From contig NZ_MAAX01000210.1 in assembly GCF_002162835.1 (NCBI RefSeq), positions 4,601 through 51,473 of the forward strand: a stretch of DNA of 46,873 nucleotides, in the 5' to 3' direction. Under the pieces are notes generated by a model. The model was given only the letters and a program-made list of their open reading frames with translations, made no database searches and was not told the DNA's origin. This stretch comes from Nonlabens dokdonensis (GTDB lineage Bacteria; Bacteroidota; Bacteroidia; Flavobacteriales; Flavobacteriaceae). Within the stretch, counting starts at the first letter, position 1. Each line of letters begins with the position of its first letter. This document shows, piece by piece, positions 1-46,873 of this stretch. Made by a program: the position numbers and the translations under genes.

Positions 1-543
1 GTAAAAACGGCGTTTGCAAACACTGATACTGAAGTAAAAGGAATCCATGAATTTGCCGATCCTAAACAAGCGCTGGAAGATGCAAAAGCGATCTTTACTG
101 GTGGAGGCAATACTTTTGTTCTTGTTAAAATGCTTCACGATTTAAATTTAATGGTTCCCTTACGCAAGAAGATGTACGATGGAGCTATTTATATAGGAAC
201 GAGTGCCGGAAGCAATATTTGTGGTCTGAATATGAGAAACACAAATGACATGCCTATAGTGATGCCTTCTAGTTTCAAAACTACCGGAGCCATAGGTTAT
301 AATATTAATGCACATTATCTTGATCCTGATCCTTCATCAACTCATATGGGCGAAACTCGCGAACAAAGAATTAAAGAGTTTCATGCATACAACTCACTAC
401 CTGTGGTAGGTTTACGTGAAGGTAGCTACATCAGAGTAGAAGGAAAAGAAGAGATTCTTTGTGGTAATCTTACCGCTAGGATTTTTAAAAAAGATCAAAT
501 AGCAATAGAAGTTGCTACAGGTTATAACTTTGCACAACTATAA
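1..543 (+). CDS. pepE: Peptidase E (alpha-aspartyl dipeptidase, family S51), 5'-truncated
   Basis: The reading frame is open from base 1 and runs into the ORF-track entry that starts at 130, so the gene begins before the window and the ATG at 130 is only an internal Met. The visible part holds the family landmarks: a GGGNT loop, the nucleophile elbow GTSAGSN (Ser), a YNINAHYLD stretch with the expected His, and GLREGS with the expected Glu. Family S51 enzymes cleave dipeptides with an N-terminal aspartate in the cytoplasm. It is the first visible gene of a six-gene operon, 17 bases before a small GNAT gene. Family assignment is firm; the N-terminus is not visible. Confidence 0.93.
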   Translation, partial: VKTAFANTDTEVKGIHEFADPKQALEDAKAIFTGGGNTFVLVKMLHDLNLMVPLRKKMYDGAIYIGTSAGSNICGLNMRNTNDMPIVMPSSFKTTGAIGYNINAHYLDPDPSSTHMGETREQRIKEFHAYNSLPVVGLREGSYIRVEGKEEILCGNLTARIFKKDQIAIEVATGYNFAQL

Positions 544-560
544 AATTAAACTTTCTAAAT

Positions 561-842
561 ATGAACTCCATAAAACACAATCACAACGAATCTAGAGGTA
601 TTTTTTACATCAAAGAAAATGATAATACCATAGCAGAATTGACTTATTCATTAAATGATAATGTCATGACCATTGATCATACAGAGGTAGATCGTAAGAA
701 AGAAGGAAAAGGACTCGGCAGTAAACTTGTAGAACGCAGTTATGAGTATGCAAAAGAAAACGGCCATAAGATTAATCCGCTATGTCCATTTGCAGAGGTT
801 CTTTTTGACAAGAATCAAGACTGGAACGATGTAAGAGTATGA
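561..842 (+). CDS. Small GNAT-fold N-acetyltransferase (YjdJ/NATD1-like)
   Basis: At 93 residues this is only the core GNAT fold. The acetyl-CoA binding loop reads EGKGLGSKLV (about residues 48-57), followed by the helix SYEYAKENG and the short motif NPLCPFAEV typical of the compact Acetyltransf_CG group that includes human NATD1. The substrate is unknown. The stop overlaps the start of the next GNAT gene (ATGA), so the two are translationally coupled. It lies in an operon with two more acetyltransferases and several peptidases. Confidence 0.88.
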   Translation: MNSIKHNHNESRGIFYIKENDNTIAELTYSLNDNVMTIDHTEVDRKKEGKGLGSKLVERSYEYAKENGHKINPLCPFAEVLFDKNQDWNDVRV

Positions 843-1384
843 AACTTGAACTAGAAACAGATCGTCTCTATCTACGTCCCTTTATAAAAGAGGACGCACC
901 CTATTTGTTTGAACTCAATAACGATGAAGAAGTGATGCGGTATACTGGTGACGTTCCTTTTAAAGATCTAGAAGCAGCGCAAGAATTTGCTATAGATTAT
1001 AATACAAATAAGAACAGTCAGTACCAATTATATCACATGGGAAGAATCGCTGTCATAAGAAAGTCAGATGATGCGTTTTTAGGATGGTCAGGACTTAAAT
1101 ATCACAAAAGCGCCGATTTTGTAGATATAGGATATCGATTCATGAGAAAATATTGGGGTCATGGCTACGCCACAGAATCTGGAATAGAAGTGGTAAGACA
1201 TGGCTTTGAGGATCATCAACTAGATATTCTTGTCGCACAAGTACATGAATTAAATTACAGTTCTCAAAAAGTTGCACGACGTTTAGGCATGAGTTTAGAG
1301 CACAGGTTTTATTGGGAAGAAAGAGAACCAGGAAGACATTATCAAATAAATAAAAATCATTATTTTAACACTGTTAAAAAATGA
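839..1384 (+). CDS. GNAT acetyltransferase, RimJ/RimL type
   Basis: A 181-residue protein of the Acetyltransf_3 group. It opens with LELETDRLYLRPFIKED, the usual first strand of RimJ/RimL-like enzymes, has the acetyl-CoA region YWGHGYATESG around residues 110-120, and ends with SSQKVARRLGM, the typical helix that follows the NxxS turn. These enzymes transfer acetyl groups to protein N-termini or small amines; the target cannot be read from sequence. Both ends overlap neighbours by four bases (ATGA), so it is an internal operon gene. Confidence 0.9.
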   Translation: MKLELETDRLYLRPFIKEDAPYLFELNNDEEVMRYTGDVPFKDLEAAQEFAIDYNTNKNSQYQLYHMGRIAVIRKSDDAFLGWSGLKYHKSADFVDIGYRFMRKYWGHGYATESGIEVVRHGFEDHQLDILVAQVHELNYSSQKVARRLGMSLEHRFYWEEREPGRHYQINKNHYFNTVKK

Positions 1385-1836
1385 TACAAATAATTCCTAT
1401 TACCTCAAGAGAAACCTACCCAGTAAGGCATGCTGTTTTACGTAAAGGAAGACCTGTAGAAGACTGTCGTTTTTCAGGCGATGAGCTTGGTACTACATTC
1501 CATTTAGGAGCCTTTGAAAAAGATAAAATTATAGGTGTTGCTACATTTTTAATGAATAAAGATATTGACTTAGAGCAAATCAAACACATCAAACTACATC
1601 ATTGTTATCAATTGCGAGGCATGGCTGTACTAGAAATAGCTCAAGGAAAAGGAGTAGGAAAAAAGCTTTTAAAACATGCAGAAAAGCTCCTCAAAGATAA
1701 ACAGGTACAAGGGCTCTGGTTTAATGCAAGAGTAAATGCGATTTCTTTTTATGAAAAAATGGGATATGAAATCGTTAGCGAACCTTTTATGATTCCTCAA
1801 GTGGGCGACCATCACAAAATGATGAAATTATTATGA
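1381..1836 (+). CDS. GNAT family N-acetyltransferase
   Basis: A 151-residue single GNAT domain and the third acetyltransferase in a row. LRGMAVLEIAQGKGVGKKLL (residues about 79-98) is the acetyl-CoA binding motif A with the QGxGxG loop, and NARVNAISFYEKMGYEI is motif B. It is not a close copy of either preceding GNAT, so the run does not look like a recent tandem duplication. Start and stop both overlap neighbours by ATGA. Substrate unknown. Confidence 0.9.
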   Translation: MIQIIPITSRETYPVRHAVLRKGRPVEDCRFSGDELGTTFHLGAFEKDKIIGVATFLMNKDIDLEQIKHIKLHHCYQLRGMAVLEIAQGKGVGKKLLKHAEKLLKDKQVQGLWFNARVNAISFYEKMGYEIVSEPFMIPQVGDHHKMMKLL

Positions 1837-2522
1837 TGAGATCTTGTGCATTTTTATTATTACTGCTCTTGTTTCAACCACAAAAGGTTGATATAGAAAA
1901 ACTGACCGGGCAAAGTCCTAATCCCAAAAACCTGCTAGAGAAAGAAGTACAAATTGCGTTTAATTTAATGAAAGAAGACGCAGCAAAAAACGGTATTCAA
2001 ATAAGCGTCGTTTCTGGTTATAGAAGCTTTAAGCGACAGACTCAAATCTGGAATCGTAAGTATAAAAAGTACGAGTCTCAAGGTCTTGAACCTGATGCCA
2101 TTTTTGATAAAATCGTGGAATACAGCACTGTTCCAGGGACTTCAAGGCATCATTGGGGTACTGACATAGATATCATTGATACAAACGCAAACTATAACGG
2201 CGACGTTTTGGTTCCGTCAAAATTTCATGGTACTGGTCCTTTTTGCAAGCTCAAAGATTGGATGGAAAAAAACGCTTCTGCACATGGTTTTGAATTAGTT
2301 TACACTATGAATGATAGGCGCACTGGCTTTAAATACGAGCCGTGGCATTATAGTTATGTTCCGCTTTCGCGAAAGCGGTATAACAACTACCTTAAACACA
2401 TAGATTTACTATCTTTCTTAAGATCTGAAAATATCATGGGAATGGATAAAATTAGCGATCAAAGAATCCAGCGTTATCTAGAAGAACACATAAAAGGTGT
2501 AAACCCTTTACTTAAAAATTAA
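1833..2522 (+). CDS. M15 family D-alanyl-D-alanine carboxypeptidase-like protein (VanY type)
   Basis: A 229-residue secreted or membrane-tethered zinc peptidase. The N-terminus (SCAFLLLLLLF) is a short hydrophobic export signal. Zinc and active-site motifs are SGYRSFKRQ (about 61), SRHHWGTDIDI (zinc ligands His106 and Asp113) and EPWHY (Glu169, His172). The family trims the terminal D-Ala of peptidoglycan stem peptides in the periplasm. Residues 177-182 (PLSRKR) are encoded by one copy of the dispersed palindrome CGCTTTCGCGAAAGCG, just after the last catalytic motif. The gene overlaps its upstream neighbour by ATGA; a second in-frame ATG lies one codon later, so the start is ambiguous by one residue. 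Confidence 0.9.
   Translation: MMRSCAFLLLLLLFQPQKVDIEKLTGQSPNPKNLLEKEVQIAFNLMKEDAAKNGIQISVVSGYRSFKRQTQIWNRKYKKYESQGLEPDAIFDKIVEYSTVPGTSRHHWGTDIDIIDTNANYNGDVLVPSKFHGTGPFCKLKDWMEKNASAHGFELVYTMNDRRTGFKYEPWHYSYVPLSRKRYNNYLKHIDLLSFLRSENIMGMDKISDQRIQRYLEEHIKGVNPLLKN
2361..2378. repeat. Dispersed palindrome copy 1 (CCGCTTTCGCGAAAGCGG)
   Basis: Perfect 18-bp palindrome inside the M15 peptidase gene, encoding PLSRKR. Read on the minus strand it is followed by AAC (GCGGAAC), the shared polar flank. Confidence 0.97.
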
Positions 2523-2527
2523 AGCAA

Positions 2528-3301
2528 ATGAGACGAGGAGGCGGAAAATTAAAGTTATTCATAGGAGTAGCCATTGTCGCATTTGCGGTAATTAAGTATT
2601 TCGGGAGCGCAGAGACTAATGAACACACTGGCGAAAAACAATATATAGACTTAACCATTGACGAAGAAATTGCACTAGGACTTCAAGCCACACCTAGCAT
2701 GATCGAGCAGCATGGTGGTCTTTACCCTAACCAAGAATATCAAGATATTGTAGATGCTGTAGGAGCAAAATTAGTGAACAGCAGTATAGGTAAAAGTACC
2801 AATTATCAATATGATTTTCACTTGCTAGCAGATGATAGAACCATCAATGCATTTGCTTTACCAGGTGGACAGTGTTTTATAACCTACGCCTTATATCAAC
2901 AACTGGAAAATGTAGATCAACTAGCGGGCGTGTTAGGTCATGAAATAGGTCATGTCGTTGCCAAACATAGTGCACAAAGAATGAGCCAGCAAGGGCTAGC
3001 ACAAGGAGTTATTACTGGAGTAAGTGTAGGAACTGATGGTAGCGGTGGTGAAGCAGCAGCTGCCATTGCACAAATGCTAACGATGAAATATGGGCGTGAT
3101 GATGAGCTACAAAGTGATGAACTAGGTGTTAAAATGATGATGGATGCTGGCTTTGATCCATACGAGATGATAGGCGTTATGAAAATTCTTAAAGCTGCCG
3201 GTGGCCCTAACCGCACGCCAGAATTTCAAAGTACTCATCCAGATCCAGAAAACCGCATTGAACGCATTAAAGAAGCCATTGAGTTTTATAGAAAAGCTTA
3301 A
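2528..3301 (+). CDS. M48 family metalloprotease, membrane-anchored
   Basis: A 257-residue protein with a basic N-terminus and one hydrophobic segment (about residues 8-25) that would act as a signal anchor, leaving the protease outside the cytoplasmic membrane. The zinc motif is HEIGH (138-142), with the third ligand probably the Glu of DELQSDELG (Glu193) and the FALPGG strand before it, as in LoiP/YcaL-type M48 quality-control proteases. It is the last gene of the operon, five bases after the M15 gene, and is followed by a strong hairpin terminator. Its likely role is envelope protein turnover. Confidence 0.9.
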   Translation: MRRGGGKLKLFIGVAIVAFAVIKYFGSAETNEHTGEKQYIDLTIDEEIALGLQATPSMIEQHGGLYPNQEYQDIVDAVGAKLVNSSIGKSTNYQYDFHLLADDRTINAFALPGGQCFITYALYQQLENVDQLAGVLGHEIGHVVAKHSAQRMSQQGLAQGVITGVSVGTDGSGGEAAAAIAQMLTMKYGRDDELQSDELGVKMMMDAGFDPYEMIGVMKILKAAGGPNRTPEFQSTHPDPENRIERIKEAIEFYRKA

Positions 3302-3357
3302 TCCAGCGTTTTAATGAAATTTAATTTATAGAAAGGAAAGGAAAGTTTTACGTCCAT

Positions 3358-3392
3358 AAAAAACGCTCAACTTTTAAATTGAGCGTTTTTTT
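3358..3392. terminator. Bidirectional hairpin terminator
   Basis: AAAAAACGCTCAA pairs with TTGAGCGTTTTTT around an 8-base loop. A/T tracts on both sides serve the convergent M48 and mevalonate kinase genes. Confidence 0.9.
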
Positions 3393-3409
3393 ATATAATA
3401 AAGTTTCTG

Positions 3410-4348
3410 TTAGAAAGAATAAACAACTTCTAGTTTATAGTCTTCAAGAGTCTTTTCTGCTTTTTCTAGATCTTCAGTAAATCCTAGGATATAACCACCA
3501 CCGCCAGAACCACATAATTTCAAATAATAGTCTCCAGTATCTAATCCTTTTTTCCATAATTCATGGAATTGAGAAGGAATCATAGGCTTAAAGTTATCTA
3601 AAACCACATGAGAAAGTTTCTTAACGTTACCGAAAAGTCCTTTTACATCGCCACTTAAGAAATCTTCCACACACATATCTGTGTACTTCACAAATTTGTC
3701 TTTTAACATAGAACGGAAGCCTTCTTGCTTCATATTCTCCATAAAGATATTTACCATAGGTGCGGTCTCTCCTACTATACCACTATCTAAAAGAAAAACA
3801 GCTCCTTTTCCTGTCGCAAGTTGCGATGGAATTCCTGCTGGCTCAATATCTTCTTTAGAATTGATAAGTATAGGTAAACTCAAATAAGAATTAAGCGGAT
3901 CTAATCCTGAACTCTTACCGTGAAAAAAGCTCTCCATTTTACCGAAGATATCTTTCAAAACGAGTAATTTCTCTCTTGTAAGATTTTCAAGAACCGTGAT
4001 TTTATCAATGGCATATTTATCATAAATAGCGGCTACTAACGCGCCACTACTTCCTACTCCATAACCTTGAGGTATGCTAGAGTCAAAATACATTCCAGCT
4101 TCTACATCGCTTTTTAAACTCGCGATATCAAATCTCGGAAATTCTTGATCAGTTTCTTGTAGTGTTTCAATATGAGTAGCAAGTCGTTCTAAATTTTTAT
4201 TAGATTGCGCAGCTTGATCTGATAAATCGGTGCTAATTTTTAGGGCTCCTTTATAAAAATTATATGGTATAGAAAGACCTTTAGAATCTTTAATGATACC
4301 GTATTCCCCAAAAAGTAAAATCTTAGAATAAAATAATGGTCCTTTCAT
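3410..4348 (-). CDS. mvk: Mevalonate kinase (GHMP kinase family)
   Basis: A 312-residue GHMP kinase with the N-terminal strand SKILLFGEYG, the ATP loop PQGYGVGSSGALVAA (about 93-107) and the C-terminal glycine loop LCGSGGGGY. Together with the adjacent decarboxylase gene this points to the mevalonate route to isopentenyl diphosphate: ATP-dependent phosphorylation of mevalonate in the cytoplasm. The track starts at a TTG (4354) that overlaps the upstream stop; I prefer the ATG two codons later at 4348, two bases after that stop, because it gives the usual start MKGPLFYSKI. No phosphomevalonate kinase is seen in the window. Confidence 0.9.
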   Translation of the reverse strand: MKGPLFYSKILLFGEYGIIKDSKGLSIPYNFYKGALKISTDLSDQAAQSNKNLERLATHIETLQETDQEFPRFDIASLKSDVEAGMYFDSSIPQGYGVGSSGALVAAIYDKYAIDKITVLENLTREKLLVLKDIFGKMESFFHGKSSGLDPLNSYLSLPILINSKEDIEPAGIPSQLATGKGAVFLLDSGIVGETAPMVNIFMENMKQEGFRSMLKDKFVKYTDMCVEDFLSGDVKGLFGNVKKLSHVVLDNFKPMIPSQFHELWKKGLDTGDYYLKLCGSGGGGYILGFTEDLEKAEKTLEDYKLEVVYSF

Positions 4349-4350
4349 AA

Positions 4351-5367
4351 TCAAGAGGTTTGCACCTTAGTTGCGCCTGTGCCTATTTCATCACAAATAT
4401 AATGAGAGTTTTGACAATATTGCGCCAATTTGTTGTTAATCAGCTTATCGACGCTATCTTTATATTTTTTAGGATATAACATGTGAACGTTTGCTCCTGC
4501 ATCTAGTGTGAAACAGACTGGTATTTCCGTTTCTTTTCTATAAGCCCATATAGCTTCTATGATCGACAGCGTATTAGGTTTCATCAAAATGAAATAAGGA
4601 TGAGAAGTCATCATCATCGCATGCAAGGTAAGCGCCTCACTTTCTGTAATCTTAATAAATGTCTCTAAATCTCCTTCTTTTAAAGCAGTTTTCAAGGTTG
4701 CAAGATTTTCATGAGCTTGTTCAAACCTTCTTGATGCATAAGCATGATCGTTCATTAAATCATGGCCTACGGTAGAACTCACGACCTTTTCTCCCTTATC
4801 TACTAATAAAATAGTGTCTTGATAGTCTTGAAAAATAGGATTCAACAAATCACTCTTATCAACTCCATAATAATTAGATCCGTCAGCAGTATTTTTATGC
4901 TCGCCCCATTGTACAGCTTCACCTTTTAAACTACGACAAGCACTTCCTGAGCCTAAGCGTGCAAGAAAAGACATTTTATGATAATCTATAGCTTGACCTG
5001 TTAGTTGCGCTTCAAAATCCATCACGCAAGCACTCAGCGCAGCCATACTACTGGCACTACTTGCTATTCCAGAGCTGTGCGGGAACGTATTATGTGTATC
5101 TATCTCAAAATAGTAATCTAAAATCCAAGGGCAGTAATCTTGAATGCGCTCAAAGTAGGCCTTGATCTTAGGTGCAAACTCCGGTTTTTCTACTCCATCA
5201 TAACTTATAGAAAAACCATGCTCTCCAGTTTTCACATTTACTTTAGTAATCGTGCGACACTGATTTAATGTAAAACTTAAAGAAGGGTTTGCCGGTAATT
5301 GCATTCCGTATTTACCCCAGTATTTAACCAGTGCAATATTAGACGGCGCTTGCCATTTAGTTACCAT
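4351..5367 (-). CDS. mvaD: Diphosphomevalonate decarboxylase
   Basis: A 338-residue enzyme with the family signature APSNIALVKYWGK at its N-terminus, the GHMP ATP loop PHSSGIASSASS (96-107), RLGSGSACRS, and FTLDAGANVH near the C-terminus with the expected catalytic Asp (about 289). It converts mevalonate diphosphate to isopentenyl diphosphate. The track ORF starts 44 codons earlier, at 5499, inside a dispersed palindrome; that extension has no family counterpart and lies upstream of a TATATTTG promoter element at 5435-5442, so I place the start at the ATG at 5367. The mevalonate kinase gene follows two bases after the stop. Confidence 0.95.
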   Translation of the reverse strand: MVTKWQAPSNIALVKYWGKYGMQLPANPSLSFTLNQCRTITKVNVKTGEHGFSISYDGVEKPEFAPKIKAYFERIQDYCPWILDYYFEIDTHNTFPHSSGIASSASSMAALSACVMDFEAQLTGQAIDYHKMSFLARLGSGSACRSLKGEAVQWGEHKNTADGSNYYGVDKSDLLNPIFQDYQDTILLVDKGEKVVSSTVGHDLMNDHAYASRRFEQAHENLATLKTALKEGDLETFIKITESEALTLHAMMMTSHPYFILMKPNTLSIIEAIWAYRKETEIPVCFTLDAGANVHMLYPKKYKDSVDKLINNKLAQYCQNSHYICDEIGTGATKVQTS

Positions 5368-5434
5368 GGACTGCTTTAAGTCCAAAGAACTCGTTAGTTT
5401 AAAATTATCTTCCAAAAGTGTTACATTTAGTTTA

Positions 5435-5442
5435 CAAATATA
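5435..5442 (-). promoter_or_regulatory. -7 element (TATATTTG) of mvaD
   Basis: Exact match to Bacteroidota TAnnTTTG on the minus strand, 67 bases before the ATG at 5367. It lies downstream of the track's start at 5499, which argues against that start. No clear -33 TTG. Confidence 0.55.
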
Positions 5443-5477
5443 AGATAGGAAATACGGTTTTAAGATGGTTGAGAGTC

Positions 5478-5493
5478 CGCTTTCGCGAAAGCG
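5478..5493. repeat. Dispersed palindrome copy 2
   Basis: CGCTTTCGCGAAAGCG between the divergent mvaD and ABC permease genes. It lies upstream of the mvaD promoter and creates a false N-terminal extension (MLRFRES) in the ORF track. Confidence 0.97.
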
Positions 5494-5586
5494 TAACATT
5501 AAACCATTTTTATTGTAACATTTCTACCATTATCTTGTCCAATGAGAAAGCCTATTTTAACTAGCTAAAAAAATTAAAGCCAATTC

Positions 5587-6843
5587 ATGCTCATTTATCT
5601 AAGAGTTTTAAAGGAAAGTTTCTTTTTTGCATTGAATGCCTTGCGCACCAATTTGCTGCGTACATTTTTATCCTTACTAGGTGTAACTATCGGAATTTTT
5701 GCGATTATCAGTATTCTTGCGGCAGTCGATTCTTTAGAAAAAGAATTTAAAGACGGATTGAGCTCACTGGATATTTCTACGATTTATGTGACTAGGCAAT
5801 CTTTTGGGCCAACACAATTAGAGCCTTATCAGTACGAGAATTTTCCTAATATTTCTTATGATGAATATCAAATGCTAGAAAGTAGCATGGAAGATATTGA
5901 TGTAATTACGTACACAATTTTTTCTGCTCCAGAGAACATAAAATTTGAAGACAATACTGCAACTAATGTAAATATTATACCAGGAACTGATAGTTATTAT
6001 GACATTGAAAACCTCAAACTTGAGGATGGTCGTTTTTTTAATGGCGCAGAGTCTAATAATGGTAGTCCAGTTACCGTTTTGGGGTATGAGGTTGCAAAAA
6101 GCCTTTTCGGTGATAGTGACCCTATAGGTAAACGTATACGACTTTATGGTAATAAATTTACTGTAATAGGTGTATTAGAAAAAGTAGGTCAAGGATTGAG
6201 CGTCGGGCCGCCTAAAGACGGTAGCGCTTATGTTCCAGTAAGTTTTGTTAGAAAAATCTATGGAGATAATAATAGATCGAGGCTTCCTGCAGTAATTGTA
6301 AAACCTAAAAAGGATGTTGATCAGGATGAATTTATTGCAACTCTTGAGCAAAAATTAAGAATTTACCGTGGTTTAAAAGATGGCGAACTAAGCACATTTT
6401 TCATAAACCCTATAAAAGGATTATCAGACTTACTGGACACTGTAACAAGCACACTTACCTTAGTAGGCGCTGTGATTGCTGGCTTTTCTGTTTTGGTAGG
6501 TGGTTTTGGAATCGCAAATATCATGTTTGTAAGCGTTAAAGAACGTACTAACTTAATAGGTATACAAAAGTCCCTAGGTGCTAAAAGACGTTTTATTCTT
6601 TCCCAGTTTTTATTTGAATCTATTATCCTAGCTTTATTTGGCGGGCTCTTTGGCTTATTGTTTGTCTGGATAGCTAGTATAATTGCAAACAGCGTTACAG
6701 AAGATTTTACTTTTGTACTGTCTAGCTCTAATGTACTACTCGGTACATCTATAAGTGCGACGATAGGTTTAATTGCAGGTATAGTCCCTGCCATTATTGC
6801 TGCAAAACTTGATCCTGTAGAAGCTATAAGAACAGGAATGTAA
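5587..6843 (+). CDS. ABC transporter permease, MacB/FtsX type
   Basis: A 418-residue membrane protein. TM1 (about residues 27-47) follows the basic segment NALRTNLLRTFLSLLGVTIG typical of MacB-like permeases; residues about 50-280 form the extracytoplasmic MacB core domain; three more TM segments near 285-410 form the FtsX domain, including the VKERTNLIGIQKSLGAKR cytoplasmic loop that contacts the ATPase. This architecture belongs to type VII ABC systems that move lipoproteins, peptides or drugs or transmit mechanical force. No ATPase or periplasmic adaptor lies next to it, so its partners are encoded elsewhere. It is divergent from mvaD. Confidence 0.92.
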   Translation: MLIYLRVLKESFFFALNALRTNLLRTFLSLLGVTIGIFAIISILAAVDSLEKEFKDGLSSLDISTIYVTRQSFGPTQLEPYQYENFPNISYDEYQMLESSMEDIDVITYTIFSAPENIKFEDNTATNVNIIPGTDSYYDIENLKLEDGRFFNGAESNNGSPVTVLGYEVAKSLFGDSDPIGKRIRLYGNKFTVIGVLEKVGQGLSVGPPKDGSAYVPVSFVRKIYGDNNRSRLPAVIVKPKKDVDQDEFIATLEQKLRIYRGLKDGELSTFFINPIKGLSDLLDTVTSTLTLVGAVIAGFSVLVGGFGIANIMFVSVKERTNLIGIQKSLGAKRRFILSQFLFESIILALFGGLFGLLFVWIASIIANSVTEDFTFVLSSSNVLLGTSISATIGLIAGIVPAIIAAKLDPVEAIRTGM

Positions 6844-6924
6844 GATATATTCTTAATTTATAGACCTATCAAAATTTCAGTCCATTAATGGATTATATAG
6901 TTTTATGGATAATTGTATTCTCTA

Positions 6925-6956
6925 TTGATTTTCAAAACTCTAAAAAGCTATCTTTG
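6925..6956 (+). promoter_or_regulatory. Promoter of the RsuA-like gene (TTG-N21-TATCTTTG)
   Basis: Both elements of the Bacteroidota promoter are present with 21-base spacing, 17 bases before the ATG at 6974. Confidence 0.7.
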
Positions 6957-6973
6957 CAAAAAATTTGAATACG

Positions 6974-7933
6974 ATGAATAGAGGTAGCGAAGGATCAAAG
7001 AATAAAGGTAAAGGACGCCGCGACGGTAAAAGTGCTGCTAATAAAAATAGTAATGACCGCAAAGGAAAATCTTTTCCGTCAAGCAAAGATGGTGATGAAC
7101 GTAAAACCACTCGCGGTGGTAAAAATCAAGTGGTAGGCACCTCACGATCTGGAAATCCTGTTACAAAAAAACAGTACATAGAACGTAAAAAAGCAGAGAG
7201 TTTCTCCAAAAGAAAAACTAATAAAGACGGCGTCAGATTAAATAAATACATCGCAAATTCTGGATTGTGTAGCCGTCGTGATGCAGATATTTATATTAAA
7301 GCAGGAAGTGTTTCTGTAAACGGTAAACCTGTTACAGAAATGGGTTATCAAGTTATGCCTGGTGATGAAGTAAGATTTGACGATCGTCCTATACAGCCTA
7401 CTAAGAAAGAATACTTCATCCTTAATAAACCTAAAGGTTTCAACTCGCCTCGCAAAGGAGAACGCTCTTCAAAGTCAGTTCTTGATCTTATGGAAAATGC
7501 CAGTCCTAACAGCTTGCACTTTGTAGGTAGATTAGGTCGTGCTTCCCTAGGGCTTATGCTTTTTACAAATGACCTAGAACTTGCAAATAAGTTGAATAAC
7601 CCTAAACAACCATTACGTAAAATATATCAAGTTGCTTTGGACCGTAGTTTCAAGCATGAACACTTAATGCAATTGCGTAAAGGCATAATGATCGATAAAG
7701 AAATAATTGAGATCAAGGATATTAATTATATAGAAAACGGTAAAAATAACGAGATAGGTATAGAGATCTTTAGTGGTAAGGACAACATCGTTCAAAATTT
7801 GTTTACTGCTGTAGGTTATGAAGTTAAGGTCCTAGATAGAGTTGTTTTAGGAGGTTTAACAAAAAAAGATTTACCTCGAGGCCACTACCGTAAATTAACT
7901 GAACAAGAGGTGATCAATCTCAAAATGATATAG
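6974..7933 (+). CDS. RsuA/RluB-family pseudouridine-synthase-like protein lacking the catalytic Asp
   Basis: A 319-residue protein: about 85 basic, low-complexity residues (Gly/Lys/Arg/Ser-rich), then an S4 RNA-binding domain (VRLNKYIANSGLCSRRDAD onward), then an RsuA-type catalytic fold (FILNKPKGF, FVGRLGRASLGLMLFTND, GGLTKKDLPRGHYR). In active enzymes the motif is GRLD, where Asp is the essential nucleophile; here the codon is GGT and reads GRLG. The usual RxVRRxF arginine region is also changed to DNIVQNLF. It may therefore bind rRNA without modifying it. The start is the ATG at 6974 behind a clear promoter; the TTG at 6965 would be almost leaderless. Confidence 0.85.
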   Translation: MNRGSEGSKNKGKGRRDGKSAANKNSNDRKGKSFPSSKDGDERKTTRGGKNQVVGTSRSGNPVTKKQYIERKKAESFSKRKTNKDGVRLNKYIANSGLCSRRDADIYIKAGSVSVNGKPVTEMGYQVMPGDEVRFDDRPIQPTKKEYFILNKPKGFNSPRKGERSSKSVLDLMENASPNSLHFVGRLGRASLGLMLFTNDLELANKLNNPKQPLRKIYQVALDRSFKHEHLMQLRKGIMIDKEIIEIKDINYIENGKNNEIGIEIFSGKDNIVQNLFTAVGYEVKVLDRVVLGGLTKKDLPRGHYRKLTEQEVINLKMI

Positions 7934-8025
7934 TGATAAATTAACATTGTATTAACTTCAACTTGTTTACATTTAATCAACCCAAAAATTGAGTGGTTGC
8001 TTAATAAATTATATTAGTTTACATA

Positions 8026-9417
8026 TTGAATACAAAATACATTGATCTCATAGATCAAACGTACTTCTTTCCTACTGAGGAGTTTGAATTGAATAAAGGG
8101 CAATTAAAATTTCATGATATTGATCTCATGGCCCTAGTTGAGCAGTACGGCTCTCCTTTAAAATTTACATATCTACCTAAGATCTCTGATAATATTCAGC
8201 GTGCACAGAAATGGTTTAATGACGCTTTCGCGAAAGCGGATTACAAAGCAAAATATCACTATTGCTATTGTACAAAAAGCTCACACTTTAAACATGTACT
8301 TGATACGGCATTAAGTAATGATATACATCTAGAAACCAGCAGTGCTTTTGATATAGATATTATTAAAAGCCTGAAAGCTGAAGGTAAAATTAAAGACGAC
8401 ACCTATATCATCAGTAATGGTTTTAAACGTGAAAAGTACATAGATAATATTGCAGATTTGATCAACTCTGGTCACAAGAATTGTATTCCTATCATTGACA
8501 ACTACGAAGAACTGAACTTATTAACTAATGTTACTGATAAGAAGTTTAAAGTAGGAATACGCATTGCCAGTGAGGAAGAGCCAAAGTTTGAATTTTATAC
8601 CAGTCGTTTAGGCATAGGTTATAAAAACATTCTTTCTTTCTATAAAAATCAGATTCAGGAGAACCAACAGGTATCTCTTAAGATGCTTCATTTTTTCATT
8701 AATACCGGAATACGTGATAACGCATATTACTGGAATGAATTACACAAATGTCTCAAAGTATACATAAGCCTTAAGAAAATATGCCCTTCATTAGACAGTC
8801 TCAATATAGGTGGTGGTTTCCCGATTAAGAACTCACTTGCATTTGAATTTGACTATGAGTACATGATTAATGAGATTGTAACTCAAATAAAGCAGGTGTG
8901 TGATGAGGCAGATGTGGACGTACCACATATTTTTACAGAATTCGGTTCTTTTACAGTAGGTGAAAGTGGTGGTGCGATCTACAAAGTGTTGTATCAAAAA
9001 CAACAAAATGATCGTGAAAAGTGGAATATGATTAATAGTTCATTTATCACAACCTTACCAGACTCGTGGGCAATAAGTAAACGCTTTATTATGCTAGCCT
9101 TAAACCGCTGGAATGAGGAATATGAGCGTGTATTATTAGGTGGACTAACTTGCGATAGTGATGACTATTACAACAGCGAGCAAAACGTTAACGCTATCTA
9201 TTTACCCAAATATCATAAGGATAGACCGCTTTACATAGGCTTTTTTAATACTGGAGCATATCAAGAAAGCATAGGTGGATATGGCGGTATACAACACTGT
9301 TTAATACCAGCACCTAAACATATTTTAATAGACCGCGATGAAAATGGCGCTATACAAACTAGAGTTTTTAAAGAGCAACAAAGCTCAGAACAAATGCTAG
9401 ATATATTAGGATATTAA
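8026..9417 (+). CDS. speA: Arginine decarboxylase (alanine-racemase-fold PLP enzyme)
   Basis: A 463-residue fold-type III PLP decarboxylase. The PLP lysine is Lys84 in YCTKSSHFKH; LNIGGGFPI is the phosphate-binding glycine loop and GGLTCDSDD carries the C-terminal active-site Cys/Asp pair. The sequence alone could suit another amino-acid decarboxylase, but the agmatinase 49 bases downstream strongly implies arginine to agmatine. The start is TTG: no ATG lies between the upstream in-frame stop (8005) and residue 35, and MNTKYIDLI matches the usual N-terminus as I remember this group. Residues 67-71 (AFAKA) are encoded by a copy of the dispersed palindrome. Confidence 0.85.
   Translation: MNTKYIDLIDQTYFFPTEEFELNKGQLKFHDIDLMALVEQYGSPLKFTYLPKISDNIQRAQKWFNDAFAKADYKAKYHYCYCTKSSHFKHVLDTALSNDIHLETSSAFDIDIIKSLKAEGKIKDDTYIISNGFKREKYIDNIADLINSGHKNCIPIIDNYEELNLLTNVTDKKFKVGIRIASEEEPKFEFYTSRLGIGYKNILSFYKNQIQENQQVSLKMLHFFINTGIRDNAYYWNELHKCLKVYISLKKICPSLDSLNIGGGFPIKNSLAFEFDYEYMINEIVTQIKQVCDEADVDVPHIFTEFGSFTVGESGGAIYKVLYQKQQNDREKWNMINSSFITTLPDSWAISKRFIMLALNRWNEEYERVLLGGLTCDSDDYYNSEQNVNAIYLPKYHKDRPLYIGFFNTGAYQESIGGYGGIQHCLIPAPKHILIDRDENGAIQTRVFKEQQSSEQMLDILGY
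8223..8238. repeat. Dispersed palindrome copy 3
   Basis: CGCTTTCGCGAAAGCG inside the arginine decarboxylase gene, encoding DAFAKAD, a different frame from copy 1. Confidence 0.97.
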
Positions 9418-9466
9418 TATTTTATATAAATCGATTAACTTTAAAACAAACTTTTAATTTCAAGAC

Positions 9467-10402
9467 ATGAGTAATTCAAACTATGCAGGAATTCCAGATG
9501 AATATGCTGGAATCGATAATGCATCAATCGTTTTAATTCCAGTTCCTTATGATGGAACAAGCACCTGGCAAAAAGGCGCAGATAAAGGACCAGAAGCTTT
9601 TCTAGACGCCAGTGCAAATATGGAATTATACGATATTGAAACGGATACAGAAGTGTATCATCATGGAGTCTTTCTTGCAAATCCTGTTACAGAAAATAGC
9701 TCGCCAGAAGCAATGGTAGATGCCGTTCACGCAACTGCTAAAAAGTATATCAAGAAAAATAAGTTTGTAACCCTTTTCGGTGGAGAACATTCTATTTCTA
9801 TCGGAAGCATACGCGCCTTTAACGATATGTATGAAAATCTAAGTGTTTTACAAATAGACGCTCATGCAGACTTAAGAAAAGAATACGATGGTAGTAGTTG
9901 TAATCACGCCTGCGCCGTTTATGAAGCAAGTCAGAAAACAAACCTAGTGCAGGTAGGAATACGCTCTATGGATAGTATAGAAGTAGGTATTAATGATGAC
10001 GATAAAATATTTTCTGCACATGAAATGGTTCAAGATGACTACTGGCAAGAGAAAGCTACTGAAGCACTTACAGAAAATGTATTTATTACCATCGATTTAG
10101 ATGCTTTTGACCCATCGATATGTCCATCTACGGGCACGCCTGAACCTGGTGGGCTCTTCTGGTATGAAACATTAGATTTCTTAAAAATGGTATTTGCAGA
10201 GAAGAACGTGGTAGGTTTTGACATTGTTGAATTATGTCCTAATCCATCAGAGAAATCATCAGATTTTCTTGCTGCAAAACTATATTATAAAATGCTGAGC
10301 TATAAATTTAAAGACATTGCTCTAGAAGGAGAAGATGGTTATGAAGCAAATAATGCTTTTACCAAATCTGGATTAAAAAAAATGAAAAACATAGAAGATT
10401 AA
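9467..10402 (+). CDS. speB: Agmatinase
   Basis: A 311-residue ureohydrolase with all expected manganese ligands: His108 in GGEHS, Asp131/His133/Asp135 in DAHAD and Asp210/Asp212 in TIDLDAFDP; the CPSTGTPEPGG loop follows. It hydrolyses agmatine to putrescine and urea. The setting between arginine decarboxylase and a deoxyhypusine-synthase-like gene makes agmatine a better substrate guess than arginine or formiminoglutamate. It is second in the polyamine operon, 14 bases before the next start. Confidence 0.93.
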   Translation: MSNSNYAGIPDEYAGIDNASIVLIPVPYDGTSTWQKGADKGPEAFLDASANMELYDIETDTEVYHHGVFLANPVTENSSPEAMVDAVHATAKKYIKKNKFVTLFGGEHSISIGSIRAFNDMYENLSVLQIDAHADLRKEYDGSSCNHACAVYEASQKTNLVQVGIRSMDSIEVGINDDDKIFSAHEMVQDDYWQEKATEALTENVFITIDLDAFDPSICPSTGTPEPGGLFWYETLDFLKMVFAEKNVVGFDIVELCPNPSEKSSDFLAAKLYYKMLSYKFKDIALEGEDGYEANNAFTKSGLKKMKNIED

Positions 10403-10416
10403 TCTTCAAAAACATC

Positions 10417-11385
10417 ATGGGAAAACCTATTACTGATTTTATAGAAAACTACTTCTTACACTTTAACAGCGCTGCACTAGTAGACGCTGCAAAAGGTTAT
10501 GAAGCACAATTAAACCAAGGCTCTAAAATGCTAGTTTCACTTGCTGGAGCAATGAGTACTGCAGAGATTGGAAAGATTTTTGGCGAGATGATTCGTCAGG
10601 ATAAAGTACATATCATTTCTTGTACAGGTGCCAACCTAGAAGAAGACTTGATGAATCTAGTAGCGCACAGCCACTATAAGAGAGTGCCTAATTATCGCGA
10701 CTTAACACCGCAAGACGAATGGGATTTACTAGAAAAAGGACTCAACCGTGTAACCGACACATGTATTCCAGAAGAAGAGGCTTTTAGAAGATTACAAGAA
10801 CACATCGTAAAAATATGGAAAGATGCAGAGGCAAAAGGCGAGCGTTATTTCCCGCATGAATATATGTACAAACTACTTTTAAGTGGTGTCCTAGAACAGT
10901 ATTATGAAATCCCTATTGAGAACTCATGGATGTATGCCGCTGCCAAAGCTAACTTACCAATCGTCGTTCCAGGCTGGGAAGACAGTACGATGGGTAATAT
11001 TTTTGCCAGTTATGTATTAAAAGGCGAGTTAAAAGCAAGTACTGTAAAAAGCGGTATCGAGTACATGACTTTCCTTGCAGACTGGTATACTGACAACTCA
11101 CAGAAAGGAATCGGTTTCTTCCAGATAGGTGGTGGAATCGCAGGAGATTTCCCTATTTGTGTAGTGCCTATGTTGTATCAAGATATGGAACGTACCGACA
11201 CGCCGTTTTGGAGTTACTTCTGTCAGATATCTGATTCAACGACCAGTTATGGAAGTTATTCTGGAGCCGTACCTAATGAAAAAATCACTTGGGGAAAACT
11301 AGATCAAGACACACCTAAATTTATTGTAGAAAGTGATGCGACCATAGTAGCACCATTGATCTTTGCTTATTTATTAGAGATGTAA
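10417..11385 (+). CDS. Deoxyhypusine-synthase-like protein, probable homospermidine synthase
   Basis: A 322-residue member of the deoxyhypusine synthase family, with the NAD-binding region SCTGANLEED and the catalytic lysine in KITWGKL (Lys294), equivalent to SWGK in the eukaryotic enzyme. Bacteria have no eIF5A to modify; bacterial members next to polyamine genes have been linked to transferring an aminobutyl group to putrescine to make sym-homospermidine, a polyamine reported as common in Flavobacteria. With the decarboxylase and agmatinase just upstream this gives a complete arginine to homospermidine route. The family is certain; the product is inference. Confidence 0.85.
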   Translation: MGKPITDFIENYFLHFNSAALVDAAKGYEAQLNQGSKMLVSLAGAMSTAEIGKIFGEMIRQDKVHIISCTGANLEEDLMNLVAHSHYKRVPNYRDLTPQDEWDLLEKGLNRVTDTCIPEEEAFRRLQEHIVKIWKDAEAKGERYFPHEYMYKLLLSGVLEQYYEIPIENSWMYAAAKANLPIVVPGWEDSTMGNIFASYVLKGELKASTVKSGIEYMTFLADWYTDNSQKGIGFFQIGGGIAGDFPICVVPMLYQDMERTDTPFWSYFCQISDSTTSYGSYSGAVPNEKITWGKLDQDTPKFIVESDATIVAPLIFAYLLEM

Positions 11386-11388
11386 TTT

Positions 11389-12063
11389 ATGAGAAATATT
11401 ATTTTAATCGTTAGTTTATTAGTTTCCAATTTAATCTACGCTCAATATGGTTGGACTCCTGCGGTTGTAAGTCTCAATAATGGAAAAACTTTAACAGGAG
11501 AAGCTAGCATACCTATGCAAAATAGTGGCGTAGGAAGTATTGTTAAACATAAGGAAAGAGTAAAATTCAGGTTAAAGAAAGGTTCCAAAAAAACTAAATA
11601 TGATATTTCAGAAGTATCACAAATAGTCTTTACAATCTCTTTTACAGAAAAGGTAGATGGTGAGAAAATAGAAAACACTAGAACAGCTAAATACGTACCA
11701 GTAATAAATAAAAAACGGAAAAAGAAGGTCAAAAAATGCTTTATGGAAGAAATTGTTGTGGGACCGATTTCCTTATACGGCAGAACCGTAAATGCACAAG
11801 GAGCTATCGGACCTATGAATCAAACAGGCACAAATATTCCTATGTATCATAATTATTGGATGACGCACAATGAGTTATATGTTCAAAAAGAAAATGAAGA
11901 AGCAAAATTGATTAATCAAATAAGTCTCTTTAAAGGCTTTAAAAAAAGAGCTTCTAAATATTTTGGTGACTGTCCTGCCGTAGTTGTTCAACTTGAAGAA
12001 CGTGAACTCAAAAAGAAAGATTTAAAGGAGATTGTTGAACTTTATAATTCTAATTGCGGTTAA
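11389..12063 (+). CDS. Secreted protein of unknown function
   Basis: A 224-residue protein with a clear signal peptide (MRNIILIVSLLVSNLIYAQ, cleavage near residue 19). The mature part is Lys-rich with a predicted mainly beta pattern; a Cys lies in KKCFMEE and others near the C-terminus (GDCPAV, final NSNCG). I do not recognise a domain. The start lies three bases after the stop of the deoxyhypusine-synthase-like gene, so it is co-transcribed with the polyamine genes although it is exported. A palindrome copy and then a hairpin terminator follow. Confidence 0.8.
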   Translation: MRNIILIVSLLVSNLIYAQYGWTPAVVSLNNGKTLTGEASIPMQNSGVGSIVKHKERVKFRLKKGSKKTKYDISEVSQIVFTISFTEKVDGEKIENTRTAKYVPVINKKRKKKVKKCFMEEIVVGPISLYGRTVNAQGAIGPMNQTGTNIPMYHNYWMTHNELYVQKENEEAKLINQISLFKGFKKRASKYFGDCPAVVVQLEERELKKKDLKEIVELYNSNCG

Positions 12064-12088
12064 TTTTGATTTAATAAATATTAGGCTT

Positions 12089-12104
12089 CGCTTTCGCGAA
12101 AGCG
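12089..12104. repeat. Dispersed palindrome copy 4
   Basis: CGCTTTCGCGAAAGCG followed by GAACAAAAAT, 25 bases after the stop of the secreted unknown gene and just before a separate rho-independent terminator. Confidence 0.97.
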
Positions 12105-12116
12105 GAACAAAAATCA

Positions 12117-12159
12117 AAACCTGTAAGTTGCTCAACACATAGCGGTTTACAGGTTTTTT
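12117..12159 (+). terminator. Rho-independent terminator of the polyamine operon
   Basis: AAAACCTGTAA pairs with TTACAGGTTTT across a 19-base loop and runs into a T tract. Ends the unit that closes with the secreted unknown gene. Confidence 0.8.
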
Positions 12160-12233
12160 ATGCTTTAAATATTAACGTTTCAATTGTGAAATATTAATGA
12201 CTTACAATTACATTTAAATATAAGTAACACATC

Positions 12234-13769
12234 ATGAGTGATATAAATATGAGTAAGATAGACAACTTAAATCTGGAGTTTTTACAGCTTAAGGATTATG
12301 AAGAGTTGAAACATGCAATGATAGATTCTTATAGTAATCTACCAGATTCTTACTGGCGAGAAGAACAGATCAAAACGCTTATAGATAAATTCCCAGAAGG
12401 TCAAGTTGTCCTCAAAGTGAATGAAGAGATCGTAGCTTGTGCGCTTTCTATAGTGGTAAAGTATAACGATTTCAGTGGTCAGTACACTTATGAGCAAGTA
12501 ACCGGAAATTACAAGTTCACCACGCACGATGATGATGGTGATGTACTTTATGGAATTGAGGTATTTATAAAACCACAATATCGCGGTATGCGATTAGGTC
12601 GTCGTTTATATGATTACCGTAAAGAGCTGTGTGAGAATTTGAATTTAAGAGGTATTGCCTTTGGCGGTCGTATTCCTAACTATCATAATCACGCGAGTGA
12701 TATGACGCCTAAGGAGTACATTGAAAAAGTGCGCAATAAAGAGATTACAGACTCTGTCCTAAACTTTCAATTATCAAACGACTTCCATGTTTCTCGTGTT
12801 CTTAAAAACTATCTGGATGGTGATAAAGCCTCTATGGAATATGCGGTATTACTAGAATGGGATAATATTTACTATACAAAACCAGTTACAGAAACCACAG
12901 CATTAAAAAGCACGGTACGGTTAGGATTAATCCAGTGGCAAATGCGCCCTTATTCTGGTTTTGATGAGTTGATGCAACAAGTAGAATACTTTGTAGATGC
13001 GGTAGCTGCCTACAGATCTGATTTTGCTTTATTCCCGGAGTATTTTAACGCGCCTTTAATGGCTGCTTACAATAAGTTGAGTGTTAGTGATTCTATTAGA
13101 GAACTAGCAAAATATACTAAGATGATAAGAAACAAGTTTTCTGAATTATCCATTAAATATAATATCAACATTATTACAGGTTCCATGCCTGAAATTATTG
13201 ATGGACAATTGTACAATGTTGGGAATTTGTGCCGTCGCGATGGAACGATAGGACGTTATGAAAAAATACATGTGACGCCAGATGAGCAAAAAGTATGGGG
13301 ATTACAAGGTGGAAGTATGATCCAGACTTTTGACACCGATTGTGGTAAAATAGGAATCTTGATTTGCTATGACAGTGAATTCCCAGAATTGAGTCGTATT
13401 ATGGCACAAGAAGGGATGCAAATTCTTTTTGTACCATTCTTGACAGATACACAAAATGCTTATGCTCGTGTACGCCTTTGCTCTCAAGCTAGAGCGGTAG
13501 AGAATGAATGTTATGTAGCGATAGCAGGTAGCGTAGGGAATTTACCTGCGGTAGAAAACATGGATATTTCTTATGCGCAAAGTGCTGTATTCACGCCTTG
13601 TGATTTTGCTTTCCCATCAAATGGCGTTAAGGCAGAAGCTACAGCCAATACAGAAATGATTCTTGTGGCCGATGTAGATCTAGATTTATTAAAAGAACTG
13701 CACAATTACGGCGCAGTTAAGAATTTAAAAGACCGCAGGACTGATTTATATGAGGTGAGTAAAAAGTAA
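12234..13769 (+). CDS. Fused GNAT acetyltransferase and nitrilase-superfamily amidohydrolase
   Basis: A 511-residue two-domain protein. Residues about 10-215 form a GNAT domain (IKPQYRGMRLGRRLYDYRK is the acetyl-CoA loop; FGGRIPNY follows). Residues about 225-505 form a carbon-nitrogen hydrolase domain with the full Glu-Lys-Cys triad: Glu269 (ALFPEYF), Lys344 (RYEKIHV) and Cys378 (LICYDSEFPE). The pairing suggests one protein that adds or removes an acyl or amide group on the same nitrogen compound. Its place directly after the polyamine operon makes an amine or amidine substrate attractive, but it has its own transcription unit (terminator at 12117-12159 upstream) and the link is inference. 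Confidence 0.9.
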   Translation: MSDINMSKIDNLNLEFLQLKDYEELKHAMIDSYSNLPDSYWREEQIKTLIDKFPEGQVVLKVNEEIVACALSIVVKYNDFSGQYTYEQVTGNYKFTTHDDDGDVLYGIEVFIKPQYRGMRLGRRLYDYRKELCENLNLRGIAFGGRIPNYHNHASDMTPKEYIEKVRNKEITDSVLNFQLSNDFHVSRVLKNYLDGDKASMEYAVLLEWDNIYYTKPVTETTALKSTVRLGLIQWQMRPYSGFDELMQQVEYFVDAVAAYRSDFALFPEYFNAPLMAAYNKLSVSDSIRELAKYTKMIRNKFSELSIKYNINIITGSMPEIIDGQLYNVGNLCRRDGTIGRYEKIHVTPDEQKVWGLQGGSMIQTFDTDCGKIGILICYDSEFPELSRIMAQEGMQILFVPFLTDTQNAYARVRLCSQARAVENECYVAIAGSVGNLPAVENMDISYAQSAVFTPCDFAFPSNGVKAEATANTEMILVADVDLDLLKELHNYGAVKNLKDRRTDLYEVSKK

Positions 13770-13792
13770 GCCTTGCCTAAAATTAAAATTGT

Positions 13793-13829
13793 AAAAGGGT
13801 TTCTTATAAAGCATAAGAAACCTTTTTTT
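13793..13829. terminator. Hairpin terminator between convergent genes
   Basis: AAAAGGGTTTCTTAT pairs with ATAAGAAACCTTTTT (one G:T), followed by a T tract. Serves the GNAT-nitrilase gene and, read backwards, the XRE gene. Confidence 0.88.
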
Positions 13830-14409
13830 ATTTAATCATAGGAATAATACTTGGATAGGTGATTTTTTTACCGCTTCGATTTGCTAAAGCGAAAATTATG
13901 GAAAAGACATAATTTATAAGGCTAATTATAAAATAAATATACACCACAGAACGCACACTTAACGGTATTAACTCTTTATTAAAAAATTGCGAGCCAACTA
14001 TAATTACAGGCAATAGATATGAAAGTAAAGTCCAAACAATCTGAAAATTAAGCAACCTCGCTCCTATTTTCTGCAAGCCTTGAATTTTATCTTTTTTAGT
14101 CATCCATAGAATTAGAGGTAAAAGAATATTCCCGATTGGAATAAATACGCCCGCTAAAACCGACAAATGAAAAAACATTAAAAACTGATGATCTTCATGC
14201 TTACCGTAATCAAGCAACTCTTCAATGTTAATATCCAGCGTTTCACAAATAAGCTGCATTGTTTTACCTCGAGGTTCATTTTCATTGTTCTCGATACGTT
14301 GAATGGTTCGTAAACTGACTTGAGATTCTGTCGCAAGCTCCTCTTGAGACATACCCTTTTTGAGACGTATTTCTTTGATTTTAGTACCTACTGGGTTCAT
14401 CTTTTTCAT
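13828..14409 (-). CDS. XRE-family regulator with C-terminal membrane domain
   Basis: A 193-residue protein. Residues about 8-63 are a Cro/C1-type helix-turn-helix (KEIRLKKGMSQEELATESQVS, then RTIQRIENNENEPRG). The rest is a DUF4870-like membrane domain beginning HLSVLAGVFIPIGNILLPLI, with about four hydrophobic helices. Such proteins are small membrane-bound regulators; the targets are unknown. A good promoter (14428-14460) sits directly upstream, and the 3' end faces the terminator shared with the GNAT-nitrilase gene. Confidence 0.88.
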   Translation of the reverse strand: MKKMNPVGTKIKEIRLKKGMSQEELATESQVSLRTIQRIENNENEPRGKTMQLICETLDINIEELLDYGKHEDHQFLMFFHLSVLAGVFIPIGNILLPLILWMTKKDKIQGLQKIGARLLNFQIVWTLLSYLLPVIIVGSQFFNKELIPLSVRSVVYIYFIISLINYVFSIIFALANRSGKKITYPSIIPMIK

Positions 14410-14427
14410 GAATTAAAATTAGTGAAA

Positions 14428-14460
14428 CAAACCTAAGAATGAAGTCATTTGAAGAACAAA
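14428..14460 (-). promoter_or_regulatory. Promoter of the XRE regulator (TTTG-N21-TAGGTTTG)
   Basis: Minus-strand TAGGTTTG lies 18 bases before the ATG, with TTTG 21 bases further upstream. Confidence 0.7.
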
Positions 14461-14532
14461 TTATAGTGCAGACTTGTTTACGTCATTCTTATGACAAACA
14501 TGTCAAAACTCTGAAATACAATACCTTAAAAA

Positions 14533-15189
14533 CTACTTTAATAAAGCCTCAAAAGTTAGTATATCTATTTTCCCATCTGGGAAAAGATTGTTTTTTGATT
14601 CAAAATCTGCTAGTGCGGTACTGGTGATTTGAGCAAAAACACCGTCTAATGGAATGGCATAACCTTTAGCGACTAATAATTTTTGCGTCTCGTAAATTAG
14701 AGCACTTCTAGAACCTAATTTTTTGCTTATGGCTGATTGATCACTAAATAATTGTTTTAAAATTTGTTTAGGATCATCATCTGGAGCAGATTTTGATTTA
14801 AAATCGTTTGAATTGATCTTTTTAATTTCAGCATTAGTTAAACCTTCTGCTTTGTGAATTGCAGAGGAAACTAACTTTTTTTCTAGGTATTTGACTTTGG
14901 CTAGTTTCTGTGCATAGCCCTTTACAGCATTTTGAGTTTCTAGATTATCCTTTTCGGGAGATCGTACGTCTATATCATTTGCAGTCCACTGTAATTTCAC
15001 ATAGGTATTCAAGTCTTGAATTGCCTCTTCATAATCCCATACTGTCATTTTATCATAATAATTCAGATCCACCTCATCACTAGACTCGTAGAAATAGTTA
15101 GGTGCATGAAAACGTTCCCAGTCTTTGTAAAAATCATAGACTAAGAATCCCAGTATTAGTACTAATAAAAAAATGATGACTTGCTTCAT
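14533..15189 (-). CDS. Membrane-anchored peptidoglycan-binding-domain protein
   Basis: A 218-residue protein with one N-terminal hydrophobic helix (residues about 3-20, VIIFLLVLILGFLVYDF), a charged helical middle, and a C-terminal peptidoglycan-binding type 1 domain from about 163 (ALIYETQKLLVAKGY, LDGVFAQITSTALADFESKN). It is probably anchored in the cytoplasmic membrane and touches the cell wall. No catalytic domain is visible. A TATCTTTG promoter element sits 21 bases before the start. Confidence 0.8.
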   Translation of the reverse strand: MKQVIIFLLVLILGFLVYDFYKDWERFHAPNYFYESSDEVDLNYYDKMTVWDYEEAIQDLNTYVKLQWTANDIDVRSPEKDNLETQNAVKGYAQKLAKVKYLEKKLVSSAIHKAEGLTNAEIKKINSNDFKSKSAPDDDPKQILKQLFSDQSAISKKLGSRSALIYETQKLLVAKGYAIPLDGVFAQITSTALADFESKNNLFPDGKIDILTFEALLK

Positions 15190-15209
15190 AATTACTCTCT
15201 TTGTGATGT

Positions 15210-15217
15210 CAAAGATA
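15210..15217 (-). promoter_or_regulatory. -7 element (TATCTTTG) of the peptidoglycan-binding protein gene
   Basis: Exact TAnnTTTG, 20 bases before the ATG. No -33 TTG; palindrome copy 5 sits about 30 bases upstream. Confidence 0.55.
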
Positions 15218-15246
15218 GTAATCCTAGATGAAGAATGTATTTATTT

Positions 15247-15262
15247 CGCTTTCGCGAAAGCG
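15247..15262. repeat. Dispersed palindrome copy 5
   Basis: CGCTTTCGCGAAAGCG followed by GAACAAAAAT, the same right flank as copy 4. Lies between the LamG/T9SS gene and the promoter of the peptidoglycan-binding protein gene. Confidence 0.97.
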
Positions 15263-15276
15263 GAACAAAAATCCTA

Positions 15277-18200
15277 CTATTCTACAATGAACTTCTCGCT
15301 TTTTTGCAGTCCGTTTTGAGTCATCAACTGCACGATATAAATTCCAGAAGAGAGGTTCAAGCCTGTGTGAGTTTTAGGCTCGTTAATGATATGAAGCAAC
15401 TGACCATTCATACTAAAGACTTGTGCTTTTTCTATTGATAAATTTGTAGCGTTCCTAATTTCCAGTACAGATTCTCTATTCAAAAATTGAACGCTAACGT
15501 TTTCTAACGCTGTAGTTTCTACAGTCAAAGTAGCTATAGATTCAAAACGAATGGAAAAACGATCACTTACTTGATTCAAGATAGGCAAAGTTAAATTCAC
15601 TGGACCATCATTTAGTTTATATTCTACGCCAGTTAATTGATCGAATAAATAAATTTGTAAATTACCAGGATCGTTCTTCACACTTTCTATACCTATGGTG
15701 TAATTACCTGCATTTTCAATATTAAATCGCAAAGGAAGTACATCTGCCTTATTAAATTGTGGTAGTGCCTGTATGATATAATCCTCTTGATTGAGATACC
15801 ATCTCATCCCATCGGGCTCATCATTCTTATCTATGGCGTCAAATCCATTATCAACACCATATGTTGCTCTTGAATCATAACCCAAGCCTATGTATTTTAC
15901 GTAGGCATTAGGCTTACTAAATGAAAGAGTTATAGTAGTTCTAGAATCGCCTATTAATGCAGGGTTTGAATTTCCTGAAGCTCTATAAAAGACAGAACCT
16001 GTTGCATCGTTTTCTCTCACAAAATCTCTTTGATCATTGTTAAAAACAATATCAGCACCTGTAGTAGTGTCCATAAAGAATCCTTGTGCAACTGCGGTAT
16101 ACTGATTAGGAGCAGGTTTTGATGCAGTACCTAATCCACTTGTCAAACCACTTGTGTCTGCAGTCGCTGGTGTTCCCATCATTAAGTTTCTGGTAGCATA
16201 TCCACCTTGATACTCGTTTAATAAGTGAGAGTTATTTGTGTCAAATTGTTCATAGAAATATGCCGTGGCAGTAGTATTTGCAGCATTATCAGACAGGAAT
16301 TGATTCATATCTAGCGCACTAGGATATGGATTTCCTACTAATACAGATCCATTTGCAGTAACGGGAATAGAAATATCACCACTATTAGGTGTCCCATCAA
16401 ACAAATAATTATAGGTTCCAGTGCCTATTCCACTACCTTTCATAGTGTAACCTTCTCCAGGAAGGATAGCTCCAGAAGCTCCTATATAATTCCATGCATT
16501 ATAATCATTTCTAGCTCCATTGTAAGTGTATAGCCATCGTCCACTCAATGTAAGCGGATTATCTCCTGCTGACGGATTTGCTTCTGAAATAGGTGAAAAT
16601 AAGACAGGACCATTTCCATTTTGTAAGTACTGTAATTGCCAGTTACCAGATCTATGGACAGGACTGCTCCAGAAATTATAGTTGTATCTATTAGCAGTAC
16701 CTTGTTGTCTAGCCCTTAAAATTCCATCACCAGAATTTAAATTAGCACCAGTATGGTTTTGTATTAACTGTGACCTGCCACGTAAAATAATTCTAGCATT
16801 AGTATCGATAAAAATGCCATTTTCTACAATAGCAACTTCATCATTGTTTACACGCAGCCTAGCATTACCAAATAGCTGTATAGATCGTACACTAAAATTT
16901 CCTAGGTCTACTCTAGGTCCAGAAAGAATATATAGATCTTTACAATTATCTGTTAGATCTGGTATACTACCAGAACCCGAACCATTGAACCATGTAGTAC
17001 CATCATATATAACAACGTTATTTCTAACTATAGTAAAATAATCTCCATCATCAAAACCTACTTCAGTGATTGCAGTTGCTATGGTGCCAGATAATGAAAG
17101 TGTTTCAGGAAATTTAGGAGAACTAAAATCACTGTCGTTATCAATAATGAGCTGTAAATCATCGCATCCGTCCGGTTCTACAACACCTGTTAGATCAATT
17201 TCAAAATTGAGATTTCCACCTATGCCGTTGCTCACATTAGAAACTCTCCATTTAGTATCAAGTATAAGATTGTTGTCAACTGTATTAATTACAAATTTAG
17301 GAGTAACACCACTCTTTGTATCTCTACCCCAAAATAAATAATCACCACTACCGATGTTTGTTGGAGATGATATACGAACGATTCCCGTTCCCTGACTATC
17401 TAAATGTTGTCCGCTAGGGAAAGAAGTACCTGGTTCTCTACCTATACCAGCTACATCATGATCAAAATCACCATTTGCAGGATCATCCTGAGTGTAATAG
17501 TCAATTGCTGAAGCTATAGAAATATCATATTTTGCTGATAAATAATTGTTTACAATGATAGATTCGGTTGCGTTTAATTCTCTATTAAAATGAATGATCT
17601 CAGCTATTTCTGCATCTAGATATCTACCGTCAGCTACATTAAGTAAACCTATGGTTAATGGAGAGGAAGAATCTATAATACTTGTTGACGACTCTGAACT
17701 AGTACGTATAACCGCACCATTTCTAGATATAACACTTCTTGAAGAAGATGATCGTGCCCCATCAAATCCAAAGCTTAATAAATAATTTGTATTTGAAGAA
17801 AAACCAGAAGCATTGAACCTATTGTTTGCAGTATTTATATCTAAATTGAGAGGTGTACCATTAAAGAAAAAGGTATACGCATAATCTGAATTGAAACCAC
17901 TATATTCTCTGCGCTTTGCAACAATAGCATTGATACCACTTAAATTAGTAGGTCTTACTACTGCAAAATAATTGATAGAAGAAGTTCCATCTAAAATTGG
18001 AGCATCTGCCACCTGCATCCATTGAGAACTAGATCTATTAAAGTCTAAAGCTGGATATGAGTTAAATGAAGAGGCTGCTATATATGAAGGTTGATCAGAT
18101 ATTACAGTTTGAAAGGCATCATTACCATTTCCTGAGGTATCATTCCAAGTAGGAACAGGATCACCATTAGAAACTGCAATTGTATTGGCATCTAACCAAA

Positions 18201-18303
18201 GACCATTGATGGATGAATCACCAACTCCACCTGGACCATTTTGAGCTGTCAAACTGATTGAAAATAAGCCTAATAATACTAATATTAATCTATTCACTAT
18301 CAT
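15277..18303 (-). CDS. Large secreted protein with LamG-like domain and T9SS C-terminal sorting domain
   Basis: About 1008 residues. The signal peptide is MIVNRLILVLLGLFSISLTAQ, which places the start at 18303, ten codons after the track start. Residues about 30-250 look like a LamG/concanavalin-type lectin module (ALDFNRSSSQWMQVADAPI), followed by the AKYDIS / DFDHDVAGIGRE region seen in Flavobacterial surface proteins, a long beta-rich middle, and a type A sorting domain (VFSMNGQLLHI, SGIYIVQLMTQNG, EKFIVE). The sorting domain directs it through the type IX system to the cell surface. The ligand is unknown; carbohydrate or adhesive binding is plausible. Confidence 0.88.
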   Translation of the reverse strand: MIVNRLILVLLGLFSISLTAQNGPGGVGDSSINGLWLDANTIAVSNGDPVPTWNDTSGNGNDAFQTVISDQPSYIAASSFNSYPALDFNRSSSQWMQVADAPILDGTSSINYFAVVRPTNLSGINAIVAKRREYSGFNSDYAYTFFFNGTPLNLDINTANNRFNASGFSSNTNYLLSFGFDGARSSSSRSVISRNGAVIRTSSESSTSIIDSSSPLTIGLLNVADGRYLDAEIAEIIHFNRELNATESIIVNNYLSAKYDISIASAIDYYTQDDPANGDFDHDVAGIGREPGTSFPSGQHLDSQGTGIVRISSPTNIGSGDYLFWGRDTKSGVTPKFVINTVDNNLILDTKWRVSNVSNGIGGNLNFEIDLTGVVEPDGCDDLQLIIDNDSDFSSPKFPETLSLSGTIATAITEVGFDDGDYFTIVRNNVVIYDGTTWFNGSGSGSIPDLTDNCKDLYILSGPRVDLGNFSVRSIQLFGNARLRVNNDEVAIVENGIFIDTNARIILRGRSQLIQNHTGANLNSGDGILRARQQGTANRYNYNFWSSPVHRSGNWQLQYLQNGNGPVLFSPISEANPSAGDNPLTLSGRWLYTYNGARNDYNAWNYIGASGAILPGEGYTMKGSGIGTGTYNYLFDGTPNSGDISIPVTANGSVLVGNPYPSALDMNQFLSDNAANTTATAYFYEQFDTNNSHLLNEYQGGYATRNLMMGTPATADTSGLTSGLGTASKPAPNQYTAVAQGFFMDTTTGADIVFNNDQRDFVRENDATGSVFYRASGNSNPALIGDSRTTITLSFSKPNAYVKYIGLGYDSRATYGVDNGFDAIDKNDEPDGMRWYLNQEDYIIQALPQFNKADVLPLRFNIENAGNYTIGIESVKNDPGNLQIYLFDQLTGVEYKLNDGPVNLTLPILNQVSDRFSIRFESIATLTVETTALENVSVQFLNRESVLEIRNATNLSIEKAQVFSMNGQLLHIINEPKTHTGLNLSSGIYIVQLMTQNGLQKSEKFIVE

Positions 18304-18314
18304 TAATTTGACTG

Positions 18315-18344
18315 CGAAAGTAAGTAGTGACAAGGGTTTACAAA
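18315..18344 (-). promoter_or_regulatory. Probable promoter of the LamG/T9SS gene
   Basis: TACTTTCG (7 of 8 matches) with TTTG 18 bases upstream, ahead of the ATG at 18303. It sits between that ATG and the track start at 18333, supporting the later start. Confidence 0.5.
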
Positions 18345-18421
18345 AATAAATCCATGGAAGAAATTGACAAAGACGATCAAGTGATTCTAAATTTAGATCA
18401 ATGACTTAAAATCTTATATTT

Positions 18422-19834
18422 TTATGGCAACTTTGCTACGTTTCCAACCTCTAATGAATGATTTTTAGGTTTTTTGTAATACTCATACATAAACATTGCG
18501 ATCACTAAAGCATACTCTAGTAGTATAAGCCATAGGTTTTCAGTATAAGAGTTATTAGAGTAAGTCAAATAACTAAGAAAAATTAAAAAACTCCACACGA
18601 GCATAAATCGATACCTAGTAAAGATAGAAAATAGCAACGGTATTGTAAGATACCATGGATGAACTGTTGTTGACAGTAATAAGTATATGAAGTATGAATA
18701 AACAATGCTGATTAATAGCACTTCTGGAACTTCATTTTTTCGTTTTAAGGCGATTACAAAAATTGAGAAGAAAGTAATTACAGGCAATATCTTACCTGCA
18801 ATCTGTATAATATTATAACCTGTTATTTCATAACCTACGGCACGTATGATATAATAAAAACTAGCATTGAATTCAAAATTACCAAACCATAAGCCTACTG
18901 AGCTTGAATATTTTGCAATTAACTCACTACTATAAAAAGGAAGAAAACCTAATACAATAACAATACCTACAAATAAATAATACAAGATGGCTTTCTTAAT
19001 ATTTAGTCTCCTGATTAATAAAGGCAGTGCAATTACCGGAAGTAATTTCAAAAGGATTCCATAACTTAAGAATAACGCACTCCTTAAATGTCTCGAAACA
19101 AACAAATTATAGACAGCTAACAGCATGAAAAAAGCCATAACCCCTTCAAAATGTAAATTACCAGTTAGTTCAATAATTACAAACGGATTTAAAAAATAAA
19201 GCAGAATAAGATATGGTGGTTTTCCTAATAGGTTGAGTAGTTTCACACCATAGATAAAAATACCTACCTCAGCAAGGATGATAAAAACACGCATCCATAC
19301 CATCGTTAAAACTATACTTTTGCCTCCCAAAAATGCGGCTGCGGCAAATAACAATTGATTTAATGGTGGATAATTTGTATAATGACCACTGGAAAGCGCA
19401 CCCATATTTGCGCGTAACAAAGTTGCATTTGGGATATGAGAAGCATCAGTGGCAATAACTTCGTCTGGTAAATAAAGGTAGGGATTATAACCATTTAATA
19501 ATTGGTGCCCATCCCAAAAAAATCTAAAGAAATCTTGTGATAGATTAGGCGTATATGTCAGTAGTGTTAGTCTTAGAAAAACACCTACAAACAATACAAA
19601 TAACAAAATATCAGAATCAAATAATTTACTACTCCATCTTTTAGGTAAAAGCCTGTGATCTTGAACAAATGCCTTTTTACTAATTTGATAAATAGCAAGC
19701 AGACCTATAAACAGTAAGCTGTAAATAACAAAGGTTTCCAGAAATTGCTTTCGCGAAAGCGAGAAAAAAACAGCATATAAAACTACACTGATTAAACTGA
19801 TAATACCTAGAATATTACCGAGCTTATTTTTCAT
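18422..19834 (-). CDS. Polytopic membrane glycosyltransferase (GT87/mannosyltransferase-like)
   Basis: A 470-residue integral membrane protein with about ten or more hydrophobic segments. The extracytoplasmic loop after TM2 (LSQDFFRFFWDGHQLLNGYNPY, roughly residues 92-113) has the acidic residue and NPY signature of GT-C transferases that use polyprenyl-phosphate sugars. It shares one base with the upstream GT2 gene (TAATG), so it is translationally coupled to it. Residues 26-29 (LSRK), in the linker after TM1, come from a copy of the dispersed palindrome. Sugar and acceptor are unknown. Confidence 0.8.
   Translation of the reverse strand: MKNKLGNILGIISLISVVLYAVFFSLSRKQFLETFVIYSLLFIGLLAIYQISKKAFVQDHRLLPKRWSSKLFDSDILLFVLFVGVFLRLTLLTYTPNLSQDFFRFFWDGHQLLNGYNPYLYLPDEVIATDASHIPNATLLRANMGALSSGHYTNYPPLNQLLFAAAAFLGGKSIVLTMVWMRVFIILAEVGIFIYGVKLLNLLGKPPYLILLYFLNPFVIIELTGNLHFEGVMAFFMLLAVYNLFVSRHLRSALFLSYGILLKLLPVIALPLLIRRLNIKKAILYYLFVGIVIVLGFLPFYSSELIAKYSSSVGLWFGNFEFNASFYYIIRAVGYEITGYNIIQIAGKILPVITFFSIFVIALKRKNEVPEVLLISIVYSYFIYLLLSTTVHPWYLTIPLLFSIFTRYRFMLVWSFLIFLSYLTYSNNSYTENLWLILLEYALVIAMFMYEYYKKPKNHSLEVGNVAKLP
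19747..19760. repeat. Dispersed palindrome copy 6 (14-bp core)
   Basis: GCTTTCGCGAAAGC inside the GT87-like gene, encoding LSRK just after TM1. The outer base pair is broken on one side (TGC...GCG). Confidence 0.96.
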
Positions 19835-21327
19835 TATTGCTTCTCTGTAATGCTACGTATAAATACAAATCCAAAGCCTATGAATAACATTAAATGAAAA
19901 GGAAACAGTCCAAAATCACCGTTTTTTTCTGCTCCACCTACAACAAAGGCTGAATACATACCAAAAGCAAAGTATAGCATCAACATTCCTTCAATGATCA
20001 CATGAGGACTAATTTTTTTACGCAGGTATTTATTTGCTTTCCAGTTGCCTCCTACTGCTTTAAGATTAAACTTAGGCGTTCTCACAAATTCACTGCGTTT
20101 ACCAGCGTGACCTTCAAGAACCGCAATAGAATTATGAAATGAAAAGCCCATAGCTATGGAAAAGAATGTAAAGAACATTCCTATATAAGAAATGAAGTTT
20201 TGTAAACCACCACCGTAAGTTTTCTTGTACATATACCAGTAGCAAAAGAAAAATATTATGGTACTGATTACAAAGAAACTCATTACTATAAAATATTCTC
20301 TCAAGTGGCCGTATTCATTTTTAATGTACAACATAGGAATACTTAGAATCCCTACAATCAAAACATTTAAGAACATAGTACTGTTTAAAAGGTGTAGAAT
20401 TCCATGTAGTTTTGATTTAAAAGACATCTCAGAAGAGATCACTCTTTTGAACATCTTTCTAAAATTCTCTGCGCCACCTTTATTCCATCTAAACTGTTGA
20501 GATCTAGCTGCGCTTATGATAATAGGTAACTCCGCTGGTGTAGTGACATGTTCTAGATACTTGAACTTCCAGTTTTTTAATTGTGCTCTGTAGCTCAGGT
20601 CCAGATCTTCGGTTAAGGTATCACCTTCCCAATTTCCTGCGTCGTATATCGTTTCTTTGCGCCACACTCCGGCAGTACCATTAAAATTTATAAAATGACC
20701 TTTTGAGTTACGACCTACTTGTTCTAATGTGAAATGGGCATCAAGTGCAAAGGCTTGAATTTGGGTAAGAATAGAATAATCACGGTTGAGGTGCGCCCAT
20801 CTGGTTTGCACAACACCTATCTCGGGATCTTTAAAATGCGGAATCGTTTTTTGTAACCAGTCAGCTTCTGGAAGGAAATCTGCATCAAAAATGGCGATTA
20901 AATCACCTTTAGCTATCTCAAGACCTTCTTTTAAGGCACCAGCTTTATATCCGGTACGATCTGTTCTAGTAATATGGACAATGTCTAGTCCATTTACAGC
21001 AAGTCGTTCTATATGGGCAGCGGTAGACGCTACAGTCTCATCAGTAGAATCATCAAGAACTTGTATTTCTAATTTTTCTCGAGGGTAATCGAGTAATACA
21101 ATATTGTCTAGAAGTCTATCCATTACATATGCCTCGTTAAATACGGGCAATTGTATCGTTACATAAGGAACTTGGTCAGGATCATTTAAGTCTAATAAAG
21201 CAGCATGATCAACTGACTTTTGCGCTTTCATATAGTTAATTAACAAATTGAGCTGCGCAAAGGCATAAAATAATATCAACACTAGCGATATAGAGTAAAT
21301 TACAATACAAATCCAGACCAATATCAT
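19834..21327 (-). CDS. Processive-type GT2 glycosyltransferase (cellulose-synthase-like)
   Basis: A 497-residue membrane GT2 enzyme. N-terminal TM (about 5-25), then the GT-A domain with QLPVFNEAYV, VLDDSTDET, IFDADFLPE, TEDLDLSYR and the processivity-type QQFRWNKGG motif, then four or more TM segments from about 310. This layout matches CESA-like/glucomannan-synthase-like enzymes that polymerise or transfer from nucleotide sugars at the cytoplasmic face. It overlaps the upstream DPM-like gene by ATGA and the downstream GT87-like gene by one base. The product glycan cannot be named. Confidence 0.88.
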   Translation of the reverse strand: MILVWICIVIYSISLVLILFYAFAQLNLLINYMKAQKSVDHAALLDLNDPDQVPYVTIQLPVFNEAYVMDRLLDNIVLLDYPREKLEIQVLDDSTDETVASTAAHIERLAVNGLDIVHITRTDRTGYKAGALKEGLEIAKGDLIAIFDADFLPEADWLQKTIPHFKDPEIGVVQTRWAHLNRDYSILTQIQAFALDAHFTLEQVGRNSKGHFINFNGTAGVWRKETIYDAGNWEGDTLTEDLDLSYRAQLKNWKFKYLEHVTTPAELPIIISAARSQQFRWNKGGAENFRKMFKRVISSEMSFKSKLHGILHLLNSTMFLNVLIVGILSIPMLYIKNEYGHLREYFIVMSFFVISTIIFFFCYWYMYKKTYGGGLQNFISYIGMFFTFFSIAMGFSFHNSIAVLEGHAGKRSEFVRTPKFNLKAVGGNWKANKYLRKKISPHVIIEGMLMLYFAFGMYSAFVVGGAEKNGDFGLFPFHLMLFIGFGFVFIRSITEKQ

Positions 21328-22025
21328 TTTTTAAAACCGTATTTAAATATCCAAGTTAAAATTTTAACGCCCGCAAAGATAGCACCTTTAACGGTACCTG
21401 AAACTTTTGACACACCTATTCTATTTCTATATTTCATAGGCACTTCTCTATATGAAAAGTCTTTTTTTAAAGCCTTTAATTGCATTTCTACAGTCCATCC
21501 ATAGGTACGATCTTCCATCTGTAGCTCCTTGAGCTTATCATATTTAATAGCTCTAAAGGGACCTAAATCTGTAAATCTAGAATTAAATAAAAGCTTCATT
21601 AAACTAGTAGCTAGCCAGTTTCCAAAAATTTGAGGAGCCGTCATGGAACCTAATTCTCGTAAATGCTTCACTCTTGCTCCTACCACAAAGTCTATATTTT
21701 CCTCCATTATAGGCGCCACTAATTCTGTAAGTTGTTGTGGGTAATCACTGTAATCTCCATCTAGAAATACTACAATATCAGTAGGCAATTCTAGGCCTTC
21801 TAGGTATTCTATACCTTTAAGACAAGCATTACCATAACCAGGAGTGGATTCTTCTACAACAGTAGCACCTGCTTTTTGAGCGTTTATTACGGTGTTATCA
21901 TTTGAGTTGTTACTGCATACGATTATTTCTTCTACGATGGAAGGAATGTCTCTAATGACAAGCGGAATTGAATCGGCTTCATTATAAGCTGGTATGATAA
22001 CTCTTATGATGGGTAGTGAACTCAG
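21324..22025 (-). CDS. Dolichol-phosphate-mannose-synthase-like GT2 glycosyltransferase without an AUG start
   Basis: The track lists only 154 residues from an internal TTG (21788), but the frame stays open upstream and encodes the missing N-terminal half: RVIIPAYNEADSI (GT-A start), EEIIVCSNNSNDNT and GYGNACLKG precede FLDGDYSDYP (the DxD-like motif). No ATG, GTG or TTG occurs in frame between the stop at 22055 and 21788. The coordinates given use a CTG at 22025, giving 233 residues; an ATT at 22052 is also possible. An out-of-frame ATG at 22060 would join this frame if a T5 run had one more T. It probably charges a polyprenyl phosphate with a sugar for the GT-C neighbour. The stop overlaps the next gene by ATGA. 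Confidence 0.75.
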   Translation of the reverse strand: MSSLPIIRVIIPAYNEADSIPLVIRDIPSIVEEIIVCSNNSNDNTVINAQKAGATVVEESTPGYGNACLKGIEYLEGLELPTDIVVFLDGDYSDYPQQLTELVAPIMEENIDFVVGARVKHLRELGSMTAPQIFGNWLATSLMKLLFNSRFTDLGPFRAIKYDKLKELQMEDRTYGWTVEMQLKALKKDFSYREVPMKYRNRIGVSKVSGTVKGAIFAGVKILTWIFKYGFKK

Positions 22026-22271
22026 GAGAATGGCATTAAAAAGTCGCGCAATTTAAGCATTATGAAATTGGTGGCTTTAGATTTCTGGAATTAATCCTAG
22101 CTCTACAAACTATAATAATCTAGCAAGATTAATTTAATAGCTATCAAACATTTTTTTGAATACAACTCGTTTGAGTAAAATACATCACATAAGCCTACCA
22201 AGAGCACATGATGCTAAGGTGACGAGCTTTCATTTTACTTTGAATAAAGAATTCCTAGGTGTTTGTAGAAA

Positions 22272-22293
22272 TCTCGCTTTCGCGAAAGCGAGA
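22272..22293. repeat. Dispersed palindrome copy 7 (22 bp)
   Basis: The longest perfect copy, extending the core by TCT/AGA on both sides and followed by ACAAAAT. Intergenic, 18 bases beyond the stop of the outer-membrane barrel gene. Confidence 0.97.
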
Positions 22294-22310
22294 ACAAAAT
22301 TCACCTCTAA

Positions 22311-25085
22311 TTAAAACATAATTACATTATTACTGTCTGGCTTTTTACCACCAAATTGCGAGAACTTATAAGTAAAACTGAGCATGAAATACTGTTGTAA
22401 AACCAAACTACTAGTGTCTGAAACAAAATCATCACTTATAGTACGACGCGTATCTATGATTTGGTTTAAAATATCGTAAGCCTTCAATTTTACTGTAGCC
22501 TTATCTTTTAAAAACTTATATCCTAAACTTCCTATCAATACAAAGGAATCGTCATCAAAATCGCCAGAAATATTTCCAAATTTATTGTATTCACCTCTTA
22601 GACCTAAAATTACATGTTCTGGCCAAGAAGTTGTAATATCTATGGCAGCGCGATGGTTCACAAATTCTTGATCGCTAATGTTTTCAATGTCGAATTGAGT
22701 TCTATTGGCACTGATTTCATATTCCAGCTCTACGTCTATATAATCCTTCAAAGAGTATTCAAGTGTCACTTCTGGCGCAATGCGTATAGCTTCACTTTGA
22801 AATGCAAGACCATTAGTAAACCCTTTATTAAGCGATAGGTTTGCATCTATTCCTAAGTCAAATTCTATTTCTCTGTCGTCTTTCTTCCATGATTTACTAT
22901 AACTGGTGTATAAATAGCCGTTATACTCACCATCTATGTTCACGTAGGTCGTAGTTCTAATTAAGTCTTCGTCAGTAGTGGTAATTGCAGCAACACTATT
23001 ATCTGTATAAGTAAATCCACCTCCAGAGTAAAAACCGGAGCCTTTTTCCCAGTCGTAATTGCTAAGATTGAAATATAGATTATGACGCTGACTTGCATCT
23101 AGGTCTGGATTACCTATGATTATATTTTGTGGGTTTGTCCTGTTTTCTACAGGTTGTAATTGCGTTACACTAGGTACATTTATACTATTGCGGTAATTGA
23201 GATATGCCCTACCAAATTTACCGAACTTGTAATTCATGTTTGCATTTACATATGGGTCTGTAAACTCTTTATCAAAACTTGTGTTTAAAAGAACGTCTTC
23301 ACTTTCTAAGGTTTGATGAATAATCCCACCGCTCAAGTTAAACCTAAAATCACCTTTTTTATACCGCAAACCTATACTAGGTCTTTGCTGGCGATTTTTA
23401 ACTTCAAAATCATTGCTTAATGCAGGGTTGAAAATTAAAGTTCCTGATCCATCACGATCAAAAACACTACGCTTATTTTCTTGATTACCTGTTTCAAAAT
23501 TATAATTTATGGAACCGGTAAGTGTTTCACTAATTTTTTTATTAATATAAGGTGTTATTGAAAACCTATTGTTCTCTGAATTGTTATTAATGATCTGGTC
23601 TTGAATATCTGGAGTTTCTGGATTACCCAATTCATCAAATGTAATTCTTATACTATTAAAGTCACTTTGCGATTCATTTTTATTCTTATTTACGTTACCG
23701 TAAAGACCGTAGTAAGTTCCTTTTTGCTGGGTTCTACGAGAAAAATTAAAGTTTGCTCCTAAAGATTGATTATCTGAATTTGAAATAGATGACGTTTCCA
23801 CATTATTAATTATGTTGCCTTCTTCATCTGTAGAGACTGAGGAGCTGGAGTTGTCGCTGAAGTTGTTTGATAAGTTTATAGTAGGTCTAATATTAAAGGA
23901 AGTAAGCGTGTCTGGCTTTACTTCTATGCGACCACTAATTCTATGATTATCTCCTGTGCGATCTCCACGATTTGATCCTATTGTATTAAAAGTTCTGTCT
24001 GGTAAAAAGGTTGTTCTTCTCGTGTCTGATGCAGATATGGTGTTTTCTCCACCATAAAAGTAATTCATAGATGCGCTTACCGTTTTACCCCAATCGTTAG
24101 ACATATTTAATCCAGCGCTATCACTAGAGGTAATTCCACCACTTCCACCGAAGTTGATACCATTAATTCCAAAACTACCGTTACTACTTCTAGAAATGGA
24201 GTAAGCGCTACTCCCCATAGCATCATAAATCTCATCAAAAGAAAAACCTGGGCTGTTAATGTTATTACTACTTCCTAAGATACTTAACTTAAAGTCTTTA
24301 TTGAAGTAGTTTGCAATACCACTCATGGAGTATCTTTCATCTGTTCCTCCACCAGCAGTTAATCTAGAAAACCAGCCTTTATTTTTATCTTCGTCAATGG
24401 TGATATTTATTTCACTAGCGTTTGCATCTCCATCTTCTCCAGTAGCCTTTTGAGTATCAGTTTTAGACTCTGTAACCTGTATTTTATCTATAATTTCTTT
24501 GGGTAAATTTTTAAGTGCTACCTGAGGATCATCACCAAAGAACTCCTTACCATTTACTAATATTTTTGAAACCTCTTTACCATTTACCGTGATTTTACCA
24601 TCCTTGTCCACTTTTACACCAGGTAATTCTTTCATTACATCTTCAAGAGTGGCATCGGCTTTAGTATTGAACGACTTTGCATTGAATTCTAAGGTATCCT
24701 GTTTTACTGTTATAGGTGCTTTTCTAGCCTTTACCAGCACACTATTGAGTGCCTCGATATCATTACTTAAAAAGATTTCACCTAAATCTAATTCTCGAGT
24801 TTCTTTTAGGTTTACAGATTTTGTATATGTCTTATAACCTTGAAAAGATGCTATAAAGCTTACTTCTTCATAAGCAGTATTACCTGAAAGAGCAAATACT
24901 CCTTGCTCATCTGTTATCGAGTAGGTAATTAACGTGGAATCTTTAACACTTTCTAGGTAAATAGTCGCGCTTTGTAGTTTTTCATTTGTCAAGGAATCTT
25001 TTACAACTCCTTTGATACTAAATGTTTGCGCTGTCGAATGCAAAGCAAATAAAGTTGCTAAACATGAAAAAAAGAATAATCTCAT
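22311..25085 (-). CDS. Outer-membrane beta-barrel protein, TonB-receptor-like with carboxypeptidase-regulatory domain
   Basis: A 924-residue protein: signal peptide (MRLFFFSCLATLFALHSTAQ), a CarboxypepD_reg-like beta sandwich (FSIKGVVKDSLTNEKLQSA, about 22-115), a plug-like region (TLEDVMKELPGVKVDKDGKI, ILVNGKEFFGDDP) and a long beta-barrel of the OMP_b-brl_3 type ending in VIMF. Members resemble TonB-dependent receptors and act in the outer membrane, but the substrate is unknown. It is a single-gene unit; the 3' side carries a 22-bp palindrome copy. Confidence 0.9.
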   Translation of the reverse strand: MRLFFFSCLATLFALHSTAQTFSIKGVVKDSLTNEKLQSATIYLESVKDSTLITYSITDEQGVFALSGNTAYEEVSFIASFQGYKTYTKSVNLKETRELDLGEIFLSNDIEALNSVLVKARKAPITVKQDTLEFNAKSFNTKADATLEDVMKELPGVKVDKDGKITVNGKEVSKILVNGKEFFGDDPQVALKNLPKEIIDKIQVTESKTDTQKATGEDGDANASEINITIDEDKNKGWFSRLTAGGGTDERYSMSGIANYFNKDFKLSILGSSNNINSPGFSFDEIYDAMGSSAYSISRSSNGSFGINGINFGGSGGITSSDSAGLNMSNDWGKTVSASMNYFYGGENTISASDTRRTTFLPDRTFNTIGSNRGDRTGDNHRISGRIEVKPDTLTSFNIRPTINLSNNFSDNSSSSVSTDEEGNIINNVETSSISNSDNQSLGANFNFSRRTQQKGTYYGLYGNVNKNKNESQSDFNSIRITFDELGNPETPDIQDQIINNNSENNRFSITPYINKKISETLTGSINYNFETGNQENKRSVFDRDGSGTLIFNPALSNDFEVKNRQQRPSIGLRYKKGDFRFNLSGGIIHQTLESEDVLLNTSFDKEFTDPYVNANMNYKFGKFGRAYLNYRNSINVPSVTQLQPVENRTNPQNIIIGNPDLDASQRHNLYFNLSNYDWEKGSGFYSGGGFTYTDNSVAAITTTDEDLIRTTTYVNIDGEYNGYLYTSYSKSWKKDDREIEFDLGIDANLSLNKGFTNGLAFQSEAIRIAPEVTLEYSLKDYIDVELEYEISANRTQFDIENISDQEFVNHRAAIDITTSWPEHVILGLRGEYNKFGNISGDFDDDSFVLIGSLGYKFLKDKATVKLKAYDILNQIIDTRRTISDDFVSDTSSLVLQQYFMLSFTYKFSQFGGKKPDSNNVIMF

Positions 25086-25300
25086 TAAGAGTAAGGTTAG
25101 TTTCTAAGAATTTGGTATATCCTCAACGCAAGGATATTAGTTAAATTTTATAAGAAACAACCTATTAACATTTAGTTAAGAAAGAAGCTGTAATAATTCT
25201 TCGACCTCAATTAAAATATTCAGGATATCATAAAATACTAGTAGTAGAATTTTATTTATAAATCTAGAATGAAAATTTTCTTATTAGATCAAAGATCCAT

Positions 25301-26602
25301 CTATTTTTTGCGCATATAAACACTGATAGGTACACCATGAAAATCAAAATGTTCTCGTAATTGATTCTCAAGGTATCTCTTGTATGCATCCCTAACATAT
25401 TGGGGTAAATTACAAAAGAAAGCAAATTGCGGTTGTGGCGTAGGCAATTGAGTGATAAACTTAATTTTTACAAATTTACCTTTGAGTGATGGTGGTGGGT
25501 AATTCTCAATTAAAGGCAACAAAGTCTCATTGAGCTGACTAGTTTTGATTTTTTTAGACCTATTCTTGTACACAGCCACAGCAGTTTCAATGGCTTTATG
25601 AATTCTTTGCTTATTTAAAACTGAAATAAAAACAATAGGAACATCAGTAAATGGTTCCATTTCTTTTCTGATTTTTGCTTCAAATTCTTTTGCAGTATTA
25701 GTTTCCTTATCTACAAGATCCCATTTATTTACAAGAACTACAATTCCCTTGCGATTGCGCTCTGCCAGCCAAAAAATATTTTGCACCTGACCATCAAAAC
25801 CTCTTGTTGCATCTAGCATTAAAATACAAACATCACTATGTTCAATAGCTCTAACACTACGCATGACACTGTAAAACTCTAGATCTTCTCTTACTTTTTT
25901 CTTTCTGCGTATTCCTGCAGTATCTACTAGATTAAACTCAAAACCAAAGCGATTATACTTAGTATCAATAGAGTCACGAGTTGTCCCTGCAATATCTGTT
26001 ACGATATACCTATCTTCTCCTATTAAGGCATTTATAAAAGAGCTTTTTCCAGCATTAGGTCTTCCTACTACTGCAAATCGAGGTAAATCGTCTTTCTTTT
26101 CCTCAACAGTTTCAGGAAGAACTTTTACTACTTCATCTAGTAAGTCTCCTGTACCACTTCCATTAATACTTGAAATGGAAAAATATTCACCAAGGCCTAA
26201 ATTATAAAATTCATAAGCATCTTGCTCTCTCTTATTATTATCTACTTTATTAACAACAAGAAAAACTGGTTTTGTAACCTTGCGCAATAGTTGAGCAACA
26301 TCTTCATCCATAGGAGTAATACCTTCCTCGGCATTTACCATAAAAAGAATAGCGTCAGCCTCATCGATAGCCAGTTCAACCTGCTGGTCTATTTCAGCTT
26401 CAAATATATCATCACTACCTACTACATAACCACCAGTATCGATTAAAGAAAATTCCTTACCATTCCAGTCACTTCTACCGTAATGTCTATCTCTAGTGAC
26501 ACCACTTACAGAATCTGTAATGGCCTCTCTACGTTGAATCATACGATTAAAAAGAGTAGACTTTCCTACATTAGGTCTTCCTACGATTGCTACTATACTC
26601 AT
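25301..26602 (-). CDS. der: Ribosome biogenesis GTPase Der (EngA)
   Basis: A 433-residue protein with tandem GTPase domains. Domain 1: [24 protein letters not shown]. Domain 2: [30 protein letters not shown]-terminal KH-like domain ends [12 protein letters not shown]. Der assists assembly of the large ribosomal subunit in the cytoplasm. Length and motif order match the family. A TACCTTTG promoter element lies 20 bases before the ATG. Confidence 0.98.
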
Positions 26603-26622
26603 GATACTTTTATTTGAATTTG

Positions 26623-26630
26623 CAAAGGTA
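26623..26630 (-). promoter_or_regulatory. -7 element (TACCTTTG) of der
   Basis: Exact TAnnTTTG, 20 bases before the ATG; no clear -33 element. Confidence 0.55.
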
Positions 26631-26684
26631 GTTTTTTATTGAGTATAAGAGCTGTAGCATTGAGAAGATGTTTGATTAAAGTTC

Positions 26685-26700
26685 CGCTTTCGCGAAAGCG
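26685..26700. repeat. Dispersed palindrome copy 8
   Basis: CGCTTTCGCGAAAGCG between the polyprenyl synthase stop and the der promoter. On the minus strand the flanks read CTTCG...GCGGAAC, matching copy 4 in reverse orientation. Confidence 0.97.
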
Positions 26701-26726
26701 AAGAAAAACCAACACTTAAAACTTAA

Positions 26727-27704
26727 TTACTTAGCTCTATCAATGACATAATCTACCATTTTAAGCAAGGAAGTCTTATACTCTGAATCTGGATAGGTAT
26801 TTAAAATATCTAGTGCCTCGTTCTTATATCGATACATGGAGTCGATGGCATAATCTAGACCGCCATTAGTTTTAACATAATTGATAACCTCTCGTACACG
26901 CTTTTTATCTCTGTTATGTTTCTTTACAGAATTGATCAACCATTTTTTATCTTTAGAAGAAGCCGTATTGATACTGTAAATGAGCGGTAGCGTCATTTTT
27001 TGTTCCTTGATATCGATACCTGTAGGCTTTCCTATACGTTGATTTCCATAATCAAATAGGTCATCTTTAATTTGAAATGCAACACCGATTAACTCGCCAA
27101 ATTTGCGCATCTTTTCTACATCTTCTCCTTCTGGTTGCACAGAACAGGCACCTAAGCTACAGCAGGCAGCAATTAACGTAGCTGTTTTTTTACGTATGAT
27201 ATCATAATAAATATCTTCTGTGATGTCCAGTCTTCTAGCTTTTTCAATCTGGAGTAGCTCGCCCTCACTCATTTCACGTACGGCAACACTAATGATTTGT
27301 AACAAGTCAAAATCTTTATTATCGATGCTAAGAAGTAATCCTTTTGATAATAAATAATCTCCTACAAGAACAGCTATTTTATTTTTCCATAATGCATTAA
27401 TAGAGAAAAAGCCACGTCGCTTAAGACTATCATCTACTACATCATCGTGTACTAGCGTAGCTGTATGAATCAACTCAATTACAGATGCACCACGATAGGT
27501 ACGATCATTTACTTGACCTTTTCCTATCATTTTGGCCACAAGAAAAACAAACATGGGCCTCATTTGCTTTCCTTTGCGATTTACAATAAAATGGGTAATG
27601 CGATTAAGTAGAGCTATACGAGAAGCCATGGAAAGATGGAACTTCTTTTCAAAAAGCTCCATTTCATGAGCTATAGGCTCTTTAATTTGCTCTACGATTT
27701 TCAT
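26727..27704 (-). CDS. Polyprenyl diphosphate synthase (long-chain trans-prenyltransferase)
   Basis: A 325-residue isoprenyl synthase with both aspartate-rich motifs: first LVHDDVVDDS (about 90) and second FQIKDDLFDYG, plus GKQMRPMFVFL at the N-terminal IPP-binding region. It condenses isopentenyl diphosphate, which the mevalonate genes at 3.4-5.4 kb would help supply, into the side chain of menaquinone. Chain length is not readable with confidence. A TATATTTG element lies seven bases before the start; a palindrome copy separates its stop from der. Confidence 0.93.
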   Translation of the reverse strand: MKIVEQIKEPIAHEMELFEKKFHLSMASRIALLNRITHFIVNRKGKQMRPMFVFLVAKMIGKGQVNDRTYRGASVIELIHTATLVHDDVVDDSLKRRGFFSINALWKNKIAVLVGDYLLSKGLLLSIDNKDFDLLQIISVAVREMSEGELLQIEKARRLDITEDIYYDIIRKKTATLIAACCSLGACSVQPEGEDVEKMRKFGELIGVAFQIKDDLFDYGNQRIGKPTGIDIKEQKMTLPLIYSINTASSKDKKWLINSVKKHNRDKKRVREVINYVKTNGGLDYAIDSMYRYKNEALDILNTYPDSEYKTSLLKMVDYVIDRAK

Positions 27705-27710
27705 AAGTTA

Positions 27711-27718
27711 CAAATATA
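27711..27718 (-). promoter_or_regulatory. -7 element (TATATTTG) of the polyprenyl synthase gene
   Basis: Exact match ending six bases before the ATG at 27704, so the transcript would have almost no leader. Confidence 0.5.
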
Positions 27719-27783
27719 ATGATAGAGCAAATGTAAAGTAAGAACTGTAACTTAACATTTAGAATTTTTACTAATTCTTTTTC

Positions 27784-27820
27784 AAAAAAAATCAGGCTCT
27801 CTTACTAAGAAAGCCTGATT
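27784..27820 (-). terminator. Terminator of the 366-residue T9SS cargo gene
   Basis: AATCAGGCT pairs with AGCCTGATT; on the minus strand an eight-T tract follows. Confidence 0.88.
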
Positions 27821-27845
27821 ATTAAGAGTTATGAATATAGTCTTA

Positions 27846-28946
27846 TTATTCCTTCACAAATTTTCTTGTAATGACTGTATCATTACTTGAAATATTTAAA
27901 ATATAAAGACCTGGCTTTAAATCTTCAATATTTGCATTTACTTCTGTGTTATTTACTTCTAGAGATTTAATCAATCTACCGTTAAGATCTACAATCTCAA
28001 GAGATGTTAATTGTTGCGTAGGACTAGACACGTTTAAAATGTCAGTCGCTGGATTAGGGAAAATCTTTACACTTACTTCATCAAGAGTCTCATCTTCATT
28101 GCTCAATAAGTTACTAGTTGCAACAGCTCTAGAAACATAATCTTTAAAAGTTAGTGTAGTGGCAGATGTATTTGCAGTCACTGGTGGTGTTGCATTAGGA
28201 TTTGCAGCAGTACTAAAAGCTAAAAAATCAATTTCTAAAGGCACTTGATTAGTTACCCAAAAAGCGCTACCTATAGTTGCGTTTCCGGCATTTGGGTCTG
28301 TCTTCCATAAAACCTCACCTGTTGCCACATTATAAGAACACCCTATAGTATAGTCTGTATTAGGAGAAAGAATTAGTCCTGTAGCTGAAAGTCCTATTCT
28401 AAAGGTTCCTTCAGTACCACCATTATTAAGATAAGCTATCCCGAACAACTCGCCTGTAGAAGTTTCATAAGAATAACCAACACAAGATGTTGTTGCTGGC
28501 GCATTAGGATCTGTACTCGGATTGTCTGCAAAAATCCTCATACCAATCTGGTTTTTACTAGTCGTAGTAGGACCTGTGTTAAAAGTGTATTCTAATTCAA
28601 TTACATCATTACCTACAGTCCTGCTAGTCCATGACATATCAAGACCATCTCTCCACATAGCTCTTACACCTTGATCTCCATCTGGCCCAGTTAGATTAAA
28701 GTTTTGTTCAGTACTATTTCTTACCGTAGCGATTTGAAAGTTTGAATTTCCAGCATTAGTGGTTGTTGACGCTGCGTCTCCATTTGTCGCCAGTGTAAAA
28801 AATCCACCTTGACCTGCTCCACTAGCGTCAAAGACAGTACCGACATCTCCAGGTACTAAATTATTAAAATTTTCTTGTTCCAGCACTTGACTGAATGATG
28901 TTAAGCTTAGAGCAAACGCTCCAATTAAAAGTATAGTTTTTTTCAT
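27846..28946 (-). CDS. Secreted T9SS cargo protein of unknown function
   Basis: A 366-residue protein with a signal peptide (MKKTILLIGAFALSLTSFSQ) and a type A sorting domain at the C-terminus (VKIFPNPATDILNVSS, LKPGLYILNIS, TRKFVKE). The body is a Thr/Asn/Gly-rich beta domain without motifs I can name. Cargo of this type is exported by the type IX system and attached to the surface or released. The stop is followed by a strong minus-strand terminator. Confidence 0.85.
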   Translation of the reverse strand: MKKTILLIGAFALSLTSFSQVLEQENFNNLVPGDVGTVFDASGAGQGGFFTLATNGDAASTTTNAGNSNFQIATVRNSTEQNFNLTGPDGDQGVRAMWRDGLDMSWTSRTVGNDVIELEYTFNTGPTTTSKNQIGMRIFADNPSTDPNAPATTSCVGYSYETSTGELFGIAYLNNGGTEGTFRIGLSATGLILSPNTDYTIGCSYNVATGEVLWKTDPNAGNATIGSAFWVTNQVPLEIDFLAFSTAANPNATPPVTANTSATTLTFKDYVSRAVATSNLLSNEDETLDEVSVKIFPNPATDILNVSSPTQQLTSLEIVDLNGRLIKSLEVNNTEVNANIEDLKPGLYILNISSNDTVITRKFVKE

Positions 28947-29272
28947 TTTATGGGAATTTCTCGTAAAATTAATTAATTAAACAAAATTTTATTAAAAGAT
29001 ATGTTAAAAGAAATGTGATGTAAGTTAAAATGGGCACTTATAAAGCAAAAAAAACTAGACATACCTTCTCTAGAAACGTATCAATGTATTTAACAATAAA
29101 TAAATATTATCCGGTAAAATGACCAATAGTCTTCACGTTAATCTTAAAAACAATTCTTTCTGTCGAAAAAGCTCAATTAAAGTTAACCAAACACCTTAAT
29201 TATTGAAAAATCATTAAACACTTTAGTAAGAAACCTTTATATTTATTTCATCTAAAACAAAAATTCTTTGAA
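28947..29272. other. Gene-free divergent region between two T9SS cargo genes
   Basis: 326 bases, very AT-rich, without an ORF, RNA gene or palindrome copy that I can support. It must hold the promoters of both flanking genes, but no exact TAnnTTTG is found on either strand; the nearest is TATATTTA at 29238-29245 before the adhesin-like gene. Confidence 0.6.
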
Positions 29273-30874
29273 ATGAAAAAAATTACATTTATTATCATTC
29301 TGTTTATAGGAGCTCTTTCCTATGGTCAATATCTAACTGAAGGTTTTGAAGGCGGTGCTTTTCCACCAGCGGGATGGACACTTAATAGCACAAATACAAA
29401 TTATAGTTTTGAATTGTCCACAACTGCAAATACTGGTACAGGTTCTGCAGAAGTACAGTATGATCCAGCACTAATTGCTCAAGATGAAACTCTGATCTCT
29501 CCAGCATTAGATTTTACATCTGCCACAGCACCAGAACTAAGCCTCTTTGTGAACTTAAGCTATTTTTGGGCTGTTGACCCCAATAACAATTATGATATTA
29601 CTATCTCAGCTAGACAAGGAGCTAATACAACAGCATTGTGGACAGAAAATGATCTAGGCGTCTTCACTAGTTTTACGTGGATTGAAGTTACTTTAGATCT
29701 TACTGCTTACGCGGGCCTAAATAATGTATTTATTGAAATTAACTATACTGGAAGCGACGGAGCATCTTTTAACCTTGATGACATCCTTGTAGAAGAAGCA
29801 CCAGCTTGTGACGTTCCTAATAACCTAACTTTTGATTCAGCAACAATAGCAAACACCACTGCAGATATTTCATGGGATAATTCAGGTGATTTTGATATTA
29901 GATATGGTGAGTACCCATATGCCGTGAGAGACGCTGGTGGAACTGTAGATTCAGTAGTCGGTGGTAATAGCTATCAATTAACCGGCCTTACACCTGGTGT
30001 ATCTTACAACGTATTTGTAAGACAGTCTTGCGCTGGTGGCTTACTATCAGACTGGATAGAAATTATAGTAGGAACTACACCTATACCAGGAATAACTTTC
30101 CCATATTCACAAGGTTTTGAACCAGCAGCAAATCAAGCTTTATTATTAAATTTTGGTTTAAGTTTTTTCACAAACACAAACAATTGGTCATTTGCTCAAG
30201 ATGATTTAACAGATGGAGATACAACTAATGATTTTGCCAGTGATGGTATAAGTTTTATGTTCTCTAACAATACCTTTATTAATGATGATGCAGACGCTAC
30301 AATATATCTTGGGCCATTTACCCTTACTAGTGGAACGACTTACACTTTTGGATTTGATCAAAGAAACAGAGTAGTATCAGATGCTGTAACACCTAACAAA
30401 GACATAGAAATCGTAGCAGCCACTACAAACGATGGAATGAACAATACAGTTCTTGCCACTTATGATGACATGAATAACATCGCATATCAAGTAAGAAGTG
30501 GTAGTTTTACACCTGCAACTTCTGGAGATTATTATTTTGGAATTAGAGATAAGTCTAATATTCTCGTAGGTGTTACAACCGCAAATACAGTATTTATTGA
30601 TGCAGTAACACTTAATTCAACCTTAAGTGTCGATGATGCAAATAATGTTAACCTTAATTACTTTTTTAACAGTATAACAAATACTTTTAATCTTGAAATT
30701 ACCGATGGCAAAATTGATGATATCAATATTTACAATTTACTAGGTCAACAAATTGCTACCCAAAATGTGAATGCTTCTTCTACGACCATAGATTTAAATG
30801 CAGCAAGTGACGGGCTTTATTTTGCACAAATAAATATTAAAGGAAAAACACATTCTATTAAGTTTGTAAAATAA
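29273..30874 (+). CDS. Secreted adhesin-like protein with choice-of-anchor J, FN3 and T9SS sorting domains
   Basis: A 533-residue protein: signal peptide (MKKITFIIILFIGALSYGQ); a cleaved-adhesin/choice-of-anchor-J-like domain (YLTEGFEGGAFPPAGWTL to FNLDDILVEE, about 20-177); a fibronectin type III module (CDVPNNLTFDSATI, YQLTGLTPGVSYNVFVRQ); a further beta domain; and a type A sorting domain (DINIYNLLGQQIA, GLYFAQINIKGKTHSIKFVK). It is divergent from the preceding T9SS gene and probably binds extracellular polymers or surfaces. A perfect hairpin terminator follows. Confidence 0.88.
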   Translation: MKKITFIIILFIGALSYGQYLTEGFEGGAFPPAGWTLNSTNTNYSFELSTTANTGTGSAEVQYDPALIAQDETLISPALDFTSATAPELSLFVNLSYFWAVDPNNNYDITISARQGANTTALWTENDLGVFTSFTWIEVTLDLTAYAGLNNVFIEINYTGSDGASFNLDDILVEEAPACDVPNNLTFDSATIANTTADISWDNSGDFDIRYGEYPYAVRDAGGTVDSVVGGNSYQLTGLTPGVSYNVFVRQSCAGGLLSDWIEIIVGTTPIPGITFPYSQGFEPAANQALLLNFGLSFFTNTNNWSFAQDDLTDGDTTNDFASDGISFMFSNNTFINDDADATIYLGPFTLTSGTTYTFGFDQRNRVVSDAVTPNKDIEIVAATTNDGMNNTVLATYDDMNNIAYQVRSGSFTPATSGDYYFGIRDKSNILVGVTTANTVFIDAVTLNSTLSVDDANNVNLNYFFNSITNTFNLEITDGKIDDINIYNLLGQQIATQNVNASSTTIDLNAASDGLYFAQINIKGKTHSIKFVK

Positions 30875-30897
30875 TTTACACTTTGAAATTATGAATT

Positions 30898-30927
30898 AAA
30901 AAGCACCTCAATTGAGGTGCTTTTTTA
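30898..30927 (+). terminator. Terminator of the adhesin-like T9SS gene
   Basis: Near-perfect palindrome AAAAAGCACCTCAA/TTGAGGTGCTTTTTT with T tract, 23 bases after the stop. Confidence 0.9.
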
Positions 30928-31067
30928 TGTACTTAGATTAACAGAACTATTTGTTCTATAATTTAATCTCAAGATATTCAAACACCTTCTATAATTAATT
31001 TGTCTCTTTGGATTATGAGAATACTTATATATGAAGATCTAACACACGTAATTTGGTAAATCTGCAT

Positions 31068-31083
31068 CGCTTTCGCGAAAGCG
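31068..31083. repeat. Dispersed palindrome copy 9
   Basis: CGCTTTCGCGAAAGCG followed by GAATTTT, in the gap between the convergent T9SS adhesin-like and rlmN genes. Confidence 0.97.
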
Positions 31084-31145
31084 GAATTTTAAATAGCTAG
31101 ATATATAAAAAAGGATATGAATTTAAAGAACTATTGAAAGGCCTG

Positions 31146-32186
31146 TTAATGCTTATTTGCCAGCTGACCACAAGCAGCATCAATATCCTTACCTCTACTG
31201 CGACGTACATTTACTATGATGTGATTACGTTCTAACTGAGTTTTATATAAATCTATAGCTTGAGGACTAGCTTGCTCAAATCTAGGATCATCGATAGAAT
31301 TATATTCTATGATGTTAACCTTACAAGGGATGACTTTACAAAATTTGATCAATTCATGAACATCATCAATGGTATCGTTTATACCTTTCCAGACTACGTA
31401 CTCATAAGTGACTCTAGTACCTGTTTTATCATACCAGTATTTTAAGGCCTCCTTTATATCAGCAAGCGGAAATTGCTCATTAAAGGGCATGATCTTAGTG
31501 CGCTTTTCATCAATAGCGCTATGTAATGATAGTGCTAGATTAAATTTTGGGCCATCGTCTGCCAGCTTTTTCATCATTTTAGGAACACCGCTGGTGGAAA
31601 GGGTGATTCTTTTAGGAGACATTCCTAAGCCGTCTTCACCAGTTATTTTCTCTATAGACTTGAGAACGTTGTTATAATTCATCAATGGTTCTCCCATTCC
31701 CATGAAAACGATATTAGACAATGGGAAGCCATGATACATCCTACTTTGCTGATCTATAGCTACCACTTGATCATAAATTTCATCGGGCAGTAAGTTACGC
31801 ATGCGTTTTAGTCTTGCCGTAGCACAAAATTCACAATTTAAACTGCAACCTACTTGAGAAGATACACAAGCTGTAGTACGCGTTGCCGTGGGAATTAAAA
31901 CAGACTCCACCGTAAGACCATCATGTAATTTTACTGCATTTTTTATGGTGCCATCCTGGCTTCTTTGCATGTCATCTACTTTGATATGATTGATTTCAAA
32001 ATGGGTATCTAAAAAAATTCTTGTTTCCTTTGAAAGATTAGTCATATCATCAAATGAATGCGCACCTTTCTTCCATAGCCACTCATATACTTGATTACCT
32101 CTAAAAGCTTTTTCTCCTTTTTCAATAAAGAAGTCTCTTAGTTGCTCTTTAGTTAATGCCCTTATGTCTCTTTTTTTCTCTTTCAA
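31146..32186 (-). CDS. rlmN: 23S rRNA (adenine-2503-C2)-methyltransferase RlmN
   Basis: A 346-residue radical SAM enzyme. The Fe-S motif is CSLNCEFC (Cys114, 118, 121), and GKDIDAACGQL near the C-terminus holds the second active-site Cys (about 339). It methylates C2 of A2503 in 23S rRNA, and also A37 of some tRNAs. The start is TTG at 32186: the only upstream ATG in frame is cut off by a TAA, and the N-terminus KKRDIRALTKEQL fits the family. A TAATTTTG element in the loop of the preceding terminator may be its promoter. Confidence 0.96.
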   Translation of the reverse strand: MKEKKRDIRALTKEQLRDFFIEKGEKAFRGNQVYEWLWKKGAHSFDDMTNLSKETRIFLDTHFEINHIKVDDMQRSQDGTIKNAVKLHDGLTVESVLIPTATRTTACVSSQVGCSLNCEFCATARLKRMRNLLPDEIYDQVVAIDQQSRMYHGFPLSNIVFMGMGEPLMNYNNVLKSIEKITGEDGLGMSPKRITLSTSGVPKMMKKLADDGPKFNLALSLHSAIDEKRTKIMPFNEQFPLADIKEALKYWYDKTGTRVTYEYVVWKGINDTIDDVHELIKFCKVIPCKVNIIEYNSIDDPRFEQASPQAIDLYKTQLERNHIIVNVRRSRGKDIDAACGQLANKH

Positions 32187-32195
32187 ATCTTTAAA

Positions 32196-32235
32196 TAAAA
32201 ACGCGTTGCAAAATTACATGATCTTGCAACGCGTT
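32196..32235 (-). terminator. Terminator of the serine protease gene
   Basis: AACGCGTTGCAA pairs with TTGCAACGCGTT, then a T-rich run on the minus strand. Its 12-base loop contains a TAATTTTG element that may start the rlmN transcript. Confidence 0.85.
32209..32216 (-). promoter_or_regulatory. Possible -7 element (TAATTTTG) of rlmN inside a terminator loop
   Basis: Exact TAnnTTTG, 22 bases before the TTG start, located in the loop and edge of the upstream terminator hairpin. Confidence 0.4.
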
Positions 32236-32262
32236 CATTAAGAGTTTTATTAAAATATGAAT

Positions 32263-33930
32263 TTAAATTTTAGAAATTTTCTCGGTAATAGAATTGTTAC
32301 CATCTTGTATTCTTAAAAAGTAAATACCATTTGCAAGTTCTTTAATATTCAACTGGTTTTCTACTTGATTAAAAGATCCAGATTGGATAAGTTTTCCTGA
32401 TAAATCAAATACATCGTAAGAAGCAGGATTTTCTAATATCACATTTATTAATCCTGAGGATGGATTAGGGTAAATTTCAATACTAATTACAGCATTAATC
32501 TCTTCATTATTAAGAATATCATAAAACTCACCATCTAAAGTATTAGGTGATGTGTTATCTGGATCTAACCAGTCTCTTAGTCTGGTAGCAGGAGAACCTC
32601 CACCATTCCATGCGGTACTAAATCTCCCATAAAAATCAGGTTGTCCATTATCTACCGTACCATTACAAAATGCAGCACCACCATACAGTTCTCCTATGAT
32701 TTGACCGCTGTTATTAAGAAGGCAACTACCTGAAGATCCACCTTCGGTAACTCCGTAATCCCAGTCTGCAATAGCCCACGTATTTGCGGTAACTCCACCT
32801 ATAGTCACGTTTTGAGCAACAGCAGCTTGATCATTCCTACACAACTTCATTATGTCACCACTAGGATGATGCACACCTAATTGTTCTGTAGGTACGGTAG
32901 TCGTACGATCCCAACCACCATAATACAAATTCCATGATGCTGGAGGAGTTTGATTCAATTCAAAAAGTGCTGTATCACTAAAACCGTGATTCATTTTTAA
33001 TGAGGCACCATTTAAAACTTGCGTTGGATTAAATGGACCAGTAGTATTAGCAAAAGTGGCACAATCTGGTGTATTAGTGAACCACTCAAAACCAAATGAC
33101 CAATTATTTGCATTATAGAAACTTGAAGCACCATCACTTGCTCCAAGACAGTGGTTTGCGGTATAAAAATAAGGAGTCGCATCTTCTCTTACATTATTGA
33201 TCATAGTTCCAGTACATAAACCATTACCATTAATAATAATGCGAGCTACCGCTTGTCTATAATTATCTCTTATAGTTGTCCAATCTGTACCAGTAGAAGA
33301 TCCTAGATTAGGATTACACTGCACATCAACATTACAAGATCCAGACTCATTGAGCTTAAGATAATTTTCTTCCTCAATACCAAATCCTCTATAACCGTGA
33401 ACTACTTGCTCTATAGAAATTCTCCCTTGATTTTTAACAGCAGCAGGTTCATAATATTCAATCCAAACGTTATCACCGTAAATAATCCATGACCCAAGGA
33501 TTCCGTCCTCCTGGTTTTCATTTTCAGTATAAGGTCCCATTCGATCAGATCGATCATTGTTATAAAGATACATCTCTGCACCTACTGGTAAATCATACCT
33601 ATCAAAAAGAAAGTTAATTGTTCTAGCGCCTTTAGATTCAATATTTAATCTCCATAAACGGTCACCATTCTCAAGTTCTGTCCATAAGCCGGAATTGAAC
33701 AGATTTAAATCAACAGGGATTTTATGTCCAAATTTATACGGTTTATTTCTAATCTGATCATCAATAGCATCTTGTTGTTGTATTGCCTCAAGATCAATTG
33801 ATGGCATAGTAATCTTCTGGGGTTGACTTTTAAAAGCTAAATCCCAACTCTTGGGTGTGCTTTCATTAGTTACTTGTGCTACCGCTAGTTGACAAGCAAA
33901 AAGCGCAATAAGCAAGTAAACTTTTCTCAT
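32263..33930 (-). CDS. Secreted trypsin-like serine protease with T9SS sorting domain
   Basis: A 555-residue protein with signal peptide (MRKVYLLIALFACQLAVAQ), a propeptide-like N-terminal region of roughly 190 residues, a chymotrypsin-fold domain resembling lysyl endopeptidases, and a type A sorting domain (ISIEIYPNPSSGLINV, ANGIYFLRIQDG). The likely triad is His in YTANHCLG, Asp in GFSDTALF and Ser in GGSSGSC; paired Cys in CNVDVQC and near the His suggest disulphides. It would be active outside the cell. Terminator downstream at about 32196-32235. Confidence 0.88.
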   Translation of the reverse strand: MRKVYLLIALFACQLAVAQVTNESTPKSWDLAFKSQPQKITMPSIDLEAIQQQDAIDDQIRNKPYKFGHKIPVDLNLFNSGLWTELENGDRLWRLNIESKGARTINFLFDRYDLPVGAEMYLYNNDRSDRMGPYTENENQEDGILGSWIIYGDNVWIEYYEPAAVKNQGRISIEQVVHGYRGFGIEEENYLKLNESGSCNVDVQCNPNLGSSTGTDWTTIRDNYRQAVARIIINGNGLCTGTMINNVREDATPYFYTANHCLGASDGASSFYNANNWSFGFEWFTNTPDCATFANTTGPFNPTQVLNGASLKMNHGFSDTALFELNQTPPASWNLYYGGWDRTTTVPTEQLGVHHPSGDIMKLCRNDQAAVAQNVTIGGVTANTWAIADWDYGVTEGGSSGSCLLNNSGQIIGELYGGAAFCNGTVDNGQPDFYGRFSTAWNGGGSPATRLRDWLDPDNTSPNTLDGEFYDILNNEEINAVISIEIYPNPSSGLINVILENPASYDVFDLSGKLIQSGSFNQVENQLNIKELANGIYFLRIQDGNNSITEKISKI

Positions 33931-34147
33931 AATTTAATAGTTTTAGGAATAGATGAGCAAGATAATTCAAACATGTAATTCCACATAATTACTAAAGTTA
34001 AAATGTTAACCAAAACTTAACGAAAAAACTGACAAAGTTAAAGGCAGAGCTATTCTAATTATACCGATAAATATTTCAATAAGGTGTTATTTAATAAAAT
34101 GCTCTGTTCAATTAAAAAAAGTGTAGCTTTAAATACAAGCTGATGAG

Positions 34148-35176
34148 TTAGCCTACGATGTCACTTTTTCTCACTTGTTTTTCCCAATTCCAAGCACTAA
34201 GTAACGACTCCTCTAAAGAATATTTTGCTTCCCATGCTAAAGTCTCGCTTACCTTAGTTGTATCTGCATAAGCAGCTATAACGTCTCCTGACCTGCGCTC
34301 TTTAAATTTATAATTAAGCTTTTCTCCTGTAGCTTTTTCAAAGGCTGTAACAACCTCCATAACCGTTGACCCATCGCCAGTTCCTACATTAAAGTATTCG
34401 TAGTTTGTATCAGCCTCATTTAACAACAACCTTTTTAACGATGCTACATGAGCTTTAGCAAGATCTACCACATGAATATAATCTCTTATAGCCGTACCAT
34501 CTCGCGTAGGGTAGTCTGTCCCAAATACTGATAACTGCTCTCTTAAACCTATTGCTGTTTGTGTTATATAAGGAACCAGGTTTTGTGGAACACCTAAAGG
34601 TAGCTCACCTATTTTTGCACTCTCATGAGCACCTATAGGATTAAAATATCTTAAAGAAATTGCTTTTAAGTTCGAATTCACCTTACAAGTCTCCTTAATG
34701 ATCTCCTCACCTATTTGTTTAGTATTACCATAAGGAGATTCGGCTGGTTTTACTGGTGAATCTTCGGTCACCGGCAAGACATCTGCTTGCCCGTAAACTG
34801 TACAAGAGGAACTAAATATGAAGCTCACATTCCTTTCTTGAATATTTTGTAAGAGATACACTAGAGAATTTATATTGTTTTCATAATACTTTAAGGGATT
34901 CAATACACTCTCGCCTACTGCTTTAAATGCCGCAAAATGTATGATACCACCTATATCTTCATGATTTTTAAAAAATGTAAAAAGTGCATTCTTGTCGCTT
35001 ACATCCAGTTTATGAAAGGCAGGTTGCTTACCAGTTATAGAGGTAATATTTTCTAAAACATTAAGAGATGCATTTGATAAATTATCAACGATAATAACAT
35101 CATAACCTAAATTTTGTAACTCTACTACTACATGAGAACCTATGTAGCCTAATCCTCCGGTAACTAATATCTTCAT
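34148..35176 (-). CDS. galE: UDP-glucose 4-epimerase
   Basis: A 342-residue extended short-chain dehydrogenase: NAD-binding GGLGYIGSHV at the N-terminus, the SSSCTVYG segment and the YGNTK Tyr-Lys pair, followed by RYFNPIGAH and YPTRDGTAIRDYIHV, which are characteristic of GalE. It interconverts UDP-glucose and UDP-galactose and could supply the glycosyltransferases of the window, although it lies 12 kb away. A TAGTTTTG element ends five bases before the ATG, implying a leaderless or nearly leaderless mRNA. Confidence 0.95.
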   Translation of the reverse strand: MKILVTGGLGYIGSHVVVELQNLGYDVIIVDNLSNASLNVLENITSITGKQPAFHKLDVSDKNALFTFFKNHEDIGGIIHFAAFKAVGESVLNPLKYYENNINSLVYLLQNIQERNVSFIFSSSCTVYGQADVLPVTEDSPVKPAESPYGNTKQIGEEIIKETCKVNSNLKAISLRYFNPIGAHESAKIGELPLGVPQNLVPYITQTAIGLREQLSVFGTDYPTRDGTAIRDYIHVVDLAKAHVASLKRLLLNEADTNYEYFNVGTGDGSTVMEVVTAFEKATGEKLNYKFKERRSGDVIAAYADTTKVSETLAWEAKYSLEESLLSAWNWEKQVRKSDIVG

Positions 35177-35181
35177 ATTAA

Positions 35182-35189
35182 CAAAACTA
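35182..35189 (-). promoter_or_regulatory. -7 element (TAGTTTTG) of galE
   Basis: Exact TAnnTTTG ending five bases before the ATG, which predicts a leaderless mRNA. No -33 TTG at the usual distance. Confidence 0.4.
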
Positions 35190-35210
35190 CAATTTAATAC
35201 TTTAGATAAT

Positions 35211-35241
35211 AAAAAAAGACAGCTGCAAATTGCAGCTGTCT
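35211..35241 (-). terminator. Terminator of the acyl-CoA dehydrogenase gene
   Basis: AAGACAGCTGCAA pairs with its complement; the minus strand continues with a seven-T tract. Located 34 bases upstream of galE. Confidence 0.9.
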
Positions 35242-35265
35242 TACATATAATAAATATAGTGGCAG

Positions 35266-36408
35266 TTAATCTTTTAACAAGCCTCTAGAAATAACGATTT
35301 TTTGAATTTCACTAGTTCCTTCATAAATCTGAGTGATTTTTGCATCTCTCATCAATCGTTCTACGTGATATTCTTTTACATACCCATTTCCACCATGCAC
35401 TTGCACAGCCTCTACTGTAGTATCCATCGCTACTTGAGAAGCAAATAATTTTGCCATAGCACCGCTCATATCATAATTGCGACCTTGATCTTTATCCCAA
35501 GCACTTTGCATTACTAAATGACGTGCAGCAGTAATATTAGTATGCATATCTGCAAGTTTAAAGGCAATTGCTTGATGATTGCATATCTCTGTACCGAAGG
35601 CTTTTCTTACTTTAGAATAATCTCTAGCTAGCTCATAAGCTCCTGAAGCAATTCCTAAAGCTTGAGCGGCAATTCCTATACGACCACCAGAAAGTGTCTT
35701 CATAGCAAACTTGAAACCAAATCCATCTTCACCTATCCTATTTTCTTTAGGAACTTTTACATCATTAAATATTAAAGAGTGCGTATCACTACCACGTATT
35801 CCTAATTTATCCTCCTTTACACCTACTTCAAATCCGTCCCAACCTTTTTCTACGATAAAAGCATTAATTCCTTTATGCTTTTTCTCTTTGTCAGTTTGCG
35901 CTATTACTAGGTAATAATCTGCACTATTTCCATTAGTAATCCAGTTCTTTGTACCATTAAGCACATAGTGATCACCTTTATCAATGGCAGTTGTTTTTTG
36001 AGAAGTAGCATCACTACCAGCCTCAGGTTCTGATAAACAGAAAGCTCCTATAGACTCTCCTGTAGTAAGCTTTGTTAAATACTTTTCTTTTTGCGCCTCA
36101 TTTCCATAGGTATCTAAACCCCAACAAACTAAAGAATTGTTTACTGAAACAATTACCGAAGCACTTGCATCTATTTTAGAAAGCTCTTCCATAACAAGGA
36201 CATAAGAAATTGTGTCCATGCCACCACCGCCGTATTTAGGAGATGCCATCATTCCTAGAAAACCTAGCTCACCCATTTTCTTAACTTGCTCAGCAGGGAA
36301 TTTTTGAAGATTATCTCGCTCGATTACACCTGGTAATAATTCCGTTCTTGCAAAATCTCTCGCAGCATCCCTTATCATCAGATGCTCTTCTGTTAGGCCA
36401 AAATCCAT
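35266..36408 (-). CDS. Acyl-CoA dehydrogenase (short-chain/branched-chain type)
   Basis: A 380-residue flavoprotein with FCLSEPEAGSDA and WITNGNSAD at the FAD/substrate region, RIGIAAQALGIA, and the catalytic base in QIYEGTSEIQ (Glu363), the position used by short- and medium-chain enzymes. It oxidises acyl-CoA to enoyl-CoA and passes electrons to ETF. Chain-length preference is not readable. It has a strong promoter with both elements (36445-36475) and a hairpin terminator. Confidence 0.95.
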   Translation of the reverse strand: MDFGLTEEHLMIRDAARDFARTELLPGVIERDNLQKFPAEQVKKMGELGFLGMMASPKYGGGGMDTISYVLVMEELSKIDASASVIVSVNNSLVCWGLDTYGNEAQKEKYLTKLTTGESIGAFCLSEPEAGSDATSQKTTAIDKGDHYVLNGTKNWITNGNSADYYLVIAQTDKEKKHKGINAFIVEKGWDGFEVGVKEDKLGIRGSDTHSLIFNDVKVPKENRIGEDGFGFKFAMKTLSGGRIGIAAQALGIASGAYELARDYSKVRKAFGTEICNHQAIAFKLADMHTNITAARHLVMQSAWDKDQGRNYDMSGAMAKLFASQVAMDTTVEAVQVHGGNGYVKEYHVERLMRDAKITQIYEGTSEIQKIVISRGLLKD

Positions 36409-36444
36409 TTAGTATTTTATTTTTTTAGTTATTTTTCCGTTTTG

Positions 36445-36475
36445 CAAATTTAATGCTATTCTAGTCTAATTTCAA
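36445..36475 (-). promoter_or_regulatory. Promoter of the acyl-CoA dehydrogenase gene (TTG-N20-TAAATTTG)
   Basis: Both elements present with 20-base spacing on the minus strand, 36 bases before the ATG. Confidence 0.7.
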
Positions 36476-36487
36476 CAACTTTAAGAT

Positions 36488-37543
36488 ATGAATCATCAGT
36501 ACTATAACGTTTTAGGAGTTATGTCTGGAACATCCCTCGACGGCATTGACATTGCACACGTTACCTTAGTACGTAAAGACCGCTGGAGCTTTCAAATTCA
36601 TACAGCCGAAACGTTTCCCTATTCTGCTGCTATGAAACAAAAATTAAAAGATGCTATTCATGATGATAATACTTCCATTTCATCATTAAATAAGGAATAC
36701 ACGAATTATCTGGCCGAGAATATCAATCTCTTCATTACAAAAAATAATATCGCCAACCTTATAGCAGTTTGCTCTCATGGCCACACTATTTTCCATGAAC
36801 CTGATAAAGGACTAACCCTTCAAATAGGAAATTTACCAGAGCTTGCAAACCTCATTAACAATAGGATAGTTTGCGATTTCAGAGTACAAGACGTTGCATT
36901 AAAAGGGCAAGGCGCTCCATTAGTACCCATTGGTGACCAGTTGTTATTCAGCAATTATGATTATTGTCTCAACCTCGGTGGATTTGCAAATCTTAGTTTC
37001 TCCAGTAACCATAAAAGAGTGGCATATGACATATGTCCTGTAAATGTTGTTCTTAATCACTATGCTTTGAATTTAGGTAAAGAGTATGATACTGGTGGCG
37101 CTTTCGCGAAAGCGGGAACCGTAAAAACCTCTATCCTTAAGAAATTAAATAGTCTAGATTTCTACCACTTAAAAGCCCCTAAATCACTAGGCATCGAATG
37201 GGTAAACGAGAACATTTTTAAGATTCTAGACACAATATCAGACAGCCATGATATTATAGCTACGTTTACGGAGCATGTAGCAATTCAAATTTCAAATCAA
37301 ATAAAACCTAATGCGAGTCTATTTATAACTGGTGGAGGCGCATTCAATACATATTTAATAGAAAGAATAAAAGAATTTACAGACGCAAGACTACTCATAC
37401 CAGATGATATTATCGTAGAAAACAAAGAAGCTCTAATATTTGCATTTCTAGGTGTATTAAAGTTGCGTAACGAGAATAACTGTCTAGCCAGTGTGACCGG
37501 CGCGTTGCACGATCACAGCAGCGGTAAAATTTACGTACCTTAA
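36488..37543 (+). CDS. anmK: Anhydro-N-acetylmuramic acid kinase
   Basis: A 351-residue sugar kinase: VMSGTSLDGID (nucleotide phosphate loop), CSHGHTIFHEP, LNLGGFANLSF, DICPVNVVLN and FITGGGAFN are in the family order. It phosphorylates and opens 1,6-anhydro-MurNAc during peptidoglycan recycling. Residues about 204-210 (GAFAKAG) are encoded by a copy of the dispersed palindrome at the place where the family normally has a G-x-x-A-x-x-G pattern, with no apparent length change. Divergent from the acyl-CoA dehydrogenase. Confidence 0.95.
   Translation: MNHQYYNVLGVMSGTSLDGIDIAHVTLVRKDRWSFQIHTAETFPYSAAMKQKLKDAIHDDNTSISSLNKEYTNYLAENINLFITKNNIANLIAVCSHGHTIFHEPDKGLTLQIGNLPELANLINNRIVCDFRVQDVALKGQGAPLVPIGDQLLFSNYDYCLNLGGFANLSFSSNHKRVAYDICPVNVVLNHYALNLGKEYDTGGAFAKAGTVKTSILKKLNSLDFYHLKAPKSLGIEWVNENIFKILDTISDSHDIIATFTEHVAIQISNQIKPNASLFITGGGAFNTYLIERIKEFTDARLLIPDDIIVENKEALIFAFLGVLKLRNENNCLASVTGALHDHSSGKIYVP
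37099..37114. repeat. Dispersed palindrome copy 10
   Basis: CGCTTTCGCGAAAGCG followed by GGAACC, inside anmK, encoding GAFAKAG (same frame as copy 3). Confidence 0.97.
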
Positions 37544-37546
37544 GAA

Positions 37547-37570
37547 ATTGTAAAAATGTCTATTTACAAT
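37547..37570. promoter_or_regulatory. Inverted repeat ATTGTAAA-N8-TTTACAAT, candidate operator
   Basis: A perfect 8-bp inverted repeat starting four bases after the anmK stop and ending 11 bases before the TATATTTG element, so it covers the -33 region of the dehydrogenase promoter. No T tract follows the second arm, which makes a terminator less likely than a regulator site. Confidence 0.45.
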
Positions 37571-37581
37571 TGCAGTTCCAT

Positions 37582-37589
37582 TATATTTG
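37582..37589 (+). promoter_or_regulatory. -7 element (TATATTTG) of the dehydrogenase-nhaB operon
   Basis: Exact TAnnTTTG, 19 bases before the ATG. The -33 region is occupied by an inverted repeat instead of a clear TTG. Confidence 0.65.
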
Positions 37590-37608
37590 TGCAAACTTAT
37601 GACAGCCT

Positions 37609-38835
37609 ATGAAGGAACTTCTTAAACGTTATGAAAATGCCGATCCAGAAATTGTTTTTCACTGGAATGATCCTGAAACTGATGCCGAAGGATGGACTGT
37701 AATTAACAGCTTGCGCGGTGGAGCCGCTGGTGGAGGAACCAGAATGAGAAAAGGACTTGATAAAAATGAGGTGCTTTCTCTTGCAAAAACTATGGAAATC
37801 AAGTTTACCGTTTCTGGACCAGCAATAGGTGGTGCAAAATCAGGAATAAATTTTGATCCACAAGATCCTCGTAAAAAAGGGGTTTTAGAACGCTGGTATA
37901 AAGCAGTATCACCATTACTCAAAAGTTATTACGGTACTGGTGGCGATTTAAACGTAGACGAAATTCACGAGGTGATTCCTATGACTGAAGATTGTGGTGT
38001 GTGGCATCCACAAGAAGGTGTTTTTAATGGACACTTTGCTCCTACTGAGGCAGATAAAATTAACCGAATAGGACAGCTGCGTCAAGGTGTGATTAAAGTA
38101 ATAGAGAATCCTACGTTTTCTCCAGACGTTTCAAGAAAATATACTGTAGCAGATATGATTACCGGATTTGGCGTTGCTGAAGCTGTAAAACATTTCTATG
38201 ATATTTACGGAGGCGATGTAAAAGGTAAACGTGCTGTTGTACAAGGATTTGGTAATGTAGGAAGCGCTGCCGCCTTCTATCTTTCACAAATGGGTGCAAA
38301 AGTGGTAGGAATTATAGATCGTGTAGGTGGTCTTATAAATGAAGATGGTTTTTCTCATCAAGAAATTACAGAGTTATTTTTAAATAAAGATGGAAATACC
38401 CTTAGAGCAAAAGAATTAATTTCTTTTGAAGAAGTTAATAAACGCATTTGGAATATAGAAACAGAAATCTTTGCTCCATGTGCTGCTTCTAGATTAATTT
38501 CTCAAGAACAAATTGATCAAATGATTTCTTCTGGTCTAGAAGTAATTTCTTGTGGTGCAAACGTTCCTTTTGCAGATAAGGAAATCTTCTTCGGTTCTAT
38601 TATGGAACACACAGATGAAAAAGTAAGTCTTATTCCAGATTTTATTTCCAACTGTGGTATGGCACGAGTTTTTGCTTATTTCATGGAGCGTCGCGTTCAA
38701 ATGACGGACGAGGCTATTTTCAATGATACAAGCATGACTATACGCAACGCAATTCAGAATACATTTAATAACAACAGTTCAAAAAAGCAAATCAGTTCTA
38801 CTGCATTTGAAATTGCACTTAAACAATTAGTTTGA
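37609..38835 (+). CDS. Glu/Leu/Phe/Val dehydrogenase family enzyme
   Basis: A 408-residue amino acid dehydrogenase: [13 protein letters not shown] and [15 protein letters not shown] (substrate-binding and catalytic Lys) form the N-terminal domain, [15 protein letters not shown] the Rossmann loop. It deaminates an amino acid reversibly with NAD(P). Length and motifs do not settle glutamate versus branched-chain substrate. The TATATTTG promoter (37582) is preceded by an 8-bp inverted repeat that could be an operator. The stop overlaps the NhaB start (TGATG), so the pair is co-translated. Confidence 0.9.
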
Positions 38836-40364
38836 TGAAATATTTTTTAGGTAATAGTCCTAGGTGGTTTAAATTAACGATAATCGCCTTTCTTATTTTT
38901 AACATTATAGGTTATTTCACACTTAGCGGTACGGTAATGGGATGGATTTTCATAGGAGAATTTATTTTTTGCCTAGCAATGGCTTTAAAATGTTATCCAT
39001 TGCAATCTGGTGGATTACTTGCTATACAAGTACTTGCATTAGGCTTAACACACCCTATGTATGCAAAGGATCATGATACGCATGAGTTCCTTTATGATGA
39101 AGCCGGAAACCATGTTCTAGGTGGTGTGTATGCAGAGGTTGCTCAGAATCTAGAAGTTATTTTACTTCTAGTTTTCATGGTTGCTGGTATCTATTTTATG
39201 AAGCCATTACTGATGTACATCTTTGTAAAGCTATTTACTAAAATCAAGTCAAAGCTTGCATTATCTCTAGTATTTCTATTAATAAGCGCCGTTTTATCTG
39301 CCTTTTTAGATGCATTAACTGTAACAGCAGTTCTAATAAGTGTTGGGATAGGATTCTATAATGTATATCATAAAATACACTCCAGCGATTTAGATTTAGA
39401 TCACGATAACACTTTAGACAGAAAGCAGCTGAGTGGTGAGACTTTAGAAGAGTTTCGTTCTTTCCTGCGTAGTCTAGTGATGCACGGAGTTGTAGGTACC
39501 GCTTTAGGTGGTGTTTGTACAATCGTAGGAGAACCTCAAAACCTATTGATAGGTTCTAAAATGGGTTGGGATTTTATTGAGTTCTTTAAGGTGATGACTG
39601 TGGTTACGATGCCGGTTCTCGCGGCAGGAATTTTGACCACGATTTTTTTAGAGACTACTAAAACTTTTGGTTTTGGTCAGAAAATGCCTCCTGTAGTACG
39701 CACTATAATTGAAGGATGGATGGAAAAAAGAGATTCAGAACGTACCGATAAAGAAAAATATGCATTGGTAGTTCAAGGGATTTCAGCCGTATTACTTATA
39801 GCAGGACTAGCATTACACGTTGCTCCCGTAGGATTTATAGGACTAGGTCTTATAGTTATACAAACTGCATTCATGGGAATCACTGATGAGCATAGTCTAG
39901 GTAAAGCATTTGAAGAAGCTCTTCCATTTACAGGACTGTTAGTAGTGTTTTTTGTAATCGTTGCGATGATACATGATCAGCATTTATTTGCACCTATCAT
40001 TCAATGGGCACTGGAACAAGATCCTTCTACACAGCCTAGTATATTTTACCTTGCAAACGGATTCTTAAGTATGATATCTGATAATGTTTTTGTGGCAACC
40101 GTTTATATTAACGAGGTAAGTAACGCATACGAAGCCGGAACAATAACTAGAGATCAATATGAGCACCTTGCAGTTGCAATTAATACTGGAACTAATCTAC
40201 CGAGTGTTGCAACGCCTAATGGGCAAGCCGCATTCCTATTTTTATTGACCTCAGCGTTAGCACCACTCATTAACTTGTCTTATGGTAAGATGGTTAAAAT
40301 GGCATTACCATATACAATTGTACTAACTCTTGTAGGTTTAGGCTGTGTTTGGTACTTTTTATAA
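38835..40364 (+). CDS. nhaB: Na+/H+ antiporter NhaB
   Basis: A 509-residue polytopic membrane protein. [61 protein letters not shown] and GEPQNLLIG follow the NhaB order I know from the E. coli protein. It exchanges sodium for protons across the inner membrane, fitting a marine habitat. The track starts at a TTG one codon earlier; I use the ATG at 38835, which shares one base with the upstream dehydrogenase stop. A palindrome copy lies 37 bases after the stop. Confidence 0.93.
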
Positions 40365-40400
40365 TAAAAGAGTATTATTGTAAGAGTTTGTGATGTTCTC

Positions 40401-40414
40401 GCTTTCGCGAAAGC
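40401..40414. repeat. Dispersed palindrome copy 11 (14-bp core)
   Basis: GCTTTCGCGAAAGC between nhaB and exbB. On the minus strand the flank is GCGAGAACATC, resembling copy 7. Confidence 0.97.
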
Positions 40415-40498
40415 ATAACTTTAATAAATCAAATACACAGTTTATACAATGAATGAGTAATAAACTGCGTTATCAACCATACTAATATCATAATTTCA

Positions 40499-41194
40499 AT
40501 GAGTTTACTTTTTCAAGAAACTGCCGAAATCGCTACCGAAACGACACCTTTAGTAAATGAAGAATCGCAATCCCTTATAGGCTTGATAACTGCTGGTGGT
40601 CCTTCTGGAACGGTAATTATAGGAGTACTACTTCTATTATTATTTTTTGCTATCTATATATATTTTGAAAGGCTTATGAAAATAAGGTCTAGCTCTAAAA
40701 TAGACAGTAATTTCATGCTACAGATTAAAGATCATATTTCTAACGGGAGACTAGATAGTGCAAAAATGCTTTGCGCAAAAGAAGATTCTCCAGTAGCACG
40801 ACTTACTGAAAAAGGAATCAGTCGTATAGGATCACCTCTAGAAGATATTAATAGTGCTATTGAAAATGCAGGAAAACTTGAAGTTTACAAACTAGAAAAA
40901 AATGTGAGCATGCTTGCCACTATTGCTGGTGCTGCACCTATGATAGGATTCTTAGGTACCGTAATAGGAATGGTAATCGCTTTTAAAACTCTTGCAGACG
41001 CTGGCGGAAGTGCAGACATGGGAAGCCTTGCAGGTGGTATTTATACAGCAATGATCACTACAGTTGCAGGATTAATAGTCGGTATTGTGGCTTATATAGG
41101 ATACAATCACTTAGTTGTTAAAACTGATAAAGTAGTACACCAGATGGAAGAAAACGCATCTGATTTCTTAGACTTATTAAATGAACCTGCTTAA
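40499..41194 (+). CDS. exbB: MotA/TolQ/ExbB family proton channel protein
   Basis: A 231-residue inner-membrane protein with three hydrophobic segments (about 42-60, 142-165, 178-200) in the ExbB order, and the conserved ATIAGAAPMIGFLGTVIGM stretch in the second. With ExbD and TonB immediately downstream it forms the proton-driven motor that energises outer-membrane receptors such as the barrel protein at 22.3-25.1 kb. ExbB rather than TolQ is inferred from the adjacent tonB gene. Two bases separate its stop from exbD. Confidence 0.92.
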   Translation: MSLLFQETAEIATETTPLVNEESQSLIGLITAGGPSGTVIIGVLLLLLFFAIYIYFERLMKIRSSSKIDSNFMLQIKDHISNGRLDSAKMLCAKEDSPVARLTEKGISRIGSPLEDINSAIENAGKLEVYKLEKNVSMLATIAGAAPMIGFLGTVIGMVIAFKTLADAGGSADMGSLAGGIYTAMITTVAGLIVGIVAYIGYNHLVVKTDKVVHQMEENASDFLDLLNEPA

Positions 41195-41196
41195 TT

Positions 41197-41589
41197 ATGA
41201 ATTTAAGAGGTAGAAATAAAGTAAGTCCAGAATTCTCTATGTCGTCTATGACAGACATCGTATTTCTATTATTGGTATTCTTTTTGCTTACATCACCATC
41301 CATAACGCCAGAGGCACTTGATCTTTTATTACCTAGCGCAGGTGGTAAAACTCAAACACAAGGTAAAGTCACTGTGAGCATCTCAAAAGATGGTGATTAT
41401 TATGTGGACGCATCTCAAGCTACTGAGGAAGATCTAGAAAGCAGAATTTTAGGTGTACTTGAAGGTAAAGATAAACCTACCATAATGCTACGCTCTGATA
41501 AAGATGCAGCGGTAAGCCACTCTGTTAAAGTAATGGATATTGCAAATAGAAATAAAATACAGATTGTGCTGGCTGTAAAAAATAAATAG
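41197..41589 (+). CDS. exbD: ExbD/TolR family biopolymer transport protein
   Basis: A 130-residue protein: short cytoplasmic N-terminus, one TM helix (MTDIVFLLLVFFLLTSP, about 17-33) with the conserved proton-relay Asp in SSMTDIVF, and a periplasmic domain ending AVKNK. It pairs with ExbB in the TonB motor. Packed two bases after exbB and two bases before tonB. Confidence 0.92.
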   Translation: MNLRGRNKVSPEFSMSSMTDIVFLLLVFFLLTSPSITPEALDLLLPSAGGKTQTQGKVTVSISKDGDYYVDASQATEEDLESRILGVLEGKDKPTIMLRSDKDAAVSHSVKVMDIANRNKIQIVLAVKNK

Positions 41590-41591
41590 AC

Positions 41592-42413
41592 ATGAGTTAT
41601 TTAAAGACAAAAGAGCAAAAGATTTCTGCAGTAATAAGTACGGTTATTATTCTAGCACTCATTCTATTGTTTAGATTTGTCTCTATCATCAATGTCATAG
41701 AAGCGCCAGAAAAGTCAGGAATAGCGATAAATTTTGGTAACACAGCAGTAGGCTCTGGACCAGTAGAACCTGCAAAACCTACTAAAGTTGCACAACAATC
41801 TAATCCAGAGCCTGAAACGCAGCCAGAAACTACACCTGTAGATAATGTGGTTACACAAGATAATACAGACGCTCCATCTGTAGTATCAGACCCAACAGTT
41901 ATACAACCTGATCCAAAACCTGAAACAAAACCTACACCTAAACCTGTAGAGCCTAAACCAGACCCAAAACCTGATTCTTCTGTTTTAGACGCCATTAATA
42001 GCGCAACAGGATCTGAAGCGGTAGATGGAGAAACTAGTACTGGAGAAGGCCCTGGTGATGGACCTGGAAATAAAGGTAATATTAATGGCGACCCATATGC
42101 AAACACCTATTATGGAGCTCCAGGATCTGGTACTGGCGGTAAAGGCTATGGCCTTAATGGACGAGGCAAGTTAGCAGGAAGAGGAGTCGTTCAAGACTGC
42201 GATGAAACCGGAAGAGTAATTGTAGAAATTCAAGTAGACCGTTCAGGAAAAGTAATTAAAGCTACTCCAGGTAAAAAAGGAACCACAAATAGAGTACAAT
42301 GCCTATTAGACGCTGCAAAAGAAAGCGCTCTAACCTATAGATTCAGTGCCGCTCCAAAGGCCAAAAATATACAAATAGGTTTCATTGAAGTTATTTTTAA
42401 AGTAGGAGAATAA
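41592..42413 (+). CDS. tonB: Energy transducer TonB
   Basis: A 273-residue protein: N-terminal TM (about 12-30), a Pro/Glu/Lys-rich periplasmic linker (PEPETQPETTP, PKPETKPTPKPVEPKPDPKP, about 55-130), a Gly-rich stretch (GEGPGDGPGNKGN), and a C-terminal domain (RVIVEIQVDRSGKVIKA, FIEVIFKV) that would contact outer-membrane receptors. The repeated Pro-Lys/Pro-Glu linker spans the periplasm. It shares the exbB operon; folC starts right at its stop. Confidence 0.9.
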   Translation: MSYLKTKEQKISAVISTVIILALILLFRFVSIINVIEAPEKSGIAINFGNTAVGSGPVEPAKPTKVAQQSNPEPETQPETTPVDNVVTQDNTDAPSVVSDPTVIQPDPKPETKPTPKPVEPKPDPKPDSSVLDAINSATGSEAVDGETSTGEGPGDGPGNKGNINGDPYANTYYGAPGSGTGGKGYGLNGRGKLAGRGVVQDCDETGRVIVEIQVDRSGKVIKATPGKKGTTNRVQCLLDAAKESALTYRFSAAPKAKNIQIGFIEVIFKVGE

Positions 42414-43634
42414 TTGTCTAATTACTCACAGACACTGGAATGGCTGTTCTCACAGCTACCTATGTACCAAAGAGCTGGAAAAGCAGCCTATAAAGCAAAT
42501 CTTAATAATACTATTGATCTAGATAACCACCTAGGTAATCCTCACACTAGTTATAAAACTATCCATGTTGCTGGGACAAATGGCAAAGGCTCCAGCTGCC
42601 ATCTTATGGCAAGCGCATTACAAGAAGCAGGATATAAAGTAGGCTTGTATACCTCGCCACATCTTAAAGATTTCAGAGAACGTATTAAAGTAAATGGGCA
42701 AATGTGCGAGAAAACTTTTGTCGTGGATTTTGTAAAAAAACACAAAAACTTTTTTATCGATCACCAGCTATCCTTTTTTGAAATGACCGTAGGAATGGCA
42801 TTTCAATATTTTAAAGCAAAACAAGTAGATATTGCTGTTATAGAAACTGGATTAGGCGGTCGTCTAGATTCAACTAACATCATCAAGCCTGTAATTACCG
42901 CTATAACAAACATTGCAAAAGATCATACTGCGATTTTAGGAAATACCTTTACCGCAATTGCAAAGGAAAAGGCAGGTATAATTAAAGAAAAGGTTCCTGT
43001 TGTAATAGGAGAACAAAAGAGGTTTTTAAAATCTAGCTTTCGCGAAAGCGCCATTAATAAGAATGCACCCATTTATTTCATAGATCATAGATCACAAAGT
43101 TTACCGACCGATTTAAAAGGAGCCTATCAGAAAGCAAACTCCAGACTAGCTGAAAAAGTATTGACCCTTTTAAATGCTAACAACACAATTAATATAAGTG
43201 CTAAAGAAATACAGCTAGGATTTCTAAACGTGGTAAAAAACACCAGTCTTAGAGGTCGATATGAAATGAGCTGTGAAGAACCTAAAATCATACTGGATAC
43301 TGCACACAATGTGGCAGGCATGTCTCAACTTATCAAACAAATTTTGACTGAAACGTATGAGCAACTTCATATTGTCATAGGAATGGTGAACGATAAAGAT
43401 ATCGATAAAGTTCTAGAGCTACTTCCTCAAAAAGCTACTTACTACCTAGCGAGACCAGACATCCCTAGAGGAATGCCTGTAGAAGAACTGAGTAATCATT
43501 TCACTCAACAGAAATTAATGAATACCACTTTTAAGTCTGTAAATCAAGCGCTTGAAAGGGCAAAAACAGCAGCCGCAAAAAACGATTTAATTCTAGTAAC
43601 AGGAAGCACATTTGTTGTCGCAGAAATTATTTAA
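42414..43634 (+). CDS. folC: Folylpolyglutamate synthase / dihydrofolate synthase
   Basis: A 406-residue Mur-ligase-fold enzyme: VAGTNGKGSSCHLMAS (ATP loop), TSPHLKDFRERI, ETGLGGRLDSTN, NIAKDHTAILG and LDTAHNVAG are in FolC order. It adds glutamate to folates in the cytoplasm. The start is TTG directly abutting the tonB stop (TAATTG); the next Met is residue 17, inside the conserved LEWLFSQLPMYQ start, so TTG is preferred. Residues 208-212 (SFRES) are encoded by a copy of the dispersed palindrome. Confidence 0.94.
   Translation: MSNYSQTLEWLFSQLPMYQRAGKAAYKANLNNTIDLDNHLGNPHTSYKTIHVAGTNGKGSSCHLMASALQEAGYKVGLYTSPHLKDFRERIKVNGQMCEKTFVVDFVKKHKNFFIDHQLSFFEMTVGMAFQYFKAKQVDIAVIETGLGGRLDSTNIIKPVITAITNIAKDHTAILGNTFTAIAKEKAGIIKEKVPVVIGEQKRFLKSSFRESAINKNAPIYFIDHRSQSLPTDLKGAYQKANSRLAEKVLTLLNANNTINISAKEIQLGFLNVVKNTSLRGRYEMSCEEPKIILDTAHNVAGMSQLIKQILTETYEQLHIVIGMVNDKDIDKVLELLPQKATYYLARPDIPRGMPVEELSNHFTQQKLMNTTFKSVNQALERAKTAAAKNDLILVTGSTFVVAEII
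43036..43049. repeat. Dispersed palindrome copy 12 (14-bp core)
   Basis: GCTTTCGCGAAAGC inside folC, encoding SFRES, the third possible reading frame. Confidence 0.97.
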
Positions 43635-43652
43635 AAAAAATAAAAAATTTCC

Positions 43653-43682
43653 TTTGCAGAAATAAAAACAGTTGTATATTTG
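43653..43682 (+). promoter_or_regulatory. Promoter of tRNA-Val (TTTG-N18-TATATTTG)
   Basis: Textbook Bacteroidota promoter: TTTG at 43653, 18-base spacer, TATATTTG at 43675, ending 11 bases before the tRNA. Confidence 0.85.
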
Positions 43683-43693
43683 CAACCGCTTTA

Positions 43694-43768
43694 GGGCGCG
43701 TAGCTCAGTTGGTTCAGAGCACTTGGTTTACACCCAAGGGGTCAGGGGTTCGAATCCCTTCGCGCCCA
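43694..43768 (+). tRNA. tRNA-Val (anticodon TAC)
   Basis: A 75-base cloverleaf: acceptor GGGCGCG pairs with CGCGCCC, D-arm GCTC...GAGC, anticodon stem CTTGG/CCAAG around the loop TTTACAC giving TAC (Val), T-loop TTCGAAT, discriminator A. The 3' CCA is not encoded in full. It has a textbook promoter 12 bases upstream and a hairpin terminator directly downstream, so it is a single-gene unit. Confidence 0.96.
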
Positions 43769-43769
43769 C

Positions 43770-43802
43770 AAAAGGTCTTCAGAAATGAAGACCTTTTTTT
43801 TA
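43770..43802 (+). terminator. Terminator of tRNA-Val
   Basis: AAAAGGTCTTC pairs with GAAGACCTTTT, followed by a T tract; starts two bases after the tRNA. Confidence 0.93.
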
Positions 43803-43921
43803 TGTAATAAACTTAGACTCGACTCGTCTTCCATACTTGAGATTTTCATCTCTAGTAACAGTGATCTGAGTAAATGATTAATTATCAATCAACCATTTTT
43901 TAATCTTTATTATAAGATCAA

Positions 43922-44362
43922 TTACATCTTTAAATAAATCTTCTTACTCTTATAATCGATCACAGCTTTTGATGCGATCAAAAAATCTGCTCCTAGCAAC
44001 CCTTGAATAGAACGCATTCCTTCAGTTTTTAAGGCGTTATTAATGTAACTCATATCCATACTTAGCAAGGTAACGTCTTCATCGTTCCACTCGCCTAACT
44101 CTAATGTGTTTTTATGAGAAATTCTAGGACGCAAAGAGCCACTTGCCGTACCTATTTGTCTATCCATAAATTCTGTTTCTAGCTGGAATTCTTTATACAT
44201 AGCCTGATTAACACACGTGGCACTCGCGCCAGTATCAATGATAAATCTACCTTTGTGCCCATTTATAGACGCCTTGGTAACGATATGGCCGCTTTTGCTA
44301 GCAACTCTTATGTTGTGTGCTATATAGCCTTGAGAAATAAGTAATTTTTTGAGCGACGCCAT
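43922..44362 (-). CDS. Retropepsin-like aspartyl protease (clan AA)
   Basis: A 146-residue single-domain aspartic protease: FIIDTGASATCVN holds the active-site DTGA, and GLLGADFLIASKAVIDYKSKKI is the second conserved strand. One domain means it would act as a dimer. No signal peptide is visible, so it is probably cytoplasmic. The biological substrate is unknown. A one-base-degenerate palindrome copy lies 29 bases upstream of the start. Confidence 0.85.
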   Translation of the reverse strand: MASLKKLLISQGYIAHNIRVASKSGHIVTKASINGHKGRFIIDTGASATCVNQAMYKEFQLETEFMDRQIGTASGSLRPRISHKNTLELGEWNDEDVTLLSMDMSYINNALKTEGMRSIQGLLGADFLIASKAVIDYKSKKIYLKM

Positions 44363-44391
44363 TAAAATAGGATTAAAGGGTAAATATAATT

Positions 44392-44409
44392 CCGCTTTTG
44401 CGAAAGCGG
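44392..44409. repeat. Dispersed palindrome copy 13, one-base degenerate
   Basis: CCGCTTTTGCGAAAGCGG, one C-to-T change from the consensus in the centre, between the divergent retropepsin-like and TatD genes. Confidence 0.88.
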
Positions 44410-44485
44410 ACTAAAGACCCACAACTTCTTTAAACACAAAGATCATAATTCAAGCCATAGGTATAACAATAACTTATAACTTCTA

Positions 44486-44519
44486 TTGTCGCACCTACAA
44501 TATACAAGCCTTATTTTTG
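44486..44519 (+). promoter_or_regulatory. Promoter of tatD (TTG-N23-TATTTTTG)
   Basis: TATTTTTG ends four bases before the ATG; TTG lies 23 bases upstream of it. The start site would fall on or next to the start codon. Confidence 0.55.
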
Positions 44520-44523
44520 CAAA

Positions 44524-45291
44524 ATGATTTTTACAGATACACATACCCATTTATACAGCGAGGCGTTTGAGGAAGACCAAGACGCTATGATACAGCGCGC
44601 TCTAGACAAAGGAGTTCAACGCTTTTTTGTACCAGCTATAGACTCTACTTACACGCAATCCATGCTGGATCTTAAAAGCAAGTATCCTAAACAAGTGCAT
44701 TTAATGTGCGGCCTACATCCTACTCATGTAAAGGAAAATTACCTAGAAGAACTGGCTCATGTAAAACAAATGCTTGATAAAGAGAACTACGTTGCCGTAG
44801 GAGAAATAGGAATGGATCTATATTGGGATAAAAATTTTAAAACACAGCAGCAAGAAGCATTTCATACTCAGATACAATGGTCTTTAGATCGTAATTTACC
44901 TATAGTGATTCACTGTCGTGAAGCATTTGACGAAGTCTTTGAAGTACTAGAAGATTATAAAAACACATCACTTCATGGTATTTTTCATTGTTTTACTGGA
45001 AATTTAGAACAAGCAAAACGCGCCGTTGACCTCAACATGAAATTAGGAATAGGTGGTGTGGTAACTTTTAAAAATGGCAAAATAGATCAATTTCTAGAAA
45101 AGATACCCTTATCTGAAATCGTATTAGAAACAGATGCTCCTTACCTAGCACCAGTTCCTTACCGTGGTAAACGCAATGAAAGCTCTTATTTAATTGAGGT
45201 AGCTCAAAAACTTGCAACGGTATATAATAAAGACATTAAAGAGATTGCACATATAACAACCTTAAATTCGCGTGAAGTTTTCGGTATATAA
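44524..45291 (+). CDS. TatD family metal-dependent hydrolase/DNase
   Basis: A 255-residue TIM-barrel hydrolase with the family metal ligands: DTHTHLYS (His7, His9), GEIGMDLYW, VIHCREA, IFHCFTG and ETDAPYL. Family members are 3'-5' deoxyribonucleases or related phosphoesterases acting in repair or RNA/DNA turnover. The promoter TATTTTTG ends only four bases before the ATG, so the mRNA is probably leaderless. The next gene starts 29 bases after the stop. Confidence 0.93.
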   Translation: MIFTDTHTHLYSEAFEEDQDAMIQRALDKGVQRFFVPAIDSTYTQSMLDLKSKYPKQVHLMCGLHPTHVKENYLEELAHVKQMLDKENYVAVGEIGMDLYWDKNFKTQQQEAFHTQIQWSLDRNLPIVIHCREAFDEVFEVLEDYKNTSLHGIFHCFTGNLEQAKRAVDLNMKLGIGGVVTFKNGKIDQFLEKIPLSEIVLETDAPYLAPVPYRGKRNESSYLIEVAQKLATVYNKDIKEIAHITTLNSREVFGI

Positions 45292-45303
45292 ATTTGAGAT
45301 CAT

Positions 45304-45311
45304 TACATTTG
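45304..45311 (+). promoter_or_regulatory. Possible internal -7 element (TACATTTG) before the acyltransferase gene
   Basis: Exact TAnnTTTG nine bases before the ATG; could give the acyltransferase-asparaginase pair its own transcript. No -33 TTG. Confidence 0.35.
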
Positions 45312-45320
45312 TTTTTATAG

Positions 45321-46460
45321 ATGCAAGATTTGAACAATTACGATGACATAAGGTTTTTTAATGACGCAGAGGTGCAAGTGGCACTTAAAAGTGCTGTGCG
45401 ACACCCTATGATAAAAGCGCTTTTTCAATATACATTTAAAGAAATGGATTATGAAAAGGCAAAGAAAATAGTTTTATCATGTAAATCAATAAATGATTTT
45501 CAACGCGATGTCATAAGTAAAACGGTAGAACGTGTACTAGACGAGTCTAGTGCAGGACTCACCACAAGCGGATTTTCAAATCTTGATCCAGAAAAGAGCT
45601 ACCTCTATATTTCAAATCATAGAGACATAGTTCTAGACACGTCGTTAATCAATGTTATCTTATTTAGAAAAAACCTTATTAGGACTGCAAGCGCGATAGG
45701 TGATAACCTCGTGCAACGACCATTTGTTAATGCTTTGAGCAAGTTAACACGCAATTTTATAGTAAAAAGAGGTGCTAGTCCACGCGAGATACTTACGAGT
45801 AGTAAAAAGTTAAGTGAGTATATCAACTTCTTAATTCATGAAGAGAATAGAAGTGTATGGATCGCCCAGAGACAAGGTCGCACTAAAGATGGTAACGACA
45901 TTACAGAACAAGGTGTTCTCAAGATGATAGCGCTTGCTGCCGGCAAGAGAGGATTAGAAAATTATTTAAATAGTTTACGCATTGTCCCAGTTTCTATCTC
46001 TTATGAATATGATCCTACTGATATTTTAAAAGTACCTGAACTGCTTGCTAAACTAGCCGAACAGGAATATATTAAATCTGAAAATGAAGATTTTAATAGT
46101 ATCCTTAAAGGTGCGCTAGGTCAGAAAAAGCATATTCACATTCACGCTGCACAACCTTTTAAAGTTACCGAACGTGCCAACCAAAGTACCAATCAAATTT
46201 TACAGCGAGTAGTACAGCATCTTGATAATGAAATTCAGACTAATTATAAATTATGGCCTACTAATTATGTGGCACATGATTTATTAACTTCTACTAGTAA
46301 GTATAAAGCTCATTATTCAGATCATGACATGCAACAATTTGAAAGAAGATTACGATTGCGAGTAAATGTAGAAGATCATAAGGCTGTAGAGAGTTTTCTC
46401 AACATGTATGCGAGACCAGTGTTAAATAAAGAAAAACTGGCTGTAACAAATGAAGCCTAA
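45321..46460 (+). CDS. Glycerol-phosphate acyltransferase-like protein (PlsB/PlsC fold)
   Basis: A 379-residue protein. YISNHRDIVLD is the acyltransferase motif I region, though the His to last Asp distance is one residue longer than the usual HX4D; NFIVKRGASPREI and IAQRQGRTKDG match motifs II and III. It is probably involved in phospholipid synthesis or remodelling at the membrane. No TM segment is obvious. A TACATTTG element lies nine bases before the ATG. It overlaps the asparaginase start by 11 bases. Confidence 0.8.
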   Translation: MQDLNNYDDIRFFNDAEVQVALKSAVRHPMIKALFQYTFKEMDYEKAKKIVLSCKSINDFQRDVISKTVERVLDESSAGLTTSGFSNLDPEKSYLYISNHRDIVLDTSLINVILFRKNLIRTASAIGDNLVQRPFVNALSKLTRNFIVKRGASPREILTSSKKLSEYINFLIHEENRSVWIAQRQGRTKDGNDITEQGVLKMIALAAGKRGLENYLNSLRIVPVSISYEYDPTDILKVPELLAKLAEQEYIKSENEDFNSILKGALGQKKHIHIHAAQPFKVTERANQSTNQILQRVVQHLDNEIQTNYKLWPTNYVAHDLLTSTSKYKAHYSDHDMQQFERRLRLRVNVEDHKAVESFLNMYARPVLNKEKLAVTNEA

Positions 46461-46873
46461 TATTTTACTTATTTATACTGGTGGAACCATCGGTATGATG
46501 AAAGATCCAGAGACTAAAGCACTGAGAGCCTTTGATTTTTCTCAATTGCTAGTTCACATTCCAGAAATAAAACAGCTCGATTGCCATATTGAACCTTACT
46601 CATTTGAGTACCCCATAGATTCATCAGACATGAATTTAGAAGAATGGCGCAAATTAGGAGATGTTATATATACTAATTATGACGATTATGACGGTTTTGT
46701 AGTTTTGCACGGTAGTGATACCATGTCCTTTACTGGCAGCACTCTTAGCTTTATGTTTGAGAATCTTACAAAACCCATTATTCTAACTGGTTCTCAACTA
46801 CCTATAGGAGATTTACGCACTGATGCAAAAGAAAACTTGATAACGAGCCTGCAACTTGCCATTCAAAACAACA
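46450..46873 (+). CDS. ansA: Type I L-asparaginase, 3'-truncated by the window end
   Basis: Not in the ORF track because the window ends before the stop. From the ATG at 46450 the frame reads MKPNILLIYTGGTIGMMKDP, with the first active-site Thr in YTGGTIG, and then VVLHGSDTMSFTGSTLSFM with the second Thr-Asp pair. At least 141 residues are present of a family usually near 340. No signal peptide is visible, so it is the cytoplasmic type I enzyme that hydrolyses asparagine. It overlaps the acyltransferase gene by 11 bases in a different frame. Confidence 0.93.
   Translation, partial: MKPNILLIYTGGTIGMMKDPETKALRAFDFSQLLVHIPEIKQLDCHIEPYSFEYPIDSSDMNLEEWRKLGDVIYTNYDDYDGFVVLHGSDTMSFTGSTLSFMFENLTKPIILTGSQLPIGDLRTDAKENLITSLQLAIQNN

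Follow-up and report, generated by a model that had tools for sequence, protein, structure and literature searches.

It has long been an open question whether rRNA-modifying enzymes persist because of the mark that they leave or because they bind nascent rRNA. In E. coli, single-enzyme knockouts have minor effects only, and the absence of all rRNA pseudouridines results in only a very small growth defect (PMC11194073). RlmB and RlmKL have assembly roles that are independent of catalysis (PMC11194073), and TruB acts as a tRNA chaperone (PMC11301382). For RluB, neither growth nor assembly was restored by expressing it in the E. coli delta-10 strain (PMC11194073), which speaks against a strong assembly role; due to this lack of rescue and the very small defect without rRNA pseudouridines, such a role is not established. 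The closest precedent for the protein described here is human RPUSD3, in which the catalytic Asp is likewise replaced by Gly. RPUSD3 has no noticeable pseudouridine synthase activity in vivo, and is part of a module on which 16S rRNA levels and translation in mitochondria depend (PMC12716993, PMC8067846).

A gene of the RsuA/RluB type was analysed in a stretch of 46,873 nucleotides (the window) from a Nonlabens draft assembly (214 contigs, ~3.04 Mb, 93% complete). Among the loci fetched, the closest named relative of this genome is N. ulvanivorans. We consider it probable that the gene product is a dead orthologue of the Bacteroidota RsuA/RluB-type 23S rRNA pseudouridine synthase, which selection maintains for a task on rRNA that needs no catalysis. 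The larger finding is that this pseudoenzyme state is recurrent and selected in one bacterial order, with losses spread across marine flavobacteria. In the literature searched (open-licence papers), no report of such an Asp-less state in bacteria was found.

The locus and its altered active site

The ORF listing opens at TTG 6965 (6965-7933, + strand, 322 residues), but ATG 6974 is probably the true start and is used in Table 1. In Pfam, the protein carries an S4 domain (41.7 bits, cut-off 22.8, E 1e-10) followed by PseudoU_synth_2 (PF00849; 64.8 bits, cut-off 26.8), the domain order of the RsuA/RluB/RluF family. The AlphaFold2 model has a confident core, and Foldseek grouped the predicted fold with RluF, RsuA and RluB (E down to 1.9e-21). 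One Foldseek match was 9cl9, titled as a 12 C ribosome assembly fraction with RluB bound. The three analyses agree with the sequence-only reading that the S4 domain and the fold were kept. With TIGR00093, the protein reached 98.3 bits, below the curated cut-off of 109.3, compared with 150.2 for an active orthologue (L060). It was also below the cut-offs of the RluF equivalog NF007784 (116 bits; at least 318 required) and the RluB equivalog NF007976 (81 bits; at least 290 required), and the active orthologue, at 143.2 bits, was below the latter as well.

Table 1. Positions of the features in the window
Feature	Position	Strand	Remarks
Bacteroidetes-type -7 promoter box TATCTTTG	6949..6956	+	TAnnTTTG match 17 nt before ATG 6974
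RsuA/RluB-type gene, predicted pseudoenzyme	6974..7933	+	319 aa from ATG 6974
Basic N-terminal tail	6974..7231	+	26 K/R vs 9 D/E
Nonlabens-specific tail block RGGKNQxxGTSRxGxPVTKKxYIxRKKxE	7115..7204	+	predicted beta-beta-alpha, pLDDT 71-86
S4 RNA-binding domain	7235..7399	+	from Pfam, RluB alignment and selection analysis
R104	7274-7276 (codon)	+	equivalent of RluB Arg17, invariant
Motif II R189-L-G191-R	7529..7540	+	G191 (GGT 7535-7537) in place of catalytic Asp110
Y221	7625..7627	+	equivalent of RluB Tyr140, kept in most Nonlabens
Motif III GKDNIVQNLF	7775..7804	+	N274 (7784-7786) in place of Arg194
Arginine decarboxylase-type gene, downstream	8026..9417	+	syntenic marker

The residue equivalences were obtained by aligning the window protein (P0001) to E. 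coli RluB (9cl9/4lab) and counting the positions by hand. G191 was paired with Asp110, N274 with Arg194, R189 with the base-flipping Arg108, Y221 with Tyr140 and R104 with Arg17, so by this alignment both Asp110 and Arg194 are gone and the other mapped residues are retained. The sequence at motif II is FVGRLGRASLGLMLFTND, where GRLG replaces GRLD with a GGT codon, and the active-site Arg of motif III gives way to the Asn of GKDN. Both changes had been read correctly beforehand, the second as a replacement of RxVRRxF by DNIVQNLF. Going by the identity of these residues, catalysis has very probably been lost, and the earlier description of a non-catalytic descendant of a pseudouridine synthase is very probably right, with the Asp and Arg194 lost and the S4 domain conserved.

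The long basic tail that had also been described was confirmed; it spans 87 aa, mostly modelled at low confidence. The tail block was present in 24 of 24 Nonlabens loci (L001, L004-L025, L059) and absent from the other orthologues fetched, outside Nonlabens, and no Pfam domain matched it. Its conservation within Nonlabens exceeds that of the dead active site. It is possibly a newly gained interaction module.

As for the strong promoter that had been read from the sequence, no sigma-70 type was found on the + strand; a Bacteroidetes -7 box is there instead. Of 129 orthologue loci, 97 have a TAnnTTTG match ahead of the start codon, mostly at a distance of 13-18 nt, and the box accompanies active and inactive forms alike with conserved spacing.

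Neighbour gene functions were assigned by reading their sequences. The order GHMP kinase, UbiA-type prenyltransferase, nitrilase-like gene, pseudoenzyme gene, arginine decarboxylase and agmatinase is common, in whole or in part, to Asp-bearing and Asp-less orthologues, and therefore supports the orthology of the two forms. The same arginine decarboxylase neighbour was found in Leeuwenhoekiella, Winogradskyella, Christiangramia and N. ulvanivorans. The gene immediately upstream in the window codes for an ABC-type permease rather than a nitrilase. Directly downstream, the arginine decarboxylase, an agmatinase and a deoxyhypusine-synthase-like gene follow in a row (8026-11385), likely a polyamine cluster, and an ORF at 12234-13769 looks like a fusion of an acetyltransferase domain with a nitrilase-type carbon-nitrogen hydrolase domain. 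In N. ulvanivorans JCM 19298 the arginine decarboxylase is split into two overlapping frames (L059:3688-5078), perhaps by an assembly frameshift.

Recurrent loss of the catalytic Asp under purifying selection

Aligning the orthologues, as the sequence-only reading had suggested, revealed a conserved Asp-less clade. The orthologue was present throughout Nonlabens (23/23 genomes), the Asp in no member of the genus (0/23). Gly occupies the site, replaced in a few genomes by Asn, Ser or Thr, and the codons there are GGA, GGT, GGC, AAC, AAT, TCT and ACT. Across the genus, the GKDNIVQ segment is almost as constant as the state of residue 191. A sequencing or assembly error was ruled out, as the loss is common to all 23 genomes and the isolate N. 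ulvanivorans.

Beyond the genus, 230 Bacteroidota orthologues were read, a set that contains a few duplicate genomes from two collections and is biased to high scorers against the window protein. The Asp was lost in 87 of them (Gly 59, Glu 14, Asn 5, Ser 3, His 3, and Thr, Ala and Gln). Arg194 was lost in 86 of these 87, compared with 40 of the 143 Asp-bearing orthologues, an association with a Fisher p of 1.5e-30 when relatedness is ignored; a paired-lineage sign test of the two residues, restricted to supported branches, had too few differing pairs for significance.

Given these residues, it is hardly credible that the proteins still make pseudouridine, be it with a different residue doing the work of Asp110 or as partners of an active enzyme. 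The equivalents of Tyr140 and Arg108, which are kept in most Nonlabens, and the Glu at the site in some lineages (14/87) would suit such activity, but Gly is no nucleophile, Asn, Ser and Thr are unlikely ones, and the Asp is described as universally conserved in pseudouridine synthases (PMC3919597). Arg194 has been lost as well, and the R108A change alone leaves RluB with 0.6% activity (PMC3919597), while the equivalent of that Arg is Lys in 51 of the 230 orthologues.

On an orthologue tree built with the active-site columns masked, parsimony counted 16 Asp-state changes, or 21 losses on the assumption that the Asp is never regained, and strongly supported branches hold six independent contrasts. 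The Asp is present throughout outside Flavobacteriales and all losses lie inside this order. The earlier reading did not notice this recurrence across Flavobacteriales, which makes the loss more than the oddity of one clade. The largest dead clade has 35 members, including Winogradskyella, Lacinutrix, Leeuwenhoekiella and Gilvibacter, in which Tyr140 is also lost, to Phe. Among 115 sampled genera of the window's family, a score-biased sample, 51 had lost the Asp, 19 had kept it and lost Arg194, and 45 had kept both. Annotation by family name therefore labels as pseudouridine synthases many proteins that are very probably incapable of this function.

In an order-wide sample most families kept the Asp, and losses were found in two more families (f8 and f11), so the phenomenon is wider than Flavobacteriaceae. 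These Asp-less loci are L338, L352, L353 and L355 (f11) and L326 (f8), with GKLN, DKLN, DTLN or GRLE. Two endosymbiont-sized genomes of 600 kb (L328 and L329, g257) keep the gene with its Asp, often as the sole candidate in the search. In Flavobacterium and Myroides (L092, L099, L100, L103, L108, L111, L114, L306, L307, L310 and L314-L325) the Asp is kept (GRMD) and Lys replaces Arg194 (ANVKVVR). The L099 contig (CALPUN020000157.1) is titled as a Bifidobacterium breve MAG and carries a Flavobacterium-type orthologue; it is probably misbinned.

Selection was estimated from Nei-Gojobori medians of pairs with synonymous distances below saturation, with one locus containing ambiguous bases left out. 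The dN/dS of the S4 and catalytic domains was 0.023 and 0.028 in Nonlabens, 0.048 and 0.054 in the 35-member dead clade, and 0.043 and 0.034 in active orthologues. The dead proteins are therefore not decaying, as their dN/dS of 0.02-0.05 equals that of active orthologues, and they combine purifying selection with a lost catalytic residue, as would be expected of a catalysis-independent assembly factor in an RPUSD3-like mode. Gly is retained across GGA, GGT and GGC in Nonlabens, and as the 35-member clade has only Gly at the site, using all four Gly codons, the Gly itself appears to be constrained.

Most of the positions that differ from those of active orthologues surround the active site (191, 194, 195, 204, 212, 221, 273, 274 and 292), and a group of S4 positions stayed fixed (91-93, 100, 102-105, 107, 108, 111 and 114). 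R104 shows 100% conservation, in the active set as in both dead clades; its RluB equivalent, Arg17, is the main S4-RNA anchor (PMC3919597).

That the gene is a relict, drifting to loss because Psi2605 is dispensable, is improbable. Stepwise active-site decay would predict the common loss of Arg194 without loss of the Asp (40/230), yet drift would hit the S4 domain too, the genes contain no stops and have the dN/dS of active orthologues, the promoter and the Gly are conserved, and 244 of the 251 good family genomes (97%) contain the orthologue.

Paralogues, putative rRNA target and a possible role in assembly

The window's genome encodes six PF00849 proteins, of which the other five keep the Asp. 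A separate protein (L002) passes the RluF equivalog (329.4 vs 318), and another member is RluE-like. The search for an intact second copy, also proposed by the sequence-only reading, found none of the window gene's orthologue in its own assembly (93% complete), and in the family search every genome that matched did so exactly once at E 1e-45 or better. Compensation by an intact second copy was rejected on these grounds. All of the checks of the sequence-only reading that lend themselves to computation turned out in its favour. A general relaxation of pseudouridylation was also rejected, as GRLD and NRQIRR are intact in the RluF-like paralogue at all 37 loci read, which come from genomes with a dead RluB-like protein.

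U2605 may be the target of this orthologue family; RluF-like and RluE-like proteins are encoded separately in the genome and, in the PDB, RluB gives the active orthologue a higher score than RsuA does, and the target can only be inferred because active and dead orthologues both fall below the RluB equivalog cut-off. The 16-base 23S target loop GTGAGACAGTTCGGTC was exact in 10 of 10 Nonlabens genomes with a 23S in the assembly, and no 23S match was found in the other 13 Nonlabens assemblies, the window's own draft included. An altered rRNA target was therefore rejected, the loop being unchanged in those 10 genomes.

The protein itself seems to matter more than its former chemical mark, and a ribosome assembly factor, the role that had been raised from the sequence, is plausible. 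The non-catalytic job is most likely in large-subunit assembly, for which 9cl9, RlmB and RlmKL, TruB and RPUSD3 are supporting precedents. The protein would still bind the 23S stem-loop at nt 2588-2606, which includes U2605, via its S4 domain and the catalytic-domain cleft, and could keep the immature peptidyl-transferase region in place or reshape it while the large subunit is being assembled, before departing without isomerising U2605. The basic tail may add rRNA contacts, and position 2605 would be an unmodified U in these bacteria.

It is rather unlikely that the protein has instead been repurposed for another RNA or partner, such as an mRNA, a tRNA or a regulatory target. The dead clades have Asn at the position of RluB His131, a residue close to the A2602 bulge, which may mean a shift in RNA recognition; the new tail block found only in Nonlabens and the lack of an assembly phenotype for E. 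coli RluB (PMC11194073) also point this way. However, the S4 residues and the fold have stayed the same in many independent lineages, for which one shared old target, the rRNA, is the easier explanation.

Returning to a role in large-subunit assembly, we give an even chance to the wider proposal that the U2605 mark is dispensable and the protein is not, with ~16-21 independent conversions of a modification enzyme to a pure assembly factor in Flavobacteriales. Catalysis has very probably been removed repeatedly in free-living bacteria with purifying selection unchanged, and the intact RluF-like paralogue serves as an internal control. If the proposal is true, this is a repeated natural experiment that separates the body of an rRNA-modifying enzyme from its chemistry. 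As some of the genera have cultured isolates, the prediction of no Psi2605 and of a deletion phenotype in 50S assembly is directly testable.

Comparison with known systems

The window protein resembles RluB, RluF and RsuA of E. coli (4lgt, 3dh3, 1ksk) in its fold and in the order of the S4 and catalytic domains. The S4 anchor Arg17 is common to both, and Arg108 and Tyr140 are shared with most Nonlabens. It differs from them by the absence of Asp110 and Arg194, by scores below TIGR00093 and all equivalog cut-offs, and by its long basic N-terminal tail.

The tRNA chaperones TruB and TrmA, together with RlmB and RlmKL, are similar to the proposed role in having a protein job that is independent of catalysis (PMC11301382, PMC11194073). 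However, these natural proteins are active and their inactivity was engineered, whereas the window protein was inactivated by evolution. RPUSD3 is a member of the RluA family from vertebrate mitochondria and a close homologue of the active RPUSD4, whereas in the window's genome the dead form is the only orthologue, and its loss of the catalytic Asp recurs.
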